Shown: positions 1-64,000, counted from the first letter of the stretch. The stretch: DNA of 64,000 nt from Bacteroidota bacterium (GCA_025362395.1 JANYGK010000035.1:62001-126000), one strand, 5' to 3'. Made by a program: numbers and translations. Notes: generated by a model from the letters alone, not told the origin.

Positions 1-625
1 CATGATTTAAATGAATGGTAACGCCGCCTTGCTTTTCCAAATGGTTTAATAGGATACGGGTTAAAGCCCCAAAGTTAACATCCGTTCCTGTTTCCATCCG
101 GGTAGCTGCCACTTCGCTTCCGGGGTCTCTTCCTTCCATTACTAAGGGCATCCATTCTTCCAGTTGCGGCCACTTTTCAGAGTACATCATTCCTGCAAAA
201 AGCGCATGATTTTTTAAAGCTTCAAAACGTTTTCTTAAATAAAACACATTATCACCGCCCCACACAAAGCTCATGTGCGGAATATTCCTGATGAATGCAT
301 GCGGTGCCGGAATGGCTTTTTTTTCTACAAGGTATGACCAAAATTGTCTTGATATTTCAAATGATTCGGCTATTTTTTCAGCTTTAGAAATGTCTATAGA
401 ACCGTCTTCGCGTTCGGGGGTATAATTTAATTCGCAAAAAGCTGAATGCCCTGTACCTGCATTATTCCATGCATCGGAGCTTTCTTCAGATACCGCATCG
501 AGTCTTTCAAAAATTTCTATAGTAATATCCGGATTTAATTCTTTTAAAAACATGCCAAGTGTAGCACTCATAATTCCGGCACCGATTAAAACTACATCGG
601 GCTGTTTTAAGTTAGATGTTTCCAT
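1..625 (-). CDS. mqo: malate:quinone oxidoreductase, N-terminal part (runs off left edge)
   Basis: Membrane-associated FAD enzyme of the TCA cycle that oxidises malate to oxaloacetate and passes electrons to quinone. The first ~208 residues are in the window; the gene continues beyond base 1. Read on the minus strand from the ATG at 625, the protein starts METSNLKQPDVVLIGAGIMS, giving the GxGxxS dinucleotide-binding (Rossmann) motif near residues 15-20, then FERLDAVSEESSDAWNNAGT, followed by a GHSAFCELNYTPE stretch, which is characteristic of Mqo. No neighbouring TCA genes are seen. The upstream 300 bases to the next gene are AT-rich and without an obvious TAnnTTTG box. Identification is firm; completeness cannot be judged. 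Confidence 0.93.
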   Translation of the reverse strand, partial: METSNLKQPDVVLIGAGIMSATLGMFLKELNPDITIEIFERLDAVSEESSDAWNNAGTGHSAFCELNYTPEREDGSIDISKAEKIAESFEISRQFWSYLVEKKAIPAPHAFIRNIPHMSFVWGGDNVFYLRKRFEALKNHALFAGMMYSEKWPQLEEWMPLVMEGRDPGSEVAATRMETGTDVNFGALTRILLNHLEKQGGVTIHLNH

Positions 626-940
626 AGGGTAAGGTTATAAATTATTAGGATTATAAACGATCATATTAACATTATTTTAATATAATTGTTTAACAATAAA
701 TGATTCTTGCCACTGATTAATTACCTCTGTTACTGATTTACTTCTATTGTGTATTTGAATTGATGACAACTTCGAATTTATTAAAATATGAGGAATATAT
801 TTCTATTAAGGAAATAAATATACACTTATAAAATAAATGTGTGGATAATAGCTTACACATACCGGCATTAAAATAGTATAAAAGTTAATAGTCCTAAAAC
901 ATAGGAATAAATTAATATAAACCAACTAAAACTCATTAAC

Positions 941-1147
941 ATGAAACACGATCATCACGAAAAGGCTGCGGAACATCATAAAAAAGCTGCAGACCACCAC
1001 ACTAAGGCTTCTGAACATCACAAAACAGGTAATGATGAAAAAGCAGCAGATCATGCACAAGCCGCAAACGGCCATGCAAAACATGCTGAAACTCATTCCA
1101 ATGAATCTGCTAAACACCATGCAGAAAATCACGGAAAGAAAAAATAA
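941..1147 (+). CDS. small His-rich heptad-repeat protein
   Basis: 68 residues containing 16 His and almost only His, Lys, Ala, Glu, Asp, Asn, Ser and Thr. There are no aromatic residues and no Val, Ile or Leu. HH pairs recur at residues 5, 12, 19 and 26, and His again at 38, 45, 52 and 59, so both halves have a seven-residue period, consistent with an amphipathic helix carrying a His stripe. No signal peptide is seen. A terminator follows directly, so it is a single-gene transcript. Short KAAxHH-type proteins of this kind occur in Bacteroidota and Proteobacteria, but I know of no assigned function; metal or proton buffering is a guess. The low-complexity composition also opens both opposite-strand and shifted frames, which I regard as shadows. 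Confidence 0.75.
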   Translation: MKHDHHEKAAEHHKKAADHHTKASEHHKTGNDEKAADHAQAANGHAKHAETHSNESAKHHAENHGKKK

Positions 1148-1156
1148 TTACTTAAG

Positions 1157-1187
1157 AAAAGGCTATCTAAACGGTAGCCTTTTTTTG
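1157..1187 (+). terminator. rho-independent terminator of the His-rich gene
   Basis: The stem AAGGCTATC / GGTAGCCTT with a 5-base loop is followed by a T run. It begins about 10 bases after the stop codon at 1147. Confidence 0.8.
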
Positions 1188-1442
1188 TTTACTGAAGCGA
1201 TGTGTTTAAAGATTTAAAAATCGATTTTTTTATTTTTTAGTATAAATAAAGTAAGTCTAATGTCGGAGATGCGTATTTAATTAATTGTAATCCGTTAACA
1301 TACTTCGTAAATTATTAGGCTAATTTAATATAATTTATACTTGTTGATGAAGTGTATTTTGAAGCAATAATGTTACGTAATTCCCTTTTTAAATAATTAA
1401 AAGAGCAAATAAAAAATACAGGTATTATAAATGCATGAGTGA

Positions 1443-2528
1443 TTAATGAATATCAGAATCATTGGCCGCGTCTCTTTTTACTTCAACAATAACTTCTCCC
1501 ATAGTTGGAGCCATATATCCGGTTTCGTACATTTTAACCAGTAAAAAAAAGAACGAAATTAAGAACGGGCCTATCACCAAACCTATGATCCCAAAAAAAG
1601 GAATGCCGATAATAACACCAATAATAGTTATTAAAGGATGTGTATCAGCAATTTTTTTAGAAATAAATTGCCTCAGAAAATTATCTACTAAAGTTACCAA
1701 TACTCCGCCCCAAATAAGAATACCGATTCCCGCAATATTGTGGCCTGAGGACAGTTCAATAATAGCGGCAGGTACAAATATAATAGGAGCGCCAACAACA
1801 GGTAAAAAACAAACAAAAACGGAAACAATGCCCCAAAACAATGGATCGGGAATACCAAAAATTAAAAAACCTACCCCTACAATAATGCCTTGGCTCAACC
1901 CTATTAAACCTTGCCCGATAATGTTAGAGAATGTAATATTTTTAAGCTCTGTTCCAAACCTCATACTTTGTTCATTATTGAAAGGTAAATATTTTAAAAG
2001 CGCATTCTCAAATGATTCGTATGATTTAAACATGAAAAACAAAGTAAAATATAAAATAATAAGTGTTACAAATATTTTTAAAGCGCTGCTTACAAACACG
2101 GAAAAAGCACCAATAGCCCATTTGGAAATATCATTGACTCCACTCTTCAACATTTCTTTAATATCAAAAGATGCTCCTGTATAGCTATGCAGTTTATCAA
2201 TAATATTAGTTAAAAATTCAGGATGCTGTTGGAAGCTAATGAGCTTATTGATAACCATAATGCTTAAGCCTGTAAGTGGAACGACGATAATAAGAAAAGA
2301 AAATAGTATAACAATACCTGCGCTTAACGATTTCCCTAAATGTTTTTTGATAACAAAATATAAAAACATAGGTCGAAACAAGGTATACAAAATGATTGCT
2401 GAAAGAAGCGCTGTAAAAATATGAAGTGAGCAGATGAAAAGGAAAACCCCTATAAGGGCAATGAGTAACAGCACAATATTTTTGCTTTGTGTGAAGTTGT
2501 AAATAGATTTTTCCTGTAAATTTTTCAT
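1443..2528 (-). CDS. AI-2E family (PerM/UPF0118) membrane permease
   Basis: 361-residue polytopic inner-membrane protein of the AI-2E transporter family, the usual length for the family. Two hydrophobic segments lie near residues 18-55, a third near 65-90, a pair near 135-170, and the conserved C-terminal block of four to five segments spans about 205-335. That block contains the family signature region around LVDNFLRQFI and HPLITIIGVIIGIPFFGIIG (about residues 283-315). Family members have been tied to autoinducer-2 export, Na+/H+ exchange or other substrates, so the substrate here cannot be named. It is a single gene, with the small secreted protein gene lying upstream on the same strand after a 46-base gap. 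Confidence 0.88.
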   Translation of the reverse strand: MKNLQEKSIYNFTQSKNIVLLLIALIGVFLFICSLHIFTALLSAIILYTLFRPMFLYFVIKKHLGKSLSAGIVILFSFLIIVVPLTGLSIMVINKLISFQQHPEFLTNIIDKLHSYTGASFDIKEMLKSGVNDISKWAIGAFSVFVSSALKIFVTLIILYFTLFFMFKSYESFENALLKYLPFNNEQSMRFGTELKNITFSNIIGQGLIGLSQGIIVGVGFLIFGIPDPLFWGIVSVFVCFLPVVGAPIIFVPAAIIELSSGHNIAGIGILIWGGVLVTLVDNFLRQFISKKIADTHPLITIIGVIIGIPFFGIIGLVIGPFLISFFFLLVKMYETGYMAPTMGEVIVEVKRDAANDSDIH

Positions 2529-2574
2529 GATAGTATATTAGGAGTATTTAATTTAAGTTTCACTAATATAATTA

Positions 2575-2859
2575 TTATTCCGGTTGTGTGGTATTTACTT
2601 CTGTATCGCGTGTTATAGCCTTGCCGCCGGCATCGTACACAATTATTCCTTTACTGTTTGTTTTAGGATCGGCATAAACAGCTTTGTAATTTTTACCGTC
2701 GGCTTCCCATTTAGGTTGAACGTTAGGAAATTCTTTTTGAAACGTGGCGTTAACCCGTGTGGGTACACTTTTAGGGGAAAGTGTATTAGTGCCGGTAGTT
2801 TGTGCTGAAACAACCTGTAATGAGCAAAACAGCATTAAACAAATACACAATTTCTTCAT
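2575..2859 (-). CDS. small secreted PepSY-like domain protein
   Basis: 94 residues with a clear Sec signal peptide (MKKLCICLMLFCSLQVVSAQ, cleavage after residue 19-20). The mature part has the pattern of PepSY-like (beta-lactamase-inhibitor-like) domains of Bacteroidota: VNATFQKEFPNVQPKWEADG then YKAVYADPKTNSKGIIVYDAGG. These domains are exported and of unknown target. It lies upstream of the AI-2E permease gene on the same strand with a 46-base gap, so cotranscription is possible. Confidence 0.75.
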   Translation of the reverse strand: MKKLCICLMLFCSLQVVSAQTTGTNTLSPKSVPTRVNATFQKEFPNVQPKWEADGKNYKAVYADPKTNSKGIIVYDAGGKAITRDTEVNTTQPE

Positions 2860-3107
2860 GATATTAATTTTGTATGAAGTATAAAATTTTGATGCCGGAA
2901 TATAACCTAAGTTAAAAACTGTGGATGCCCTTTAAAACCGCTATAAATAAAAAGTTCGACTATTTCGGGGAAAAATTTAACCGGGTAATTATTAGCTTTA
3001 ATCACATTTAGTAACACCCTCCTATAATAGATGAATCTTAATTGTTGCACTGTAAAATTCAATATCAAAAATGAATGCGATAAATTTTATTTGAATATGG
3101 TCATTAA
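2860..3107. other. intergenic stretch, nothing recognised
   Basis: 248 AT-rich bases between the end of the regulator gene and the start of the PepSY-like gene. No convincing reading frame, RNA gene or strong hairpin is seen. Confidence 0.5.
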
Positions 3108-3800
3108 TTAAATTTCGATTTTACACTTACAACTCGGCTTTAGGCAAGCAACTAAAAGTTGTTCGGCTGCTTTAGCCGAAATAAGTATGAATTCATTTTT
3201 TTGGTTAGTCAGCCTGATGCTTTCATCATAAGAAATAATTTGCTCAACGATTAGTTTATCGTTTAAAGCAATGTTTAAATCGCTTAAATAATTTAAAAAT
3301 ACCTCATTGTCATGACTTACACCAAGCACGACGCATACGCATCCTTTAATACTTTTAGATAATGGCCTCCGATCAGATTTCGGTACGATGCCCTGCTTAT
3401 TTGGTATAGGATCACCATGAGGATCGAACTCCGGATTTCCCAATATGCTATAAATTTTATCAATCAGCTTATCTGAATTTACATGCTCTAACTGTTCTGC
3501 TATTTCATGCACCTCACTCCAGCTAAAATTTAATTGCTTATATAAATAGGTCTCCCATATACGATGCCTTCGTACAATATTAATGGCAATTTCGTAACCC
3601 TTTTTAGTAAGCTTTGCACCTCCTGTTTTATCGTATTTTATCAATCCTTTATTAACTAAGGAATTCAATTTTTCCAATACAGTAGGTGGTTTTAAGAACA
3701 ACCAATTTGCAAGGTGCGTTGCGCTGACTACATTTTCTTTATCAATAACGCCTAACTGATAAATAGCTTTTAAATAATTCTCTTCTTTAAACGAATTCAT
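3108..3800 (-). CDS. DtxR/MntR-family metal-dependent transcriptional regulator
   Basis: 230 residues with the three-part DtxR layout: winged helix at about 1-65 (NYLKAIYQLG, ATHLANWLFLKPPTVLEKL), metal/dimer domain at 66-140 with RRHRIWETYLYKQL, EVHEIAEQLEHV and the DPHGDPIP signature, and a C-terminal FeoA/SH3-like domain (about 155-222). The tail ends with an unusual Cys-containing stretch, CLKPSCKCKIEI, which could add metal ligands. Proteins of this family repress metal uptake genes when bound to Mn2+ or Fe2+. It is divergent from a TonB receptor, with a perfect inverted repeat between them, so it probably controls both itself and the receptor. A TACATTTG box sits so close to the ATG that the mRNA should be nearly leaderless. 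Confidence 0.93.
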   Translation of the reverse strand: MNSFKEENYLKAIYQLGVIDKENVVSATHLANWLFLKPPTVLEKLNSLVNKGLIKYDKTGGAKLTKKGYEIAINIVRRHRIWETYLYKQLNFSWSEVHEIAEQLEHVNSDKLIDKIYSILGNPEFDPHGDPIPNKQGIVPKSDRRPLSKSIKGCVCVVLGVSHDNEVFLNYLSDLNIALNDKLIVEQIISYDESIRLTNQKNEFILISAKAAEQLLVACLKPSCKCKIEI

Positions 3801-3805
3801 ATTTA

Positions 3806-3813
3806 CAAATGTA
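3806..3813 (-). promoter_or_regulatory. -7 promoter box of the DtxR-type gene
   Basis: On the minus strand TACATTTG is a perfect TAnnTTTG box ending five bases before the ATG. With transcription starting about four bases after the box, the leader would be about two bases. Confidence 0.6.
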
Positions 3814-3817
3814 TAAG

Positions 3818-3837
3818 TTATTAGGGTATCCTAATAA
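3818..3837. promoter_or_regulatory. probable DtxR/MntR operator
   Basis: TTATTAGG-GTAT-CCTAATAA is a perfect 8+8 inverted repeat. The TTAGG/CCTAA half-sites resemble known DtxR/IdeR-type boxes. It lies between the regulator and the TonB receptor, just upstream of the regulator's -7 box and about 30 bases before the receptor's start. Confidence 0.75.
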
Positions 3838-3866
3838 TAAAATATAGTATATACTACTTTTAAGGG

Positions 3867-6320
3867 ATGAAAATCATATTTTACGTTATAATTATATTAC
3901 TTAACATTCACGCAATTGCTCAAAACCGCATTATAACAGGAATTATAAAAGATTCAGAAACCTTTCAACCCTTACCGTTTTGCAGCATTGGAGTAGTTAA
4001 AACAAAAACAGGAATGAGTTCTGACGGTTATGGAAAATTTAAGTTTGAAATTTCGGAAGAAAATATTAAATCTGGATTTGTTGTAGCCTATATAGGTTAC
4101 AGAACAGATACAGTAGAAATTTTATCTTCAAAAAACGATTATGTTATCTTATTAAAGTCAATACAAGAAAAATTAAATGAAATAGTTGTAACAGGTGTTT
4201 CAAAGACTGCTCTTATAAGAGAAAATCCTATATCTGTTATGAATGTGTCGATGAAAAATATTGACCGAGCCAATGAAAGTAATATCATAGATGCATTGGT
4301 TAAAAATGTTCCGGGATTAAATGCTGTTAAAACAGGGCCAAATATATCAAAGCCTTTTATAAGAGGGTTAGGATACAACCGTGTACTTACTTTATACGAT
4401 GGCATAAGGCAGGAAGGGCAGCAATGGGGTGATGAGCATGGTATAGAAGTAGACGCTTACAATATGCAAAGAGCAGAAGTGATAAAAGGTCCTGCCAGTT
4501 TACAATACGGTTCAGATGCTTTAGCGGGGGTAGTAAGTCTAATCCCCTATATCCCTTATGAAAAAGACAGTGTATTGAGAGGTAGATTTCTTTCCGAATA
4601 TCAAAGCAATAACGGCTTAATAGGTAACGGTTTGAGGTTGGGATATAGCAGTGCGCGATGGCTTTTTGCAGGCCGTGGTAATTACCGTATTGCAAAAAAT
4701 TATACGAATAGTATTGATGGAAGGGTCTATAATACAGGATTTGAAGAAAAAAATTTTTCGGCTTTAATCGGCCATATAAGTGAAAAGGGATATACACATT
4801 TAAATTTTACGGCCTACGATAATTTACAGGGTATTCCTGATGGTAGCCGGGATTCACTTACAAGAAAGTTTACTAAACAAATTTATGAAGGCAATGCGGA
4901 TGATATAAAAAACAGGCCTGTCGTTTCAGATAAAGATCTTAATTCGTATCAACTAAGCCCTTTACGCCAACATATACAGCACTATCGTATTTATACGAAT
5001 AACTGTTATCAAATCGGCAAAGGAAATATAGACGCTATTTTAGGCTTTCAACAAAATATCCGCAGAGAATATGATCATCCCACAGATCCTAAACAAGCCG
5101 GAATGTATGTTCAGCTTAGTACTATTAATTATGGGTTACGTTATAACGCCCCGGTATTTTTTAATATTGAAGTAAGTGCCGGTATAAGTGGAATGTATCA
5201 AAACAATAAAAATAGAAACGCTACCAATTTTCCTATTCCTGATTATAGCTTGATGGATGTTGGTGCCTATTTGTATGCAAAATGGAAATATAAAAGCTGG
5301 ACAGTAAGTGGAGGGTTACGCTGTGATGTAAGAAGTTTAAGCGGGCATGATTTTTATATAAGTAGTAATGTACAGAGCGGGTTTAATTATCAATCAAGCA
5401 GTGGCGCGACAGACGCAATTTTACAATTTCCGGCATTTAAAAAAACATTTACCGGTATATCAGCAAGTATTGGTTCTACTTATCAAATCTCAGATAAAAT
5501 AAATTTAAAAGCTAATGTGGCAAGAGGTTACAGGTCGCCAAGCATTACAGAGTTCGCATCAAACGGTTTAGACCCCGGCGCGCATATTTTTTATTTAGGA
5601 AATAAAAATTTTGTTCCTGAATTCAGTTTGCAGGAAGATATAGGCATAAGCGGAATTTTGAAAGATTTTTCCGCTTCCTTCAGCCTCTTTAATAATAATA
5701 TCGGGCATTATATTTACCTTTCTCAGTTGGCAGATGAAAACGGGAATCCCATTGTCATATCACAAGGCAATAAAACATTTCAGTACCTGCAAGCTTCTGC
5801 TCAGCTATACGGGTTTGAAGCAATGCTTGATATTCATCCCGTTTATATAAAGGGATTTAATTTTAGCAATAATTTTTCGCTCATCTATGGGTTTAACCGA
5901 AAACCGCAGTACGCCGGTTTAGGCATAAACGGAGAATATCTTCCATTAATTCCTCCTGTTAAATTATTAAGCAGCTTGAGCCAAGATATAAAAACCAATT
6001 GGAAAAGATTACCAACCATAACCATAAAAGCAGAGATGGATTATAACATGTCACAAAAGCGTTACTTGGCACTCTACGGCACGGAAACTTCTACACTTGC
6101 ATACACCTTACTAAACGCAGGTATTAGTATGGAAATATATTATACAAAAAAACAAATATTGCAATTGCAGATACAGGTAAATAACATTTTTGATACAGCT
6201 TATCAATCAAATTTAAGTCGCTTAAAATATTTTGAGTATTACAGCCTGTTACCCGGTAAACACTATGGTATGTATAGTATGGGAAGAAACAGTTGTGTTA
6301 AACTAATTTTACCCTTTTGA
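3867..6320 (+). CDS. TonB-dependent outer-membrane receptor, probably for a metal or metal chelate
   Basis: 817 residues. Signal peptide MKIIFYVIIILLNIHAIAQ; CarboxypepD_reg-like domain at about 20-100 (ITGIIKDSETFQPLPFCSIG); plug at about 115-225, with NVPGLNAVKTGPNISKPFIR, LYDGIRQEGQQWGDEHG and EVIKGPASLQYGSDALAGVV; then a 22-strand-type barrel ending in Phe (CVKLILPF). The LxR/GxRxxxQ plug pattern and length fit siderophore, zinc or vitamin receptors. The divergent DtxR-type regulator and the operator upstream suggest repression by Mn or Fe; the substrate itself is not readable from sequence. A TACTTTTA box at 3855-3862 could be its -7 element. A hairpin terminator follows. Confidence 0.92.
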   Translation: MKIIFYVIIILLNIHAIAQNRIITGIIKDSETFQPLPFCSIGVVKTKTGMSSDGYGKFKFEISEENIKSGFVVAYIGYRTDTVEILSSKNDYVILLKSIQEKLNEIVVTGVSKTALIRENPISVMNVSMKNIDRANESNIIDALVKNVPGLNAVKTGPNISKPFIRGLGYNRVLTLYDGIRQEGQQWGDEHGIEVDAYNMQRAEVIKGPASLQYGSDALAGVVSLIPYIPYEKDSVLRGRFLSEYQSNNGLIGNGLRLGYSSARWLFAGRGNYRIAKNYTNSIDGRVYNTGFEEKNFSALIGHISEKGYTHLNFTAYDNLQGIPDGSRDSLTRKFTKQIYEGNADDIKNRPVVSDKDLNSYQLSPLRQHIQHYRIYTNNCYQIGKGNIDAILGFQQNIRREYDHPTDPKQAGMYVQLSTINYGLRYNAPVFFNIEVSAGISGMYQNNKNRNATNFPIPDYSLMDVGAYLYAKWKYKSWTVSGGLRCDVRSLSGHDFYISSNVQSGFNYQSSSGATDAILQFPAFKKTFTGISASIGSTYQISDKINLKANVARGYRSPSITEFASNGLDPGAHIFYLGNKNFVPEFSLQEDIGISGILKDFSASFSLFNNNIGHYIYLSQLADENGNPIVISQGNKTFQYLQASAQLYGFEAMLDIHPVYIKGFNFSNNFSLIYGFNRKPQYAGLGINGEYLPLIPPVKLLSSLSQDIKTNWKRLPTITIKAEMDYNMSQKRYLALYGTETSTLAYTLLNAGISMEIYYTKKQILQLQIQVNNIFDTAYQSNLSRLKYFEYYSLLPGKHYGMYSMGRNSCVKLILPF

Positions 6321-6360
6321 TCCAATAGGGACGGAACTTTTTAATCAAAAAAATATAATA

Positions 6361-6393
6361 AAAAAGCAGTATAAATAATCTTGTACTGCTTTC
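6361..6393 (+). terminator. hairpin after the TonB receptor
   Basis: AAAGCAGTA ... TACTGCTTT, a nine-base perfect stem with a 12-base loop. The T run is short, so termination strength is uncertain. Confidence 0.6.
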
Positions 6394-6570
6394 TACCGCC
6401 TTCTGTTTAGATGCGTTTAAAAGTGGACTTCACAAACAAAATCTCGAACCAGTTGTTAATGGACATTGAAGTGCATTCTGAATTGAAGCGTTATATTTCA
6501 AGCCATTAGAAGCGTTAGACATTTTGTATGTTAATACATGAGTATAAAGATAGGAAATTAGGGAAAATGC

Positions 6571-6605
6571 AATAAACGAGGTTGGGAATTCCGACCTCGT
6601 TTATT
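6571..6605 (-). terminator. long hairpin at the end of the small-protein operon
   Basis: The outer stem AATAAACGAGGT / ACCTCGTTTATT encloses the self-complementary GGAATTCC. It lies just past the stop codon of the 71-residue protein. It resembles the hairpin at 8223-8249. Confidence 0.6.
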
Positions 6606-6610
6606 TTAGT

Positions 6611-6826
6611 TCAATTACTCAACTTAGTCATTAGCTTTTTAAGCCCTAATACTTGAGCTATTTTATAAGTAAGGCTCATAGTCACACATATTGGGCATAC
6701 TCCAAATCTAAAAAAAGTTAATGCTATTTTTTTATACCAAGGTAAATTTGCGGGAATAATTGGGCAGCTTAGTCCATCGCCTTCATATTCTTTTATTCCC
6801 CATACGTTTATTGATTCGTTACTCAT
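6611..6826 (-). CDS. 71-residue Cys-containing small protein, unknown
   Basis: Not recognised. It has no signal peptide. A soluble N-terminus (SNESINVWGIKEYEGDGLSC) is followed by a moderately hydrophobic stretch LPWYKKIALTFFRFGVCPIC (about 28-47) with a CPIC (CxxC) motif and an amphipathic basic C-terminus. Three Cys (20, 44, 47) suggest metal or thiol chemistry. It lies 12 bases downstream of a 26-codon frame and behind the thioredoxin-like gene, so all three are probably one transcript. Confidence 0.6.
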   Translation of the reverse strand: MSNESINVWGIKEYEGDGLSCPIIPANLPWYKKIALTFFRFGVCPICVTMSLTYKIAQVLGLKKLMTKLSN

Positions 6827-6838
6827 AATTTTAATTGT

Positions 6839-6919
6839 TTATGCAAAAAAGTGGTAAATACACATTGCCATTAAACCCATTGATAAAATGCAAAGAATAA
6901 TTTTTGTTTGTTTTTTCAT
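6839..6919 (-). CDS. 26-residue single-span membrane microprotein (predicted)
   Basis: The short frame reads MKKQTKIILCILSMGLMAMC followed by IYHFFA and a stop. It has a positive N-terminus, one hydrophobic helix of about 17 residues and two Cys (10, 20). It starts five bases after the stop of the thioredoxin-like gene and ends 12 bases before the 71-residue gene. It fits exactly between two genes on the same strand, the main reason to believe it. No homologue is known to me. Confidence 0.4.
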   Translation of the reverse strand: MKKQTKIILCILSMGLMAMCIYHFFA

Positions 6920-6924
6920 ACTGT

Positions 6925-7395
6925 TTAGTTTAAGAGGTTATCAATTGTTTTCTTCATTTCTTCGTCCGACTCAGTAATACTTACTTGCTTTATTTGTTTG
7001 TGAGTTTTAGCATCAATAAATGTTACAATACCGGCTATATCTGAAGTTTGTTTTTTGTCTTTTACCAGTCCGCAGGCTTTAAATGCCTTCCCCATTCCTT
7101 TTCGTTGAATTGTACAAACCGCTCCATAAACATTTGCTTTTTCTAATTCTTGTTTTGATGCTTCTTTTGTTTTTTCGTTGGTAAGATTGTTTAAATAAAT
7201 GTTTACTCCTTTTGGTGCATAAGAATATAATACTGCGCCAAAGCGCTCTCCATTTGCCTTACATACGGCACACCAATTTGCTTTATTAACAACAGCTATT
7301 AATTTTGGATTTGGCGATTGTTCTGTCGTTTGTGCATAACTATTAAGTCCTGTTGCTAATAATACAATTGCAATAATTGATTTTACTTTTTTCAT
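6925..7395 (-). CDS. secreted thioredoxin-like protein
   Basis: 156 residues with a Sec signal peptide (MKKVKSIIAIVLLATGLNSY, then AQ at 21-22). The mature part starts with a beta strand and the active-site motif NWCAVCK (Cys42, Cys45). A thioredoxin-like alpha/beta pattern follows, with further Cys at about 94 and 108 in an insertion not typical of small thioredoxins. The C-terminus VTFIDAKTHKQIKQVSI matches the last two strands of the fold. Likely a periplasmic thiol-disulfide protein. It follows the sigma factor gene but is separated from it by a strong terminator, so it may have its own promoter. It heads a run with two small Cys-containing proteins. Confidence 0.75.
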   Translation of the reverse strand: MKKVKSIIAIVLLATGLNSYAQTTEQSPNPKLIAVVNKANWCAVCKANGERFGAVLYSYAPKGVNIYLNNLTNEKTKEASKQELEKANVYGAVCTIQRKGMGKAFKACGLVKDKKQTSDIAGIVTFIDAKTHKQIKQVSITESDEEMKKTIDNLLN

Positions 7396-7466
7396 TTTAT
7401 TTATTTTTAATTGTTTATATAGATTAATACCAATTCGTTTAAATTAATCACCCATTTTAAAATTAA

Positions 7467-7496
7467 AAAAGCGAACTATTTTAATAGCTCGCTTTT
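7467..7496 (-). terminator. terminator after the sigma factor gene
   Basis: Minus-strand hairpin AAAAGCGAGCTATT / AATAGTTCGCTTTT, with one mismatch, followed by a T run. It lies between the sigma factor gene and the thioredoxin-like gene. Confidence 0.75.
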
Positions 7497-7517
7497 ACAT
7501 TGAAATAATAATACCAT

Positions 7518-8075
7518 TTAATTTAAGTTTTCTGAGCCTCTACGAGCCTGTTCCAAACATTTAAATTTTTGATTTTGAGCACTGTGTTTATTCGTATATC
7601 CAAACTCCTTAGTAACTGTTTCTATGTTTTTCTCATCATAAAAAATAGCAGTTAAAAGTATTTTACACTTATTGGTTACTTTATTGAATACATTTAATAC
7701 TCTTATAATCGTGTTTTGAGTAGCATCTGTTTCAGCTTCCTCGTAATCCGTTAAATATTTTTCATACATATCTAACTCGCTTCTTACGATTTTATTAGAA
7801 TCTCGTAAACGCTTTAGCCATAAATTACTACTAATAGCAAATATGTATGTTTTTAGGGAAGATGTTAAATTAAAATCGTCTTTCGGCACTTTCTCTAATA
7901 AAATCAAAATAGTTTCCTGAAAAATATCTTTTGCATCATCTACACTACCGTTATTTTTAGTTATAAAGTTTTTTACTGATGGATAATAGAATTTATACAA
8001 AATCTCAAAGGCTTGATTATTCTTTGATTTAAGTCCTAAATAGGTTTCGCGGTCTGATTGTTTATTTACGCTCAT
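7518..8075 (-). CDS. sigma-70 family (ECF-type) RNA polymerase sigma factor
   Basis: 185 residues, the usual ECF length. Region 2 lies at about 20-95, with the -10-recognition part DAKDIFQETILILLEK and TYIFAISSNLWLKRLR. Region 4 lies at about 125-180, with ETVTKEFGYTNKHSAQNQKF and KCLEQAR, the degenerate region 4 common in Bacteroidota sigma factors. No anti-sigma gene is adjacent. The next genes downstream encode a periplasmic thioredoxin-like protein and small Cys proteins, which might be its targets, but a terminator separates them. Confidence 0.88.
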   Translation of the reverse strand: MSVNKQSDRETYLGLKSKNNQAFEILYKFYYPSVKNFITKNNGSVDDAKDIFQETILILLEKVPKDDFNLTSSLKTYIFAISSNLWLKRLRDSNKIVRSELDMYEKYLTDYEEAETDATQNTIIRVLNVFNKVTNKCKILLTAIFYDEKNIETVTKEFGYTNKHSAQNQKFKCLEQARRGSENLN

Positions 8076-8222
8076 AATTACATTCTATTTTTTTGTTTAA
8101 TGAAAAGTTGTTTTTATTTGTTAATACCAAATCCTAAGCTAAAATCACCCAATCAAAAAAATATTTGTTCCGTCATTTTTTTAAGTTACTATAAGTGTAA
8201 ATATCCTTATTTTAGTGGTATT

Positions 8223-8249
8223 AAAAAGGTCGGAATTTCCGACCTTTTT
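8223..8249 (-). terminator. second terminator downstream of the tRNA genes
   Basis: AAAAAGGTCGGA-att-TCCGACCTTTTT is a perfect 12-base stem with a T run on both strands. It stands behind the tRNA-Arg terminator and shields the sigma factor gene from read-through. Confidence 0.75.
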
Positions 8250-8299
8250 ACTTTCAACAATTGTAGTCTCCTCTTTACCTATCTAACCAAGTATAAAAC

Positions 8300-8338
8300 A
8301 AAAAAGTGTAGAAAAATGATTTTTCCTACACTTTTTTT
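8300..8338 (-). terminator. terminator of tRNA-Arg
   Basis: AAAAAAGTGTAGgAAAAA ... TTTTTCTACACTTTTTT on the minus strand, beginning right after the tRNA 3' end. Confidence 0.8.
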
Positions 8339-8339
8339 G

Positions 8340-8411
8340 TGGCTCCGGTAGGAATCGAACCTACATCAAACGTTTAGGAAACGCTTATTCTATCCATTGA
8401 ACTACGGTGCC
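8340..8411 (-). tRNA. tRNA-Arg (anticodon CCT)
   Basis: 72 nt on the minus strand. The anticodon stem AGCGT/ACGTT encloses the loop TTCCTAA, giving anticodon CCT (reads AGG). The D-arm GTTC...GAAT and T-arm GTAGG-TTCGATT-CCTAC are intact, and the discriminator is A. CCA is not encoded. The acceptor stem GGCACCG / CGGAGCC has an A·A mismatch at pair 4:69, which is unusual. Confidence 0.9.
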
Positions 8412-8444
8412 CGGTATTTTCAGCAAATGTAATATTTTTAAAAT

Positions 8445-8472
8445 AAAAAAGCCACCCGACGTTGGTGGCTTT
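8445..8472 (-). terminator. terminator of tRNA-Asn
   Basis: AAAGCCACC ... GGTGGCTTTTTT on the minus strand, directly after the tRNA-Asn 3' end and before tRNA-Arg. Confidence 0.75.
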
Positions 8473-8473
8473 G

Positions 8474-8547
8474 CTCCCTCTCCTGGACTCGAACCAGGGA
8501 CCCCATGATTAACAGTCATGTGCTCTAACCAGCTGAGCTAAGAGGGA
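8474..8547 (-). tRNA. tRNA-Asn (anticodon GTT)
   Basis: 74 nt on the minus strand. The acceptor stem TCCCTCT/AGAGGGA is fully paired. The anticodon stem CATGA/TCATG encloses CTGTTAA, giving anticodon GTT. The T-arm is CCTGG-TTCGAGT-CCAGG and the discriminator is G. CCA is not encoded. Confidence 0.95.
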
Positions 8548-8599
8548 ATCTTTTCCTGTTAAGGAGCGCAAATTTAATATCTATTTTATAAATAAACAA

Positions 8600-8607
8600 T
8601 ATATTTG
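8600..8607 (+). promoter_or_regulatory. -7 promoter box of the PfkB kinase gene
   Basis: TATATTTG is a perfect TAnnTTTG box 25 bases before the ATG at 8633, predicting a leader of about 20 bases. No clear -33 TTTG is seen. Confidence 0.5.
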
Positions 8608-8632
8608 TCAAAATTTTTTTAATCCTTTTAAT

Positions 8633-9556
8633 ATGAGTCTTTTAGTTGTAGGTACAGTGGCGTTTGACGCTATTGAAACTCCTTTCGGGAAAACCGATAA
8701 AATAGTAGGTGGTGCTGCAAGTTATATTGCTTTGGCATCGTCTTATTTTTACAAACACCTGAGCCTGGTATCGGTTGTGGGCGACGATTTTCCTGCAAGC
8801 TTTTTAGATACATTGAAATCGAAAGGCGTTGATCTGACAGGCCTTCAAATTAAAAAAGGAGAAAAATCTTTTTTCTGGCGCGGCCGTTACCATAACGATA
8901 TGAACTCGCGTGATACTTTAGATACACAATTAAATGTATTAGAAAGCTTTGATCCTATAGTTCCCGACAATTGTAAAGAAGTTGATTTTTTAATGTTGGG
9001 AAATTTAATGCCGCTGGTACAACAAAAAGTATTAGATCAGCTAACAAAACGCCCGAAATTAATTGTATTGGATACGATGAATTTTTGGATGGATATAGCT
9101 ATGGATGAGCTTATGAAAACCTTAGCACAAATTGATGTGTTAACGATTAATGATTCAGAAGCACGCCAGTTATCGGGAGAATATTCTTTAGTAAAAGCGG
9201 CACAAAAAATATTAGCGATGGGCCCTAAAGTATTAGTAATTAAAAAAGGAGAGCACGGCGCTTTATTGTTTAATAAAGAAGAAGTGTTTTTTGCGCCTGC
9301 TTTACCTTTAGAAGACGTATTTGATCCCACAGGCGCGGGAGACAGCTTTGCCGGCGGATTCATAGGCTATTTGGCAAAAACACAAGACATTAGCTTTGAA
9401 AACATGAAACGGGCTATTATTTTCGGTTCAGCAATGGCGAGCTTTACTGTTGAAAAATTTGGAACAGAACGTTTACTTAATTTGACGGACAAAGATGTAC
9501 AGGATCGTGTTCAGGAATTTATTGACCTTGTACAGTTCGATATTTCTTTAGTATAA
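8633..9556 (+). CDS. PfkB-family carbohydrate/nucleoside kinase
   Basis: 307 residues, the normal length for ribokinase-like kinases, which phosphorylate a sugar or nucleoside hydroxyl with ATP. N-terminal glycine-rich signature at about 24-45 (KIVGGAASYIALASSYF), lid strands around 90-105 (EKSFFWRGRYHNDM), and the C-terminal PfkB signature DPTGAGDSFAGGFIGYLAKT at about 231-250, with the catalytic Asp in GAGD. The substrate cannot be assigned. It stands alone between the tRNA genes and a secreted protein gene, with its own promoter box and a perfect terminator. Confidence 0.9.
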   Translation: MSLLVVGTVAFDAIETPFGKTDKIVGGAASYIALASSYFYKHLSLVSVVGDDFPASFLDTLKSKGVDLTGLQIKKGEKSFFWRGRYHNDMNSRDTLDTQLNVLESFDPIVPDNCKEVDFLMLGNLMPLVQQKVLDQLTKRPKLIVLDTMNFWMDIAMDELMKTLAQIDVLTINDSEARQLSGEYSLVKAAQKILAMGPKVLVIKKGEHGALLFNKEEVFFAPALPLEDVFDPTGAGDSFAGGFIGYLAKTQDISFENMKRAIIFGSAMASFTVEKFGTERLLNLTDKDVQDRVQEFIDLVQFDISLV

Positions 9557-9578
9557 GTTCCTTATTTTATAATTAGCG

Positions 9579-9607
9579 GCCTCTCAAAATTTTGAGAGGC
9601 TTTTTTA
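9579..9607 (+). terminator. terminator of the PfkB kinase gene
   Basis: GCCTCTCAAAATTTTGAGAGGC, a perfect 22-base inverted repeat, followed by seven T. Confidence 0.9.
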
Positions 9608-9651
9608 TGGAAATCTATTTCGTTTATGTACTTTAGCATTACACATTATTT

Positions 9652-10437
9652 ATGCGGATTAAATTTTCCATACTCGTTTGCTTTATCATCTGTTGCTCGT
9701 TTGTTTTCCAAACAGCAGATCCTATTCGTATAAAATTTACGGATAAGGATAGTAAAGCCGTAATTGATAACTTCGGTAATATTTATAGTATTCATTACGA
9801 CGAAATAAAAAAATATAGCCCTGCAGGTGTATTTTTAAAAACGTTCAGTAATAAACGTAACGGCAAAATTGAAAACATGGATGTAACCAATCCTTTGAAA
9901 ATTTTAATTTATTACAAGGACTTTCAACAGGTTATGTTTTTAGATGATCAGCTTACACCAACCAGTAATGTTATTTCATTGGAAACAATAGGGTATGAGC
10001 AAGCATCGTTGGTATGTACTTCCATTAATAACAGCTTTTGGCTATATGATAAGCAAAATAACCAATTATTGCGTTTCGATTCGGATCTTAAAGAATTAGT
10101 GAAAACAGGTAATCTTAAACGGATTTTAGATATTGATATAAAACCTAATTATATGCGGGAACATAATAATTACTTGTATTTAAATTGCCCGGAAGAGGGA
10201 ATTTTGGTATTTGATATTTATGGCACTTTTTATAAAACGATTCCTGTTAAAAAGCTGAATGAGTTTAATATTATAAACGGTAATATTTTCTATTTCGAAA
10301 AATCGACATTAAAGGAATACCAAGCCCGGACATTCAATACCATTGAAAAATTTTTCCCGGATACATCACTGAAAAAAGTGTATTGGCAAAATGAAAAATA
10401 TTATGAAATATACAGGGATTCTATTGTAGTTAATTAG
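9652..10437 (+). CDS. secreted protein of unknown function, propeller-like
   Basis: 261 residues. The hydrophobic N-terminus (FSILVCFIICCSFVF, about 5-19) is a signal peptide or lipoprotein-type leader. The mature part has repeated short beta motifs such as AVIDNFGNIYSIHYDEIKKY, SFWLYDKQNNQLLRFDSDLK and GILVFDIYGTFYKTIPV, resembling blades of a beta-propeller, but fewer than needed to be sure. Similar lone proteins are common in Bacteroidota and have no known function. A TACTTTAG sequence about 27 bases upstream could serve as the -7 element. Confidence 0.65.
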   Translation: MRIKFSILVCFIICCSFVFQTADPIRIKFTDKDSKAVIDNFGNIYSIHYDEIKKYSPAGVFLKTFSNKRNGKIENMDVTNPLKILIYYKDFQQVMFLDDQLTPTSNVISLETIGYEQASLVCTSINNSFWLYDKQNNQLLRFDSDLKELVKTGNLKRILDIDIKPNYMREHNNYLYLNCPEEGILVFDIYGTFYKTIPVKKLNEFNIINGNIFYFEKSTLKEYQARTFNTIEKFFPDTSLKKVYWQNEKYYEIYRDSIVVN

Positions 10438-10520
10438 AAATTTTAAATAGGAACCCTTTTTTTACGATTTTTTATCATTTTTTTAGTCGCCTCATTATAA
10501 GCCTTTATCGATTTTTTTAC

Positions 10521-10528
10521 TATTTTTG
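10521..10528 (+). promoter_or_regulatory. -7 promoter box of the universal stress protein gene
   Basis: TATTTTTG matches TAnnTTTG, 17 bases before the ATG at 10546, inside a very T-rich spacer. Confidence 0.5.
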
Positions 10529-10545
10529 TTAAAAACCAAACGCTT

Positions 10546-11370
10546 ATGTTAATTAAAGAAAATCACTCCATATTGATTCCGGTTGACTTTTCTAAACAAT
10601 CGCTTGTAGCGGTAAAGCAATCATACAATTTAGCAAAATTCACAAATTCTAAAATAGTATTGATGCACGTATCTGCCAAAAGTGATACAGAACATAAAAC
10701 GGATCTGGAAAAACTTGCTGAAGAAACCCGTAAAGAAAGCGGGATGCAGGTTGATACCATAAACCTTAAGGGTGATATTTATGAGTTAACTGATAAAAAA
10801 GCGGAAGAATTAGGCAGCTCATTAATTATAATAGGGCTTGATACACAGGTACGTTTCAGAAGCTTTATGGGTGCTAATACCGCAAGTAAATTTATAAAAA
10901 ACGCGCCATGTCCTGTAATTACGGTTCGCTCATTAGAAAATAAAAACACGTGCAAAAATATTGTATTACCTTTTGATATGACACCCGAAAGTCGTGAAAA
11001 AGTTCCCATTGTTGTTCAGTTAGCTAATTATTACGGGGCAGATATCCGTATTATTTCAGTATTTAGTCCTAACGATGATAAATATGAAAACGAATTATTG
11101 CCGTATTTGCAGCAAATTAAAAAGTTTATAAAAGAAAAAGGGGTTAACTGTACCAATAAGTCCATACCAAGTAACAATGTAGCCGAAGCTGTGGTTGATT
11201 ATGCCAATAAAAATGAATGTGATCTGATCGTACAAATGAATAAAACAGACCTAAGCATAGGTGAGTTATTTGTCGGAGCTATCTCTCAAAAAATTGTTGA
11301 TCTAAGTAATATCCCTGTTTTATCAATTAACCCTATGAAACGCGAAAGCTTAAGCAGCGGCATCCATTAA
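10546..11370 (+). CDS. universal stress protein with two Usp domains
   Basis: 274 residues made of two tandem UspA folds (about 8-128 and 140-268). The first starts SILIPVDFSKQSLVAVKQSY and contains the strand IIIGLDTQVR and GANTASKFIKNAPCPVITVR. The second has NIVLPFDMTPESREKVPIVV and ends GAISQKIVDLSNIPVLSINP. The nucleotide-binding G2xG9xGS/T pattern is only partly kept (MGANTASKF), so ATP binding is uncertain. Cytoplasmic stress-response role by family. It is 16 bases upstream of the AsmA-like gene, probably one transcript. Confidence 0.9.
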   Translation: MLIKENHSILIPVDFSKQSLVAVKQSYNLAKFTNSKIVLMHVSAKSDTEHKTDLEKLAEETRKESGMQVDTINLKGDIYELTDKKAEELGSSLIIIGLDTQVRFRSFMGANTASKFIKNAPCPVITVRSLENKNTCKNIVLPFDMTPESREKVPIVVQLANYYGADIRIISVFSPNDDKYENELLPYLQQIKKFIKEKGVNCTNKSIPSNNVAEAVVDYANKNECDLIVQMNKTDLSIGELFVGAISQKIVDLSNIPVLSINPMKRESLSSGIH

Positions 11371-11386
11371 AAGAACCTTTCTTAAC

Positions 11387-13768
11387 ATGATGAAGTATAT
11401 TAAGCGATGTATACTCGCAGTCCTCATACTCATCTTTCTTTTACTTACCTCGGTATTTGTTTTAGTTACCTTTTATAAAAAGGAAATGGGAGGAGTTTTA
11501 ATCAATAATCTAAAAACTAATTTTGGGTTAACCTTAAACGTAAATGCCATCGAAGTTTCTTTATTTGATCATTTCCCCCGGGCATCTATAAAACTTGAAA
11601 GTGTTTATTTAGATAATGATTTATATAAAGCTCATGTACCTCTTTTAAAAGCGGGGTCTATAGCCATTTCTTTTAATATTCGTAAATTATTAAAAAAAGA
11701 ATTCGAAATAAATACCGTGGCTTTACAAGATGCGGAAATAAACCTTGTAAGAAATAAAAATGGGAGCAAAAACTTTCAATTCAGTAATAAAGATACGTTA
11801 AGATCAAAATTAAAATCGCACGTACTTGATTTTGATATTCATAAAATTACCATTGAAAACACCGCATTCAAATTCATTAATGTTGAGAAACATCAATTAA
11901 TAGATATTACATTTATTGATAATATTATAAAATTAAAAAAGCAAGCCGAAGGATTTACTGTTGAGTTAAAAGGCAATGTAACGGTAGGCGGATTATTATT
12001 TAATGTCCGTAAAGGTAAGTTTTTAAAAAATACTGACGCGGAGCTTAATATAACAGGCGTTTTATTTACAGGCAATAAATCTTTTTTTATTCATGATCCG
12101 TCTTTTGTGGAGATAGATAATATAAAATATTCAGTCAATTCGTTTATTCAATTTGGCGAAGAAAAAAAATTGGCATTAAAAATTGAGTCTAAAAATGTAT
12201 TGTATTATAAAGGAATTAAATTGGTCAATAAAAAAATTGCAGATATACTTTCTAATTTCGCTATTGACAAACCGATAGATCTAAGTATTTTAGTGATCAC
12301 CAATTTAGGGGTTAAGCAGGATCCGATTATTCTGGTTAAAGTAAAAAGCAGCAACAATACGGTTGCGATCGGAAATAGCAAGGTGCGTTATTCAAACGTT
12401 TCATTTACCGGTACTATCTTAAGCCTTGATTCTTCTAAAACAAAAGGCGATGAGGAGCATGCCAAAATTATGTTTTCTTCTGTTAAAGGAAATATATATG
12501 AGATACCGTTTATAGCGTTAATAAAAGTAAATAGCTTTACTGATCCGTATATTGATATTACAACTTCACTTTTTATTGATGCCGGTAAAGTTAAGCTCCA
12601 AGCCTCTAATGAGTTTGATTTAAAGGGAACCTGCGTGGCAAATGTGCATTATGCCGGCTCTACGCTAAAGCTTAATAAGAGGGAATTTTTAAGCCCCGCT
12701 ATGATATTAAAGGCAAACCTGGCGTTTAAAAATTTCAGTTATAAAGAGCGCCATAAACCCTATGTATATACCGTGAACGGTAAAACATCCCTTACAAATA
12801 CAGAACTTAAATTTGACAGGTTGGTTTTAAAAACAGCCGGCGGAAATGTAGTACTGGCTGGTAAAGTAAATAATTTTGCACAATATGTACTGGGCTTTAC
12901 TCCGGGTTTAAAAATAAATATAAACGCTTATGCCGACCTGTTTAATGTAAATCCTTTCATAACCCAAAAAACAACAGACAGCACCTCTTCCAAAGCACCT
13001 CAAGCATCAGTAAAACAGTTAAGCGAGGAAAGTGGGTTTGATTTTAATGTATCGTTAAAGGCAAAAAAAATGCTGGTACGAAAAGTAATTGCCGAAAACG
13101 CCTATATGAATATAGCATATAAAAATAAAGTATTAAATGTGCGGTCTCTTACTATAAATACCTGTGAAGGAAAGTTAAACGCCAACGCTACTATTAGTAA
13201 TTTGAAAAGAATAAAAGCGGAAATTAATGTTGAGGAAATTAATGTAAGTAAATTATTTGAACAGTTCGAAAACTTTGGCCAACAAGCAATACAGAGCAAA
13301 CAGCTGAAAGGAAAAATTTCGGTGAATGCAACTTTCGATGCAGAGCTTGACGGAAAAATGGAAATTATTCCCGCTTCTATGTCAGGAGATGTAAAGCTCA
13401 AGTTAAAAGACGGGCATTTGCTGGAATATGAACCCTTGCAAAACATTTCAAGCTTTATATTTCATAATCGCGATTTTAATGATATTACGTTTTCGGAGAT
13501 CAATGAATCTTTTAAATTAAACGGCTATGAGATGAGGATCGATGAGTTAGAAGTAGCCTCAAATGTTTTAAATTTATTTGTAAGCGGTACGTATAATGTT
13601 AAATCTTTGTCAAATATTAATTTAGTAATACCATGGAGTAACCTCAAGCGCAGGGGTAAAAACTATATCCCTAAAAGCTCGGGGTTAAGCGCGGAAGATG
13701 CTAAAGGGTTAAAACTTAATTACGCCGGAACATCAAAAAAAATGAAATTAAGCCTTGGCCACAAATAG
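11387..13768 (+). CDS. AsmA-family-like membrane protein
   Basis: 793 residues. One N-terminal transmembrane anchor (about 9-33, AVLILIFLLLTSVFVLVTFY), then a long beta-rich periplasmic region. This has the AsmA start pattern LTLNVNAIEVSLFDHFPRAS / SIKLESVYLDND and the C-terminal block GKISVNATFDAELDG ... MSGDVKLKLKDGHLLEYEPL (about 640-690) typical of AsmA-like C-terminal regions. AsmA/TamB-type proteins are thought to act in lipid transfer or outer-membrane biogenesis. It follows the universal stress gene by 16 bases. The length fits Bacteroidota AsmA-like proteins. Confidence 0.85.
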   Translation: MMKYIKRCILAVLILIFLLLTSVFVLVTFYKKEMGGVLINNLKTNFGLTLNVNAIEVSLFDHFPRASIKLESVYLDNDLYKAHVPLLKAGSIAISFNIRKLLKKEFEINTVALQDAEINLVRNKNGSKNFQFSNKDTLRSKLKSHVLDFDIHKITIENTAFKFINVEKHQLIDITFIDNIIKLKKQAEGFTVELKGNVTVGGLLFNVRKGKFLKNTDAELNITGVLFTGNKSFFIHDPSFVEIDNIKYSVNSFIQFGEEKKLALKIESKNVLYYKGIKLVNKKIADILSNFAIDKPIDLSILVITNLGVKQDPIILVKVKSSNNTVAIGNSKVRYSNVSFTGTILSLDSSKTKGDEEHAKIMFSSVKGNIYEIPFIALIKVNSFTDPYIDITTSLFIDAGKVKLQASNEFDLKGTCVANVHYAGSTLKLNKREFLSPAMILKANLAFKNFSYKERHKPYVYTVNGKTSLTNTELKFDRLVLKTAGGNVVLAGKVNNFAQYVLGFTPGLKININAYADLFNVNPFITQKTTDSTSSKAPQASVKQLSEESGFDFNVSLKAKKMLVRKVIAENAYMNIAYKNKVLNVRSLTINTCEGKLNANATISNLKRIKAEINVEEINVSKLFEQFENFGQQAIQSKQLKGKISVNATFDAELDGKMEIIPASMSGDVKLKLKDGHLLEYEPLQNISSFIFHNRDFNDITFSEINESFKLNGYEMRIDELEVASNVLNLFVSGTYNVKSLSNINLVIPWSNLKRRGKNYIPKSSGLSAEDAKGLKLNYAGTSKKMKLSLGHK

Positions 13769-13841
13769 CCACAAATAAAGCTTAACACTCCCGTAACATA
13801 CCGGTTAAGTTAACTTAAATTATCTTGCGTTAATTTGTTAC

Positions 13842-14183
13842 ATGAAATTTACGTTAAGTTTTATTTTATGTGTTTTATTGTTTTCTGCGCGTGTATATGC
13901 AGGGGAGCCTTCGAAGGCTATCGTAAAGACTGTAATGATAAAAGGAAAAATTCAGGATTCAAAAAACAACGAGTCTTTGGCGGGTGTTAAAATTGAATGC
14001 GCCGGATGCCAAAAAGTAATTTATTCAGACCTTGACGGAAACTTTTTTATGTATTTGCAGGTAGATGCCAAGCAAGATGTAAAACTCGAATTTACCCAAG
14101 TAGGTTATGCCTCTAAAACCCTTAGTTTGCAAGATCTGAGCTCAGGATCTACCAACACGGTGATTGATTTGGAATCCGAATAG
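13842..14183 (+). CDS. small secreted carboxypeptidase-regulatory-like domain protein
   Basis: 113 residues: signal peptide (MKFTLSFILCVLLFSARVYA, cleaved near 20), then a single CarboxypepD_reg-like beta domain (about 30-110). Its pattern is IKGKIQDSKNNESLAGVKIE, a Cys pair (CAGC), YSDLDGNFFMYL and VKLEFTQVGYASKTLSL. This is the domain found at the N-terminus of SusC-like receptors, here standing alone. It is monocistronic, followed after about 120 bases by a YwqK-like gene. Function unknown. Confidence 0.75.
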   Translation: MKFTLSFILCVLLFSARVYAGEPSKAIVKTVMIKGKIQDSKNNESLAGVKIECAGCQKVIYSDLDGNFFMYLQVDAKQDVKLEFTQVGYASKTLSLQDLSSGSTNTVIDLESE

Positions 14184-14304
14184 GAAAATTCTAATGTAAA
14201 GTTAAGGTTATGTTTTTGTTACGGTTGTAACATCATTTCTCATTTTTAGGTATAATTGTATTGAAATCCAAAGAGATTTCAAGTAACCAATAAATATCTG
14301 AATT

Positions 14305-14781
14305 ATGAAAACCTTAATCCTCACCATTTGCCTGTTGCTAAGTGTAGTTACCAATGCACAAAACGGCCTCACATATAACATCGTTTACAAAGATGGACTT
14401 TACTCACAAAATGACGCGGCTTACACCGGAAAATATACCGGCTATTATGAAAGCGGTTACGTAAAAGAAATCCTGAACATTAAAGAAGGTAAACTTACAG
14501 GAGAAGTTGTAAGATACTATGAAAACGGGAAAAAAATGGAAACGGGCCAATACGAAAATAATTTAAAATTCGGCTTATGGACTCGCTACAACTCAGCAGG
14601 CAGCGTTACCGCAGAGGCATCTTACAAAAACAATAAAAAAGACGGAACCTGGTTGGTATATGATGACAAAGGTTCTAAATTATTTAAAATGGAATATAAA
14701 GAAGGCGAAAAAACAGGAACATGGTTTCAATGGGATGAAGCCGGGGCTGTTGTTAAAACAACATCCTATAGCGCGATGTAA
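14305..14781 (+). CDS. secreted YwqK/MORN-variant repeat protein
   Basis: 158 residues: signal peptide (MKTLILTICLLLSVVTNAQ), then about four repeats of the type YYESGYVKE, RYYENGKKMETGQYENN, RYNSAGSVTAEASYKNN and VYDDKGSKLFKMEYKEGEKT. These MORN-variant repeats form extended beta structures. The name 'YwqK antitoxin' attached to the family is from one Bacillus pair and does not imply a toxin here; none is adjacent. A terminator follows. Confidence 0.8.
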   Translation: MKTLILTICLLLSVVTNAQNGLTYNIVYKDGLYSQNDAAYTGKYTGYYESGYVKEILNIKEGKLTGEVVRYYENGKKMETGQYENNLKFGLWTRYNSAGSVTAEASYKNNKKDGTWLVYDDKGSKLFKMEYKEGEKTGTWFQWDEAGAVVKTTSYSAM

Positions 14782-14803
14782 TTAGAATTATTTATGCTAC
14801 ATC

Positions 14804-14835
14804 AAAAAAGCCGCTTTACACTAAGGGGCTTTTTT
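14804..14835. terminator. bidirectional terminator between convergent genes
   Basis: AAAAAAGCCGCTT ... AAGGGGCTTTTTT; A-rich on one side and T-rich on the other, so it can serve both the YwqK-like gene and the opposing SpoIIE gene. Confidence 0.8.
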
Positions 14836-14868
14836 CATGAGTACTGTTCGGCTTATATACTACATCAT

Positions 14869-16257
14869 TTAAACCTCTACACCAATCACCAATATATCAT
14901 CTACTTGATCTAAAGCACCCTGCCATTCAATTAAAGAAGAGTTAAGGAGTTTCTTTTGCTCGGTAAACGGGAGGTCAGCGTTTTTTAAAAGTGTTTCTTT
15001 AAATTGTTTATGCATAAATTTTTTACCGCCGGGTCCGCCAAACTGATCAGGGAAACCGTCGGAGAATGTGTAAATTTTATCGCCGGGCTCCAGCGTAACA
15101 ATATGGCTTGTAAATGGCTTATAGTCATGATAAAAACCGCAGGGCTGCTTATCGGCTTTATATATGCTCAACACCGTATCGCCAAGTGTATTGATAATAT
15201 ATAAAGGATTATTGGCAGACGAATAATATAATTCCTTTTTAGCTTTGTTGATCACGCAGATGGTAATATCCATTCCGTCTTTGCTTTCACCGAAATTACC
15301 ATTTTGCCGAAGTGTGCCGATGATTTTATCCCGCATCAGATTAAGGATCACGCCGGGGTCGGTTACTTTTTTCGCTTCTACTATTTCATCTAAAAAAGAA
15401 AGTCCCAACATGGTCATAAAGCCTCCGGGAACACCGTGCCCTGTGCAATCGGCTGTAGCATAATAGAGCATATCATTTTTTTCATGCATCCAGTAAAAAT
15501 CGCCGCTTACTATATCCTTCGGCTTAAACAATACAAAGCTGTCTTTAAAATATGCGCCAAACTGCTCTTCGCTTGGTATCAGAGACCGTTGTATGCTTCG
15601 CGCGTAATTAATACTATCGGTAATTTCTTTTTTTTGATGAACCACTTCTTCGTGTTTCTGCTCAATAATTTCTTTAGACCTTCCTAACTCTAAACGGCTT
15701 CTTATTTCATTATACGTCAGCCTGTAGCGGGTTCTTATTAAAAACACACAGAAAAAAGCCACTGTAAAGGTAAGGAGCCCGCCGTTAGTAATAAACTCTT
15801 CAACGGTTAAAGGACTGTTTATCTTATAAAAGATAATGTTTGCGATAATAGTAGCAGTTAGCAGGATCCAGGAAAGTCTCATTTCCCACAACACCAACAT
15901 GCCCACACCAATAAATAATACCATGTAGGCAAAGGCGTGCTTTTGTAAATGCGGAATATCCATTACGCTCCACATATAAGCGTTTTGTATAGAGATGCCC
16001 AATACCAAAATAAACATGCAGCTGTAGATGCTTATTTTTAATTGACGCCTTAATAATAAGATCAAGAGGCTTGCACCTGAAACGCATAATCTGAATACGA
16101 AAAAAGGAACCCAATAATCTTTTATACTTAAAAAATCGCCTAGGAACCACACAAGGTTTAACGCAATCCCTATCCAACAGGCCATAACATGGAATTTTTC
16201 CGTTTTGTTATAAAACTCCTGTTTTACAAGGCTTTCGGGTATGGCGGTTTCCTGCAT
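14869..16257 (-). CDS. membrane-bound SpoIIE/PP2C-type serine phosphatase
   Basis: 462 residues. About six transmembrane helices (30-190), a short coiled coil (about 190-215, ELGRSKEIIEQKHEEVVHQK), a linker SINYARSIQRSLIPSEEQF, then a SpoIIE phosphatase domain (about 235-460). Metal-binding motifs are intact: FKPKDIVSGDFYWM, ADCTGHGVPGGFMTMLG, DGMDITICVI and FSDGFPDQFGGPGGKKF. It should dephosphorylate Ser/Thr in a partner such as an anti-sigma-antagonist, in response to a signal sensed by the membrane part. The catalytic part is closely related to the array at the right end of the window, but it has a membrane sensor in place of TPRs. Confidence 0.92.
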   Translation of the reverse strand: MQETAIPESLVKQEFYNKTEKFHVMACWIGIALNLVWFLGDFLSIKDYWVPFFVFRLCVSGASLLILLLRRQLKISIYSCMFILVLGISIQNAYMWSVMDIPHLQKHAFAYMVLFIGVGMLVLWEMRLSWILLTATIIANIIFYKINSPLTVEEFITNGGLLTFTVAFFCVFLIRTRYRLTYNEIRSRLELGRSKEIIEQKHEEVVHQKKEITDSINYARSIQRSLIPSEEQFGAYFKDSFVLFKPKDIVSGDFYWMHEKNDMLYYATADCTGHGVPGGFMTMLGLSFLDEIVEAKKVTDPGVILNLMRDKIIGTLRQNGNFGESKDGMDITICVINKAKKELYYSSANNPLYIINTLGDTVLSIYKADKQPCGFYHDYKPFTSHIVTLEPGDKIYTFSDGFPDQFGGPGGKKFMHKQFKETLLKNADLPFTEQKKLLNSSLIEWQGALDQVDDILVIGVEV

Positions 16258-16376
16258 TTAGGGCTAATATACAAAACAATATATACAAAACCCATAAAAT
16301 TACATGTACCAAATGTGTTAAAAAAGGTAGTTCATCGTTTTTATACAACAACACTAATTCTTAAATACAAGTTTTT

Positions 16377-17390
16377 TTAAGCACCAACTTCTTTATACTT
16401 TTTCATAAACTCCATAGCTTTATTAACCATGTCGGTTGATCCTAAAAATAAAGGGGTGCGTTGGTGAAGCTCAGTAATATCCTGTTCCATAATGCGCTTA
16501 AAGCCATCTGTAGCAAGTCCGCCGGCCTGCTCAATAATAAACGCTAAAGGATTGCATTCATATAACAAACGTAATTTTCCTTTTGGCGATTTAGTTGTTG
16601 TAGGGTAAATATAAACACCGCCCGTAATTAAATTACGGTGTATGTCAGCAACGCCTGAACCGATGTAACGGCTTGAATATGGCCTGTTGGTGGCAAGGTC
16701 TTCTTCCTGGCAATATTTAATATATTTTTTTACGCCGTCGGGGAAGTGTAAATAATTTCCTTCGTTGATGGAATAGGTTTTTCCGTCTTTAGGCATTTGC
16801 ATATTTGGATGTGACAGGCAAAACTCACCAATACTCGGATCTAACGTAAAACCGTTTACGCCTTTGCCGGTAGTATATACCAACATAGCAGAAGAACCGT
16901 AAATGATATAGCCTGCAGCAATTTGTTCGGTGCCTCTTTGCATAAAATCTTCGTAAGTACCGGGTCCGTTTAAGCTGGTACGACGGTAAATAGAAAAGAT
17001 AGTACCGATAGAAACGTTCACATCAATATTTGAAGAACCGTCTAAAGGGTCCATTGCCACTACATAACGGGCATTTTTAGAAATTTCTGAATCAATAGGG
17101 ATAATGTCTTCATTTTCTTCACTGGCAATAGCACAGCATTCGCCTCCCGCTTTTAAAGCGGCAATAAATTGATCGTTCGCAAATACATCCAGTTTTTTAA
17201 CGCGTTCACCTTGTATGTTTGTATCGCCGGTTTCTCCTAATATTTCTACCAGTCCCGCTTTCGACACTTCGCGGTTCACAATTTTAGCGGCAATACCAAT
17301 ATCTCTTAAGAGTCTTGATAATTCGCCTTTTGCGAAGGGAAAGTCATTTTGTTTTTCAATAATAAATTGGCCTAATGTTGTTGCGTTCAT
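16377..17390 (-). CDS. fbp: class 1 fructose-1,6-bisphosphatase
   Basis: 337 residues, the usual class 1 length. Gluconeogenic enzyme releasing phosphate from fructose-1,6-bisphosphate with Mg2+. The metal-site signature [20 protein letters not shown] lies at about 113-132. Other conserved parts are [40 protein letters not shown] and the substrate-site region [20 protein letters not shown] (about 269-288). It starts at an ATG and is monocistronic. No allosteric AMP site can be judged from sequence alone. Confidence 0.96.
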
Positions 17391-17441
17391 GTGTTGTATA
17401 ATGATTATGAAATTGGAATCAAATTGTAATCCTCAAAAATA

Positions 17442-17471
17442 AAAAAGTGCTTCGAACCGGAAGCACCTTTT
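17442..17471 (-). terminator. terminator after the 89-residue gene
   Basis: Minus strand: GGTGCTTC-cggttc-GAAGCACTTTTTT, a stem of eight with a T run, between the 89-residue gene and fbp. Confidence 0.75.
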
Positions 17472-17494
17472 GTAGAAATTGTTTGTATGTTTTA

Positions 17495-17764
17495 TTAAGA
17501 ATACTCGTCTTTTAAAAATTCCCGCCAATCTCCTAAATTTGAAATAACCTGTAGTTGGCGGTAATGCTGATGAAATTTTTCTTCGTCCTCTTGGGAATTT
17601 AACACTTTAAGACGGTAGGTGTCAAAATTGGCCAATGCAAACTTTTCCTCTGCTGTCAAGGATTTCCCGCTAAATTCTTTATCACGCAAGTCATTAATGC
17701 TTTCCGCACCACCAATATCCTGTTTGGCAAAAAACTTTTTTGTTATGTCACTCTTAAAGTCCAT
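17495..17764 (-). CDS. small conserved-type hypothetical protein (89 residues)
   Basis: Not recognised. Acidic, soluble and helical: MDFKSDITKKFFAKQDIGGA, then SLTAEEKFALANFDTYRLKV and a C-terminus LGDWREFLKDEYS; no signal peptide. A longer frame opens three codons earlier with TTG (17773), but that TTG lies inside a perfect -7 box (17771-17778), so the ATG at 17764 is the better start. It is divergent from the DUF6973 gene; the two promoters are only 14 bases apart. Confidence 0.6.
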   Translation of the reverse strand: MDFKSDITKKFFAKQDIGGAESINDLRDKEFSGKSLTAEEKFALANFDTYRLKVLNSQEDEEKFHQHYRQLQVISNLGDWREFLKDEYS

Positions 17765-17770
17765 TAACTC

Positions 17771-17778
17771 CAAAGATA
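17771..17778 (-). promoter_or_regulatory. -7 promoter box of the 89-residue gene
   Basis: TATCTTTG on the minus strand, six bases before the ATG at 17764. The predicted leader is about three bases. Confidence 0.55.
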
Positions 17779-17792
17779 TAAAATGGATTGAT

Positions 17793-17800
17793 TAATTTTG
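17793..17800 (+). promoter_or_regulatory. -7 promoter box of the DUF6973 gene
   Basis: TAATTTTG, ending one base before the ATG at 17802. Transcription would start at about 17804, excluding that ATG and supporting the one at 17829. Confidence 0.55.
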
Positions 17801-17828
17801 CATGCTAAAATCGGGGGTTTCTAACAAA

Positions 17829-18443
17829 ATGATGTTTAAATTAAAATATGTGCTGATAATTAGTGTTATAACAACAATGGGGCGCATCACACTTTTCGCC
17901 CAACACCATATTAGCAGCTACGAATATAGATGGGCTGTTTTTCATCCCTTTATTGCCGTTAAAATAAAGCACCGTTTACCTAAAGCCATGAAATTTTATA
18001 ACGAGGTACGGGATGCTAAGACTTTAGATACCTTGAACAGCGGCGGAAAGCTCGATGCCTTCAGGCATGTGTATACTATGGCTTACCTGGCAAGAAACAT
18101 AAAAGTGAAAAAGTTGAGGAAGCTTGGCATTGCTCACGAAAAAGGAAATAAAAAACAGTTTAACGAAAACGGTTTAGAGGAAGGCGAGCGGCCTGATAGT
18201 TTAGCCTGTGAAATGGACCAGAGAAATAACGAACTGGGTTTTATACTTGGAGCAGGGCATAAAAACAGCAGCGACGAAGAGTTGAAGGGAATTACCGTAA
18301 CAGCCATAAAGGAAGGCAGGGCTTGGTATTTAAAGCGAAACGCCGGGTATTTTTATGTATCTTGCAGCAACGAATTGTTAGCCCTGAAGCTTTACACCGG
18401 GCAATGGTTTATTCCTAAATGCCTGATACCAACCAATGAGTAA
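17829..18443 (+). CDS. secreted DUF6973-type protein
   Basis: 204 residues from the ATG at 17829. This start gives a proper signal peptide (MMFKLKYVLIISVITTMGRI, cleavage after LFAQ) and fits the promoter; the ATG at 17802 would lie upstream of the expected transcript. The mature part has the pattern I associate with DUF6973: GGKLDAFRHVYTMAYLAR, AHEKGNKKQF, LACEMDQRNNELGF and a late ITVTAIKEGRAWYLKR. The conserved Asp/Arg/His and Glu suggest an enzyme, but none is known. Function unassigned. Confidence 0.7.
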   Translation: MMFKLKYVLIISVITTMGRITLFAQHHISSYEYRWAVFHPFIAVKIKHRLPKAMKFYNEVRDAKTLDTLNSGGKLDAFRHVYTMAYLARNIKVKKLRKLGIAHEKGNKKQFNENGLEEGERPDSLACEMDQRNNELGFILGAGHKNSSDEELKGITVTAIKEGRAWYLKRNAGYFYVSCSNELLALKLYTGQWFIPKCLIPTNE

Positions 18444-18506
18444 AGGATTTAACATGTTTATGAGTTACTTTTTTAATAATTTTGTTGATAAATTTGAAAA
18501 TAAGTG

Positions 18507-18514
18507 TATCTTTG
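18507..18514 (+). promoter_or_regulatory. -7 promoter box of the yceD-rpmF operon
   Basis: TATCTTTG, 22 bases before the ATG at 18537, with TTTG at 18481-18484 as a possible -33 element. It overlaps an in-frame GTG at 18504, ruling that out as the start. Confidence 0.65.
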
Positions 18515-18536
18515 CCGTCCATTTTGGAATAAAGCT

Positions 18537-19070
18537 ATGGGTAAAAGTCAGTACAAAATACAGTTTGGCGGTTTATCAATGGGGGAACACCAATTTGAGT
18601 TTGATGTTACCGAAAAGTTCTTTGAGCAATTTAATGACAGTGAAATAACTAAGGCTAATGTAGAAGTTAAAGCTAACCTGGTTAAGCAAAATAATTTAAT
18701 GCATATTTTGTTTACGTTTGAGGGTACGGTAAATCTTAGTTGCGACAGGTGTTTAATAGAATATGATTGCCCGATAAGCGGGCGTGAAAAATTAGTTATT
18801 AAGTACGGCGATCCGGCAGAAAGCAATGATGAAATATTAGTGCTGAAAGAAGGATTAGAAGAAGCGGATATTTCGCAGTACCTGTACGAATACATTGAGC
18901 TGGCTATTCCTTCGCGGAAAGTGCCGTGTGAAGATGAGGAGTTGGAGTATGATGAGCTTCCGTGTGATGAAGAAACATTGTCTAAATTTAATGAGCTTAA
19001 AATTGAAGAAGAACCGACAGAAAACCCTGAATGGGATAAATTAAAAGATATAAAGTTTAACAATAATTAA
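18537..19070 (+). CDS. yceD: YceD (DUF177) family protein
   Basis: 177 residues from the ATG at 18537 (MGKSQYKIQFGGLSMGEHQF), which is where Bacteroidota homologues begin. A frame extension to a GTG at 18504 is excluded by the promoter. DUF177 core: NLSCDRCLIEYDCPISGREK (about 75-95), with two of the Cys of the family, and an acidic C-terminus with DELPCDEE. In plants and bacteria the family is linked to 23S rRNA maturation. The gene order yceD-rpmF, with a 12-base gap, is highly conserved across bacteria and supports the call. Confidence 0.88.
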   Translation: MGKSQYKIQFGGLSMGEHQFEFDVTEKFFEQFNDSEITKANVEVKANLVKQNNLMHILFTFEGTVNLSCDRCLIEYDCPISGREKLVIKYGDPAESNDEILVLKEGLEEADISQYLYEYIELAIPSRKVPCEDEELEYDELPCDEETLSKFNELKIEEEPTENPEWDKLKDIKFNNN

Positions 19071-19082
19071 AATTAACATACC

Positions 19083-19274
19083 ATGCCTAATCCAAAACGA
19101 AAACTATCCAGATCCCGCAGAGACTCTCGTCGTTCAACATACAAAGCACCAACAATGACGATAGCAAAAGATACTACAACCGGCGAAGCACACTTATTTC
19201 ACCGTGCACACTGGTTTGAAGGAAAACTTTACTACAAAGGAAAAGTAGTAATGGAAAAAGTAGTTAAAGCTTAA
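19083..19274 (+). CDS. rpmF: 50S ribosomal protein L32
   Basis: 63 residues: [20 protein letters not shown], then [20 protein letters not shown]. The zinc-ribbon Cys pairs of many L32 proteins are absent, so this is the Cys-minus form, which needs no zinc. It lies 12 bases after yceD and ahead of a terminator. Confidence 0.97.
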
Positions 19275-19293
19275 TTTTTTTGAATTATATTTC

Positions 19294-19327
19294 AAAAAAC
19301 CTTCCCGGGAAATTGGGGAGGTTTTTT
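19294..19327 (+). terminator. terminator of yceD-rpmF
   Basis: AAAAAACCTTCCC ... GGGGAGGTTTTTT, a near-perfect stem ending in T's. Confidence 0.9.
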
Positions 19328-19370
19328 CGTTTACATTCAACTTTAGGCGTATTTTTACCCAATAAATTAG

Positions 19371-20018
19371 ATGATGCGCCTGTTTTATTTTATACTGTTA
19401 GTAGCTGCCATTAAATGTATAAGGGCGCAGGATACTATTTATAAAAGATCAGGGGATTGCTTGGCAGCAAATATTATAGAGGTTACACCGTATGCTGTAA
19501 AATATAAAAAGATTGAAAATGTAACAGGGCCTTTATATGTTACAGACAAAACGGATATACTATTTATAAAATATAAGAACGGAAGTGTTGATACATTTAA
19601 ATTGAACGACTCTTATAGGCAGCCCGAAAAGTTTAACGCAGTTAGTGATACAAATAAAATTTACATTGTAGGCAAAAATCTTTTCTACAAGTACCATAGG
19701 CTTAATAATAACGACCTGTTAAGATTAATTTCTTTTTACCCTGATGAGGTAAAGCGTAATAGTATGATGAACGATCATAAGCAATTGCGTAGAAATAACC
19801 GGAACAGGTATACTTTTGGAATTATAGGAATTGCAATGGTTCCGCTGGGATGTTTAATTGCTGCAGGCATAAGTAGTTTAGGTGATGATACCGGTGCTGA
19901 AGGAGCTGCAGTTGCTTACTTTTTAATCGGTTCAGTTTCTGTAGGGATCTCGCAGTTTTGTAATTACCGGTATCACAATAAAAAAAAGCATATTATTGCA
20001 ACGTATAATACATTTTAA
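19371..20018 (+). CDS. secreted/membrane protein of unknown function
   Basis: 215 residues. Signal peptide (MMRLFYFILLVAAIKCIRAQ), then an early domain common in Bacteroidota: YKRSGDCLAANIIEVTPYAV, KYKKIENVTGPLYV, ILFIKYKNGSVDTF. Two hydrophobic stretches lie near 148-168 (FGIIGIAMVPLGCLIAAGI) and 178-196, followed by a basic tail. Its stop codon overlaps the ATG of the first ketosynthase gene (TAATG at 20016-20020), so the two are translationally coupled. Whether this means a role in the ketosynthase pathway is unknown. Confidence 0.7.
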   Translation: MMRLFYFILLVAAIKCIRAQDTIYKRSGDCLAANIIEVTPYAVKYKKIENVTGPLYVTDKTDILFIKYKNGSVDTFKLNDSYRQPEKFNAVSDTNKIYIVGKNLFYKYHRLNNNDLLRLISFYPDEVKRNSMMNDHKQLRRNNRNRYTFGIIGIAMVPLGCLIAAGISSLGDDTGAEGAAVAYFLIGSVSVGISQFCNYRYHNKKKHIIATYNTF

Positions 20019-21151
20019 TGGTCTTTACTTCCTATAGCAATATTATCAGTCCGCTTGGCTTTTCAACTAAAGAAAACTACGAGGCAGTATGTGCTTCAAA
20101 AACGGGGATTAAGAAAATACTGTTCCCGTTTTCAGCTGAACCATTTTGTGTGGGGAAGATCGATGAAATTACTATTCAGAAACATCTCTTATCTATTGCC
20201 AATAGTGAAGCGTATACCAAGCTTGAGCAGTTAAGCATCATGTCAATACAGGATGTTATCGATCAAAGCGGCATAGATGCTAAGGATAAAAGGAACTTAT
20301 TGATCTATTCTACTACTAAAGGGAATATTGATATCCTTGAAGGCGCTTATAAAAACATAGATGCTAACAGAGCTTACCTGCCCGTTTTTGCAAAGCAATT
20401 GCAAACGTATTTTAAATTTGCACATACACCGGTAGTCTTATCAAATGCCTGTATATCGGGCATATTAGCCATTATTGTTGCTAAGCGTTTTATTGAACAA
20501 GGCACATACGATACTGTTATTGTTTGCGGGGGCGATCTTTTATCGGAGTTTACCGTAAGTGGGTTTAAATCGTTCAGTGCATTAAGCAATGAACCGAGCA
20601 GGCCGTTTGATACGGATAGAGTAGGAATTAACCTCGGTGAAGCAGTTGCAAGTATTTTAATAACAAATAACAAGGAGTTGGCAACACCTTATAATATGCA
20701 GGTTATAAGCGGTGCATCAGCTAATGATGCCAATCATATTTCCGGTCCTTCACGCACGGGCGAAGGTTTATATCAATCATTGCAATATACCCTAGAAGGA
20801 AAAAATACCCGGGACATCGGTTTTATTTCGGCGCACGGAACGGCCACACCTTTTAATGATGAAATGGAATCGATTGCTTTTGAAAGGGCCGGGTTATCAA
20901 CGGTTCCTGTGAACAGTTTAAAAGGATACTATGGTCATACACTTGGCGCAGCAGGTGTTTTGGAAACCATCCTTTCTTTGGAATCATTAAAGCATCAACG
21001 TTTAATTAAGTCGGAAGGCTATCATAAAAAAGGAGTGAGCGGAAATATTACTATGATAGAAACGCATGAACCAAAAACATTTTCGGCTTTTATAAAAACA
21101 GCGTCGGGCTTTGGTGGTTGTAATGCAGCGGCGTTGTTTGCTAAAGTATAG
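20018..21151 (+). CDS. beta-ketoacyl-ACP synthase (FabF/KS-like), flexirubin/aryl-polyene-locus type
   Basis: 377 residues, thiolase fold. The catalytic triad looks complete: Cys145 in SNACISGILA, His in ISAHGTATPFNDEMES (about 275) and His in GYYGHTLGAAGVLE (about 308). It is divergent from housekeeping FabF and closest in pattern to ketosynthases of aryl-polyene/flexirubin-type loci. It would extend an ACP-bound acyl chain with malonyl-ACP. It starts within the stop of the upstream gene; the next gene of the locus is 104 bases downstream. Confidence 0.88.
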   Translation: MVFTSYSNIISPLGFSTKENYEAVCASKTGIKKILFPFSAEPFCVGKIDEITIQKHLLSIANSEAYTKLEQLSIMSIQDVIDQSGIDAKDKRNLLIYSTTKGNIDILEGAYKNIDANRAYLPVFAKQLQTYFKFAHTPVVLSNACISGILAIIVAKRFIEQGTYDTVIVCGGDLLSEFTVSGFKSFSALSNEPSRPFDTDRVGINLGEAVASILITNNKELATPYNMQVISGASANDANHISGPSRTGEGLYQSLQYTLEGKNTRDIGFISAHGTATPFNDEMESIAFERAGLSTVPVNSLKGYYGHTLGAAGVLETILSLESLKHQRLIKSEGYHKKGVSGNITMIETHEPKTFSAFIKTASGFGGCNAAALFAKV

Positions 21152-21255
21152 AGGCATTAACCATATAAGATAAAAAATAAATCGATCGAAAAGAAATGAT
21201 AAAACATATAAAAACTTATATAAACTTTCATAATTTATATGGTTAAAAAAATCTG

Positions 21256-21906
21256 ATGAAAAAACACATTATCTCATACGCTCATATTAAACAAAACCAA
21301 GTTTCCGTAAACGGCACTATTATGTTTAGTGCTGCCCCATCAACTACCTTACCCGAATTTTTAACGGAACTCTATAAGTCAATGGGAATAAGCTATCCCA
21401 AGTTTCATAAAATGGATGCTTTATGTAAGCTCGGTATTTTATGCACAGAGTTTGCTTTAAAAGACACCACATTTCTTGCCGATAATCCGTTGAATAAAAT
21501 TGCCGTTGTATTATCAAATGCGTCGTCAAGCCTGGAAACAGATCGCCGGCATCAGCAGGCGATTGATGATAAATCAAATTATTTTCCTTCACCTACGGTG
21601 TTTGTTTATACACTTCCAAATATTATAATCGGCGAAATTGCTATTAAGTATAAAATCACAGGAGAAAACGCTTTTTTTGTATCCGAAAAATTTGATGCGG
21701 GTTTATTGGTGAGTTATACAGAGGCCTTATTTAGTGAGCAAACCCAAGCAGCAGTGTGTGGTTGGATTGAGGTAGATAATGGAGCGTATGAAGCCTTTAT
21801 TTTTTTGACGGAAATACAGGAAAATACAAATAAAAACACTAATTTTAAACCTCTTAATCAATTAACTGTAATAGAATTATACAATCAAACGATATGGACG
21901 CATTAA
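21256..21906 (+). CDS. beta-ketoacyl synthase N-terminal-like domain protein
   Basis: 216 residues matching only the N-terminal half of a ketosynthase (Ketoacyl-synt_2 type). Landmarks: VVLSNASSSLETDRRHQQAI (about 87-107), FPSPTVFVYTLPNIIIGEIA (109-128), then FFVSEKFDAGLLVSYTEALF. There is no active-site Cys in the right context and no C-terminal half, so it cannot be a complete synthase. Such half-KS proteins are typical companions in aryl-polyene/flexirubin loci. Its end overlaps the ACP start by 13 bases. Confidence 0.8.
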   Translation: MKKHIISYAHIKQNQVSVNGTIMFSAAPSTTLPEFLTELYKSMGISYPKFHKMDALCKLGILCTEFALKDTTFLADNPLNKIAVVLSNASSSLETDRRHQQAIDDKSNYFPSPTVFVYTLPNIIIGEIAIKYKITGENAFFVSEKFDAGLLVSYTEALFSEQTQAAVCGWIEVDNGAYEAFIFLTEIQENTNKNTNFKPLNQLTVIELYNQTIWTH

Positions 21907-22151
21907 TAGAAAAATTAAAAGGACAGATTATAGAACAACTTAACCTGGTTGAATTAAAGCCGGAAGAAATTAATCCGGATTCTCCGTTATTTGGTGAAGG
22001 TTTAGGATTAGACTCTATTGATGCATTGGAACTGATCGTTTTATTGGAAAAGCATTACGGGATTAAAATAGAAGATCCTAAAGACGGAAAAACTATTTTT
22101 CAGTCTATCAGAACCATGGCAGAATATATTAAAGCTCAGGGAAAATCATAA
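21894..22151 (+). CDS. acyl carrier protein
   Basis: 85 residues. The four-helix ACP pattern has the 4'-phosphopantetheine attachment Ser41 in GLGLDSIDALELIVLLEKHY. It is a pathway-specific ACP: acidic, but different from housekeeping AcpP (GADSLDTVEL). It overlaps the preceding gene by 13 bases and is followed after eight bases by a ketosynthase that starts with TTG. Confidence 0.93.
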   Translation: MDALIEKLKGQIIEQLNLVELKPEEINPDSPLFGEGLGLDSIDALELIVLLEKHYGIKIEDPKDGKTIFQSIRTMAEYIKAQGKS

Positions 22152-22159
22152 ATTAAGTT

Positions 22160-23356
22160 TTGTCTCAACACATTTACATTACGGGTTTAGGAATGATTTC
22201 AGCCATTGGAAACAATGTCCAGGAATCTCTTGCGTCTTTATCTCATTCCAAAACAGGGATAGGGAAGATCAATTATTTGACTACTCGTTATAAAGATGAT
22301 TTTTTAGCCGGTGAAATTAAACTCTCCAATAAAGAATTAGCCGATTTAGTAAATGATCACAATCCTGAATTAAACCGTAATTCTTACATTGCCATGTTGG
22401 CTGCTAAAGAGGCCGTTCAACATTCGGGTATTGATACATCTGATGGATTGCGCACCGGTATTATTTCCTCTACAACCGTTGCCGGTATGGGTAAAACAGA
22501 GATGTATTACAAAGACCTGTTCGAAAAAAATGATCACCTGGACGTGTTGGATACGCATGATTGCGGCGACAGCACCGAACGCATTGCCGATTTTTTAGGG
22601 AATGTAGATTATGTCACAACAATTTCAACGGCCTGCTCATCGGCTGCTAATGCTATTATGCTGGGTTGCCGTATGATAAAAAACGGCTTGCTTGATAGAG
22701 CGATTGTTGGCGGAGTGGATGCCTTATCAAAATTTACATTTAATGGTTTTAATACTTTAATGATTTTGGATAAAGAATGGTGCAAGCCGTTTGATGAAAA
22801 CCGTAAAGGCCTGAACCTTGGTGAGGGCGCAGCTTTTTTAGTAATAGAAAGTGAAGAAGCGTTAAAGAAACGAAACGGAAAAGCGTTGGCCGAAATTATA
22901 GGTTACGCCAATGCAAATGATGCATACCACCAAACAGCCTCATCACCGGAAGGTTACGGCGCTCAGTTAGCCATAGAGCAAGCTTTGCAAATGAGCGGAT
23001 TAAAACCCGGTGATATTGATTACATTAATATGCACGGTACAGGTACACCAAATAATGATCTGTCGGAAGGTGCCGCCGTTAAAGCAGTGTTCGGCGCTCA
23101 CATTCCTAAGTTCAGTTCTACCAAAGCATTTACGGGACATACCTTAGCGGCATCAGCAAGTATTGAAGCCGTTATATCAGTACTCTCTATACAGAACGGA
23201 ATGATATTTCCGAACCTTAATTTTAAAACACCTATTGCGGAATTAGGCATTGTGCCTGAAACCACAGTAGTGAAAATGCCTGTCAGTACAGTGCTTTCTA
23301 ACTCATTCGGGTTCGGGGGTAACTGCTCATCTTTAATATTTAAGAAAGTAGATTAG
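22160..23356 (+). CDS. beta-ketoacyl-ACP synthase, second copy
   Basis: 398 residues. Full catalytic set: Cys159 in STACSSAANAIMLG, His in NMHGTGTPNNDLSEG (about 295) and His in AFTGHTLAASASIEAV (about 329). The start is TTG (MSQHIYITGLGMISAIGNNV), eight bases after the ACP stop; no ATG fits, since the conserved N-terminal strand begins immediately. It ends directly before the Cys-less homologue (no intergenic base). Together they look like a ketosynthase/chain-length-factor pair of the kind found in aryl-polyene and type II polyketide systems. Confidence 0.92.
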   Translation: MSQHIYITGLGMISAIGNNVQESLASLSHSKTGIGKINYLTTRYKDDFLAGEIKLSNKELADLVNDHNPELNRNSYIAMLAAKEAVQHSGIDTSDGLRTGIISSTTVAGMGKTEMYYKDLFEKNDHLDVLDTHDCGDSTERIADFLGNVDYVTTISTACSSAANAIMLGCRMIKNGLLDRAIVGGVDALSKFTFNGFNTLMILDKEWCKPFDENRKGLNLGEGAAFLVIESEEALKKRNGKALAEIIGYANANDAYHQTASSPEGYGAQLAIEQALQMSGLKPGDIDYINMHGTGTPNNDLSEGAAVKAVFGAHIPKFSSTKAFTGHTLAASASIEAVISVLSIQNGMIFPNLNFKTPIAELGIVPETTVVKMPVSTVLSNSFGFGGNCSSLIFKKVD

Positions 23357-24418
23357 TTGGTAAAGGCTTACATAAACGGCACAGGCTGCATTTCTTCGCA
23401 GGATACCATTAACGATCAATGGTTTTTTGATCCGGTAGTTGAACCTAACGGCGATTACTATAACGCCATTGAACCGTCTTACAAAGAATTTATTGCTCCT
23501 AATTTATTACGCCGCATGGGCCGTGCCATTAAAATGGGAGTGGCAAGCGCTAACCTTGCCATTAAACAGGCGGGCGCCACAAAGGTTGATGCTATTATTA
23601 CAGGTACAGGCTTAGGTTGCTTTGAAGACAGTGAACGTTTTTTACTGGCGATGCTTAATAACGAAGAGCAATTTTTAACACCTACTTCTTTTATACAATC
23701 CACCCATAACACAGTTGGCTCGCAAATAGCGCTAATCATGAAATGCCATGACTATAATTTTACTTACGTGCACCGCGGTTTTTCCTTTGAAAGCACCTTA
23801 CAGGACGCCTTAATGTTATTTAGCGAAGGCAAAGAAACCGTGTTGGTTGGAGGGATAGAAGAACACACACCTAACTTTATTATACTGAATCGTAAGGCAG
23901 GTAAATTTAAAATTTTCGATCATCATACTGCTTTTTGGAAACCTTCGGCTAAGGGAATACAAATGAGCGAAGGTTCTACTTTTTTTGTATTGAATAAAAC
24001 CAAAACAGAAAAAAGCTTGGCGAGTGTTGACGGGATCCAAACCTTGTATAAGCCTGCAACAAGCGATGTTATTTTACAAAAACTGTATTCGTTTTTAAAG
24101 TTGCACAGCTTACTGTTAACAGATATTGATGTATGCTTAATGGGCTTTAGTTCTGATATTGATTTCGATAAACAGTTAAGAGAACTGCTGCCTGTTATAA
24201 AAGAGGAAACCATTGCCGCGCACTATAAACACCTTTCCGGAGAATACCATACAGCGTCGGCATTTGCCTTATGGACAGCCACTAAATTAATAGAGAAGCA
24301 GCAATTGCCCGAAGTGCTGGCTATATCAAATAAAAAACCGAACGGGATAAAACACGTTTTAATAATCAATCAGTATTTAGGAATTAATTATTCGTTTACA
24401 TTAGTCAGCAAGTGTTAG
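23357..24418 (+). CDS. ketosynthase-like protein lacking the active-site Cys (chain-length-factor-like)
   Basis: 353 residues of the thiolase/KS fold: GRAIKMGVASANLAIKQAG (about 55-73), IITGTGLGCFEDSERF, FIQSTHNTVGSQIALIM. At the place of the catalytic TACSS it has VHRGFSFEST (about 139-146), so no nucleophilic Cys. The HGT motif is also missing; only GEYHTASAFALWTA remains. Such proteins act as partners of an active ketosynthase. The start is TTG at 23357, abutting the stop of the active ketosynthase gene, so expression must be tightly coupled to it. Confidence 0.82.
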   Translation: MVKAYINGTGCISSQDTINDQWFFDPVVEPNGDYYNAIEPSYKEFIAPNLLRRMGRAIKMGVASANLAIKQAGATKVDAIITGTGLGCFEDSERFLLAMLNNEEQFLTPTSFIQSTHNTVGSQIALIMKCHDYNFTYVHRGFSFESTLQDALMLFSEGKETVLVGGIEEHTPNFIILNRKAGKFKIFDHHTAFWKPSAKGIQMSEGSTFFVLNKTKTEKSLASVDGIQTLYKPATSDVILQKLYSFLKLHSLLLTDIDVCLMGFSSDIDFDKQLRELLPVIKEETIAAHYKHLSGEYHTASAFALWTATKLIEKQQLPEVLAISNKKPNGIKHVLIINQYLGINYSFTLVSKC

Positions 24419-24507
24419 TGCTTATAAATTGAATCACATAAATACATAGTTATGCGACCCGGTTATTTACTGTTTCTTCTATGTTCCTGTGTGGTTAAAT
24501 ATTAGAT

Positions 24508-25266
24508 ATGTCATTAAGTAAATTCATAAAGTTTTTGCCGACTACACTCCTTTTCTTTCTAGGCTTTATTACTTTTTTCTTTTTTCAATATTCGCTTCAC
24601 CTAAGTTATTTTATACTCGCCGGGTGGGTTCTTTTATTTTTAAGCATCCAGTTTTGCGGCGCTTACTTTATAGGCTTAAATTTTCATCTCATATCTCTCA
24701 ATAAGCTTAACACAAACCAAAAACAAGTATTGCTCACCTTCGATGACGGCCCGCATAGCCCAAACACTGTAAAGGTTTTAGAAGTATTAAAAAAACATAA
24801 CGTCAAAGCAGTTTTTTTTGTGATCGGTAAAAATATACCGGGAAATGAAGCTGTGCTTAAACAAATTATTGCGGAAGGTCATCAGCTTGGCAACCATAGT
24901 TTTTCGCATCACAATTTTATTGATGTATGGCCAACTAAAAAAGTAACGGCAGACTTTGCGCAGTGCCAAACATTAATTGAAAGCTATCAGCCAAATCAAA
25001 AGTTGTTTCGTCCGCCTTATGGAGTAACGAATCCTAACCTTGCAAAAGCGATAAAGCAATTACAGCTGCAGTCTATAGGTTGGAGTATTCGAAGCTACGA
25101 TACGAGTATTAAAAATGTAGAGAAAATAAAACTACGGATCCTTTCTCAATTAAAACCCGGGGCTATTATTTTGCTGCACGACCGTTTAGACTTTGTGCCC
25201 GAGTTGTTGGAAGAACTCATTCCTGCTGTTAAAGATAAAGGGTATGAGTTTGTGAATTCTGTTTAG
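24508..25266 (+). CDS. polysaccharide deacetylase family protein (NodB homology)
   Basis: 252 residues. Two N-terminal transmembrane segments (about 8-28 and 32-54), then a NodB domain. Motif 1 is LLTFDDGPHSPNTVKVL (about 74-90, catalytic Asp and metal Asp); motif 2 is GHQLGNHSFSHHNF (about 129-142, metal His pair); motif 3 is LFRPPYGVTN (Arg-Pro-Pro). Motif 5 is AIILLHDR. All catalytic residues are present. Acts on an acetylated glycan or lipid-linked substrate at the membrane. It follows the ketosynthase locus by 89 bases on the same strand; the association is plausible but not proven. Confidence 0.87.
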   Translation: MSLSKFIKFLPTTLLFFLGFITFFFFQYSLHLSYFILAGWVLLFLSIQFCGAYFIGLNFHLISLNKLNTNQKQVLLTFDDGPHSPNTVKVLEVLKKHNVKAVFFVIGKNIPGNEAVLKQIIAEGHQLGNHSFSHHNFIDVWPTKKVTADFAQCQTLIESYQPNQKLFRPPYGVTNPNLAKAIKQLQLQSIGWSIRSYDTSIKNVEKIKLRILSQLKPGAIILLHDRLDFVPELLEELIPAVKDKGYEFVNSV

Positions 25267-25337
25267 AGATCGTTCGGGATCAATTTTAATTATGGCCTCA
25301 AATAATATGGCTTATTAAAAAAATAAAACATATTTTG

Positions 25338-25345
25338 TAAATTTG
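25338..25345 (+). promoter_or_regulatory. -7 promoter box of the VOC protein gene
   Basis: TAAATTTG, 20 bases before the ATG at 25366; predicted leader about 17 bases. Confidence 0.5.
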
Positions 25346-25365
25346 GAATAGCAAACCCAACACCT

Positions 25366-25761
25366 ATGAATGCAAACGTTTCCACCTTTTTAATGTTTGA
25401 TGGCAGAGCGGAAGAAGCCATGAATTTTTATGTAAGCTTGTTTGAACAGGCTAAGATTAATAAGATCGTCCACTATCAAAAAAATGAAGCCGGTAAAGAA
25501 GGCTCTGTCGTATTGGCTGAGTTTTCGTTGAACGGACAAAACTTTATGTGTATCGACAGCCCCGGTAAACACAACTTTACGTTTACACCTTCTATATCCG
25601 TTTATATAAAATGTATTTCCGAAACACACATTGAAGAGCTTTATAACCGGCTTAAAGCGGGCGGGAAAATATTTATGGAGATGAGGTCTTACGGTTTCAG
25701 CAAAAAATTTGGGTGGGTAGAAGACCGCTTCGGAGTTTCGTGGCAACTCAATTTTGATTAA
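25366..25761 (+). CDS. VOC superfamily protein, PhnB-like
   Basis: 131 residues of the PhnB/3-demethylubiquinone-9 methyltransferase-like VOC family. Landmarks: MFDGRAEEAMNFYVSLFEQA (about 9-28), VVLAEFSLNGQNFMCIDSPG (about 48-67), and the end SKKFGWVEDRFGVSWQLNFD, a hallmark of this family. Metal-binding or dioxygenase-like role cannot be specified. It is monocistronic with its own promoter box. Confidence 0.85.
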   Translation: MNANVSTFLMFDGRAEEAMNFYVSLFEQAKINKIVHYQKNEAGKEGSVVLAEFSLNGQNFMCIDSPGKHNFTFTPSISVYIKCISETHIEELYNRLKAGGKIFMEMRSYGFSKKFGWVEDRFGVSWQLNFD

Positions 25762-25858
25762 TTAAATATATTTTGCCCGGTTGTAACTAAAAAAGTAAAT
25801 TTAAATTGCTTGAGTAGGAGCCGGCATAATCAATAAATTTTTCTTAAATTAGTTAATC

Positions 25859-26873
25859 ATGAAAGCGCGATATATCATAGGAATTCTTTTTCTTTTCCCG
25901 TGTATAATTTTATTTGCTCAACATGATACCTTAAATCAAACTGATTCGGCCTTCCATAAACAAGGTTACCGGAAAATCTATGATGCAGGCCACGGAAGAA
26001 CCGGCTTAGTTTCTGAAGGGTATTATATTAATAACCGAAAAACCGGTAAATGGATTGAGTACTATAATAATGGTAACATTCGAAATAACTTGGAGTTTAA
26101 AAACGGTCGTCCGGAAGGAGTCGCAATTATGTATTATGAAAACGGCAACATTTCTGAGACAGGGAGTTGGATAAATAACAGGTGGACGGGCATTTATGCT
26201 TCATTTCATGTTACGGGTCGTCCTAAAAAGATTTTTGTTTATGATGAAATCGGGAAACCGCAAGGGCATTCAATTTCTTATTATGAAAACGGAAAAATTG
26301 AGTGCGAAGGAGAATATATTACAGGGAAAGAAAAAATAGTTAAGTGTTTTTATGAAACCGGCATGCTAAAGGAGCTTAGTTTGGGTGACACTATTATCAA
26401 AACTTTTTATGAAAACGGTAGTCAAAAGTCTATGGTACAATTCACCGGCAATAAGCATAAACTTTCAGAAATAAATTATAATAAAAACGGGAGTATCTCA
26501 GAAGAAATATCTTATTCAAATGATCAAATGAATGCCATAGTTTTGATATTATGAAATCGGTGTTGTAAAATTTAAAGCCCGCTATAAAAATGGAAAAATG
26601 TTTGGTGAGCGTATGGTATATAATAAAAAAGGAGAACCTGTAAATGGGAATTTTATTATATACAGTAAAGACACTATAAAAGAGCGGGAAGGCTTTTGCA
26701 TTAACGGTAAGCCTGAAGGAGAAGTGAAGGTTTATGATTTGGAAGGACATTTGACTATAATTGCTAATTTTAAGGCAGGTAAGCCTGACGGATATACTTG
26801 CTATTACAAAAACGATATTATAACTTCCACTGAAAAATACTCCGACGGAACATTTGTTGAAGTCGTTAAATAA
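25859..26873 (+). pseudogene. frameshifted secreted YwqK/MORN-variant repeat gene
   Basis: Two frames form one gene. The first (25859-26554, 231 residues) has a signal peptide (MKARYIIGILFLFPCIILFA) and repeats such as YYNNGNIRNNLEFKNGRPEG, MYYENGNISETGSW and FYENGSQKSM. It stops with ...DQMNAIVLIL. The second, in the +1 frame, continues the repeat without a break from 26547 (YYEIGVVKFKARYKNGKMFG) to 26873. The join must be at 26545-26546, because the +1 frame has a stop at 26544-26546; removing a single base there gives a protein of about 337 residues with an unbroken repeat array. An internal ATG at 26598 could still give a 91-residue product. Sequencing error or genuine lesion cannot be told apart here. 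Confidence 0.8.
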
Positions 26874-26890
26874 ATTAACCGTAGGCCGTT

Positions 26891-27328
26891 ATGAAAAACA
26901 GATTCCCCCTCATCTTGTTATGTATGTTTAATGTTTTAAATATAGAAGCTCAACAAGACTTACCGCGTTCTAAAAGATGCAAACTCGTGCATGATAAAAC
27001 AACCGGCCGTAATATTTATGAACGCCCTGAAGTATACGCCGAACCGATTGATACAAATAAAAAGGAGCTGAAGCTTTTGGTGTATAATTTTAAAAGAACC
27101 GGGAAAACCTATAAAGAAAGCAAGCACGCAAAGTTCAGAGCCATTATTGAAAAAACAGGTCAAGTGACCTTTGTAAAAATGCTGTTTCCCCTTAACGATA
27201 AACAGGTGGAAGAAGAGGCGAAACAAATAGTGGAATTGTTATTTTACAGGCCCGGTATGTGCGGTATTAATCCCGTAGTTTCGCAGGTAGACATTAAATT
27301 CCCCTTAAAAATTAAAAAACCTAACTAA
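26891..27328 (+). CDS. secreted protein, TonB-C-terminal-like, first of a tandem pair
   Basis: 145 residues. Signal peptide (MKNRFPLILLCMFNVLNIEA), motif CKLVHDKTTGRNIYERPEVY, then a strand-helix-strand pattern ending PGMCGINPVVSQVDIKFPLK. That ending resembles the TonB C-terminal pattern (PGxxNGxPVxxxxxIxFP). It has no transmembrane anchor and is not a true TonB. The next gene is a paralogue 11 bases downstream. Function unknown. Confidence 0.7.
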   Translation: MKNRFPLILLCMFNVLNIEAQQDLPRSKRCKLVHDKTTGRNIYERPEVYAEPIDTNKKELKLLVYNFKRTGKTYKESKHAKFRAIIEKTGQVTFVKMLFPLNDKQVEEEAKQIVELLFYRPGMCGINPVVSQVDIKFPLKIKKPN

Positions 27329-27339
27329 TATATCGGGTC

Positions 27340-27786
27340 ATGAAAAACAAAACGCTTCTCTTGTCATTGCTCATGCTTATGTGTATAACGACCTATGCCC
27401 AAAAACATAAACATAAAACCGCTGACGTTAAGTGTAAGTTAGTGTATGACAAAGAGCTTGGTCGCGACTTTTATGAAAACCTTGATACAAATGTTAAAGA
27501 AGATTCTTTGATGGATTGGTTAAAGTTTATTTCCGTTAATTTTAAAGTACCTAAAAAAACTTATATGGAAGGGCAAATGGTAAAGTTCGATTACCTGATT
27601 GAAGCGGATGGTAAAGCTGTTTTCGTAAAACTTTTAAACCTTACAGATGATAAAGATCTTGAAGCTGAGGCAAAACGGCTCGTAAGCTTATCACCTCCCT
27701 ATACACCCGGCACCTGCAATGGAACGCCGGTAGCCTCAAAAGCAAGTATTCAGTTCCCGATGAAGAGTAAAAAGTATGAGCACTAA
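27340..27786 (+). CDS. secreted protein, TonB-C-terminal-like, second of a tandem pair
   Basis: 148 residues. Signal peptide (MKNKTLLLSLLMLMCITTYA), CKLVYDKELGRDFYENLDTN aligned with the preceding gene, and a C-terminus RLVSLSPPYTPGTCNGTPVA followed by SKASIQFPMK, an even closer match to the TonB C-terminal signature. Clearly a duplication of the upstream gene that has diverged. Its end overlaps the acyltransferase start by 11 bases, so the three are likely one transcript. Confidence 0.75.
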   Translation: MKNKTLLLSLLMLMCITTYAQKHKHKTADVKCKLVYDKELGRDFYENLDTNVKEDSLMDWLKFISVNFKVPKKTYMEGQMVKFDYLIEADGKAVFVKLLNLTDDKDLEAEAKRLVSLSPPYTPGTCNGTPVASKASIQFPMKSKKYEH

Positions 27787-28927
27787 AAAAGTGTATTTCG
27801 AAAATTTAAACGGGTTAAGGTTCATTGCCTTTTTAACCGTTTTTGTGGGACATATTTTTGTTTTTACAAAGTTTAAGATCGAGTCGCCTTTAGCAGAAAG
27901 CATAGTAGGCCATTTTTTTTTACACGCCGATTTAGGCGTTAACTTCTTTTTTGTGCTAAGCGGTTTTTTGATCACCTTTTTAGTATTGAATGAAAAAACT
28001 GAAACAACAACTATCTCATTAAAAAAATTTTACATGAGAAGGATTCTTAGGATATGGCCCGTATATTTTTTAACCATTGTTTTCGGATTTTTCATTATCC
28101 CCTTTTTATTTAATAATGTAGATCATCATAATTTTCCGTTTGAAATTGACATTCCTGTAAATAAAATTAGCTGGTACGCAGGCTTTGCAGTTAATTTTGA
28201 CATGCTGTATAACGGAGTCGGTTATGTCATGTTGGCTGTACTGTGGTCTGTTTCTGTAGAAGAGCAGTTTTATTTAATTTGGCCGGTAATAACCCGGTTA
28301 ACATCCGACTTTGTATTTATAGGGATTTTAATTTTATTGGCGGCAGCCTCTTATTATTACCGTTGGGTTTCATATACAGATATGCTCAGTATAAAGTTCT
28401 CCACGTTTTCGGTAATGAATCATTTAGTGATAGGAAGCATCATTGCATTATGCAGTTTTAAGTCGGTAAAGTTTAAGCTGTTTTTTATAGAAATGAAGAA
28501 ACCTTTTATTATTTGTATCTATCTTCTTTTTGGCCTTTGCTTGCCTTTGCGGGGTTATATTAATAGTTTTTCCGGCAATACTGACAGGTTTTTCGTAAGT
28601 CTTGAACCTTTTGTGTTTTCATTATTTTTTGCATTTATAATTCTTGAGCAAAATTACGCGCGCAATTCTTTTTTTAAAATTTCCCGATTCAGATTAATGA
28701 GTTACTTAGGAACCATTTCCTATGGACTTTACTGTTACCACATGATCAGTATTTTTTTGGTTTCATTACTTTTTAATTTAATATTTACCGGGTATGTTGA
28801 AACAAGCTTTTGGCTTTTTAGTTGCACGGCAGCGCTTTCCTTTTTGTTAACTGTTTTTTTTAGCCGAATCTCGTACAGGTATTTCGAAACACGGTTTTTA
28901 CAATTAAAAAGTAAGTACGCATCCTGA
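27776..28927 (+). CDS. acyltransferase 3 family membrane protein (OafA/YrhL-like)
   Basis: 383 residues with about ten transmembrane helices. Family signature at the N-terminus: YFENLNGLRFIAFLTVFVGH (His at about 26), VNFFFVLSGFLITFLVL (about 59-75), and RRILRIWPVYFL (Arg-rich motif, about 88-99). Then WSVSVEEQFYLIWPVI (about 155-170) and a late SYLGTISYGLYCYHMI. These enzymes transfer acyl groups to envelope glycans or other extracytoplasmic targets. It overlaps the preceding small secreted protein gene by 11 bases. Confidence 0.9.
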   Translation: MSTKKVYFENLNGLRFIAFLTVFVGHIFVFTKFKIESPLAESIVGHFFLHADLGVNFFFVLSGFLITFLVLNEKTETTTISLKKFYMRRILRIWPVYFLTIVFGFFIIPFLFNNVDHHNFPFEIDIPVNKISWYAGFAVNFDMLYNGVGYVMLAVLWSVSVEEQFYLIWPVITRLTSDFVFIGILILLAAASYYYRWVSYTDMLSIKFSTFSVMNHLVIGSIIALCSFKSVKFKLFFIEMKKPFIICIYLLFGLCLPLRGYINSFSGNTDRFFVSLEPFVFSLFFAFIILEQNYARNSFFKISRFRLMSYLGTISYGLYCYHMISIFLVSLLFNLIFTGYVETSFWLFSCTAALSFLLTVFFSRISYRYFETRFLQLKSKYAS

Positions 28928-29000
28928 TATTGGTTACTATTTTTAAAGCCCGTACTTGTTATGTTGATTGCTTCTAAAAAATAATTACCTTTAATATAAT

Positions 29001-29585
29001 ATGAATCTACTACTTACACAGGCTTTCTTAGTAACTTTATTACTTTCGAAAGTCTATGCACAGATTAACCCGACAGAACTGGAGAAAGCAGCTAAGTTTG
29101 TTCCCAACGGTTATTCTGTATTAAGGGTTGCTCAAGGCGATCTAAACAATGATACTATAAACGATTTGATCTTAGTGCTAAATAAAAAGGGAGAAGAATC
29201 TCTTTCTACATCGGAACACCCCGTAAAGCGAAAGGTGTTGGTATTGATAGCAAAGTTGGATAAATCTTATATACTTGCGGCACAAAATGAAAATGTAATT
29301 TACTATTATAATTACGATCCTAATTTTAAAGACGCGTTTGTAGACTTGAATATTAAAAAGGGTATGTTTTCTATAGACCATTACGGAGGCTTTGCTCAAC
29401 GATGGGGAAGAACAACGACATTTGATTATGATGTCTCCAAAAAAAAGTGGTATTTGACTAGAGACGCATTTGAAACATTCGAATCAACAGATGTAGAAAA
29501 AACCACGAAGGAAAAAAAGTATACAGCTAAAGATTTTGGAAAAACAGCGTTTGAAAGTTTTGATATTTATAAGGAACGAAACTGA
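29001..29585 (+). CDS. secreted protein of unknown function
   Basis: 194 residues. Signal peptide (LLLTQAFLVTLLLSKVYAQ, cleaved near 21), then VAQGDLNNDTINDLILVLNK (about 43-62), a DxNxD-type sequence like calcium-binding FG-GAP motifs. A later region is YGGFAQRWGRTTTFDYDVSK, followed by a highly charged tail. Likely periplasmic. A TACCTTTA sequence at 28986-28993 lies only seven bases before the ATG. Confidence 0.65.
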   Translation: MNLLLTQAFLVTLLLSKVYAQINPTELEKAAKFVPNGYSVLRVAQGDLNNDTINDLILVLNKKGEESLSTSEHPVKRKVLVLIAKLDKSYILAAQNENVIYYYNYDPNFKDAFVDLNIKKGMFSIDHYGGFAQRWGRTTTFDYDVSKKKWYLTRDAFETFESTDVEKTTKEKKYTAKDFGKTAFESFDIYKERN

Positions 29586-29646
29586 AAAAACTCATGTTAA
29601 ATTATAAACCTTGAAAAATTTACATACTATAACTAATTTAAACGAA

Positions 29647-30387
29647 ATGAAAGACCTGAGACTTGCCGTCTTAATTGACGCAGATAATGTTCCATATTCC
29701 AAGATAAAAGAAATGCTGGAAGAAGTTGCAAAGAACGGAACGCCTACTATAAAACGAATATATGCGGATTGGACCAAACCTGCAGCTTCAGGATGGAAGA
29801 ATGTGTTGTTGGAAAATGCTATTACCCCTATACAGCAATACAGTTATACAACCGGGAAAAACTCAAGTGACAGTGCTTTAATAATTGACGCCATGGATAT
29901 TTTATATTCAGAAAAAGTGGATGGTTTTTGTATTGTTTCCAGCGACAGTGATTTTACAAGACTGGCAATTAGATTAAGAGAAGCAGGAATGAAAGTAATA
30001 GGAATAGGAGAAAAGAAAACCCCCTTACCATTCATTACAGCCTGCGATAAATTTGTATACATTGAAATTTTAAAAACCCCGACACCCCCTGCCAAAGAAC
30101 CAACTAAGCAATCTAAAGCCAAAGAAGGAAACAACCCCTTAAATACTGTTGATACTAAATTAATAAGTCTTTTAACGGAAAGTGTTACAGATTTAGCGGA
30201 CGAAAGCGGATGGACTTTTTTGGGCGAATTGGGAAATTTTATTTTAAAAAGAAAAACTGATTTTGACCCAAGAAACTACGGTTTCCCGAAACTATTGCCG
30301 CTTATTAAAAGTACCGGTAAATTTTTGATCGATGAAAGGGATACAGGGAACAAAAATATTAAACACATTTACATAAGATTAAAATAG
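29647..30387 (+). CDS. NYN-domain (PIN-like nuclease) protein with OST-HTH/LOTUS domain
   Basis: 246 residues from the ATG at 29647. A TTG at 29611 would add 12 residues, but homologues begin at this Met (MKDLRLAVLIDADNVPYSKI). The NYN nuclease fold carries the expected acidic residues: LIDADN (about 9-14), NSSDSALIIDAMDILY (about 73-88), FCIVSSDSDFTRLAIRLREA (about 95-114) and IGIGEKKTP. A C-terminal winged-helix of the OST-HTH/LOTUS type (about 175-245) contains GWTFLGELGNFILKR and RNYGFPKLLPLIKS. Probably RNA-directed; target unknown. A terminator follows. Confidence 0.87.
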   Translation: MKDLRLAVLIDADNVPYSKIKEMLEEVAKNGTPTIKRIYADWTKPAASGWKNVLLENAITPIQQYSYTTGKNSSDSALIIDAMDILYSEKVDGFCIVSSDSDFTRLAIRLREAGMKVIGIGEKKTPLPFITACDKFVYIEILKTPTPPAKEPTKQSKAKEGNNPLNTVDTKLISLLTESVTDLADESGWTFLGELGNFILKRKTDFDPRNYGFPKLLPLIKSTGKFLIDERDTGNKNIKHIYIRLK

Positions 30388-30429
30388 TATACACCACGAT
30401 ATTATAATGATTGCATGTAGTTTCCGGCT

Positions 30430-30453
30430 AAGAGCCTTGTCAAGGTTCTTTTG
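30430..30453 (+). terminator. terminator of the NYN gene
   Basis: AAGAGCCTTGTCAAGGTTCT followed by T's; stem of about seven bases with one G·T pair. Confidence 0.65.
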
Positions 30454-30564
30454 TATTTATGTATGGTTAAGGCGGTAAAATAATAATTTCAATTATTTTT
30501 AAAGTCCATTAAACCTTTTTCTTTTTCTGCATTCCAAGATACAAATCCATTAAAAAACATAATT

Positions 30565-31479
30565 ATGTTAAAAAGTAAACTATACCCGGCCATTATTGCA
30601 ATAATTATTGCAGGAGCTACAGTAACAACTTCTTGTAAAAAGAAAGAAACCGCCCCAACCCCAACCCCAACCACAACCGTAGATGACGATCAATCGGGAG
30701 CTTCTGCAAGTAACAAAGCGGAAGAGATCTCAAGTGATATTGTTTCGATGGGTAGTGAAGCCTGTGACAAGCAAAACGGAACCCTGAGCAGCTACCGCAC
30801 GTCGGAAACTTCTTTATTAAGCTGCGCAACTGTGGCAGCAGACACCGTTAATAAAATCATTACAGTAACTTTTAACGGCAATGCCTGTCTCGATGGTAAA
30901 ACAAGAACGGGAAGCCTGATCTATAATTACTCTGCTTCACCTGCCGGTGCAAGACGTTACCGTAACCCCGGTTTCTCTGTCACTGTAACTTCAAACAATT
31001 ATGCCGTAGATAATAATACCGTAACGATCACTAACAAAACCGTTACAAATACTACACCCGTAGGCTTTAATCCGCTTACTACAAATGAAACCTGGAATAT
31101 TAACGCTAATATATCCGTAGCCTTGGCAGGCGGAGGAAATATAAGCTGGTCTTGTACACGTGTTAAAACGTTATTAAATACTGCAACTGCTTATACGAAC
31201 GCAAGTACCCCTATCAGCTGGTCAACCGCTCGTATCGGGATTACAGGCTCTGCAAGCGGCACACGGTCTAACGGTGAAACGTATACAGTAAATGTAACTA
31301 ACCAATTGATCCGCGATTTCGGAGGCTGTACAATCGTAAACAGGCATCCGTTTATTCAAGGCACTTTTGTGTATTCGCCTACAGGAAAGTATGCACGTAC
31401 CATTGATTATGGTACAGGCAGCTGTGATTTGAATGCAACGGTAACAATTAATGGCGTTACATACCCTTTCACACTTTAA
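30565..31479 (+). CDS. lipoprotein of unknown function
   Basis: 304 residues. The N-terminus is hydrophobic with a lipobox-type end, AGATVTTSCKKKETAPTPTP, with Cys at 24, followed by a Pro/Thr linker. The rest is beta-rich with many Thr/Asn (TNKTVTNTTPVGFNPLTTNE) and several Cys, probably disulfide-bonded. It resembles lipid-anchored surface or periplasmic proteins found in many Bacteroidota. Single gene with a very strong terminator. Confidence 0.75.
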   Translation: MLKSKLYPAIIAIIIAGATVTTSCKKKETAPTPTPTTTVDDDQSGASASNKAEEISSDIVSMGSEACDKQNGTLSSYRTSETSLLSCATVAADTVNKIITVTFNGNACLDGKTRTGSLIYNYSASPAGARRYRNPGFSVTVTSNNYAVDNNTVTITNKTVTNTTPVGFNPLTTNETWNINANISVALAGGGNISWSCTRVKTLLNTATAYTNASTPISWSTARIGITGSASGTRSNGETYTVNVTNQLIRDFGGCTIVNRHPFIQGTFVYSPTGKYARTIDYGTGSCDLNATVTINGVTYPFTL

Positions 31480-31500
31480 AAGTGTAACCAATCCTTTTTA

Positions 31501-31546
31501 AATTAAACGGGCTATAATTATTATATTATAGCCCGTTTAATTTTTA
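31501..31546. terminator. bidirectional terminator with an 18-base stem
   Basis: AATTAAACGGGCTATAAT ... ATTATAGCCCGTTTAATT is perfect over 18 bases with a six-base loop and T's on both strands. It separates the lipoprotein gene from the convergent SDR gene. Confidence 0.92.
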
Positions 31547-31613
31547 ACGTTAATTGAAATTCTGTTTCTTGTTTTACAAAGCATGAAGGAATTAAAATGT
31601 TACGCTATACGTT

Positions 31614-32411
31614 TTAATAAGGACTTTGCTTCCTAATAATTCTGCCGAATAAGTTAGGAAAAAAACGTTTTATTTTAACGATCATTAATTCTTTACCGCC
31701 AATAAATACTTCTTCTTTATTATTTAAGATGCCCGAAATGATCTGTTTAGCACACTCCTCAGTGCCCATCGCTTTTTCATGGCTCTCGTCCATTTTGTTG
31801 TGAGTATTCCCTGTTCCTGCTTCCGCGTTTAAGGATACACCGGTTTTTATTTTTCCGGGAGAAACAATTAATACAGATACACCTTTGGTTTCGATTTCTA
31901 AACGTAAGCTTTCAAAATACCCGTATAAGGCATGTTTAGCGGCAGAATAGGTAGAGCGTAAATAAAAACCAAACTTACCTGCAATACTACTGACTACTAC
32001 AATTTTGCCCTTACCTTTTTTTAGCATGACCGGTAAAACAGCTTTCGATAAATTAACGGCTGAAAAATAATTGATCTCAAATAACTTTCGTTCTGTTTCC
32101 GCTGAAGTGCTCATGGCTTCTGCGCGTTGGCTTTGTCCGCCGTTATTGATTAACAGGTCAATTGTTCCAAACTTTTCTATAATAACTTTAGCATAGTCAT
32201 TTGCTTTTGAAGTATCAGATAAATCGAACGGTAGTATTAAAGAATTAGTTTCCGTTAGCTTTGCGTGTTTCGCTACACGGTTTAATTCGTCAATCCTGCG
32301 TGCAGATAAAATAATTTTGGCGCCTTGTCGGGCACACTCATATACCAATGCTTCACCAATACCCGACGACGCGCCGGTAATCCAAATAACTTTATGACTT
32401 AATGTGTTCAT
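31614..32411 (-). CDS. short-chain dehydrogenase/reductase
   Basis: 265 residues, classical SDR. Cofactor motif ITGASSGIGEALVYECAR (about 11-28, TGxxxGxG), NNGG (about 89), catalytic Ser in VVVSSIAGKFG and YSAAKHALYGYF (Tyr155/Lys159 region). The Arg-rich beta2 region (SARRIDEL) suggests NADP(H). The C-terminus IVKIKRFFPNLFGRIIRKQS is typical of the DHRS7-like bacterial SDRs. It overlaps the GT9 gene by four bases, so it is in the glycan operon. Confidence 0.92.
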   Translation of the reverse strand: MNTLSHKVIWITGASSGIGEALVYECARQGAKIILSARRIDELNRVAKHAKLTETNSLILPFDLSDTSKANDYAKVIIEKFGTIDLLINNGGQSQRAEAMSTSAETERKLFEINYFSAVNLSKAVLPVMLKKGKGKIVVVSSIAGKFGFYLRSTYSAAKHALYGYFESLRLEIETKGVSVLIVSPGKIKTGVSLNAEAGTGNTHNKMDESHEKAMGTEECAKQIISGILNNKEEVFIGGKELMIVKIKRFFPNLFGRIIRKQSPY

Positions 32412-33412
32412 TGTTTTTCAATTAGTTTAATGACCTCGCTTGTTTGTATTTCACGAATACAATGACAGTCCATACTTTTCCTGCAATCATTACAATTTTT
32501 ATCAAGTACCAAATAATTTGCTTGTTTCCCTATAGGTTTCCATCTTCCGGGATGTATAGGCCGCATGGGCGCAAACAAGCCGATCGCTTTTTTTCCCAAA
32601 GCAGCTGCAATATGTAAGGGGCCCGTGCTTGCTGCAATTAATGCATCGCAGGTATTAATAAATGCAATAAATTGTGGCAGTGATAATTTTCCTGTCATAT
32701 CAATAATTTCCGGATGTTTATTGATTAGGGGTTTTATTGATTCTCCTTCTTGCATTGTGCCGCTTATGTAAAACGTATATTTTGTTTTATCTGATTCACT
32801 GATAAGCTTCGAAAAATTATCTAAACCCCATTCACGGGCGCTGCCTTTAGACTTAGGATGAAGAATAATGTTTTTTTTAGTGTGATCAATCGAATCTGCA
32901 AATTGTTTTTCTAAACCGGGAATATGAGTAAAGCCGTATGAACCGGCAAGCTCTTCTAAACTAAAGTTTTTATGTATTCCTAAAGGTTCCAGTAATTTTG
33001 TATTTAACTGCGCTTCGTGCAGATTCGAATTTTTACGGGAAAGCTTTACTTTTATGTTGCAGGTAAACCAATGGCTGAGCCTGTTTGTGGTGCCAATACG
33101 ATTTTTTACTCCGGCTTGTTTTGCTAAATAGGCAATTTCTTTAACCGGGAATACATGAATAATATGTGTGGCATTTATTTTTTTAAAGGTTTCAATTTTA
33201 TCTTTTTCATCAAGCTTTAAAATAGTATCATAGCTTACAAATTCATCAACGTGTTTTGATAAAGCGATAACGTCTTTCGTATAATTTTTTCCTAAAAAAA
33301 TAATTTTGCTCCCGGGCAAATACTGTTTAATAATTCCCGCCATTGGTAAGGTCAATACCACATCGCCAATGCTGTCTGTTCTACTAATAATTATAACCGG
33401 GTTATTTTGCAA
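32408..33412 (-). CDS. glycosyltransferase family 9 (heptosyltransferase-like)
   Basis: 334 residues, GT-B fold. N-terminal IIISRTDSIGDVVLTLPMAG (about 4-23) and the C-terminal donor-site part CDALIAASTGPLHIAAALGK (about 255-274), followed by KAIGLFAPMRPIHPGRWKPI, all diagnostic of ADP-heptose:LPS heptosyltransferases. A Cys-rich tail (CNDCRKSMDCHCIREI) is typical of this subfamily. It works at the cytoplasmic face on the lipid A-core. It overlaps both the SDR gene (four bases) and the GT2 gene (11 bases). Confidence 0.92.
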   Translation of the reverse strand: MQNNPVIIISRTDSIGDVVLTLPMAGIIKQYLPGSKIIFLGKNYTKDVIALSKHVDEFVSYDTILKLDEKDKIETFKKINATHIIHVFPVKEIAYLAKQAGVKNRIGTTNRLSHWFTCNIKVKLSRKNSNLHEAQLNTKLLEPLGIHKNFSLEELAGSYGFTHIPGLEKQFADSIDHTKKNIILHPKSKGSAREWGLDNFSKLISESDKTKYTFYISGTMQEGESIKPLINKHPEIIDMTGKLSLPQFIAFINTCDALIAASTGPLHIAAALGKKAIGLFAPMRPIHPGRWKPIGKQANYLVLDKNCNDCRKSMDCHCIREIQTSEVIKLIEKQ

Positions 33413-34172
33413 GCGCTTGTGATTTATAAATATCTCTTATTTTTTTATATTTTAAGTAAGTAGCATAAGCCGATATTTTAGATATAGAATAACCCGCTTT
33501 ACCGTCTAAAAAACCTAAGTGTAATAAATAGTGATCAATAAATTTAGCAACCGGGTTAGCAATCAGTTTATAATACGGCGCTCTCTTTCCTGCTTCCACA
33601 AAGGCTTTTGAGGCTATATTTGTAAAATACTCTACCTGCTTGTAATGATCCTCAACGGAATAATAACTGTAATGTAAAATGTTTCCTTTTAAATGCGTTG
33701 TGTTTTTATCGCCGTCTTTTAATTCATATTTATCGTGCGGGTTAATGCCGGTCCATGAGCCTTTTCGGCTGTCCCATAAACGTAATTTTGTATCGGGATA
33801 CCAATTGCAATGCTTTACCCAATGTCCGCAATAATTGGTTAAACGGTTCATGTAATACCCGTCATGCGTCCGGTTGGCTTTAACAGCAAGGATTGATTTC
33901 TTTAACGTGTCATCCAAAGCTTCATCTGCATCCAATGATAAAATGTAAGGATGTGTGGCATAAGTAATGGCCCTGTTCTTCTGCTGAATGTGGCCGTCGA
34001 ACGCATGCTCATAAAATTTAACGCCAAACGATTCACAAATTTGCTTAGTGTTATCTTTACTGAAAGAATCCAAAACAACTATTTCGTCGGCAATATCTTT
34101 TACCGATTCCAAACAACGGGCAATGTTTTTTTCCTCGTTAAAGGTAATAATGACGACTGATAGTTGTGGCAC
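33402..34172 (-). CDS. glycosyltransferase family 2, WaaE/KdtX-like
   Basis: 256 residues, GT-A fold. Starts MPQLSVVIITFNEEKNIARC (GTG start codon), then IVVLDSFSKDNTKQICESFG and the DxD-type metal site LSLDADEALDDTLKKSI (about 78-94), and NRLTNYCGHWVKHCNWYPDT, found in LPS core beta-glucosyltransferases of the WaaE group. Probably first in the operon GT2-GT9-SDR. The sequence TAAATTTA, four bases before the GTG, could be the -7 element and would leave practically no leader. Confidence 0.9.
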   Translation of the reverse strand: MPQLSVVIITFNEEKNIARCLESVKDIADEIVVLDSFSKDNTKQICESFGVKFYEHAFDGHIQQKNRAITYATHPYILSLDADEALDDTLKKSILAVKANRTHDGYYMNRLTNYCGHWVKHCNWYPDTKLRLWDSRKGSWTGINPHDKYELKDGDKNTTHLKGNILHYSYYSVEDHYKQVEYFTNIASKAFVEAGKRAPYYKLIANPVAKFIDHYLLHLGFLDGKAGYSISKISAYATYLKYKKIRDIYKSQALAK

Positions 34173-34215
34173 AGTGTAAATTTAAGATTTAGTTCGTTTG
34201 TTTAGTAACAAATAT

Positions 34216-34223
34216 TAAATTTG
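34216..34223 (+). promoter_or_regulatory. -7 promoter box of the TMTC-like gene
   Basis: TAAATTTG, with TTTG at 34197-34200 upstream as a possible -33 element (15-base gap). It ends five bases before the TTG start, predicting a leader of about two bases. Confidence 0.5.
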
Positions 34224-34228
34224 TTTAC

Positions 34229-36064
34229 TTGAATTCTACAGATCAAATCATACAACGTAAACCGCTTTTCTTCTATATACTTTTGCTAAGTATGTTGGTT
34301 GTATTAGTTTATGTAAAGTTGTTTTCGGCCGGTTTTATAAGTTGGGATGATGCCGATGTTTTACTGAATAATAAAGCAGTTCATCAATTTAATGTAAAAG
34401 CATTTTTCACAAATTATTATGTCGGAAATTACGCACCGGTTACCATGATGGGATTTGGTGTCGACTGGCTTTTATTTCATGGCAACGCCGCGGGACATCA
34501 CGCGGTTAGTATCGTTTTTCATATTGTTAACGGGTTGTTAGTTTACTATTTATCTAACCTTGTATTAAAAGATAAATTAAAAGCAATTTTATGTACCGTT
34601 ATTTTTTGTTTTCATCCGCTCCAAGTAGAAACAGTAGCATGGGTTGCCGCTAAAAATAATTTAATGTATAGCCGGTTCTTTTTAGTGGGTTTAATTTTTT
34701 ATACCAAATATCTTATTGAGGACTTAAAAAAATATTATGTTTGGGCTTTGTCTTTCTTTGTTATATCCGTATTATGTAAGCCTTCCGCTATTTGCTTTCC
34801 TCTATGTTTAGTGCTTTTGGATTATGTTGTGAAAGAAAAGCTAACAATAAGATTGCTCCTGATCAATAAAATTCCTTTTGCAATTATTTCCCTGATATTA
34901 GGATTAGTAACCATTTATACACGAACAGAAGATAAATTTATTAATCAAAACCATGCGTATGCCATTCATGAACGTATTGGCTACGCAGGTTACGCGGTAT
35001 TGCAATACTTTTATAAATTTTTTATCCCTGTTAACCTATCGGTCATTTATCCTTATCCTCAAAATAAAACCCTAAGCATTAGCATCGGGTATGCTGTTAT
35101 AGCGGTGTTTATTTTTGCAGGCTACAAATTATATAAATCGAAGCATAAACTTGTGTTATTCGGCTTGTTATTCTTTATAGTTAACCTGTTATTAGTATTG
35201 CAGTTTTTGCCTTTCGGGGAGGTGCTAACTGCCGACCGTTATATGTATTTGCCTATTCTTGGGCTGTCATGGGCCATAGCGGCTTTAATCCCTTTAAAAG
35301 AAAAACAATTAAATTACATTTCATTAAGCTTATTAATAATATTAAGTTCCGTTACTTTTTTAAGAACAAGTGTTTGGAAAAACAGCGTAGGATTATACAG
35401 CGATATCCTTAAAAAATACCCGCATTCGTTTGTCGCCTTAAATAGTTTAGGCGCTGAATATATGCTCACTAATAATTATGATTTATCGCTGCGTTATTTA
35501 AATGCTGCTATTAATGAAAACACACACTATTACAAGGGTTATTATAACCGCGGTTTATTGTATGCGCAAACCAACCGAATGCAGGATGCCCTAAACGATT
35601 TTAATAAAGCAATTGCATTAAAGCAGTACTCAAAAGCTTATGTAGCAAGGGCAAACGTATATTATATCTTAAAAGATTTTCCTAAAGCTATAAGCGATGC
35701 TAAAATTGTATTGCAAAAGGATCCTGATAACATTAAAGCAAATTACGTGCTAGCAACGAGTTACGATGATTTGAATGAATTAGATAAAGCCTTAATGTAT
35801 TACAACACCGTTATTAAAACGACAGATGATAATCCCGGGTACTTCTTAAGACGTGCTATTCTATACGGTAAAAAACAACAATTTAATGATTGTTTAAATG
35901 ATTTAAATATATGCACAATATTAGATGAAAACTTTGCGGAAGCTTATTATTGGAAAGGCGTTGCTAAAGTTAATATGAATCAAAACCCTTGTAATGATCT
36001 AAAAAAAGCGGTAGACCTTGGTTTCCGGTCTGCCGCTTCTTCTTTAAAAAATTATTGTCATTAA
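34229..36064 (+). CDS. TMTC-like polytopic membrane protein with C-terminal TPRs
   Basis: 611 residues. About ten transmembrane helices in the first 390 residues, then about six TPR motifs (405-600; YYKGYYNRGLLYAQTNRMQD and others). The first loop has GFISWDDADVLLNNKAV, a DD motif like that of GT-C O-mannosyltransferases, and HPLQVETVAWVAAKNNLMYS resembles the HPVHTEAVAxxVGRAD signature of TMTC proteins. It likely transfers sugar from a lipid donor in the periplasm. The start is TTG at 34229; the next ATG (34292) would cut the first helix. It is divergent from the GT2-GT9-SDR operon, consistent with glycan work. Confidence 0.82.
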   Translation: MNSTDQIIQRKPLFFYILLLSMLVVLVYVKLFSAGFISWDDADVLLNNKAVHQFNVKAFFTNYYVGNYAPVTMMGFGVDWLLFHGNAAGHHAVSIVFHIVNGLLVYYLSNLVLKDKLKAILCTVIFCFHPLQVETVAWVAAKNNLMYSRFFLVGLIFYTKYLIEDLKKYYVWALSFFVISVLCKPSAICFPLCLVLLDYVVKEKLTIRLLLINKIPFAIISLILGLVTIYTRTEDKFINQNHAYAIHERIGYAGYAVLQYFYKFFIPVNLSVIYPYPQNKTLSISIGYAVIAVFIFAGYKLYKSKHKLVLFGLLFFIVNLLLVLQFLPFGEVLTADRYMYLPILGLSWAIAALIPLKEKQLNYISLSLLIILSSVTFLRTSVWKNSVGLYSDILKKYPHSFVALNSLGAEYMLTNNYDLSLRYLNAAINENTHYYKGYYNRGLLYAQTNRMQDALNDFNKAIALKQYSKAYVARANVYYILKDFPKAISDAKIVLQKDPDNIKANYVLATSYDDLNELDKALMYYNTVIKTTDDNPGYFLRRAILYGKKQQFNDCLNDLNICTILDENFAEAYYWKGVAKVNMNQNPCNDLKKAVDLGFRSAASSLKNYCH

Positions 36065-36065
36065 C

Positions 36066-36587
36066 CTATTGGCCGGCTTTTTTCTTTTTATTATCCATGC
36101 TGTGTCCTGCAGCAGCGCCTATGCCTGAACCTGCAGCACCGCCTATTAAACCGCCTACAATAGCGCCTTCACCTTTTTTGCCGTCAATTAAAGCCCCTGT
36201 TACTGCTCCTGTTACAATACCTGCGCCTGTGCCTATTAAAGCACCTTTAGTAGTATTGCTCATGCCTTTTTTCTTAGCTTCAGTCGGTTGAGTTGTACTA
36301 ACAGCGGTATTATTAGTTGTATGGTGAGAGTGAGTTGTGGCTATTTTTGTATGTTGTGCTTCAACGGCCGCCACAGAGTCGGCAGTTAACCGGTTAATTC
36401 TGTTTGCCGTTTGAACACGGTTTACCGAATCAATAGTTTGTTGTTTAGCGAGTTGAATTTCTGATTGCACATCGGTTTGGGGCTGAGTGTTCGTATTCGT
36501 TTGAGAAGTACCCGGTTGATTAGCGGATCCTGAGCACGCAGCGATAATTACCGCGGTTAGAATCGATATTGGAATTAATGGTTTCAT
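36066..36587 (-). CDS. glycine-zipper lipoprotein
   Basis: 173 residues. Lipoprotein signal peptide ending ILTAVIIAACSGSANQ (Cys18). A linker rich in Thr/Gln/Asn is followed by a Gly-zipper segment at about 108-160: GALIGTGAGIVTGAVTGALI and GEGAIVGGLIGGAAGSGIGA, with a basic tail. Glycine-zipper 2TM-like proteins sit in the outer membrane. The gene converges on the TMTC-like gene with one base between stops. Confidence 0.82.
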   Translation of the reverse strand: MKPLIPISILTAVIIAACSGSANQPGTSQTNTNTQPQTDVQSEIQLAKQQTIDSVNRVQTANRINRLTADSVAAVEAQHTKIATTHSHHTTNNTAVSTTQPTEAKKKGMSNTTKGALIGTGAGIVTGAVTGALIDGKKGEGAIVGGLIGGAAGSGIGAAAGHSMDNKKKKAGQ

Positions 36588-36705
36588 ATTATCTAATTTA
36601 ATTTTTATACAATGAATCGAAATTCAATGCCAAAATAATACAATGGTTAAAGGTAGAATTATGAAGGAATAAAGAGTATTAATGAGAAAAAATATACCCA
36701 AGAAA

Positions 36706-36858
36706 TTAGTTTTTCTTACCCGGGCATTTTTTACAACGTTCGCCTTTTTTAAATTTTTTACAGCAATCTTTGTTTTTCTTGCAGCAATCCATAAAAGGCA
36801 ATAACGGGCAGTTGAGGTTTAGTTTAAATGAAATATCAAAAGGGAGGTCTTCCGTCAT
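36706..36858 (-). CDS. 50-residue Cys/Lys-rich small protein
   Basis: Short frame MTEDLPFDISFKLNLNCPLL, then PFMDCCKKNKDCCKKFKKGE and RCKKCPGKKN. Seven Cys in two CC pairs and a CxxC (17, 25, 26, 32, 33, 42, 45), and 14 Lys. Nothing else fills this gap. The pattern CCKKxKKGxRCKKCP is one I associate with uncharacterised small proteins in Bacteroidota. It may bind a metal or nucleic acid. No terminator or clear promoter was found. Confidence 0.65.
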   Translation of the reverse strand: MTEDLPFDISFKLNLNCPLLPFMDCCKKNKDCCKKFKKGERCKKCPGKKN

Positions 36859-37016
36859 TTTGTAAATTTCAAACATTTAGTATTTTACAACAATACCTCA
36901 AATAGGGTACTGAGCCTGTATGAGGTTTAAGATCAACTCTGTGTTTTACAATTTGACATTAAACATTCTCATCAAAAAGACTGTTATATTTACAACACTA
37001 ATTTAAATCATCTAAA

Positions 37017-38096
37017 GTGACTATCACACCTCTCAACGAATGGATTACAGCTAAAAATGAGCCGCTTATTATAGCCGGCCCGTGTGGCGCTGAGTCTGAA
37101 GAACAGGTATTGCAAACTGCAAAGCAGCTTTCGGAAATACCCCGGGTAAAATTATTCAGGGCAGGGATTTGGAAGCCTCGCACAAGGCCAAATTCGTTTG
37201 AAGGAGTAGGTGAGCCCGGGCTCGAATGGCTCAAAAGAGTTCAGAAAGAATACGGTTTAAAAACAACGGTTGAAGTAGCCAATGCGCACCATACAGAATT
37301 AGCCTTGAAGCATGGAGTGGATGTATTGTGGATTGGGGCAAGGACTACCGTTAATCCCTTTAGCGTTCAGGAAATTGCCGATGTTTTAAAAGGCGTTGAC
37401 ATTCCTGTATTTATTAAAAATCCGGTGCATGCCGATCTTCAATTATGGCTCGGCGGTATTGAACGTATTTCAAATGCCGGTATTGTGAAGCTTGCGGCTA
37501 TCCACAGAGGCTTTCATTACCCCGGTAAAAGTAAATACCGAAACAAACCTTTATGGGAAATTGCTATTGAACTGAAAACTATTTTACCTAATCTTCCTAT
37601 TATTTGTGATCCCAGCCATATAAGCGGTAACAGGGAACTGATTCCGCATGTGGCGCAAAAGGCTTTAGATTTGGGGATGAACGGGTTAATGATAGAGTCA
37701 CACATTGATCCTTCGGCAGCATTAAGCGATGCTCAGCAACAGCTCACACCAAGTGCTTTAAAAGAGCTGCTGGAAAATTTAGTTTACCGTCAGGCTTCTC
37801 CTAAAAACCCGGAATGCAATGATACCTTGGAGCAATTCAGAAATATAGTAGATGAGATCGATGATGAATTGATGAATGTTTTGAAGAAAAGGATGATGGT
37901 AATGGAGCAAATGGGTGACTATAAAAAAGAGCAGCACATTACTATTTTTCAATTGGAACGCTGGCAGGAAATTTTACGCACCCGCTCGCAATGGGCTGAA
38001 AAAATAGGACTTCCGAGAGCATTTGTAGAAAAAATGTGTTTGCTGTTACACGAGGAATCCATTAGGGTGCAGACTGATATTATGAATAAAAAATAA
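37017..38096 (+). CDS. bifunctional DAHP synthase / chorismate mutase (AroA-AroQ type)
   Basis: 359 residues. The N-terminal type I-beta DAHP synthase (about 1-255) carries PLIIAGPCGAESEEQVLQTA, KLFRAGIWKPRTRPNSFEG, DVLWIGARTTVNPFSVQEIA and IICDPSHISGNRELIPHVAQ, and makes the first shikimate-pathway intermediate from PEP and erythrose-4-phosphate. The C-terminal AroQ-type chorismate mutase (about 268-359) has FRNIVDEIDDELMNVLKKRM. The fusion is common in Bacteroidota; the mutase part also allows feedback control. The start codon is GTG. A TATATTTA sequence lies about 25-35 bases upstream. Confidence 0.95.
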   Translation: MTITPLNEWITAKNEPLIIAGPCGAESEEQVLQTAKQLSEIPRVKLFRAGIWKPRTRPNSFEGVGEPGLEWLKRVQKEYGLKTTVEVANAHHTELALKHGVDVLWIGARTTVNPFSVQEIADVLKGVDIPVFIKNPVHADLQLWLGGIERISNAGIVKLAAIHRGFHYPGKSKYRNKPLWEIAIELKTILPNLPIICDPSHISGNRELIPHVAQKALDLGMNGLMIESHIDPSAALSDAQQQLTPSALKELLENLVYRQASPKNPECNDTLEQFRNIVDEIDDELMNVLKKRMMVMEQMGDYKKEQHITIFQLERWQEILRTRSQWAEKIGLPRAFVEKMCLLLHEESIRVQTDIMNKK

Positions 38097-38100
38097 AGGC

Positions 38101-39746
38101 TTAGCGGTTTAAATACTTCAAGGCTCTTTTATTTCCCAGCTCGTACGCCTTTTTAAGCAACGGTAAGCCAAACTCTTTTTGATTTGAATTATAATAATAC
38201 AATCCAAGGTTAAACACCACATCCGCATTACTGGGACTAATCGCGTAAGCTCTTTTAAAATAACCGGCTGCTTTTTCAATATCATGTTTTTGCATGTAGG
38301 CAATGCCGGCGTTGTTTAGGGCCTCCGTGTAGTTTTTGTTTATAGCAACAGCTTTTTTAAAATAAAATATCGCAAGGTCCGTTTGCCCTGTATTTGCTAA
38401 CGCCCAGCCATAATTATTTAAATAAAAGGCGTTTGTACTGTCTGTTTTAACCGCTGCTTTTAGTAGCTCACTTGCCTTAAAAAAGTTTGAATTTACATTA
38501 TAATAATAACCCAGGTTATTTAAGGCGATTGGATTTCCCGGATCTGTTTTTAATTCTGCTTCAAATAAAGTTTTAGAATTTTTCCAGGCACTGCTTCTCT
38601 TAAAAGTAAGCATGGTAAACATTAGTGTTAATACTATTAAAGTATACTTATAAACCGGTGCTTTAATAGTACTATTCTGCAACAATATGTACACTATGCT
38701 TACGGGGAATATAACGGAAACATACACATAACGTTCGCTTACATAAGAGTGCGTGTTAGAATAGATCTGGAGTACAGGTACTAAAAACACCATCCAAGCG
38801 AAAAATAAATAACCGGGTAATTTGTTTTTTTTGATAAATGTTTGATAAACTATTAAAGCCGTTATTAGAGACCCTGCATAGGCAAAAAACCGTATATCCG
38901 AATCAACCAACAATTTGTGTTCTGCAGGGAATAAATGAAACAATTGCTGGTTAAAAGGAATAAACGGCTTTATAAAATAATATCCTATCTCTGAAAAAAC
39001 TAATACGGTTTTTTGTAGAATGTTATAATGATTAATGTTTGCCTTTATAGGGCCAATACTGCTAAGCGAATAAACAGACATAAAAGCGGAAGCTGCTGAA
39101 ATGAGATAAAAAGGAATAAGCGGTAAGTGATCTTTCCACTTCAGTTTTTGTTGAGTATAAATACTGTAAATTGAAAACAGCATCGGTAAGCTCACCGCCA
39201 TTGGCTTACTTAAACAGGAAAGCGTAAATAAAATGAAACTCCATAATACATATTTTATTTGACGATACTTTACAAAATTTAAAAACTGAATAGTAGCCAA
39301 AAAATAAACAGGCAGTACAATACATCCTTGCGTTCCGTGATCCAGCATACACTTTCGGTAATCAACGGATTTAAAGCAAAAAATAATAAGATGAAATAGA
39401 TAAGATAATTGCTTTTTAAATTAAGTTTTAACAAAATAGTAAATAGCAACAACGCGTTTAATATATGAAGCAGAAGGTTAACGCTGTGCGATACTTTCGC
39501 GCTTTCACCAAAAAAAGCATGCTCTATTAAATAACTGAAAACCGTAAGCGGAACATAAAGATCCGTTGTTTTTCCGAAAAAAATGTGTTTAACATTTTCA
39601 AAAGAAAAACTTCTGATGTATGGGTTATTTAAAATGTATTCAGGATCATCATAGTTAACGAAATCTGCTTTAAATACGGGGAAGAACGCAATAACGCAAA
39701 GTACTATAACGGCTATTCGTATATTTTGCCTGAGCTTTGCATCCAC
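38101..39746 (-). pseudogene. frameshifted TMTC-like membrane/TPR gene
   Basis: Two overlapping frames form one gene homologous to the intact one at 34229. The upstream part (39746-39279, 155 residues) has FVNYDDPEYILNNPYI, SVNLLLHILNALLLF and NPLITESVCWITERKDVLYC. It stops after FIFWLLFSF. The downstream frame carries on (FLNFVKYRQIKYVLWSFILF, LSCLSKPMAVSLPM) through further helices and about four TPRs to 38101. The switch fits loss of one T in the run ATTTTTTGG (minus strand, near 39300): with seven T the frame is open, giving about 547 residues. It may be a true lesion, phase variation or a sequencing error. It abuts the acetyltransferase gene by one base. Confidence 0.8.
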
Positions 39747-39747
39747 T

Positions 39748-40245
39748 TTATAAAACGCGTTTCCCTAAAATAATTAATCCTCTTTCGGCATCTACCATAT
39801 TAGCTATTTTTGGAAGGTGCGCCCATTTTTCGAAACCCATTTTGTAAAATAATTTCAAGCTTGGTTCATTATGGTCAAAAATAAAACCCAGTAAGGTTTT
39901 AATATTTAATCCGGGACATACTTCAAATGCTTTTTCAAGACAAATTTTACCTAAGCCTTTTCCTCTTGCTTTTTCTTCCAGGTAAATGCTCACTTCAACT
40001 GTTCCATCATAAGCAGGCCTGCCGTAAAAGGAATTAAAACTCATCCACCCGGCATAGTCGTTATTAATTAAAACAAGCCATAAAGGCCTGCGACTTGACG
40101 AATGCGCGTCGAACCAAGACTGTTTGCTTTCAACGGTAACAGGCTCTAAATCGGCAGTGACAAGGCGCGAAGCAACTGTTGAATTATAAGTGCCAACTAT
40201 TTTAGTAAGGTCTTTCTGCTCAGCGTGTATAAATTTTACATTCAT
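39748..40245 (-). CDS. GNAT N-acetyltransferase, phosphinothricin acetyltransferase-like
   Basis: 165 residues. Acetyl-CoA motif A at about 88-105: VSIYLEEKARGKGLGKICLE (R/QxxGxG/A is RGKGLG), preceded by YAGWMSFNSFYGRPAYDGTV, and followed by LGFIFDHNEPSLKLFYKMGF, the classic Pat/YncA pattern. Likely acetylates a small amine or amino-acid analogue. It is immediately upstream of the frameshifted TMTC-like gene and has a heptanucleotide repeat array just in front of its start. Confidence 0.9.
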   Translation of the reverse strand: MNVKFIHAEQKDLTKIVGTYNSTVASRLVTADLEPVTVESKQSWFDAHSSSRRPLWLVLINNDYAGWMSFNSFYGRPAYDGTVEVSIYLEEKARGKGLGKICLEKAFEVCPGLNIKTLLGFIFDHNEPSLKLFYKMGFEKWAHLPKIANMVDAERGLIILGKRVL

Positions 40246-40263
40246 TTAATAGTTATATTTTTC

Positions 40264-40305
40264 TCTTATCTCTTATCTCTTATCTCTTATCTCCTATCTC
40301 CTGTC
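40264..40305. repeat. heptanucleotide tandem repeat (TCTTATC)n
   Basis: Four perfect TCTTATC units (40264-40291), then TCCTATC and TCCTGTC; the pyrimidine-rich drift continues to about 40340. It lies 18 bases upstream of the acetyltransferase ATG, in the likely promoter/leader region (GATAAGA on the sense strand). Confidence 0.9.
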
Positions 40306-40343
40306 TCTGCTATCTTTTCTGTCTCTGCTGTCTCTTTTGTACC

Positions 40344-41141
40344 TTACTTAAAGCAGGCTCTTAAAAACTTTTTTAAAGCTGCATTACTTGCAATAGGGCT
40401 TTCCAAAAAACCCATGTGGGCATCATGTTCAAGGTATAAGATGTGTTTATTTTTTATCATTTCCGATTGCTCCAATAATTGAGCGGAGGGCAATGATGTA
40501 TCATGTTCGCCAATAACCATCATTACCGGGTAATGCACCATTCCTAAAATCAGGTCGCGGTTTGGCCTGTCTTTCATGCCCTCCAACGAGGCTATAATGG
40601 CTTGCTTCGATACTTTTGATGCTATCTTTTGCGCAAAAGCAATTTCTTCTTTCAAATATTTTTTATTTTTTTCTGCAAATAAATTCTTAATAACCTCCGA
40701 CGTAAAAATTGTATGATTTGCTTTTACCACTTTTACAGAGCGTGTTCTGTCCCTCTTTTTTTCAGAATTATCATCATAAGCGGTAGAATGATAAAGGCAT
40801 AACCCTTTTAAATTGTCGGGGAACATATCAGCAAATGCCAGTCCTGTATAGCCTCCCATGCTATGCCCTATGATCACGTATTTTTTTAGCCGTAAATGAT
40901 CCATTACCGCTTTTACGCATTTAGCATTCAGCTCCATAGTATGTATGTAGCCAAAACAATCGGAGCCGCCATGCCCCGGTAAATCAATGGCAATAACACG
41001 GTACTGTTTTGAAAGAGACCCAATAGCGTTTTCCCATATTTGCGCTGAGCCTAAAAAGCCGTGCAACATCACAACCGCGCGGCCTTTGCCGGTATCTGAA
41101 AAAGTAATGGTCCCTTTTTTAAACTGTGTTGATCTAAGCAT
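40344..41141 (-). CDS. alpha/beta hydrolase
   Basis: 265 residues, complete alpha/beta hydrolase. HGFLGSAQIWE oxyanion part (about 28-38), IAIDLPGHGGSDCFG, nucleophile Ser in IGHSMGGYTGLAFADM (about 90-105), an acid Asp in IGEHDTSLP, and His in EHDAHMGFLES (about 245). Substrate unknown; the pattern is MenH/esterase-like. The stop is separated from the acetyltransferase gene by the heptamer repeat; the DnaJ-like gene lies five bases upstream, so it is probably co-transcribed. Confidence 0.9.
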   Translation of the reverse strand: MLRSTQFKKGTITFSDTGKGRAVVMLHGFLGSAQIWENAIGSLSKQYRVIAIDLPGHGGSDCFGYIHTMELNAKCVKAVMDHLRLKKYVIIGHSMGGYTGLAFADMFPDNLKGLCLYHSTAYDDNSEKKRDRTRSVKVVKANHTIFTSEVIKNLFAEKNKKYLKEEIAFAQKIASKVSKQAIIASLEGMKDRPNRDLILGMVHYPVMMVIGEHDTSLPSAQLLEQSEMIKNKHILYLEHDAHMGFLESPIASNAALKKFLRACFK

Positions 41142-41146
41142 TCCTT

Positions 41147-42109
41147 TTACTTTTCAAAAAAATCGGTTTCGTTGCCGATGTATTTTTTTATTTTGGAACC
41201 GGTTTTAATAATGTCCAATACCTCGGTTTCCACAACATCGGCAGGGGTAAACAATATAGGTGTTTTTTGCCTGTTTTGATATTGTGCAATACTATCAAAT
41301 GCACCGATCACTTGTTTATTCAGTAAAAATTTAGTTTCATTCCAGTTTTTTCCAAGCATGCATTTCCAATACACTCCTGTACCCGGAAGTTTATAAAACT
41401 CAACAGAATAGGACGCTTGAAGGTAGGCATGTTGCAAATAGCTGTTTGTTTTTTTGTCTAACACCACAATAACCGCATCGTAAACGCTTGTATTATTTAT
41501 TTTAATAGCGTTAGGTGTATCAAAGGTTTTTATTCCGCCAAAATAACCGGTATAGGGCTTTTCACCGTTAGGCAATCGTGAAGCGACGGTAACGGCCGGT
41601 GGCAAAGCTTTTGCAGGTTCTATAACAACTTTTTTAGGATGTAGTAGAATAGTTTTAGGCGTTTCCGTAAACAAGTAAACTATAAGCATTAAAAGAGCTA
41701 CGGCAATAGGTGTGGCAAATAAAATATATTTATAATCGCTGTGTGCTTTTGCAGGCGGTGTGTGATGCCGAGCCCTTTCCTGTTGTTTTGCTTTGTAATG
41801 TTTTTCGTAATACTGCCGGCGTTGTAATTCTTCTTCCGTAAAAGTCCATTCCTTTTGGTTTTTGCGCTTTGTGTGCTGTGTCTTTACAGGAATCGCATAC
41901 AGTTCGCCTCTCTGGTCATACCTTTTTCTCGAAGAAGGATGAATAAGCGTGTTATAAGCCTTTAAAACATTTTGAAAAACATGCTTTGCATCGGGGTTAT
42001 TAGGGTTTTTATCGGGATGATAGATCTTTGCCAACCGGCGGAAAGCCGCTTTTATTTCTACGTCGTTAGCGGTTTTAGGTACGCCAAGTATCGAGTAATA
42101 GTCAGACAT
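41147..42109 (-). CDS. DnaJ-domain membrane protein
   Basis: 320 residues. N-terminal J domain (about 1-65; MSDYYSILGVPKTANDVEIK, HPD in YHPDKNPNNPDA, YDQRGELYAI), a basic/Gln-rich linker, one transmembrane helix (about 128-148, ILFATPIAVALLMLIVYLF), then a roughly 170-residue extracytoplasmic domain of unknown type. The J domain is on the cytoplasmic side, so it could bring DnaK to the membrane. It differs from DnaJ in lacking G/F and zinc-finger regions. The upstream sequence AGATATTTGATAGATG is near-consensus, again with almost no leader. Confidence 0.85.
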   Translation of the reverse strand: MSDYYSILGVPKTANDVEIKAAFRRLAKIYHPDKNPNNPDAKHVFQNVLKAYNTLIHPSSRKRYDQRGELYAIPVKTQHTKRKNQKEWTFTEEELQRRQYYEKHYKAKQQERARHHTPPAKAHSDYKYILFATPIAVALLMLIVYLFTETPKTILLHPKKVVIEPAKALPPAVTVASRLPNGEKPYTGYFGGIKTFDTPNAIKINNTSVYDAVIVVLDKKTNSYLQHAYLQASYSVEFYKLPGTGVYWKCMLGKNWNETKFLLNKQVIGAFDSIAQYQNRQKTPILFTPADVVETEVLDIIKTGSKIKKYIGNETDFFEK

Positions 42110-42169
42110 CTATCAAATATCTTTATGAAATTTTAATAAAGCCGGTAAAACCATAAAGCGGACGTTACA

Positions 42170-43873
42170 TTATTTTACTTTGTAAACTTTCGTTAAATCA
42201 TAATAGCGCATGCCGTTAAGATTTAAGTTTTTTACGCGGTTAGTTAATAACCTGTAAGAGCCTTCGTACCAAAGAGGAATAATAACTGCATCATTCATTA
42301 GTAATTGTTCTGCGCGCATAAAATTAGCATAGCTGCTGTCTTTAACATTAAAATCACGACCCTTTTTAAAGTACATATCATAAGCAGGGTTCTGGTAGCG
42401 CGATGTGTTCGGATAGCTTACGGCGTTTATGTTTGCAGGCACTGCTTCCCCAACAAATAAACTCAAAAATGACTCGGGACTCGAATAATCAGCTACCCAT
42501 GCATCGCGAAATAAATTGCTTTTGCCGTGCATTTGCAGATCATATTTTTGAACATTAGGCAATGATTCAAAATTAATATTGATATTCAGATTTTCTTTTA
42601 ATTGTTTTTGCAGTTCCACAGCTACTGAACTGTTGCGGGAGTTTCCTGAATTTATCAACACATTAACTTCGGGAAATCCTATACCGCCGGGATAACCTGC
42701 TTCAGTTAATAGTTTTTTTGCTTTAGCTGCATCAAGCGCGTATCCGGTAATGTTTTTAATATTATACCCTGTAAAAGTATTTGGCGTAATGCCGTAAATA
42801 GCAGACCCGATGGCCTGTCCTTGCAACACATTGTCTACCAACTTATCCCTGTCAACAGCATAGTTAAACGCTTGCCTTACTTTTACATTATCAAACGGGG
42901 CAATTTTGGTATTAAATACATAAAACTGGCTTATCATTTCGGGTTCACGCTGAAGTATATATCTTGGCGGGCTGCCTGCAAATTCTTTAATATTATTCTC
43001 AACCATTGCTTTTACCCTTAATGATGGTAAAGTATTGATCAGGTCTAACTTTTGTGATTCAAATAAGACAAGTCCGTCTTCAATAGGAAGTATATTTATA
43101 ACTACAGTATCTAAATACGGAAGGCTGCAGCCTGAGCTGTCTGTAGCGTAATAATTAGGATTTCTCACCAATACATATTTTTCTTTTGTAGAAGCGGTGG
43201 CATCGTATTTAAAAGGCCCGGCGCCCGTTTTCAGATCCTTACCATATGTTTTAACGGCAATTTCATTTAAAATACTTGCTGAAGGATTTGCCAGTAATTT
43301 TAAAAAGCTCAGGCTTGGGTGACCCAACTCTAAAGAAAACGTATAATCATCCGTAATTTTTAAACCGCTTATCGCGTTAGCTGTTTTAGAATAAAACTCA
43401 TTGGCACCGGCTACTCTGTCTTTTAAAACAGATTCAAACTGGTAATTTTGGTCTGATTTTGTAGCCAGTAATTCAAGCGTATACTTTATGTCTTTAGTAG
43501 TAATTTCAGGCCCTTTACCATTTTTATAGCATTTGTCATCCTGAAAATGCGCGCCTTTCACTAAATGAAATATTAACGTTTTTCCATCAGCCGATGTTTC
43601 CCATGATTGAGCTAAACCGGGGATTACCTCTAACGTTTTAGGATTTAGTCTTACAAGGCATTCCTGTATCTGCGAAACAATTAAACCTTCTACCTGCGAA
43701 GTAATCGTATGAGGGAACAGGGTTCCAACCTCATTATTTTCAGCCATTGAAAATGTGCCTCCATTTTTGTCGGATAATTTTTTATCGTTAGTGGGTTCGC
43801 CGTTTTTACAGCCGGTTAGTGCAAGAAAACAAGTTGAAACAAGTAAAGTAGAAATGTTAAATTTCATATACAA
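42170..43873 (-). CDS. peptide/nickel-type ABC transporter substrate-binding lipoprotein
   Basis: 567 residues. Lipobox ISTLLVSTCFLALTGCKNGE (Cys at about 22), then a family-5 extracellular solute-binding domain. Landmarks: HTITSQVEGLIVSQIQECLV, LAQSWETSADGKTLIFHLVK, then FDNVKVRQAFNYAVDRDKLV, a hallmark of OppA/DppA-like proteins, and AKKLLTEAGYPGGIGFP. No permease or ATPase gene is adjacent, so it must work with a transporter elsewhere. Monocistronic. Confidence 0.92.
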   Translation of the reverse strand: MYMKFNISTLLVSTCFLALTGCKNGEPTNDKKLSDKNGGTFSMAENNEVGTLFPHTITSQVEGLIVSQIQECLVRLNPKTLEVIPGLAQSWETSADGKTLIFHLVKGAHFQDDKCYKNGKGPEITTKDIKYTLELLATKSDQNYQFESVLKDRVAGANEFYSKTANAISGLKITDDYTFSLELGHPSLSFLKLLANPSASILNEIAVKTYGKDLKTGAGPFKYDATASTKEKYVLVRNPNYYATDSSGCSLPYLDTVVINILPIEDGLVLFESQKLDLINTLPSLRVKAMVENNIKEFAGSPPRYILQREPEMISQFYVFNTKIAPFDNVKVRQAFNYAVDRDKLVDNVLQGQAIGSAIYGITPNTFTGYNIKNITGYALDAAKAKKLLTEAGYPGGIGFPEVNVLINSGNSRNSSVAVELQKQLKENLNININFESLPNVQKYDLQMHGKSNLFRDAWVADYSSPESFLSLFVGEAVPANINAVSYPNTSRYQNPAYDMYFKKGRDFNVKDSSYANFMRAEQLLMNDAVIIPLWYEGSYRLLTNRVKNLNLNGMRYYDLTKVYKVK

Positions 43874-44128
43874 TTTATTTTGTTTTTGAATTATTAAATT
43901 ATACTTACATTAATTTTATTTACGTATTGTTACGAAAATATGATTTTATAATTAATTTAAGTACGTAAAAATTAAAACCGCTTAAATATACGAAATAATC
44001 GACTATTGAATACTATTAACCTCTTATTTACTAATTTTAAAATAAAAAAGGTAATTTTATTTTGTTTTTCTCAAATATCGTTTTAATATTGCAAGACTTT
44101 TTGCAGACGTGCTAAAACAAATTATATT
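43874..44128. other. intergenic region between divergent genes, nothing recognised
   Basis: 255 very AT-rich bases. No clear TAnnTTTG box, hairpin or short gene could be supported. Confidence 0.5.
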
Positions 44129-44938
44129 ATGAAACACATTTATTTATCACTTATACTTTCTATAATCCTTATTACTAAAGGGTTTTCGCAAGGTGGTGTT
44201 ATTATTTTAGAAGGAAATTACCAAGGTAAAAACCTATATGTACAAAACCCCTTTGGTGCCGGTGGAGTTGGTTTTTGCGTAACCGAAGTTTTAGTGAATG
44301 GAAACATCACTACAGATGAGATTAATTCAAGCGCTTTTGAAGTGGATTTTAAGCCTCACAAATTAAACATTGGAGAGAAAGTTGAAATCAAAATTAAACA
44401 TAAAGAAGATTGTAAGCCTAAAGTTTTAAATCCTGAAGTCTTAAAACCTAAAAGTACCTTTGAAGTTATATCTATGACGATAGATAAAGACGGTACCGTA
44501 AAATGGTCAACAAAATCTGAAACAGGAAAACTGGCATTTGCAGTTGAGCAATTCCGTTGGAACAAATGGGTGAAAGTTGGTGAAACCGACGGTGTTGGAA
44601 CTCCAGGCACTAATAACTATACATTTAAAATTACGCCGCATTCAGGTAAAAACCAAGTACGTGTTCGTCAAACAGACTATAGCGGACAGCCCCGTTTATC
44701 TAAGCCGGTTGACTTTATGTCTGATGAGCCGGATGTAACATTCGCTCCTGCTAAAGTATCTAAAGACATTAGTTTTGTAGCAAATGATAAACCTAAAGAA
44801 ACCATGTACGAAATCTATGATCAATATGGCAATGTGGTTAAAAGAGGCTTCGGATCTATGGTAGACGCCTCTAATTTAGCTAAAGGCGGTTACTTTTTAA
44901 ACTATGACAATAAGATGGGAGAATTTATTAAAAAATAA
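44129..44938 (+). CDS. secreted protein of unknown function, Bacteroidota type
   Basis: 269 residues. Signal peptide (MKHIYLSLILSIILITKGFS), then LEGNYQGKNLYVQNPFGAGG, repeated beta patterns and a region NYTFKITPHSGKNQVRVRQT resembling a fibronectin-like beta-sandwich. The C-terminus MYEIYDQYGNVVKRGFGSMV ... LAKGGYFLNYDNKMGEFIKK resembles a short form of a T9SS-type sorting domain (YxIxDxxGxxV...LxxGxYxLxxxxKxxxFxKK), so it may be a T9SS substrate. Single gene with a terminator. Confidence 0.7.
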   Translation: MKHIYLSLILSIILITKGFSQGGVIILEGNYQGKNLYVQNPFGAGGVGFCVTEVLVNGNITTDEINSSAFEVDFKPHKLNIGEKVEIKIKHKEDCKPKVLNPEVLKPKSTFEVISMTIDKDGTVKWSTKSETGKLAFAVEQFRWNKWVKVGETDGVGTPGTNNYTFKITPHSGKNQVRVRQTDYSGQPRLSKPVDFMSDEPDVTFAPAKVSKDISFVANDKPKETMYEIYDQYGNVVKRGFGSMVDASNLAKGGYFLNYDNKMGEFIKK

Positions 44939-44961
44939 ATTCAACTTTAAAAATAATTTAG

Positions 44962-44988
44962 AGTCCTGCATTTATGCAGGACTTTTTT
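44962..44988 (+). terminator. terminator of the secreted protein gene
   Basis: AGTCCTGCA-ttta-TGCAGGACT followed by T's; nine-base perfect stem. Confidence 0.9.
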
Positions 44989-45075
44989 ATTTTTGACACT
45001 ATTAAAAAAAGTGAAAATGAGTAGGATGCACCAATAACAACAGATAAATTATTTTAAATTTCACCTTATATAAAT

Positions 45076-45083
45076 TACATTTG
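45076..45083 (+). promoter_or_regulatory. -7 promoter box of the biotinyl-carrier gene
   Basis: TACATTTG, four bases before the ATG at 45088. Transcription should start at about 45087, so the mRNA would begin with AUG. Confidence 0.6.
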
Positions 45084-45087
45084 TAGC

Positions 45088-45597
45088 ATGTACACACTTA
45101 CTACCAATCAGCAGTCTTACAAAACTTCTATTGAAAAAACAGAAGGCTCTAAAATTTCAGGCAATATTAATGACCTGCCTTTTAATGTTGATATTGTTAA
45201 GGTACGGGAAGATGTGTACAGCATTTTAAAAGACGGGAAATCCTATAAAGTAGAGTTTGTTAAGCATTTGCCGGAAGATAAAAAACTGGTGGTGAAGGTA
45301 AACAATACTTCATACACGCTTGACATTAAAGATAAGTACGATGAACTTTTACACAGCTTAGGGCTTGATAATTTAACCGCTAAAAAAGTAAATGACATTA
45401 AAGCGCCAATGCCGGGCATGGTTTTAAATATACTGGTAGCAGAGGGGCAGGAAGTGAAAAAAGGAGACGCGTTAATAGTATTGGAAGCCATGAAAATGGA
45501 AAATATTTTGAAGTCTCCGACCGACGGGATCATAAAAAAAATAGCCATTACAAAAGGCGTAGCAGTAGAAAAAAATCAATTATTAATTCAATTTTAA
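45088..45597 (+). CDS. biotin carboxyl carrier protein (acyl-CoA carboxylase subunit)
   Basis: 169 residues. N-terminal part without clear family, then a Pro-rich hinge-like stretch and a biotinyl domain (about 100-169): IKAPMPGMVLNILVAEGQEV, with biotinylated Lys136 in VLEAMKMENILKSPTDGIIK. The EAMKM motif and length match carrier subunits of propionyl-/acetyl-CoA carboxylases in Bacteroidota. The carboxylase and carboxyltransferase genes are not in the window. The superoxide dismutase gene begins one base after its stop, so the pair is one transcript. Confidence 0.92.
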   Translation: MYTLTTNQQSYKTSIEKTEGSKISGNINDLPFNVDIVKVREDVYSILKDGKSYKVEFVKHLPEDKKLVVKVNNTSYTLDIKDKYDELLHSLGLDNLTAKKVNDIKAPMPGMVLNILVAEGQEVKKGDALIVLEAMKMENILKSPTDGIIKKIAITKGVAVEKNQLLIQF

Positions 45598-45598
45598 C

Positions 45599-46342
45599 AT
45601 GAGCGACAGAAGAGATTTTTTAAAGAAAGCAGGCTTATTTGGCCTGGCAGGCATTACATCTAAATTGGTGAGCAATGAGCAAATAAATACTTTAGAAAAT
45701 TTCGGGCAAGAAATAATGCCGGTAAATACATTTACACTGCCGCCTTTACCGTATGCGTATAATGCCATGGAGCCTTTTATAGACGCGCAAACCATGGAAA
45801 TTCATTATACAAAGCATCATCAAACTTATGTCAACAAATTAAATGAAGCTGCGGCAACAATAAAAATAGATTTTAGTGTAGATGATGCCACTAAGTGTAA
45901 ATCCATTGATGCATCAACACCTGCGGTGATCCGGAATAATTTGGGCGGGCATTATAATCATTCTTTATTTTGGACCATGCTGAAGCCTAATGCTGAAGCA
46001 AAACCAAATTTACCGAAAGGAAAATTAGGTGAAATGATTACTAAAAACTTTAAATCGTTCGAAGACTTTAAAAAAGAGTTCACCGAAAAAGCGACTAAAA
46101 ACTTTGGAAGCGGTTGGTGCTGGCTGATTGAGCAGGATAAAAATTTATTAATTACCACTACGCCGAACCAGGATAATCCGTTAATGAAAGTGGCTGAACA
46201 TCAAGGTAAAATTTTAATGGGACTTGATGTTTGGGAGCATGCTTATTATTTAAAGTATCAAAACAAACGTCCCGATTATATTGCTAATTGGTGGAACCTT
46301 GCTAATTGGGATAAAGCGGAAGAACTGTACACTCAGAAATAA
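45599..46342 (+). CDS. Fe/Mn superoxide dismutase with Tat-type signal
   Basis: 247 residues, about 45 longer than cytoplasmic SODs because of the N-terminus: MSDRRDFLKKAGLFGLAGIT is a twin-arginine-type signal (RRDFLK). The SOD domain follows from about 45 (FTLPPLPYAYNAMEPFIDAQ). Metal ligands are visible: His69 (EIHYTKHHQTYV), His121 (GGHYNHSLFW), Asp210 and His214 (DVWEHAYY). Removes superoxide, here probably in the periplasm. It starts one base after the biotinyl-carrier gene. Which metal is used cannot be decided. Confidence 0.94.
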   Translation: MSDRRDFLKKAGLFGLAGITSKLVSNEQINTLENFGQEIMPVNTFTLPPLPYAYNAMEPFIDAQTMEIHYTKHHQTYVNKLNEAAATIKIDFSVDDATKCKSIDASTPAVIRNNLGGHYNHSLFWTMLKPNAEAKPNLPKGKLGEMITKNFKSFEDFKKEFTEKATKNFGSGWCWLIEQDKNLLITTTPNQDNPLMKVAEHQGKILMGLDVWEHAYYLKYQNKRPDYIANWWNLANWDKAEELYTQK

Positions 46343-46358
46343 TTTCATAATGATTTTT

Positions 46359-46393
46359 AAGCCCGGTTGTGTATTCAGCCGGGTTTTGTTTTT
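46359..46393 (+). terminator. terminator of the carrier-SOD operon
   Basis: AAGCCCGGTTG ... CAGCCGGGTTTT followed by T's, 16 bases past the SOD stop codon. Confidence 0.8.
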
Positions 46394-46450
46394 ATGAATA
46401 TTGCCTTTAATATACCCTCTGCCGGGTAGGGAAGTTGTGGCCATATGATT

Positions 46451-46458
46451 TAATTTTG
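46451..46458 (+). promoter_or_regulatory. -7 promoter box of the T9SS cargo gene
   Basis: TAATTTTG, 15 bases before the ATG at 46474. It lies inside the longer frame that opens with TTG at 46435, so that upstream start is excluded. Confidence 0.55.
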
Positions 46459-46473
46459 AATAAAAATTACGTC

Positions 46474-48144
46474 ATGAAAAAACAATTATTTTTATTAGCA
46501 GTTAGCATGTTTTCGCTCTATACATTTGCCCAAAACTTTGGTTGGGTTAAAAACATGGGAGGCCCAAATTACGACATGGGTTATTCCATTGCAGTAGACG
46601 CCTCCGGTAATGTATATACTGCAGGCTCCTTTCAGGGAACTGCGGATTTTGATCCGAGCTCTGCGACTTATACACTTACTGCAACCGGTACATTTGATGT
46701 ATTTGTTTCTAAGCTTGATCCTTCAGGTAATTTTTTATGGGCTAAGGTTATAGGGCGTGCTTCTACAGATCCCTTACCTGCTATAGCGCTCGATCCGACA
46801 GGAAATGTATTCTTAACAAGTACTTCGCAGTCTGTGATCAGTGGTACAACAACAGTCTATTCAACAGGCGGCACTGATGTTTTTGTGTCAAAAATAGATC
46901 CTTCGGGTTCTATTGCGTGGACAAAAAACATGGGAGGTTTTTACGATGATCGCGGCAGCTCTATAAATGTAGATGCTTCCGGTAATATTTATACAACAGG
47001 TTATTATAACGGTACTCCCGATTTTGATCCGGGTGCTGCGAGCTATACTTTGGCAACTGCCGGTTTAGGCTCTTCTAATATTTTTGTGTCAAAACTTAAT
47101 GCTTCCGGGAATTTTGTATGGGCAAAAGGCATAGTGGGCAATAATAATAACATAGGACTTTCCATTGTATCAGACGGTTCAGGTAATGTATACAGTACGG
47201 GTTTTTATGGCGGTTATGCTGATTTTGACCCCGGTGCTGCCACATACACTGTTAATTCTGCCGGTTCCTATGATATTTTTATTTTAAAGTTAGATGTATC
47301 CGGGAATTTTGTATGGGTTAAAGGTATAGGGGGCTCTTCGGGCGACCAGGCAAATGCAATTGCTTTAGATGCTTCGGGCAATATTTATACTGCCGGTAGC
47401 TTTGAGCAGACTGTAGACTTTGACCCGGGTGTGGGAACTTATACACTTAGTTCTTATACAACAACAGGTGATATATTTGTTTCTAAGCTTGATGCATCAG
47501 GGAATTTTGTATGGGCTAAGAAAATGGGCGGTACCGGCGGAGACGCAGCAACGGCCATCGCTATAGATCCTTTAGGGAACGTTTACACAACAGGCTCTTA
47601 TAATGGAAGTGCCGATTTTGATCCGGGGCCTGCAAGTTTTCCGTTAACATCAAACTCAAGCGAGGATATATTTATTTCTAAATTGGATGCCTCAGGAAAT
47701 TTCGCGGACGCTAAAACCATGGGAGGCCCTAATAATTTTGATATAGGTAACTCCATAGCGGTAGGTGCATCCGGAAATGTTTACACCACCGGTTCATTTC
47801 AGGGAACGGTTGATTTTGATCCGGGCGTAAATACATTCACGTTAACTTCTGCTGCCATTGATGTATTTGTTCTTAAATTAAACATGCTGCAAGCCGGTAT
47901 AAAAGTTCTTTCCAATCAAAGCAGTTTAAAGCTTTACCCGAATCCTAACACCGGCTTATTTACTGTTGAATTAAAGTCTGCTGCAAAACTTACGGTCACG
48001 GATGCCTTGGGCAGAATAGTATTGGAGCAATACGAAGAAGAAGGCGATCAAAGGATCAATCTTAAAGGTGTTTCAAACGGTATTTATTTTATAATGGTAA
48101 ATGATCAAGAGAATCGATATACTGCCAAGATTATTAAAGAATAA
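46474..48144 (+). CDS. T9SS-secreted SBBP-repeat protein
   Basis: 556 residues from the ATG at 46474, which begins a normal signal peptide (MKKQLFLLAVSMFSLYTFAQ). About eight SBBP-type repeats follow (about 20-460) with units like AVDASGNVYTAGSFQGTADF, DPSGNFLWAKVIG, DFDPGAATYTVNSAG and VFVSKLDASGNFVWAK. A type A T9SS C-terminal domain (about 485-556) has LKLYPNPNTGLFTVELKSAA, VTDALGRIVLEQ and GIYFIMVNDQENRYTAKIIK. It would be exported through the Por/Gld machinery and attached to the cell surface. Typical Bacteroidota surface protein; function unknown. Confidence 0.92.
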   Translation: MKKQLFLLAVSMFSLYTFAQNFGWVKNMGGPNYDMGYSIAVDASGNVYTAGSFQGTADFDPSSATYTLTATGTFDVFVSKLDPSGNFLWAKVIGRASTDPLPAIALDPTGNVFLTSTSQSVISGTTTVYSTGGTDVFVSKIDPSGSIAWTKNMGGFYDDRGSSINVDASGNIYTTGYYNGTPDFDPGAASYTLATAGLGSSNIFVSKLNASGNFVWAKGIVGNNNNIGLSIVSDGSGNVYSTGFYGGYADFDPGAATYTVNSAGSYDIFILKLDVSGNFVWVKGIGGSSGDQANAIALDASGNIYTAGSFEQTVDFDPGVGTYTLSSYTTTGDIFVSKLDASGNFVWAKKMGGTGGDAATAIAIDPLGNVYTTGSYNGSADFDPGPASFPLTSNSSEDIFISKLDASGNFADAKTMGGPNNFDIGNSIAVGASGNVYTTGSFQGTVDFDPGVNTFTLTSAAIDVFVLKLNMLQAGIKVLSNQSSLKLYPNPNTGLFTVELKSAAKLTVTDALGRIVLEQYEEEGDQRINLKGVSNGIYFIMVNDQENRYTAKIIKE

Positions 48145-48165
48145 TGAAGCATAGTTTTTTGGATC

Positions 48166-48194
48166 AAGCTCGTGAGCAATTACGGGCTTTTTCG
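48166..48194 (+). terminator. weak terminator of the T9SS cargo gene
   Basis: AAGCTCGT ... ACGGGCTTTTT; seven-base stem with one G·T pair and a T run. Confidence 0.6.
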
Positions 48195-48243
48195 TTTCCG
48201 GAATCCAACAATTTTAGGTAATTTAGAGCCTTAAATTTTTACT

Positions 48244-50019
48244 ATGTTGCGTACACATACTTGCGGCGAATTACGATTATCAGATATCAATAAAGAGGTA
48301 ACCTTAAGCGGTTGGGTTCAAAAAACCAGGGATTTAGGCGCTATGACTTTTATTGATTTAAGGGATCGTTACGGCATCACTCAACTGGCTTTAAATTTAG
48401 CTTCAGGCAATGAGATCAATGATACCGTAAAAACACTCGGGCGTGAATTTGTGATTCAAGTGAAGGGTACTGTGATTGAGCGCGAAAGTAAAAACAAAAA
48501 TAATCTTACCGGTGATATCGAAATAAAAGTAACTGCTTTAAAAGTTTTAAATATTTCGCAAACGCCGCCATTTACAATCGAAGACAATACGGATGGCGGT
48601 GATGAGCTGCGAATGAAATACCGTTATTTGGATTTAAGAAGAAATGAAGTGCGTAAAAATTTAGAGTTGCGTCACCGCATGGCAATTGAAACACGCAACT
48701 ATTTGGATTCATTACAATTTTTAGAAGTTGAAACGCCGGTGTTAATTAAATCGACACCTGAAGGGGCGCGGGATTTTGTAGTACCAAGCCGCATGAACGA
48801 AGGGCAATTTTATGCCTTGCCGCAATCACCGCAAACGTTTAAGCAATTATTAATGGTAGCAGGCTTCGACCGTTATTACCAAATTGTAAAATGTTTCAGG
48901 GATGAAGACCTGCGTGCGGACAGGCAGCCGGAGTTTACGCAGATAGATTGTGAAATGAGCTTTGTAGACCAGCAAGATATTTTGGATACCTTTGAAGGAT
49001 TGGTTCGTCATTTATTTAAAGCCGTAAAACAAATTGATATGCCTAACGTTCCGCACATGACCTACGCGGATGCCATGAAGTATTACGGGAATGATAAGCC
49101 GGATACACGTTTTGAAATGAAATTTGTTGAATTGAACGAGGTTGTTAAAGGGAAAAACTTTAAAATATTTGATGATGCTGAATTAGTTGTAACCATTTGT
49201 GCAAAAGGAGCAGCGGAGTATACCCGCAAACAGTTAGATGAATTAACGGAATGGGTAAAGCGCCCACAAATTGGCGCTACCGGCTTAGTGTATGCACGTC
49301 ACAATGCAGACGGCACCATTAAATCGAGCGTTGATAAATTTTATAATGAAGAAGAGCTAAAAACCTGGTCAGCTGCCTGTGGTTCACAACCCGGTGATTT
49401 AATATTAATATTGGCAGGCCCCGATGAAAAAACCCGCAAAGGTATGAGTGAGCTTCGTTTAGAAATGGGTGCGCGTTTAGGCTTACGTGATAAAAATAAG
49501 TTCTCTGCTTTATGGATTATTGATTTTCCTTTATTGGAATGGAATGACGGCGACCCTAATTTACTCGCTTCTTTAGCGGGCCGTTGGCACGCAAAGCACC
49601 ATCCTTTCACGTCGCCTAAGCCTGAAGATTTCGAATTATTAAAAACAGACCCCGGAGCTGTTAGAGCAAACGCTTATGATTTGGTTATTAACGGAGTTGA
49701 AGTTGGCGGCGGAAGTATCCGGATCCATGACAGAGCATTACAATCACAAATGTTTGATCTTTTAGGCTTCACAAAAGAAGAGGCACAAAAACAATTCGGG
49801 TTTTTAATGAATGCCTTCGAGTTTGGTGCTCCTCCTCACGGCGGCCTTGCATTTGGCTTCGACCGGTTATGTTCTTTATTTGGCGGCAGCGACAGCATCC
49901 GTGATTTTATCGCGTTCCCTAAAAATAATTCAGGCAGAGATGTGATGATCGACAGCCCGAGCGAGATCAGTGATGAACAATTAAAAGAGCTTCATATTTT
50001 ATCTACGGTAACAAACTAA
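48244..50019 (+). CDS. aspS: aspartate--tRNA ligase
   Basis: 591 residues, full-length bacterial AspRS. OB-fold anticodon domain (about 1-110, [20 protein letters not shown]). Class II motifs: [20 protein letters not shown]; motif 2 [20 protein letters not shown] (about 220-239); motif 3 [16 protein letters not shown] (about 536-551). A GAD insertion domain lies in between. It attaches Asp to tRNA-Asp. First gene of the run aspS-TauE-mltG-helicase-like. The sequence TAAATTTT, four bases before the ATG, may be a degenerate -7 box. Confidence 0.97.
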
Positions 50020-50020
50020 A

Positions 50021-50827
50021 ATGGTTATTATAGGATTTATAGCATTTTTGTGCATCGGCATTATCTTAGGTTTGATCGGTGGCGGCGGCTCTATTTTAGG
50101 CGTGCCTGTATTGGTTTACATCATGTGCTACAGTGCGGATGTTGCTACGGGCTACTCTTTATTTATTGTAGGATTCACCTCTTTAATAGGTGCATTGGCT
50201 TACCTGCGTAAAGGAGAGATCAGTGCCGAAGCCATTTTTCAGTTTGCTTTAGCGTCTTTAACAACGGTATTTTGCGTCCGTAAATTTGTAATGCCGGCCA
50301 TTCCGCAAACCATGCACGTTGCAAGTATAGAAATTTCGAAACATGTGTTAATTATGGTATTATTTTCTTTACTGATTTTAGCATCTTCTATAAGCATGAT
50401 CAAAAAAAGAAAGTACAATCGCATTAATGAAGTAAAATGGGATGAGTTTTCAAAAAGCCCGATGGGAGTGCCTTTCGTGGTATTTTTAGGAATTTCGGTT
50501 GGTTTTATCACGGGCTTTGTAGGGGCAGGAGGGGGCTTTATTATTGTACCGGTATTGATCTTTTTTTTACGCTTGCCTTTTAAAAAGGCAGTAGGCACGT
50601 CGTTATGCATCATTGCTTTAAATTCGTTGATAGGATTTACCGGTAACATCGGGCATCAGCACATCGATTGGTTATTTCTACTAACGATCTCTGCCATGTG
50701 TGCCGCCGGAATATTAATAGGAAGCCTGATGGCAAATAAAGTGTCCCATCAAAAATTGCGCCCCGCCTTTGGTTGGTTTACGCTTGTTGTAGGCGTATTT
50801 GTATTAGTTAAAGAACTGATGTTATAA
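50021..50827 (+). CDS. TauE/SafE-family sulfite/organosulfonate exporter-like permease
   Basis: 268 residues, about eight transmembrane helices in two homologous halves: LGLIGGGGSILGVPVLVYIM (about 14-33) and ITGFVGAGGGFIIVPVLIFF (about 163-182), the duplicated motif of this family. Substrates of family members include sulfite and sulfoacetate; not assignable here. Two bases after aspS and overlapping the mltG start (ATAATG). Confidence 0.9.
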   Translation: MVIIGFIAFLCIGIILGLIGGGGSILGVPVLVYIMCYSADVATGYSLFIVGFTSLIGALAYLRKGEISAEAIFQFALASLTTVFCVRKFVMPAIPQTMHVASIEISKHVLIMVLFSLLILASSISMIKKRKYNRINEVKWDEFSKSPMGVPFVVFLGISVGFITGFVGAGGGFIIVPVLIFFLRLPFKKAVGTSLCIIALNSLIGFTGNIGHQHIDWLFLLTISAMCAAGILIGSLMANKVSHQKLRPAFGWFTLVVGVFVLVKELML

Positions 50828-51876
50828 TGTCAAAGTCAAAAGGAGGGTTCGGTAAAATTATTCTTTTCATTTTTTTGATAGGGCTTATCGGGGCCGGATA
50901 TTGGGCGTACGAAAATATCTTTAAAAATAACGTTCACCTGAACGGCAAAAAATTCACTTACATTTATATTAAAACAAATGCAAGCTTTAATGACGTGTTA
51001 GACGAATTATATTCTCAAAACATTATTAATGATCACGAGAGCTTTGAATGGATGGCAAAAGAAATGGATTTGCCTGAACACATTAACCCCGGGAAATACA
51101 GGATAGGCGCTGAAATGAGCAATCGTTCGATTGTAAAAATGATCGTAAACGATAAGCAGGAAAAAGTAAAATTATTTTTTAATTCTCAAATCCGTACCAA
51201 GGAGCAATTTATTGCCTACATCTCCGAAAAACTGGAGATAGACCGGAATGAGCTGGAAGAGTATTGTAACGATGAAGAGGTTTTGAATGAGAAGTACAGA
51301 TTGAATGCTGATAATTTTATGTGCTTAATCGTGCCTGAATCTTACGAATTAAACTGGACAACGCATAGAGATGATTTGTTCGGATTATTAAAGACGGCTT
51401 ACGATGCTGTATGGAATAAAGAACGAAAAAATAAAGCAAAATTTATTGGTTACACAGTGCCTGAAATAGTAACGTTGGCTTCAATCGTTCAAAGTGAAAG
51501 CAGTATAAAAACCGAACAGCAAAAAATCGCAGGCGTTTATATTAACCGGTTAAAAAAAGATATGAAACTACAGGCCGATCCTACTGTTGTGTTTGCCAAT
51601 CAATCGTTTGAGGTGCAACGTGTATTATCTTCCGATAAGGAAATAGACTCGCCTTACAATACATATATGTATAAGGGATTGCCACCCGGGCCGATCTGTT
51701 TAGTAAACCCAAGCACTATTGATGCGGTATTAAATTATACAAAACATAACTATATCTACTTTTGCGCTAAGTGTGATTTCAGCGGGTATTCAAGTTTTAC
51801 AAGCGATTATACAGAGCATCAGAAAAACGCAAAAGAATATCAAAATGCGTTGAATAAAAGAGGAATAAAACGATAA
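50827..51876 (+). CDS. mltG: endolytic murein transglycosylase
   Basis: 349 residues. One N-terminal helix (about 10-28, KIILFIFLIGLIGAGYWAY), a LysM-like region, then the YceG/MltG catalytic domain. VTLASIVQSESSIKTEQQKI holds the catalytic Glu224; AGVYINRLKKDMKLQADPTV, and DSPYNTYMYKGLPPGPICLV follow, all family signatures. It cleaves nascent peptidoglycan strands at the membrane, ending polymerisation. Its ATG overlaps the upstream stop, and the next gene is two bases downstream. Confidence 0.94.
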   Translation: MSKSKGGFGKIILFIFLIGLIGAGYWAYENIFKNNVHLNGKKFTYIYIKTNASFNDVLDELYSQNIINDHESFEWMAKEMDLPEHINPGKYRIGAEMSNRSIVKMIVNDKQEKVKLFFNSQIRTKEQFIAYISEKLEIDRNELEEYCNDEEVLNEKYRLNADNFMCLIVPESYELNWTTHRDDLFGLLKTAYDAVWNKERKNKAKFIGYTVPEIVTLASIVQSESSIKTEQQKIAGVYINRLKKDMKLQADPTVVFANQSFEVQRVLSSDKEIDSPYNTYMYKGLPPGPICLVNPSTIDAVLNYTKHNYIYFCAKCDFSGYSSFTSDYTEHQKNAKEYQNALNKRGIKR

Positions 51877-51877
51877 G

Positions 51878-52492
51878 ATGAACGTATTTAAGGAAAAATT
51901 AAATAAGCAGCTTGCCCAATCCTTATTGGAAAATAAGTTTGAAGAACCATTTGAATTACAAGCTCTTTGTATTAAAAAAGCAAGCAGCGGAACAGATGTT
52001 ATTGCAGAAGCATCTGCTAATACAGGCAAGAGCACAACTGCTGTCATATTTACACTTCAAAAATTACAAACTGCCGTAGCAGATGCCCCCAGGGCTTTAA
52101 TTGTAGTGGCAAATAATGAGGATGTGCTGAGTATGAAAGAGCAGTTTACTTTATTGGGAAAGCATACTAATTTAAGAGTGCACGCGGCACATGAAGGCGA
52201 AAAAATTGATAAACAAGCGGAAGCTATTTATTTTGGAGCAGATGTAGTAATTGGAACCCCTGTGAGAGTGCTTGAATTATATTTTAAGAAAAACCTTAAC
52301 ATTAACCAGGTAAAATTATTTGTCATTGACGATGCGGAAATAATTATAAAAAATTCAAACCAAGGCCAGATTGACCGTTTAGCGTTGAGCTTACCAAAGT
52401 GTCAGCATTTGGTATTTACTACAGATTATTCGGCTAAGGTAGAAAGGCTTATTGAAAAATTTATTGTAGCGCCGCAGTTTATCGGGGTGTAA
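51878..52492 (+). CDS. single-domain DEAD-box-like helicase remnant or protein
   Basis: 204 residues equal to only the first RecA domain of a DEAD-box helicase. Q-motif-like FELQALCI, Walker A region IAEASANTGKSTTA (51 is the Lys; AxTGxGKT in true helicases), PTRE-like ALIVVANNED, GG-like region, GTPVRVLEL, and a DEAD position reading FVIDDAEI (Asp151-Asp152-Ala-Glu154), then FTTDYS in place of SAT. Without the second domain it cannot be a normal helicase. Last gene of the aspS run; its 3' end overlaps the convergent gene by 14 bases. Confidence 0.75.
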   Translation: MNVFKEKLNKQLAQSLLENKFEEPFELQALCIKKASSGTDVIAEASANTGKSTTAVIFTLQKLQTAVADAPRALIVVANNEDVLSMKEQFTLLGKHTNLRVHAAHEGEKIDKQAEAIYFGADVVIGTPVRVLELYFKKNLNINQVKLFVIDDAEIIIKNSNQGQIDRLALSLPKCQHLVFTTDYSAKVERLIEKFIVAPQFIGV

Positions 52493-53201
52493 TTTCTTCC
52501 GAAGCAGGAGTGTCTGTTTTATCTTCCAAATTTTTATATTTTTTAGGTGTGCCTTTCATTAATTTCAAAATGTATTTTGAAGATTCTGTTCCAGCTCTTT
52601 TTGAACTGATCACAATTGCTTTTTTGAACCCTATATTTTTTATATAAGGCCTCTTAGACCTGCTTCTGTACACGTCACTAATAAAAGAGCAAATAGGCCC
52701 CGGATTTGTTAAGTTAGTAAGCATAAAACTTCTTAGCAAAGTTGAACGGTCGTTTTTTAAATACAACTCAAATAAATAGTCAGCTTTAAAATAAATAGAT
52801 GTTTGTGCGGGAGCATGCTGCCCATTAGCATAGTCTAGATCATTGTAATAAGCTTCCTCACCGTAAAATTTAAGAGGAGTTATCTTTAATATATAATTAA
52901 ATGAAATATCGTTTATAGAATCATAAAGCTTCATTTTTTTCTTTTTATTAAAAGACGTCATTAAGGTTGTTTTGATATCATTATAAAAGTCTTTTTTATC
53001 GGGCTCAGGAGTATCAGTAAACGTGGGCTTTTCCAGCGTGGCATAATATATTTTAAGTGAATCCATATTGAATTCAACTTTTAATGATCTTTCTTTTTTA
53101 AGGAAAGTAAGATCTTCATTGGGATTAGCCCAAATTAAATGAAATTGCCCGAAAGACAGAGCGGACCATAAACAGAAAAACAATAGTAATGATGATCTCA
53201 T
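52479..53201 (-). CDS. secreted protein of unknown function
   Basis: 240 residues. Signal peptide (MRSSLLLFFCLWSALSFGQF). The mature part is mixed alpha/beta: FNMDSLKIYYATLEKPTFTD, then YILKITPLKFYGEEAYYNDL, which could be a small lipid-binding-like fold, and a basic tail. Not recognised. It follows the DUF4476 gene by three bases, so the two are one transcript. Its end overlaps the helicase-like gene by 14 bases in antisense. Confidence 0.6.
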   Translation of the reverse strand: MRSSLLLFFCLWSALSFGQFHLIWANPNEDLTFLKKERSLKVEFNMDSLKIYYATLEKPTFTDTPEPDKKDFYNDIKTTLMTSFNKKKKMKLYDSINDISFNYILKITPLKFYGEEAYYNDLDYANGQHAPAQTSIYFKADYLFELYLKNDRSTLLRSFMLTNLTNPGPICSFISDVYRSRSKRPYIKNIGFKKAIVISSKRAGTESSKYILKLMKGTPKKYKNLEDKTDTPASEEITPR

Positions 53202-53204
53202 AAC

Positions 53205-53987
53205 TTAAGGATTTTCTTTCATGTAAGCAGCTAATTCCTTTTTTGAATTGCTGAACGAAAAAGCATCATACACTTTGTAGTAGTTTTGTTTATCGTATGT
53301 TTTCGAATAAGCGTATTTAGAGAAATCCAACTTGCTTCTTTCCTGCGAAAATAACTTCATAACAGATAAAACCTGGACTGAAGAGACCTCTTTGGTATTA
53401 AAAAATGTTTTAGCCATTTCAAATTTGGTTGATTCAAAGCTTTCTTTTTTAATGGCATCGCAAACACCTGAAAATTCAGGGCCGGTATAAGTGTCTGGCT
53501 GAACTGTATTAGCAGCAAGGCCCGGTACGTTAGAAACCGTTGGGGTTAATGCAACAATGGAGGGATTTGTTTGTGTGTTCCCAAACAAAGTTTTGCTTTC
53601 TAAAACAAGCGAGTAGGTCCCGTAATTATCCTTATTTAAAGCATATATCGAAGTATAGTTCAGGGCACTTGATACATTGAAATTTAATAAAGCAGTTGTA
53701 CCGGACTGTAATACTTTTACATGGTAGTTGTTTTCATCCAGGTAATCGAACTTTACATTTTGCGCATATTGATTATTTAGTCTGATCCCATTCATAGAAA
53801 CAATGAAGTCAGGATTCGTGTTTTGCGCGTTATGAATAACTATAGACCCTACCTGCGCGTTTAAACAAATAACGATTCCAAAAGTAAAAAGTAGATTTAA
53901 AAAAATTGTTTTCGTAGTTTTGTATTTCCAAACAATATACCGGTATTTTTTGAATTTACAAAATATACTTATCTTAAATAATACCAA
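53205..53987 (-). CDS. secreted DUF4476-type protein, start uncertain
   Basis: 260 residues as read from a TTG at 53987. The C-terminal DUF4476 domain (about 170-260) is recognisable: GVCDAIKKESFESTKFEMAK, VSSVQVLSVMKLFSQERSKL, then DFSKYAYSKTYDKQNYYKVY. A signal peptide must begin later than the TTG: the sequence from residue 25 would be TKTIFLNLLFTFGIVICLNA, a typical signal peptide except that its first codon is ACG (53915) instead of ATG. So the start codon is either mutated, non-canonical or wrongly sequenced. It overlaps the upstream 121-residue gene by 19 bases if the TTG is used. Confidence 0.7.
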   Translation of the reverse strand: MVLFKISIFCKFKKYRYIVWKYKTTKTIFLNLLFTFGIVICLNAQVGSIVIHNAQNTNPDFIVSMNGIRLNNQYAQNVKFDYLDENNYHVKVLQSGTTALLNFNVSSALNYTSIYALNKDNYGTYSLVLESKTLFGNTQTNPSIVALTPTVSNVPGLAANTVQPDTYTGPEFSGVCDAIKKESFESTKFEMAKTFFNTKEVSSVQVLSVMKLFSQERSKLDFSKYAYSKTYDKQNYYKVYDAFSFSNSKKELAAYMKENP

Positions 53988-54334
53988 TAAATTGTCCAGT
54001 TTAAAATGCGGCTTATTAATAATTCATCCGTTTTATCGGCTACTTTTTTTATTTCAACAACGCATTTGTCATACAAAATATCTTCAAATGCTGAAAAACC
54101 GGTCGTGTTTTTACTTCGGTCTTCATAGTTGCGGGAAGAGATCAATTCTTTCGCCTTATTATATATTAAAGTGGCAATGTCTAAATATACTGAATGCTCA
54201 CTAACGTGAAATTCCTTTGTCTTTTTAGCGAGCGCTTTAATGGCGCCTTCTCTTGTTTTGTAGGTTTTATAAGTATTAAATTTAATCGCTACATCACATA
54301 AAATTTCTATGTATTCTTTACTCAACCCTTTCAT
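53969..54334 (-). CDS. helical protein of unknown function (121 residues)
   Basis: Soluble, mostly helical: MKGLSKEYIEILCDVAIKFN, YKTREGAIKALAKKTKEF, YLDIATLIYNKAKELISSRN. No signal peptide. I do not recognise it. It starts 12 bases after the stop of the SpoIIE remnant on the same strand. Confidence 0.55.
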   Translation of the reverse strand: MKGLSKEYIEILCDVAIKFNTYKTYKTREGAIKALAKKTKEFHVSEHSVYLDIATLIYNKAKELISSRNYEDRSKNTTGFSAFEDILYDKCVVEIKKVADKTDELLISRILNWTIYWYYLR

Positions 54335-54346
54335 ATAATTATAGTC

Positions 54347-54732
54347 TTATAATTTAATTCCCATTACACATATATCATCAATCTGTTCGAGCTTGCCTTT
54401 CCAGTTGTTGATGGCTGTTGAAAGTCTTTCCAATTGTTGTTCCATGGGTTCGTTAGCGTGATTCAACAATAGCTCATTCAGTTGTTTGTATTTAAATTTT
54501 TTTCCTTTAGGCCCGCCAAACTGATCGGCGAAGCCGTCGGTATATAAATAAAGTATATCTCCTTTTTTATAGTTGATGGTATGTAAGGCAAATGCTTCTT
54601 CTTTTTCACCTTTACCGATAGGCATTTTATTAGCCGGTAACTCTGTTAAATTTCCGTTACTATAAAACAGCGGTTTATTGTTTCCGGCAGCATACGTTAT
54701 TTTTTTAATAAGGGTGTATTTGGTTTTTAATC
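54347..54732 (-). pseudogene. C-terminal remnant of a SpoIIE phosphatase gene
   Basis: Coding similarity runs from about 54730 down to 54347. KKITYAAGNNKPLFYSNGNL, then TELPANKMPIGKGEKE, the metal-site motif YLYTDGFADQFGGPKGKKFK, and the family C-terminus NWKGKLEQIDDICVMGIKL. A TGA stops the frame just upstream (near 54733) and the first two thirds of the phosphatase domain plus any sensor part are missing. An ATG at 54625 could start a 92-residue fragment that lacks the first catalytic motifs. Nearest relatives are the three intact genes from 57482 on. Confidence 0.85.
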
Positions 54733-55071
54733 AAGATAAGGATTTCTTCAATTTGATTTTATTAAGAGCAATAGTTCATCTTTAATTTTTCATAAACATG
54801 TGTGTTTGGACTATATATTTTTAGTTTAATTATTATGTCTTAAGGGTGTTAATCTCCGATTAGGTAACAGCTAATTCCGTTACTTGGTCTACAATTAATC
54901 GATGCTAACCTTTCTCTCTTTAATTTGTTATATCAATAACCAAACACTCTCCTGTATTTCAAACATAAAGAATAATCCTTAACTGACAAACGGGGCCTAA
55001 ATACGACAAAATAATACGTGTAATTGCGCCAAATTTTTTATATTTAACCTTATTATTTACGCTCTCTCTCT
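54733..55071. other. non-coding stretch upstream of paaZ
   Basis: 339 AT-rich bases between the SpoIIE remnant and paaZ with no supportable gene. It ends in (CT)5 directly before the ATG at 55072. TATATTTA at 55039-55046 could be the paaZ -7 box. Confidence 0.5.
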
Positions 55072-57120
55072 ATGAACAAATTACAAAACTATGCCTTAGG
55101 CCAATGGGTAGCCGGGGCTGATAACGGACAAGAATTATTTAACGCCATTACCGGCGATGTGGTTGCTACGGCGAGCAGCAAAGGATTGGATTTTGCAAAA
55201 ATGTGCGAGTACGCGCGTACTGTCGGCGGACCAAAATTGCGGAAGATGACCTTCCAAGAACGAGGCCTGATGCTAAAAGCGTTGGCATTGCATCTGCAAA
55301 GTAAAAAAGAAGATTTCTATAAAGTATCGTGGGCAACAGGTGCCACTCGTGTTGACAGCTGGGTAGATATTGAAGGCGGCATCGGTAACTTATTTACCTA
55401 CGCTTCTCTACGCCGCCAGTTCCCTAACGAAACCTACTGTTACGATGGCGATGTAGCTCGCTTATCGAAAAATAATACATTTATCGGCCATCATATTTGC
55501 GTTCCAAAGGAAGGAGTTGCCATTCATATTAACGCATTCAACTTCCCGGTGTGGGGCATGTTGGAAAAAGTGGCCGTTAACTGGTTGGCGGGCGTTCCGG
55601 CTATTGTTAAGCCGGCGGCCTTAACGTCTTTTTTAACGGAAGCGGTAGTAAAAGAAATTATTGCCAGTAAAATATTGCCCGAAGGAGCTTTGCAATTAAT
55701 TTGCGGCAGCGCCAACGGTATTTTAGATCATGTGGAAAGCCAGGATATTATTACGTTTACCGGCTCAGCATCAACGGGTAAAATGTTGAAAGCGCACCCT
55801 CGTTTATTACAGGAGGCGGTACACTTTAACATGGAAGCAGATTCGCTGAACTGCTGTGTATTGGGAACCGACATAACACCTGCAATGCCTGAATTTGATA
55901 TTTTTATTAAAGAAGTAGCTCGTGAAATTACAACAAAGGCCGGGCAAAAATGTACGGCTGTTCGGCGCATCATCGTTCCGGAAAACATGGTGGAAGATGT
56001 GCAAATTGCCTTAGGCAAACGCTTAGCGCAAAATGTAATTGGCGACCCTAATGTAGAAGGCGTTCGTATGGGGTCATTGGCGGGACTGTCACAGCTGATT
56101 GAGGTAAAGGAAAAAGTAGAATTACTTTCTAAAACACAAAAAATAATCATTGGTAACTTTGAAAACTTCGAGGTAAAAGGAGCCGATAAACATAAAGGCG
56201 CATTTATGCCGCCGATCATTTTTTATAATGATAAGCCGTTCACTAATACCGATTGCCACAACGTAGAGGCCTTTGGCCCCGTAAGTACCCTTATGCCTTA
56301 CAAAACTATTGAGGATGCTATTGAATTAAGTAAAATGGGTAAAGGCTCTTTAGTAAGTTCAATTATTACCGCTGACAATACGATTGCCCGTAAATATACC
56401 ATTGGCGCGGCTTGCATGCATGGCCGTATTTTAGTATTAAATAACGAATGTGCTAAAGAAAGTACCGGGCATGGTTCGCCAATGCCACTACTCGTACATG
56501 GCGGCCCGGGCCGTGCAGGAGGCGGAGAAGAGATGGGCGGAAAACGAGGTGTATTCCATTACTTACAACGTACTGCCATACAAGGCTCACCAACCACCAT
56601 TACCGCTATCTTAAACCAATATCAGCAAGGCGCTAAGCAAATAGAAAAAGACATTCATCCGTTCCGCCAGTATTTTGAAGACCTTGAAATTGGTGAAACA
56701 TTAATTACTGCCAAACATACTATTACGGAAGCAGACGTGATAAATTTCGCAAACGTAAGCGGCGATCATTTTTACGCGCATACGGATGTAACCAGCCTGG
56801 AAGGCACTATTTTTACAGGTCGTGTAGCACATGGTTATTATATTTTAAGTAAAGCAGCCGGCTTATTTGTAAATGCTAAAAAAGGACCCGTATTATTAAA
56901 TTACGGTATTGATGAATGCCGCTTTACAAAGCCGGTATATATGGGAAGCACCATTGGCGTGCGTTTTACCTGCAAAGAAAAAATTGTTCAGGAGAAAAAA
57001 AACGCGGAAGACATTGCTAAAGGTATTGTGAAATGGCTGGTAGATGTGTATGACGAAACCGGTGAAACGGTTGCTATTGCTACCATTTTAACGATGGTGA
57101 AGCTAAGGAACCAAGATTAA
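55072..57120 (+). CDS. paaZ: bifunctional oxepin-CoA hydrolase / 3-oxo-5,6-dehydrosuberyl-CoA semialdehyde dehydrogenase
   Basis: 682 residues, the normal PaaZ length. The N-terminal aldehyde dehydrogenase (about 1-525) has HINAFNFPVWGMLEKVAVNW, FTGSASTGKMLKAH, EADSLNCCVLG (Glu) and TTKAGQKCTAVRRIIVPENM (Cys nucleophile). The C-terminal MaoC-type (R)-hydratase (about 535-682) has INFANVSGDHFYAHTD (catalytic Asp/His) and VAHGYYILSKAAG. In the aerobic phenylacetate pathway it opens the oxepin-CoA ring and oxidises the aldehyde. No other paa genes are in the window. The gene sits between two decayed SpoIIE ends. Confidence 0.95.
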   Translation: MNKLQNYALGQWVAGADNGQELFNAITGDVVATASSKGLDFAKMCEYARTVGGPKLRKMTFQERGLMLKALALHLQSKKEDFYKVSWATGATRVDSWVDIEGGIGNLFTYASLRRQFPNETYCYDGDVARLSKNNTFIGHHICVPKEGVAIHINAFNFPVWGMLEKVAVNWLAGVPAIVKPAALTSFLTEAVVKEIIASKILPEGALQLICGSANGILDHVESQDIITFTGSASTGKMLKAHPRLLQEAVHFNMEADSLNCCVLGTDITPAMPEFDIFIKEVAREITTKAGQKCTAVRRIIVPENMVEDVQIALGKRLAQNVIGDPNVEGVRMGSLAGLSQLIEVKEKVELLSKTQKIIIGNFENFEVKGADKHKGAFMPPIIFYNDKPFTNTDCHNVEAFGPVSTLMPYKTIEDAIELSKMGKGSLVSSIITADNTIARKYTIGAACMHGRILVLNNECAKESTGHGSPMPLLVHGGPGRAGGGEEMGGKRGVFHYLQRTAIQGSPTTITAILNQYQQGAKQIEKDIHPFRQYFEDLEIGETLITAKHTITEADVINFANVSGDHFYAHTDVTSLEGTIFTGRVAHGYYILSKAAGLFVNAKKGPVLLNYGIDECRFTKPVYMGSTIGVRFTCKEKIVQEKKNAEDIAKGIVKWLVDVYDETGETVAIATILTMVKLRNQD

Positions 57121-57417
57121 AATTATTTTACGACTTAAGATATTCCGCCACATATTATGAGTAGATGAGTTAAATAGACATTCATGAAAATTTGAATTTA
57201 AGAAACCCGATATATAGGAATTAATATTGCAACTATGGCCTTTGATCCGGCGAAAAAACAGGCATATAAAAAAGATATTGCACCGCGTTTAAATGATTGT
57301 AATATCTGTTACTTTATAATAAAGGAGATGTAAGGATTAATTATATAAATAGTGGCCGGGTGGCGTCAATCTGTAAATAGGCCGCCAACAAGTAAAAAAG
57401 CAAGTTGCAGAGTTCGT
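57121..57417. other. decayed intergenic region after paaZ
   Basis: No intact gene. A short open frame from the ATG at 57235 (MAFDPAKKQAYKKDIAPRLN, then 14 more residues) is not recognised. The region leads into a SpoIIE tail. Confidence 0.5.
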
Positions 57418-57480
57418 TTTTTAGCTTGGAAAGGAAATTTAGAACAGGTGAGATGATGTAACTATTATTGGTATAAAAAT
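57418..57480 (+). pseudogene. C-terminal remnant of another SpoIIE phosphatase gene
   Basis: TTTTTAGCTTGG onwards reads FLAWKGNLEQV, the family's last-but-one motif, then after one extra base (near 57451) DDVTIIGIKI, its last residues. Only about 21 codons remain, ending at the start of the next SpoIIE gene; without the extra bases the stop would overlap that ATG. Confidence 0.75.
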
Positions 57481-57481
57481 T

Positions 57482-59596
57482 ATGAAAAAGCCCCTGAAGC
57501 ATTTAATACTTTTAATTTTCCTGTTCACACTTAAGAAAGGATCTTCTCAAGGAAATACTGACTCTCTTTGGAAAGTTTGGAATAGTAAAACACAGGCCGA
57601 TACCAACAAGTTAATGGCGATGGATGAGCTTATTTGGTCATACATACATACAAACCTTGATACGGCGGCACTCTTAACTTTCAGAGAGCTTGCATTAGCT
57701 AAGAAAAAAAATGAACTTAAATGGTTGGGAAGTGCCTATAATAATTTATGCGTTATCTATAAAAATAAGGGCAATTACGAGCTGGCTTTAAAATACATTG
57801 ATACGTCATTAACCATTAATAAATCAATACATAATAAGTACGGTATTGCCACGTGCTATAATTCAATGGCTAATATATACAGGCGAAAGGGAGACCTTAC
57901 AAAAGCATTGGATTTTAATTTAAAAAGTTTAAAAATAAAAGAAGAGTTGAAAGATTCTGCCTCTATGGCTGTAACCTTTGGTAATATTGCAATTGTATAC
58001 ACCATATTAGATGAATATGATAAAGCTCTTGAATATCATTTTAAAGGGTTAAGAATAAAAGAAAAAATGGGCTCAAAGTCTGAGTTGGCCAACTCACTAT
58101 CAAACATTGGCATTATCTATTTTAAAAAGAAAGACTTTAAAGAAGGTTTAAAATACCAACAGCAGGCTTTAATATTTGATGAGGAGTCGGAAGACCTGAG
58201 AGGGATGGCGGCAGACATATCAAACATGGGATTGAATTATAAAGGAATGAATGATTATGTCCATGCGTTAGAAAGTTTTCAAAAAGCGTTAAAAATAGAT
58301 GAACAGGTGAATGATATTCCGGCCGTTGCTCATAGTTACAGCAATATCGGGTCTCTTTACTTAGACCAAAAAAAATATAGCAATGCCTCTTTATACCTGG
58401 AAAAAAGTTTAAAAACAATTCATGAATTAGGTGAAATAGAAACTGAAAGCGAAGTTAATTATAAGCTTTATGAAACGTATAAACTTTCAGGTGATCATGC
58501 TAAAGCGTTAAAGCACTACGAAGCATATACCTTATTAAAAGACAGCGTATACAAAGAGCAGAATCAAAAACAAATTATGCAAAAACAGATGCAATATGAA
58601 TACGATAAAAAAGCAACCGCAGACAGTGTAAAAGTGTTTGAGGAAAAAAAGGTAACAACGGCTCAGCTTAAGCAAGAACGCACCCAGCGTTATGCCCTGT
58701 ATGGCGGACTTACACTCGTCATTATGTTTGGTATATTTATATTGAACCGTTATAAAATAACTCAGAAGCAAAAACAAATTATCGAGATCAAAAATAAAGA
58801 AACCGAGCAGCAAAAAGCGATTATTGAAGAACATCAAAAAGAAACCATTGACAGTATTAATTATGCCAGGCGCATTCAATACGCTTTGCTGGCAAACAGT
58901 AAACTATTGAAACACCATTTACCTGAACACTTTGTGCTGTTTGACCCTAAAGATATTGTAAGCGGCGATTTTTACTGGGCGGCAGAGTTTAATAACAGTT
59001 TTTACCTGGCAGTGTGCGACAGCACAGGGCATGGAGTGCCGGGCGCTTTTATGAGCTTATTAAATATGGGTTTTTTAAGCGAGGCCATTAAAGAAAAAAA
59101 TATTTTAGAGCCCAATAAAATTTTAGATTATGTAAGGAACAGATTAATTGAAAGTATCGGTAACGATGGGCAGCAGGATGGGATGGATGCTGTTTTGGTA
59201 CGTATAGATTATACAATGTTACACCATAACGGGACGCCACAGTATACCTACGCGGCAGCAAATAACGCCCCATTGCTTATATGTGATAATACGATTCTTG
59301 AATTACCAAAGGATAAAATGCCTGTGGGTAAAGGTGAGAAAAAGGAAAACTTTAAATTACACAGTATTAATTTAAAGGCAGGTGATGTGTTGTATATTTA
59401 TACAGACGGTTACGCCGACCAATTTGGCGGGCCTAAAGGAAAAAAATTCAAGTATAAACAATTAAATGAATTTTTACTGTCAATATGCCATAATGATACT
59501 GAGACGCAAAAAGACATGTTGCAGAATAACTTTTTAACCTGGAGAGGTAATTTAGAGCAGGTGGATGATGTATGTATTGTCGGGATCCGCTTGTGA
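57482..59596 (+). CDS. TPR-TM-SpoIIE phosphatase 1
   Basis: 704 residues. Signal peptide or first helix (PLKHLILLIFLFTLKKGSSQ), about seven TPR motifs (60-365; YNNLCVIYKNKGNYELALKY, YGIATCYNSMANIYRRKGDL), a transmembrane helix (about 406-424, YALYGGLTLVIMFGIFILN), a coiled coil, the connector DSINYARRIQYALL, then SpoIIE PP2C (about 475-704): FDPKDIVSGDFYWA, DSTGHGVPGAFMSLL, DGMDAVLV, YTDGYADQFGGPKGKKFKYK. All metal motifs intact. Periplasmic TPRs would sense a ligand or partner, and the cytoplasmic phosphatase act on a phosphoserine target. First of three tandem paralogues. Confidence 0.95.
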   Translation: MKKPLKHLILLIFLFTLKKGSSQGNTDSLWKVWNSKTQADTNKLMAMDELIWSYIHTNLDTAALLTFRELALAKKKNELKWLGSAYNNLCVIYKNKGNYELALKYIDTSLTINKSIHNKYGIATCYNSMANIYRRKGDLTKALDFNLKSLKIKEELKDSASMAVTFGNIAIVYTILDEYDKALEYHFKGLRIKEKMGSKSELANSLSNIGIIYFKKKDFKEGLKYQQQALIFDEESEDLRGMAADISNMGLNYKGMNDYVHALESFQKALKIDEQVNDIPAVAHSYSNIGSLYLDQKKYSNASLYLEKSLKTIHELGEIETESEVNYKLYETYKLSGDHAKALKHYEAYTLLKDSVYKEQNQKQIMQKQMQYEYDKKATADSVKVFEEKKVTTAQLKQERTQRYALYGGLTLVIMFGIFILNRYKITQKQKQIIEIKNKETEQQKAIIEEHQKETIDSINYARRIQYALLANSKLLKHHLPEHFVLFDPKDIVSGDFYWAAEFNNSFYLAVCDSTGHGVPGAFMSLLNMGFLSEAIKEKNILEPNKILDYVRNRLIESIGNDGQQDGMDAVLVRIDYTMLHHNGTPQYTYAAANNAPLLICDNTILELPKDKMPVGKGEKKENFKLHSINLKAGDVLYIYTDGYADQFGGPKGKKFKYKQLNEFLLSICHNDTETQKDMLQNNFLTWRGNLEQVDDVCIVGIRL

Positions 59597-59658
59597 TGGC
59601 TGATTTATTGAACGTACACATTTCAGAATTTTAAAATTAATATTAAAAATAACCGAGC

Positions 59659-61782
59659 ATGAAACTTTTTACATGTTTACTTTTTATAGCTTACAGCATC
59701 AAGCTCTTTTCCCAAGATCCGGATTATACTTTACAGTTAAAGAACATTGCGGCAATTACTGATAAGGATAAAAAGATTGATTCATTAGAAAAATTCACAA
59801 AGTTCCTTGTATTTCAGGATCCTGAAATGGCCATTGTAGCTGCAAAAAAATTAATGGGCCTGACTAAAAATATAAAAACAAGTAAAGCATACCTAACATC
59901 TTATAATGCTTTGGGCCTTGCATCACTTTATACCGACCATAATGAGAACGCGGTAAAGTATCTTGATACATTGGTTAAACTTGCCGTGGTACAAAGGGAT
60001 ACCGTTTTTCAAAGTAAGGGGTATGGTAATTTAGGATTAGTATACGAGCGCCTTGGTAATTTTAAAAAAGCATTTACAAACTACAGCCTTGCATTAAGAA
60101 CTGCGGACCTGCTTAAAAACAAATCGTTAACCGCGTCGTCTTACGGCAATTTAGGTAATGTGTCCATAAGGCTATTCGACTATCAGGCAGCGGTTTTATA
60201 CCTTAAAAATGCCGCTAACATATTTGATGAGTTTGGACCTGAAAAATCATTGGCAAATCAATATAATTCACTTGCGCAAGCCTATGGCGGCTTGAAAGAT
60301 AAAGTAAATAATAAATTGTATTTATTGAAAGCGGAAAAAATATACCGTGAAATCGGTGAAAGAAAGGCGCTTGGAACCGTATTAACAAACCTCGGAAGTA
60401 TGGAGGCGGATGAACATAATTATCGGGAAGCTGTTAAAATTTTTGAAGAAGCGCTGGCAATTAAAATTGAAATGGAAGATGCCGGAGGTCAAGCCCTTAT
60501 ACTTATAAACCTTTCATCTATTTATGCTGATTTAGGACAATTTAATAAAGCTTCGGCAAGTATTGAAAGAGCAAATGAAATTGCGAAAAATCAAAAAGAT
60601 CTTTATATGCAATCGGAGGTAGTGCTGAAAAGAGCAATGTTGTTAAGAGTTACAGGTCATTACCGGGAAGCTTATAATGTGCTTCTCAACTATATGAGGT
60701 TAAAAGATGCGGTAGTAGGCCGGGAAACGCAATTGGCAGTCGCAGATTATAAAGAAAAATATGAATCTGAAAAGAAGGAATTTGAAATTGATCGCTTAAC
60801 AAAATTAAAAGAAATTGACAGGTTAAAGATCAAGCAGAATGAAGAGCAGCTTGATAAAGAAAAAGCGCGCCGGCATTTGATTATTGGAGTATTATCTTTT
60901 ACCGTGGTGTTATTTCTTGTATTAATGTGGGCCTTTATAAATAAACGTAAAAACAACGATGCTTTAACACTGAAAAATAGCCAACTTGAACATGCTAATG
61001 TTGAAATTAGTCATCAAAAAGAAGAGATTATGGAAAAGCAAATAGAGATCCTCGACTCAATATATTACGCCCGTAGAATACAGCAGGCCTTACTGGCCCA
61101 TAAAGATTTTGTAACTAAACATATAGAACAAAACTTTATATATTTTAAACCGAAAGATATTGTAAGCGGCGATTTTTATTGGGCAACAGAGCATAGCGGT
61201 AATTTTTACCTTGCGGTCTGCGACTCCACAGGACATGGTGTTCCGGGAGCTTTTATGAGTTTATTGAATATTGGTTTTTTAAGCGAGGCCATTAAAGAAA
61301 AAGAGATTACAAAGCCCAATGAAATATTTAATTATGTAAGGCAACGTTTAATTGAAAGCGTTAATAAAGATGAACAGCAAGACGGGATGGACGGAATACT
61401 ATTATGCATTAACAAAACAACGCGAGAAATAACATACTCGGCTGCCTATAATGCCCCCGTTTTAATAAGAAATACTGTCATTGTTGAGCTCCCTAAAGAT
61501 AAAATGCCTATTGGTAAAGGTGAAAAACCCGAAGGATTTACATTACACCATGCACAGGTTCAGCCCGGCGATTCTTTATATTTATATACTGATGGTTACG
61601 CAGATCAGTTTGGAGGCACGAAAGGAAAAAAATTTAAATCCCGAACTTTAAACGAACTCTTACTTTCGGTAAATAAATTAACTTTATTAGAGCAGGAAAA
61701 AAAGATCAATCAAACGTTTTTGGATTGGAAAGGCAATTTGGAACAGGTAGACGACGTGTGCATCATAGGGATTCGCCTGTAG
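59659..61782 (+). CDS. TPR-TM-SpoIIE phosphatase 2
   Basis: 707 residues with the same plan as its neighbours: signal peptide (MKLFTCLLFIAYSIKLFSQD), TPRs (about 70-340; YGNLGLVYERLGNFKKAFTN, LTASSYGNLGNVSIRLFDYQ), transmembrane helix (about 415-435, HLIIGVLSFTVVLFLVLMWA), coiled coil, IYYARRIQQALL and SpoIIE domain (about 480-707): FKPKDIVSGDFYWATE, DSTGHGVPGAFMSLLN, DGMDGILL, YTDGYADQFGGTKGKKFKSR. The catalytic part is closest to phosphatase 1, including KDKMPIGKGEKPEGF, and to the remnant at 54347. It starts 62 bases after phosphatase 1. Confidence 0.95.
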   Translation: MKLFTCLLFIAYSIKLFSQDPDYTLQLKNIAAITDKDKKIDSLEKFTKFLVFQDPEMAIVAAKKLMGLTKNIKTSKAYLTSYNALGLASLYTDHNENAVKYLDTLVKLAVVQRDTVFQSKGYGNLGLVYERLGNFKKAFTNYSLALRTADLLKNKSLTASSYGNLGNVSIRLFDYQAAVLYLKNAANIFDEFGPEKSLANQYNSLAQAYGGLKDKVNNKLYLLKAEKIYREIGERKALGTVLTNLGSMEADEHNYREAVKIFEEALAIKIEMEDAGGQALILINLSSIYADLGQFNKASASIERANEIAKNQKDLYMQSEVVLKRAMLLRVTGHYREAYNVLLNYMRLKDAVVGRETQLAVADYKEKYESEKKEFEIDRLTKLKEIDRLKIKQNEEQLDKEKARRHLIIGVLSFTVVLFLVLMWAFINKRKNNDALTLKNSQLEHANVEISHQKEEIMEKQIEILDSIYYARRIQQALLAHKDFVTKHIEQNFIYFKPKDIVSGDFYWATEHSGNFYLAVCDSTGHGVPGAFMSLLNIGFLSEAIKEKEITKPNEIFNYVRQRLIESVNKDEQQDGMDGILLCINKTTREITYSAAYNAPVLIRNTVIVELPKDKMPIGKGEKPEGFTLHHAQVQPGDSLYLYTDGYADQFGGTKGKKFKSRTLNELLLSVNKLTLLEQEKKINQTFLDWKGNLEQVDDVCIIGIRL

Positions 61783-61820
61783 AAAAGTATAAACACTCTA
61801 TCAATTTGTGCCGGAATAAG

Positions 61821-61828
61821 TATATTTG
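61821..61828 (+). promoter_or_regulatory. -7 promoter box of phosphatase 3
   Basis: TATATTTG, four bases before the ATG at 61833, the same geometry as at 45076. Predicted leader about one base. Confidence 0.55.
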
Positions 61829-61832
61829 TTAA

Positions 61833-63824
61833 ATGCGTAAGTTTTCCTTGCTTATAGTTATCTTATGTTGTTCCTTCTTCGGTGTATCTTCTAACCCGGT
61901 AGACAGTCTTCGCCTTCTACTGCAGGCAAAAAATATTTCGGACACTACCCGTGTAAATATTTTAAATGACATAGCCGATATTTTTGAAGAAAGGGCTGTA
62001 GACAGCTGTGTGTTTTACGGAAAAAAAGGATTGGAACTTGCGCGATCCGTTAATTACCTTAAGGGTTGCGGAAAAGCATACAACTCAATCGGTTCCTACT
62101 ATAACGGAAAAGGAGAATACAGGTTAGCGCTCACTAATTTTATTGAAGGTTATAAAACCTATGAAAAGCTCAATGATAAAAGGGCAATGAGTAACCTGAT
62201 GAATTCCATGGGTAATACTTATATGGGAATTAATAACACTGCAAAAGCGTTAGATGCCTATACTAAAAGCTATGAAATAGCGAGCCTCGATTCAAATAAA
62301 TATATGATGGGTATTTCCTCCATTGGCCTTGGAAATATGCATCTCCTTCATAAAAATGTAACACAAGCGCTTGATTATTTTTTAAGGGCAAAAACTATTT
62401 TTCAAAACGCGCCAAATGCCCTTTACCCTTTAGCTGTTTCATATACGTTAATTGGAAATGCTTTTGTAGAGTTGAATCAATTTGATGAGGCGTTTATCAA
62501 TTTTAAAAAAGCTGTGGAGCAGCTTCAAACATTAAATAATACATACGGTATAGCGGCTACTTACAGGGTTATTGGTGAGGCTTATAAAAAGCAGGGAGAT
62601 TTAAACCGGTCACTCGAATACTTTGAAAAATCGTTTACTATTTTTACGGAAAGAAAAGCGTATGATGATCTTAAAAATGTAAGCCTTGATATTTCGGACG
62701 TATACAAACGGAAAAATAATTTTGAAAAGGCGCTTGAATATTATACAAAATATACAGGCTTTAAAAATTCTATATTCAACACTGAAAACAATAAACAACT
62801 GTTAGAAGTGGAAACAAAATACCAAACAGGAAAGAAAGAGCAGGAAATAGAAGTTCAAAAATTAAAGCTTAAAGAACAGCAATTTCAACGAAACGCTTTG
62901 ATAGTGGGAGTTATAGTCATTATCTTAATGTTGGTTTTAGTATATAACAGGTACAGCGTTAAACGAAAAGCAAACACGTCTTTATCCAAAGTAAATTCAG
63001 ATCTTGAATTAAAAAATGCAATCATTGAACAGAAAAATGTTGAGATTACTGACAGCATAAAATATGCCCGCCGTATCCAAAATGCAATACTTCCTTCCCG
63101 CGAACGGTTTTATAAAGAATTGCCTGAGTCGTTTATTATTTTTAAACCAAAAGATATTGTTAGCGGTGATTTTTACTGGATGGAAACCGTTTTAAATACT
63201 ATCGGTGAAAAATTGGTATTGTTCGCGGCAGCTGATTGTACAGGACATGGGGTACCCGGAGCGTTAGTCAGTGTAATTTGCAGGGATGCTTTAAACAGGG
63301 CCGTAAAAGAATTAGGAATTACTGACCCCGGGAAAGTACTGGATAAAGTAAGAGAATTAATTGTTGAAACTTTCGGGCAAAATGAAACCTGGAACATTCA
63401 TAAAAATGAGGTTCAGGATGGCATGGATATAAGCCTGTGCGTGTTAAACACAAACACAACACAATTGCAATGGGCAGGTGCCAATAACCCTGTGTGGCTC
63501 TTAAAAAAAGATGCGCAGGTAATTATACACATTAAGGGGAACAAGCAACCCGTAGGTTTAAATTCAAACCCGCTACCGTTTACAACCCACGTTCTTGACG
63601 TTAATAAAAATGATAAAATTTATATTTTTACAGACGGTGTGGCTGATCAGTTTGGTGGCCCGAACGGAAAAAAATTTAAGTATAAACAGCTGAACGAATT
63701 TTTAGTGCTGAACGATAAAAATTCGATGGGCGCCATGGCAGAAAATTTAAATCGTAAATTTGAAAGTTGGCGGGGTCAACTCGAACAAGTGGATGACGTA
63801 TTAATTATTGGTATAAAATTATAA
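61833..63824 (+). CDS. TPR-TM-SpoIIE phosphatase 3
   Basis: 663 residues, same plan: signal peptide (MRKFSLLIVILCCSFFGVSS), TPRs (about 75-320; YNSIGSYYNGKGEYRLALTN, YRVIGEAYKKQGDLNRSLEY), transmembrane helix (about 352-370, ALIVGVIVIILMLVLVYN), coiled coil, DSIKYARRIQNAILP, SpoIIE (about 425-663): FKPKDIVSGDFYWME, ADCTGHGVPGALVSVICRDA, DGMDISLCVL, FTDGVADQFGGPNGKKFKYK. Its phosphatase domain belongs to another branch than 1 and 2 (ADCTGHGVPG as in the 14869 gene, KQPVG instead of KMPIG). It appears to have its own promoter. Confidence 0.95.
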   Translation: MRKFSLLIVILCCSFFGVSSNPVDSLRLLLQAKNISDTTRVNILNDIADIFEERAVDSCVFYGKKGLELARSVNYLKGCGKAYNSIGSYYNGKGEYRLALTNFIEGYKTYEKLNDKRAMSNLMNSMGNTYMGINNTAKALDAYTKSYEIASLDSNKYMMGISSIGLGNMHLLHKNVTQALDYFLRAKTIFQNAPNALYPLAVSYTLIGNAFVELNQFDEAFINFKKAVEQLQTLNNTYGIAATYRVIGEAYKKQGDLNRSLEYFEKSFTIFTERKAYDDLKNVSLDISDVYKRKNNFEKALEYYTKYTGFKNSIFNTENNKQLLEVETKYQTGKKEQEIEVQKLKLKEQQFQRNALIVGVIVIILMLVLVYNRYSVKRKANTSLSKVNSDLELKNAIIEQKNVEITDSIKYARRIQNAILPSRERFYKELPESFIIFKPKDIVSGDFYWMETVLNTIGEKLVLFAAADCTGHGVPGALVSVICRDALNRAVKELGITDPGKVLDKVRELIVETFGQNETWNIHKNEVQDGMDISLCVLNTNTTQLQWAGANNPVWLLKKDAQVIIHIKGNKQPVGLNSNPLPFTTHVLDVNKNDKIYIFTDGVADQFGGPNGKKFKYKQLNEFLVLNDKNSMGAMAENLNRKFESWRGQLEQVDDVLIIGIKL

Positions 63825-63828
63825 CGAC

Positions 63829-64000
63829 TTGCTGCAAAAAATATTAAATATCGGGATTTTAAAAGTAAATCATGACAACCTAAACAGGAAGATCAGGGTG
63901 AGTAATCTTATCTGCTTTTTTACCATTGTTATTATGCTGGGCTACATACCTGTAGCAGTTCATTTCAGTATGTTGGGTATAATTATTCTTAATACAGTGT
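63829..64000 (+). CDS. start of a membrane protein (runs off right edge)
   Basis: Frame from a TTG at 63829, four bases after the phosphatase 3 stop: MLQKILNIGILKVNHDNLNR, KIRVSNLICFFTIVIMLGYI, PVAVHFSMLGIIILNTV. Two hydrophobic helices begin. This kind of N-terminus (short amphipathic helix, N-R-K-I-R, then membrane helices) is used in Bacteroidota for membrane histidine kinases, cyclases or SpoIIE phosphatases. The C-terminal domain is outside the window. Confidence 0.6.
   Translation, partial: MLQKILNIGILKVNHDNLNRKIRVSNLICFFTIVIMLGYIPVAVHFSMLGIIILNTV

Follow-up and report, generated by a model that had tools for sequence, protein, structure and literature searches.

We find that a six-gene ketosynthase locus in a 64,000-nucleotide stretch of DNA from a Bacteroidota genome (the window) is very probably the elongation core of a complete flexirubin-type pathway, which joins an aryl-polyene carboxylic acid to a dialkylresorcinol and whose genes, ancestrally in a single cluster, are now scattered over about nine places. 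This reading draws on gene identity, intact active sites, the order of the block, the presence of the parts in one genome and their co-occurrence; from these we infer the catalysis, the pairing of KS1 with half-KS and of KS2 with CLF, the exact product and its export.

The window genes were typed with Pfam and NCBIfam profiles. All six ORFs are on the plus strand between 20018 and 25266, in the order given by the first-pass annotation (KS, half-KS, ACP, KS, Cys-less KS, deacetylase), directly downstream of yceD-rpmF:

18504..19070, +, yceD/DUF177-like gene, chromosomal neighbour of the block in the genus, outside the pathway
19083-19274, rpmF (L32), beside the yceD/DUF177-like gene, outside the pathway
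20018..21151, +, KS1 (Ketoacyl-synt_C, PRK09185), Cys-His-His intact, catalytic ketosynthase by sequence, best PDB match ApeO (6qsp_A)
21256..21906, +, half-KS, 216 aa, weak ketoacyl-synt match, no catalytic Cys, chain-length-factor-like, top fold match ApeC (6qsp_B)
21894..22151, +, ACP1, acyl carrier protein (PRK09184, above cut-off), phosphopantetheine site GLDSIDALE with the DSL serine
22160..23356, +, KS2 (PRK09185/FabF-like), Cys-His-His intact, catalytic ketosynthase by sequence
23357..24418, +, CLF, full-size Cys-less KS partner (Ketoacyl-synt_2), KS fold by AlphaFold
24508..25266, +, flxP-like polysaccharide deacetylase (Polysacc_deac_1), conserved flexirubin-cluster member

The Cys-His-His triad is thus kept in both KS1 and KS2 and absent from half-KS and CLF, and the start of ACP1 (21894) overlaps the end of the half-KS gene (21906). 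The half-KS gene is not a truncated one, because its product is ~200-230 aa long in all relatives. Measured against G006, all six genes have dN 0.03-0.27 with dS 1.7 to saturated; this purifying selection, together with the same gene order in relatives, puts the block far beyond chance. The yceD-rpmF neighbourhood recurs in the genus (loci L056-L062), and a 215-aa ORF (19371-20018) whose stop overlaps the start of KS1 is seen in the window genome only. Among the neighbours in the window there is no flexirubin gene besides the block; the reductase, dehydratase, thioesterase and exporter reported missing in the first reading are indeed absent there. An SDR at 31614-32411 shows a likeness of only 30% to the pathway reductase.

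To place the two Cys-less proteins we turn to structure. AlphaFold models, each of a single chain only, give the KS fold for half-KS (pLDDT 88) and for CLF (pLDDT 89). The top PDB match of half-KS in a fold search is ApeC (6qsp_B, TM 0.56), with other KS and CLF chains close behind; phmmer against the PDB returns no significant match for half-KS, and its placement is by the AlphaFold model alone. For CLF, the sole phmmer match is ApeC (6qsp_B), at a marginal E of 0.005, and the best PDB match of KS1 is ApeO. A catalytic KS adjoining a half-size Cys-less KS, a feature of the ApeO-ApeC type, is present in the block. Polyene chains of full length are built by ApeO-ApeC in aryl polyene synthesis, where a second KS, ApeR, is shorter-acting (PMC8358021). 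Like the aryl polyene cluster apeA-R (PMC8358021, PMC8253772; PDB 6qsp, 7f28, 7f27), the block has a catalytic KS together with a half-size partner that lacks the Cys, and a further KS besides. The aryl polyene cluster contains a single CLF, of half size, where the window block has two Cys-less partners, one half-size and one full-size; it is also without dialkylresorcinol genes, whereas the window genome has DarA and DarB. By analogy with aryl polyene synthesis, and from gene order, we propose two putative KS-partner pairs, KS1/half-KS and KS2/CLF.

The block is not peculiar to this genome. A search of 60 related genomes with CLF gives a match in 26, with one copy in the window's own genome, and in the carriers of the window's family whose surrounding DNA was read the six genes stand in unchanged order. 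Outside the genus, the block is flanked by a thioesterase (TE) on one side and/or by LolA, a LolB-like gene and a dehydratase (DH) on the other. In a public comparison set of 80 loci, Flavobacterium, Arenibacter, Aquimarina and others show the full order: DarA, DarB, DH, DH, DarG, DarH, ABC, ABC, TE, followed by KS1, half-KS, ACP, KS2, CLF, deacetylase, LolA2, LolB2, DH, GT2, MMPL, CrtI. The window block has the internal gene order of these full flexirubin clusters: Flavobacterium, Arenibacter, Aquimarina, Sporocytophaga and MAGs have the six genes mid-cluster, arranged as in the window. Thioesterase adjoins and precedes KS1 in 62 of 67 public loci; of the 74 loci with room downstream of CLF, 68 have LolA2 there at ≤4 kb. 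The flexirubin cluster is known from F. johnsoniae and C. pinensis, whose clusters hold the same gene set: several ketosynthases, FlxA, FlxB, a deacetylase, LolA, a glycosyltransferase, an exporter and DarA/DarB (PMC3992019). Compared with the full clusters, the window genome has thioesterase and LolA2 as direct neighbours, and the KS block that stands between them in those clusters lies elsewhere. As separate observations, the KS2-CLF pair is doubled in tandem within the flexirubin-like cluster of several MAGs labelled Bacteroidales or Bacteroidetes (L104, L110, L120, L144, L149).

The other functions lie elsewhere in the same genome (4.08 Mb in 118 contigs, 99% complete). A whole-genome search for the dehydratase, reductase, MMPL exporter and LolA-like genes finds all of them on other contigs, and with them the thioesterase, ammonia-lyase, acyltransferase, DarA/DarB and ABC genes, which bears out one of the two options raised by the first-pass annotation, a pathway split across the genome:

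C75:10503-12599, TE, LolA2, LolB2, DH1 side by side, as in a full cluster without the six-gene block
C42:16908-21769, LPLAT, ACP, KS, FlxB and FlxA
C16:61925-64483, DarB, DarG and DarH
C16:93114-95581, DH2 and an ABC pair
C39, DarA, 60% identical to a DarA lying in a full cluster
C19, CrtI-like oxidase
C96, GT2 glycosyltransferase
Ends of C47 and C48, halves of an MMPL-acyltransferase-methyltransferase protein cut by the two contig ends

On C75 the spacing from TE to LolA2 is 25 bases, as if the block had been taken out between them. Seven proteins pass curated NCBIfam cut-offs for flexirubin or dialkylresorcinol families: FlxA, a tyrosine ammonia-lyase (TAL; NF053541, 820 bits against a cut-off of 700), the reductase FlxB (NF053542, 384 against 340), DarB (NF053539, 604 against 550), DarG, DarH, and LolA2 and LolB2, which exceed the LolA2_flexi and LolB2_flexi cut-offs (NF053544, NF053540). 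DarA gives no match to the curated family models; DH1 belongs to PF07977. No gene is missing among those looked for: thioesterase, dehydratases, ketoreductase, ammonia-lyase, acyltransferase, DarA/DarB, CrtI-like oxidase, GT2, ABC and MMPL transporters and LolA2/LolB2 all lie on other contigs. In the flexirubin loci of PMC11885536, LolA2 and LolB2 always lie inside the pigment locus, whereas here they stand with TE and DH on a contig other than that of the KS block.

Two further candidates were set aside in this search. The PF03176 matches on C33, C70 and C77 are not the pigment exporter, and the proteins of a KS-KR-DH-FabD cassette on C64, tried as the missing half, are not flexirubin orthologs. 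That cassette (L009, 6045-16000) is a second type-II PKS-like set of FabD, a FabZ-like dehydratase, KS, FabG, an HMG-CoA-synthase-like protein and a crotonase, close to which lies a HetI/Sfp-type phosphopantetheinyl transferase. The set looks like a beta-branching cassette, but no acceptor PKS is obvious.

Are the dispersed genes kept together? Across 31 genomes (related to one another, so that the counts are not independent samples), the KS block, LolA2, DarA and the flexirubin TAL are all present in 23 and all absent in 8. This bears on the other option of the first-pass annotation, a reduced set working by itself, whose product, an acyl chain bound to the ACP, would serve an envelope glycan on which the deacetylase would act. 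The locus does stand alone, without ketoreductase, dehydratase, thioesterase or export genes, and its last gene is a deacetylase. We consider this reading very improbable: the absent functions are found elsewhere in the genome as flexirubin orthologs, several of them above curated cut-offs, the block never occurs without DarA, LolA2 and TAL among the 31 genomes, and flexirubin clusters ordinarily include the deacetylase, which occurs in 68 of 74 public loci and is called flxP in Chitinophaga pinensis (PMC3992019). The deacetylase beside the KS genes thus belongs to flexirubin and is no hint of a separate glycan pathway.

Could the block instead be a part of a flexirubin cluster that was left over or duplicated and is no longer used? 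It does lie apart from the other genes, and copies adjoining LolA2 exist in relatives. The duplicate-fragment idea, also raised in the first reading, falls on the copy number: the missing genes are indeed elsewhere, but the genome has no second KS1/half-KS/CLF set (one CLF match, with all KS-family matches inspected), and the block is therefore not a duplicate. The block is also very unlikely to be a disused remnant: it is the sole copy in the genome, its genes are all intact with dN/dS well below 1, and every one of the 16 carrier genomes in the genus keeps it, with the same neighbourhood in those read.

We return to the dispersed flexirubin pathway and ask how its parts are laid out in relatives. 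None of the 16 carrier genomes of the genus, our own included, has the KS block close to LolA2: the two lie on separate contigs or are widely spaced. On one contig of G014 (C4), DarA (81 kb), LolA2 (144 kb) and CLF (359 kb) are 60-280 kb apart, and in G024 DarA, DH2, CrtI and GT2 lie 59-285 kb apart on a single contig. An assembly artefact as the cause of the split can be rejected on these three pieces and four markers: with the KS block, LolA2 and DarA 60-280 kb apart on a single contig of G014, the split does not come from assembly. In G026 (6 contigs) the KS block and LolA2 are together, as are DarA, DarB, DH2 and ABC, and TAL, MMPL, CrtI and GT2 are apart. Counted among the markers seen, the pathway occupies one place in G056 and G057, about three in G027 and G039, six in G026, and eight to nine in G024 and the window's genus, which forms a graded series of dispersal. 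The break points differ along it, since the thioesterase accompanies the KS block in G024 and LolA2 in the window's genus. In the window's own genome, an ancestral single cluster appears broken into about nine pieces, the window block and eight others.

For comparison, F. johnsoniae has one 37-kb cluster and C. pinensis two loci, with dar apart from flx (PMC3992019), against about nine places here. The one-or-two-cluster layout of known flexirubin pathways is thus not found in this genome; clustering is a layout and not a biochemical requirement, and so dispersal does not exclude membership. Only the layout is new, namely extreme dispersal with concerted retention: the biochemistry is known, and two loci were already known in C. 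pinensis. In the literature searched we found no paper describing dispersal wider than two loci, which is not proof of absence.

The history of the block appears to be one of descent. CLF distances agree with rpoC distances (Spearman 0.87; 0.61 within the genus; 0 of 2000 permutations), and the block was thus inherited with the genome; a recent horizontal arrival is not supported, the GC content being 38% against 36% for the window. In the rpoC tree, four non-carriers fall inside the genus; one of them, G010, is the fully supported sister of the carrier G002, and at least G010 stands apart from the other non-carriers. This suggests that the entire dispersed set disappeared on more than one occasion; with many weakly supported forks and some incomplete genomes, the number of losses is uncertain. 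Taken together, we think it likely that a cluster of some 25 genes was dismantled stepwise in an uncultured Bacteroidota family while staying functional, vertically inherited and kept or lost only whole, and that the pathway thus persists without clustering. In G007 (same genus, ~99% complete), which carries the KS block, LolA2, DarA, TAL and GT2, no large MMPL-acyltransferase protein was found; possibly it has another exporter, or the assembly has a gap.

The pathway as we picture it would start with FlxA (C42) converting tyrosine to 4-coumarate. Once an ACP carries the starter, the putative pairs KS1/half-KS and KS2/CLF would add malonyl units to it on the window ACP, and FlxB (C42) with the two dehydratases (C75, C16) would turn the beta-keto group of each unit into a double bond. 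The thioesterase of C75 would free the polyene, DarA and DarB (C39, C16) would supply the dialkylresorcinol, and acyltransferases (DarH, the C42 LPLAT and the MMPL-fused one) could join and anchor the parts. The pigment would reach the outer membrane via MMPL/ABC and LolA2/LolB2. A related aryl polyene/dialkylresorcinol product rather than a classical flexirubin, with another head-group decoration or with polyene and resorcinol used separately, is unlikely, though clearly the strongest of the alternatives. Methylation and halogenation genes are not all traced, the MMPL protein has a methyltransferase domain, and sequence cannot give the product; set against this, FlxA, FlxB, DarB, DarG, DarH, LolA2 and LolB2 all exceed flexirubin or dialkylresorcinol cut-offs, and the gene set matches that of producers such as Flavobacterium.

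For a probable flexirubin pathway laid out in this way, it is easy to see how antiSMASH-type cluster mining, which would see only a 'minimal KS/ACP locus' here, could miss or misname the complete pathway; the other members of the genus would be affected likewise. With their one, three, six and nine pieces, the relatives offer a natural test of what holds biosynthetic genes together, and of whether a vertically inherited pathway needs clustering.

Some loci depart from the common arrangement in other ways. Mucilaginibacter agri (L159, 8066-11056 and around) has a rearranged flexirubin-like cluster with KS1, half-KS, KS2, CLF and DH, no adjoining deacetylase, LolA or thioesterase, and dar genes on the opposite strand. 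In G014 (locus L061, 12450-13241) an additional 263-aa gene, unrelated to a 262-aa gene upstream of KS1 in G026, lies between KS1 and half-KS, a position in which an ORF is also present in many Flavobacterium-type clusters.
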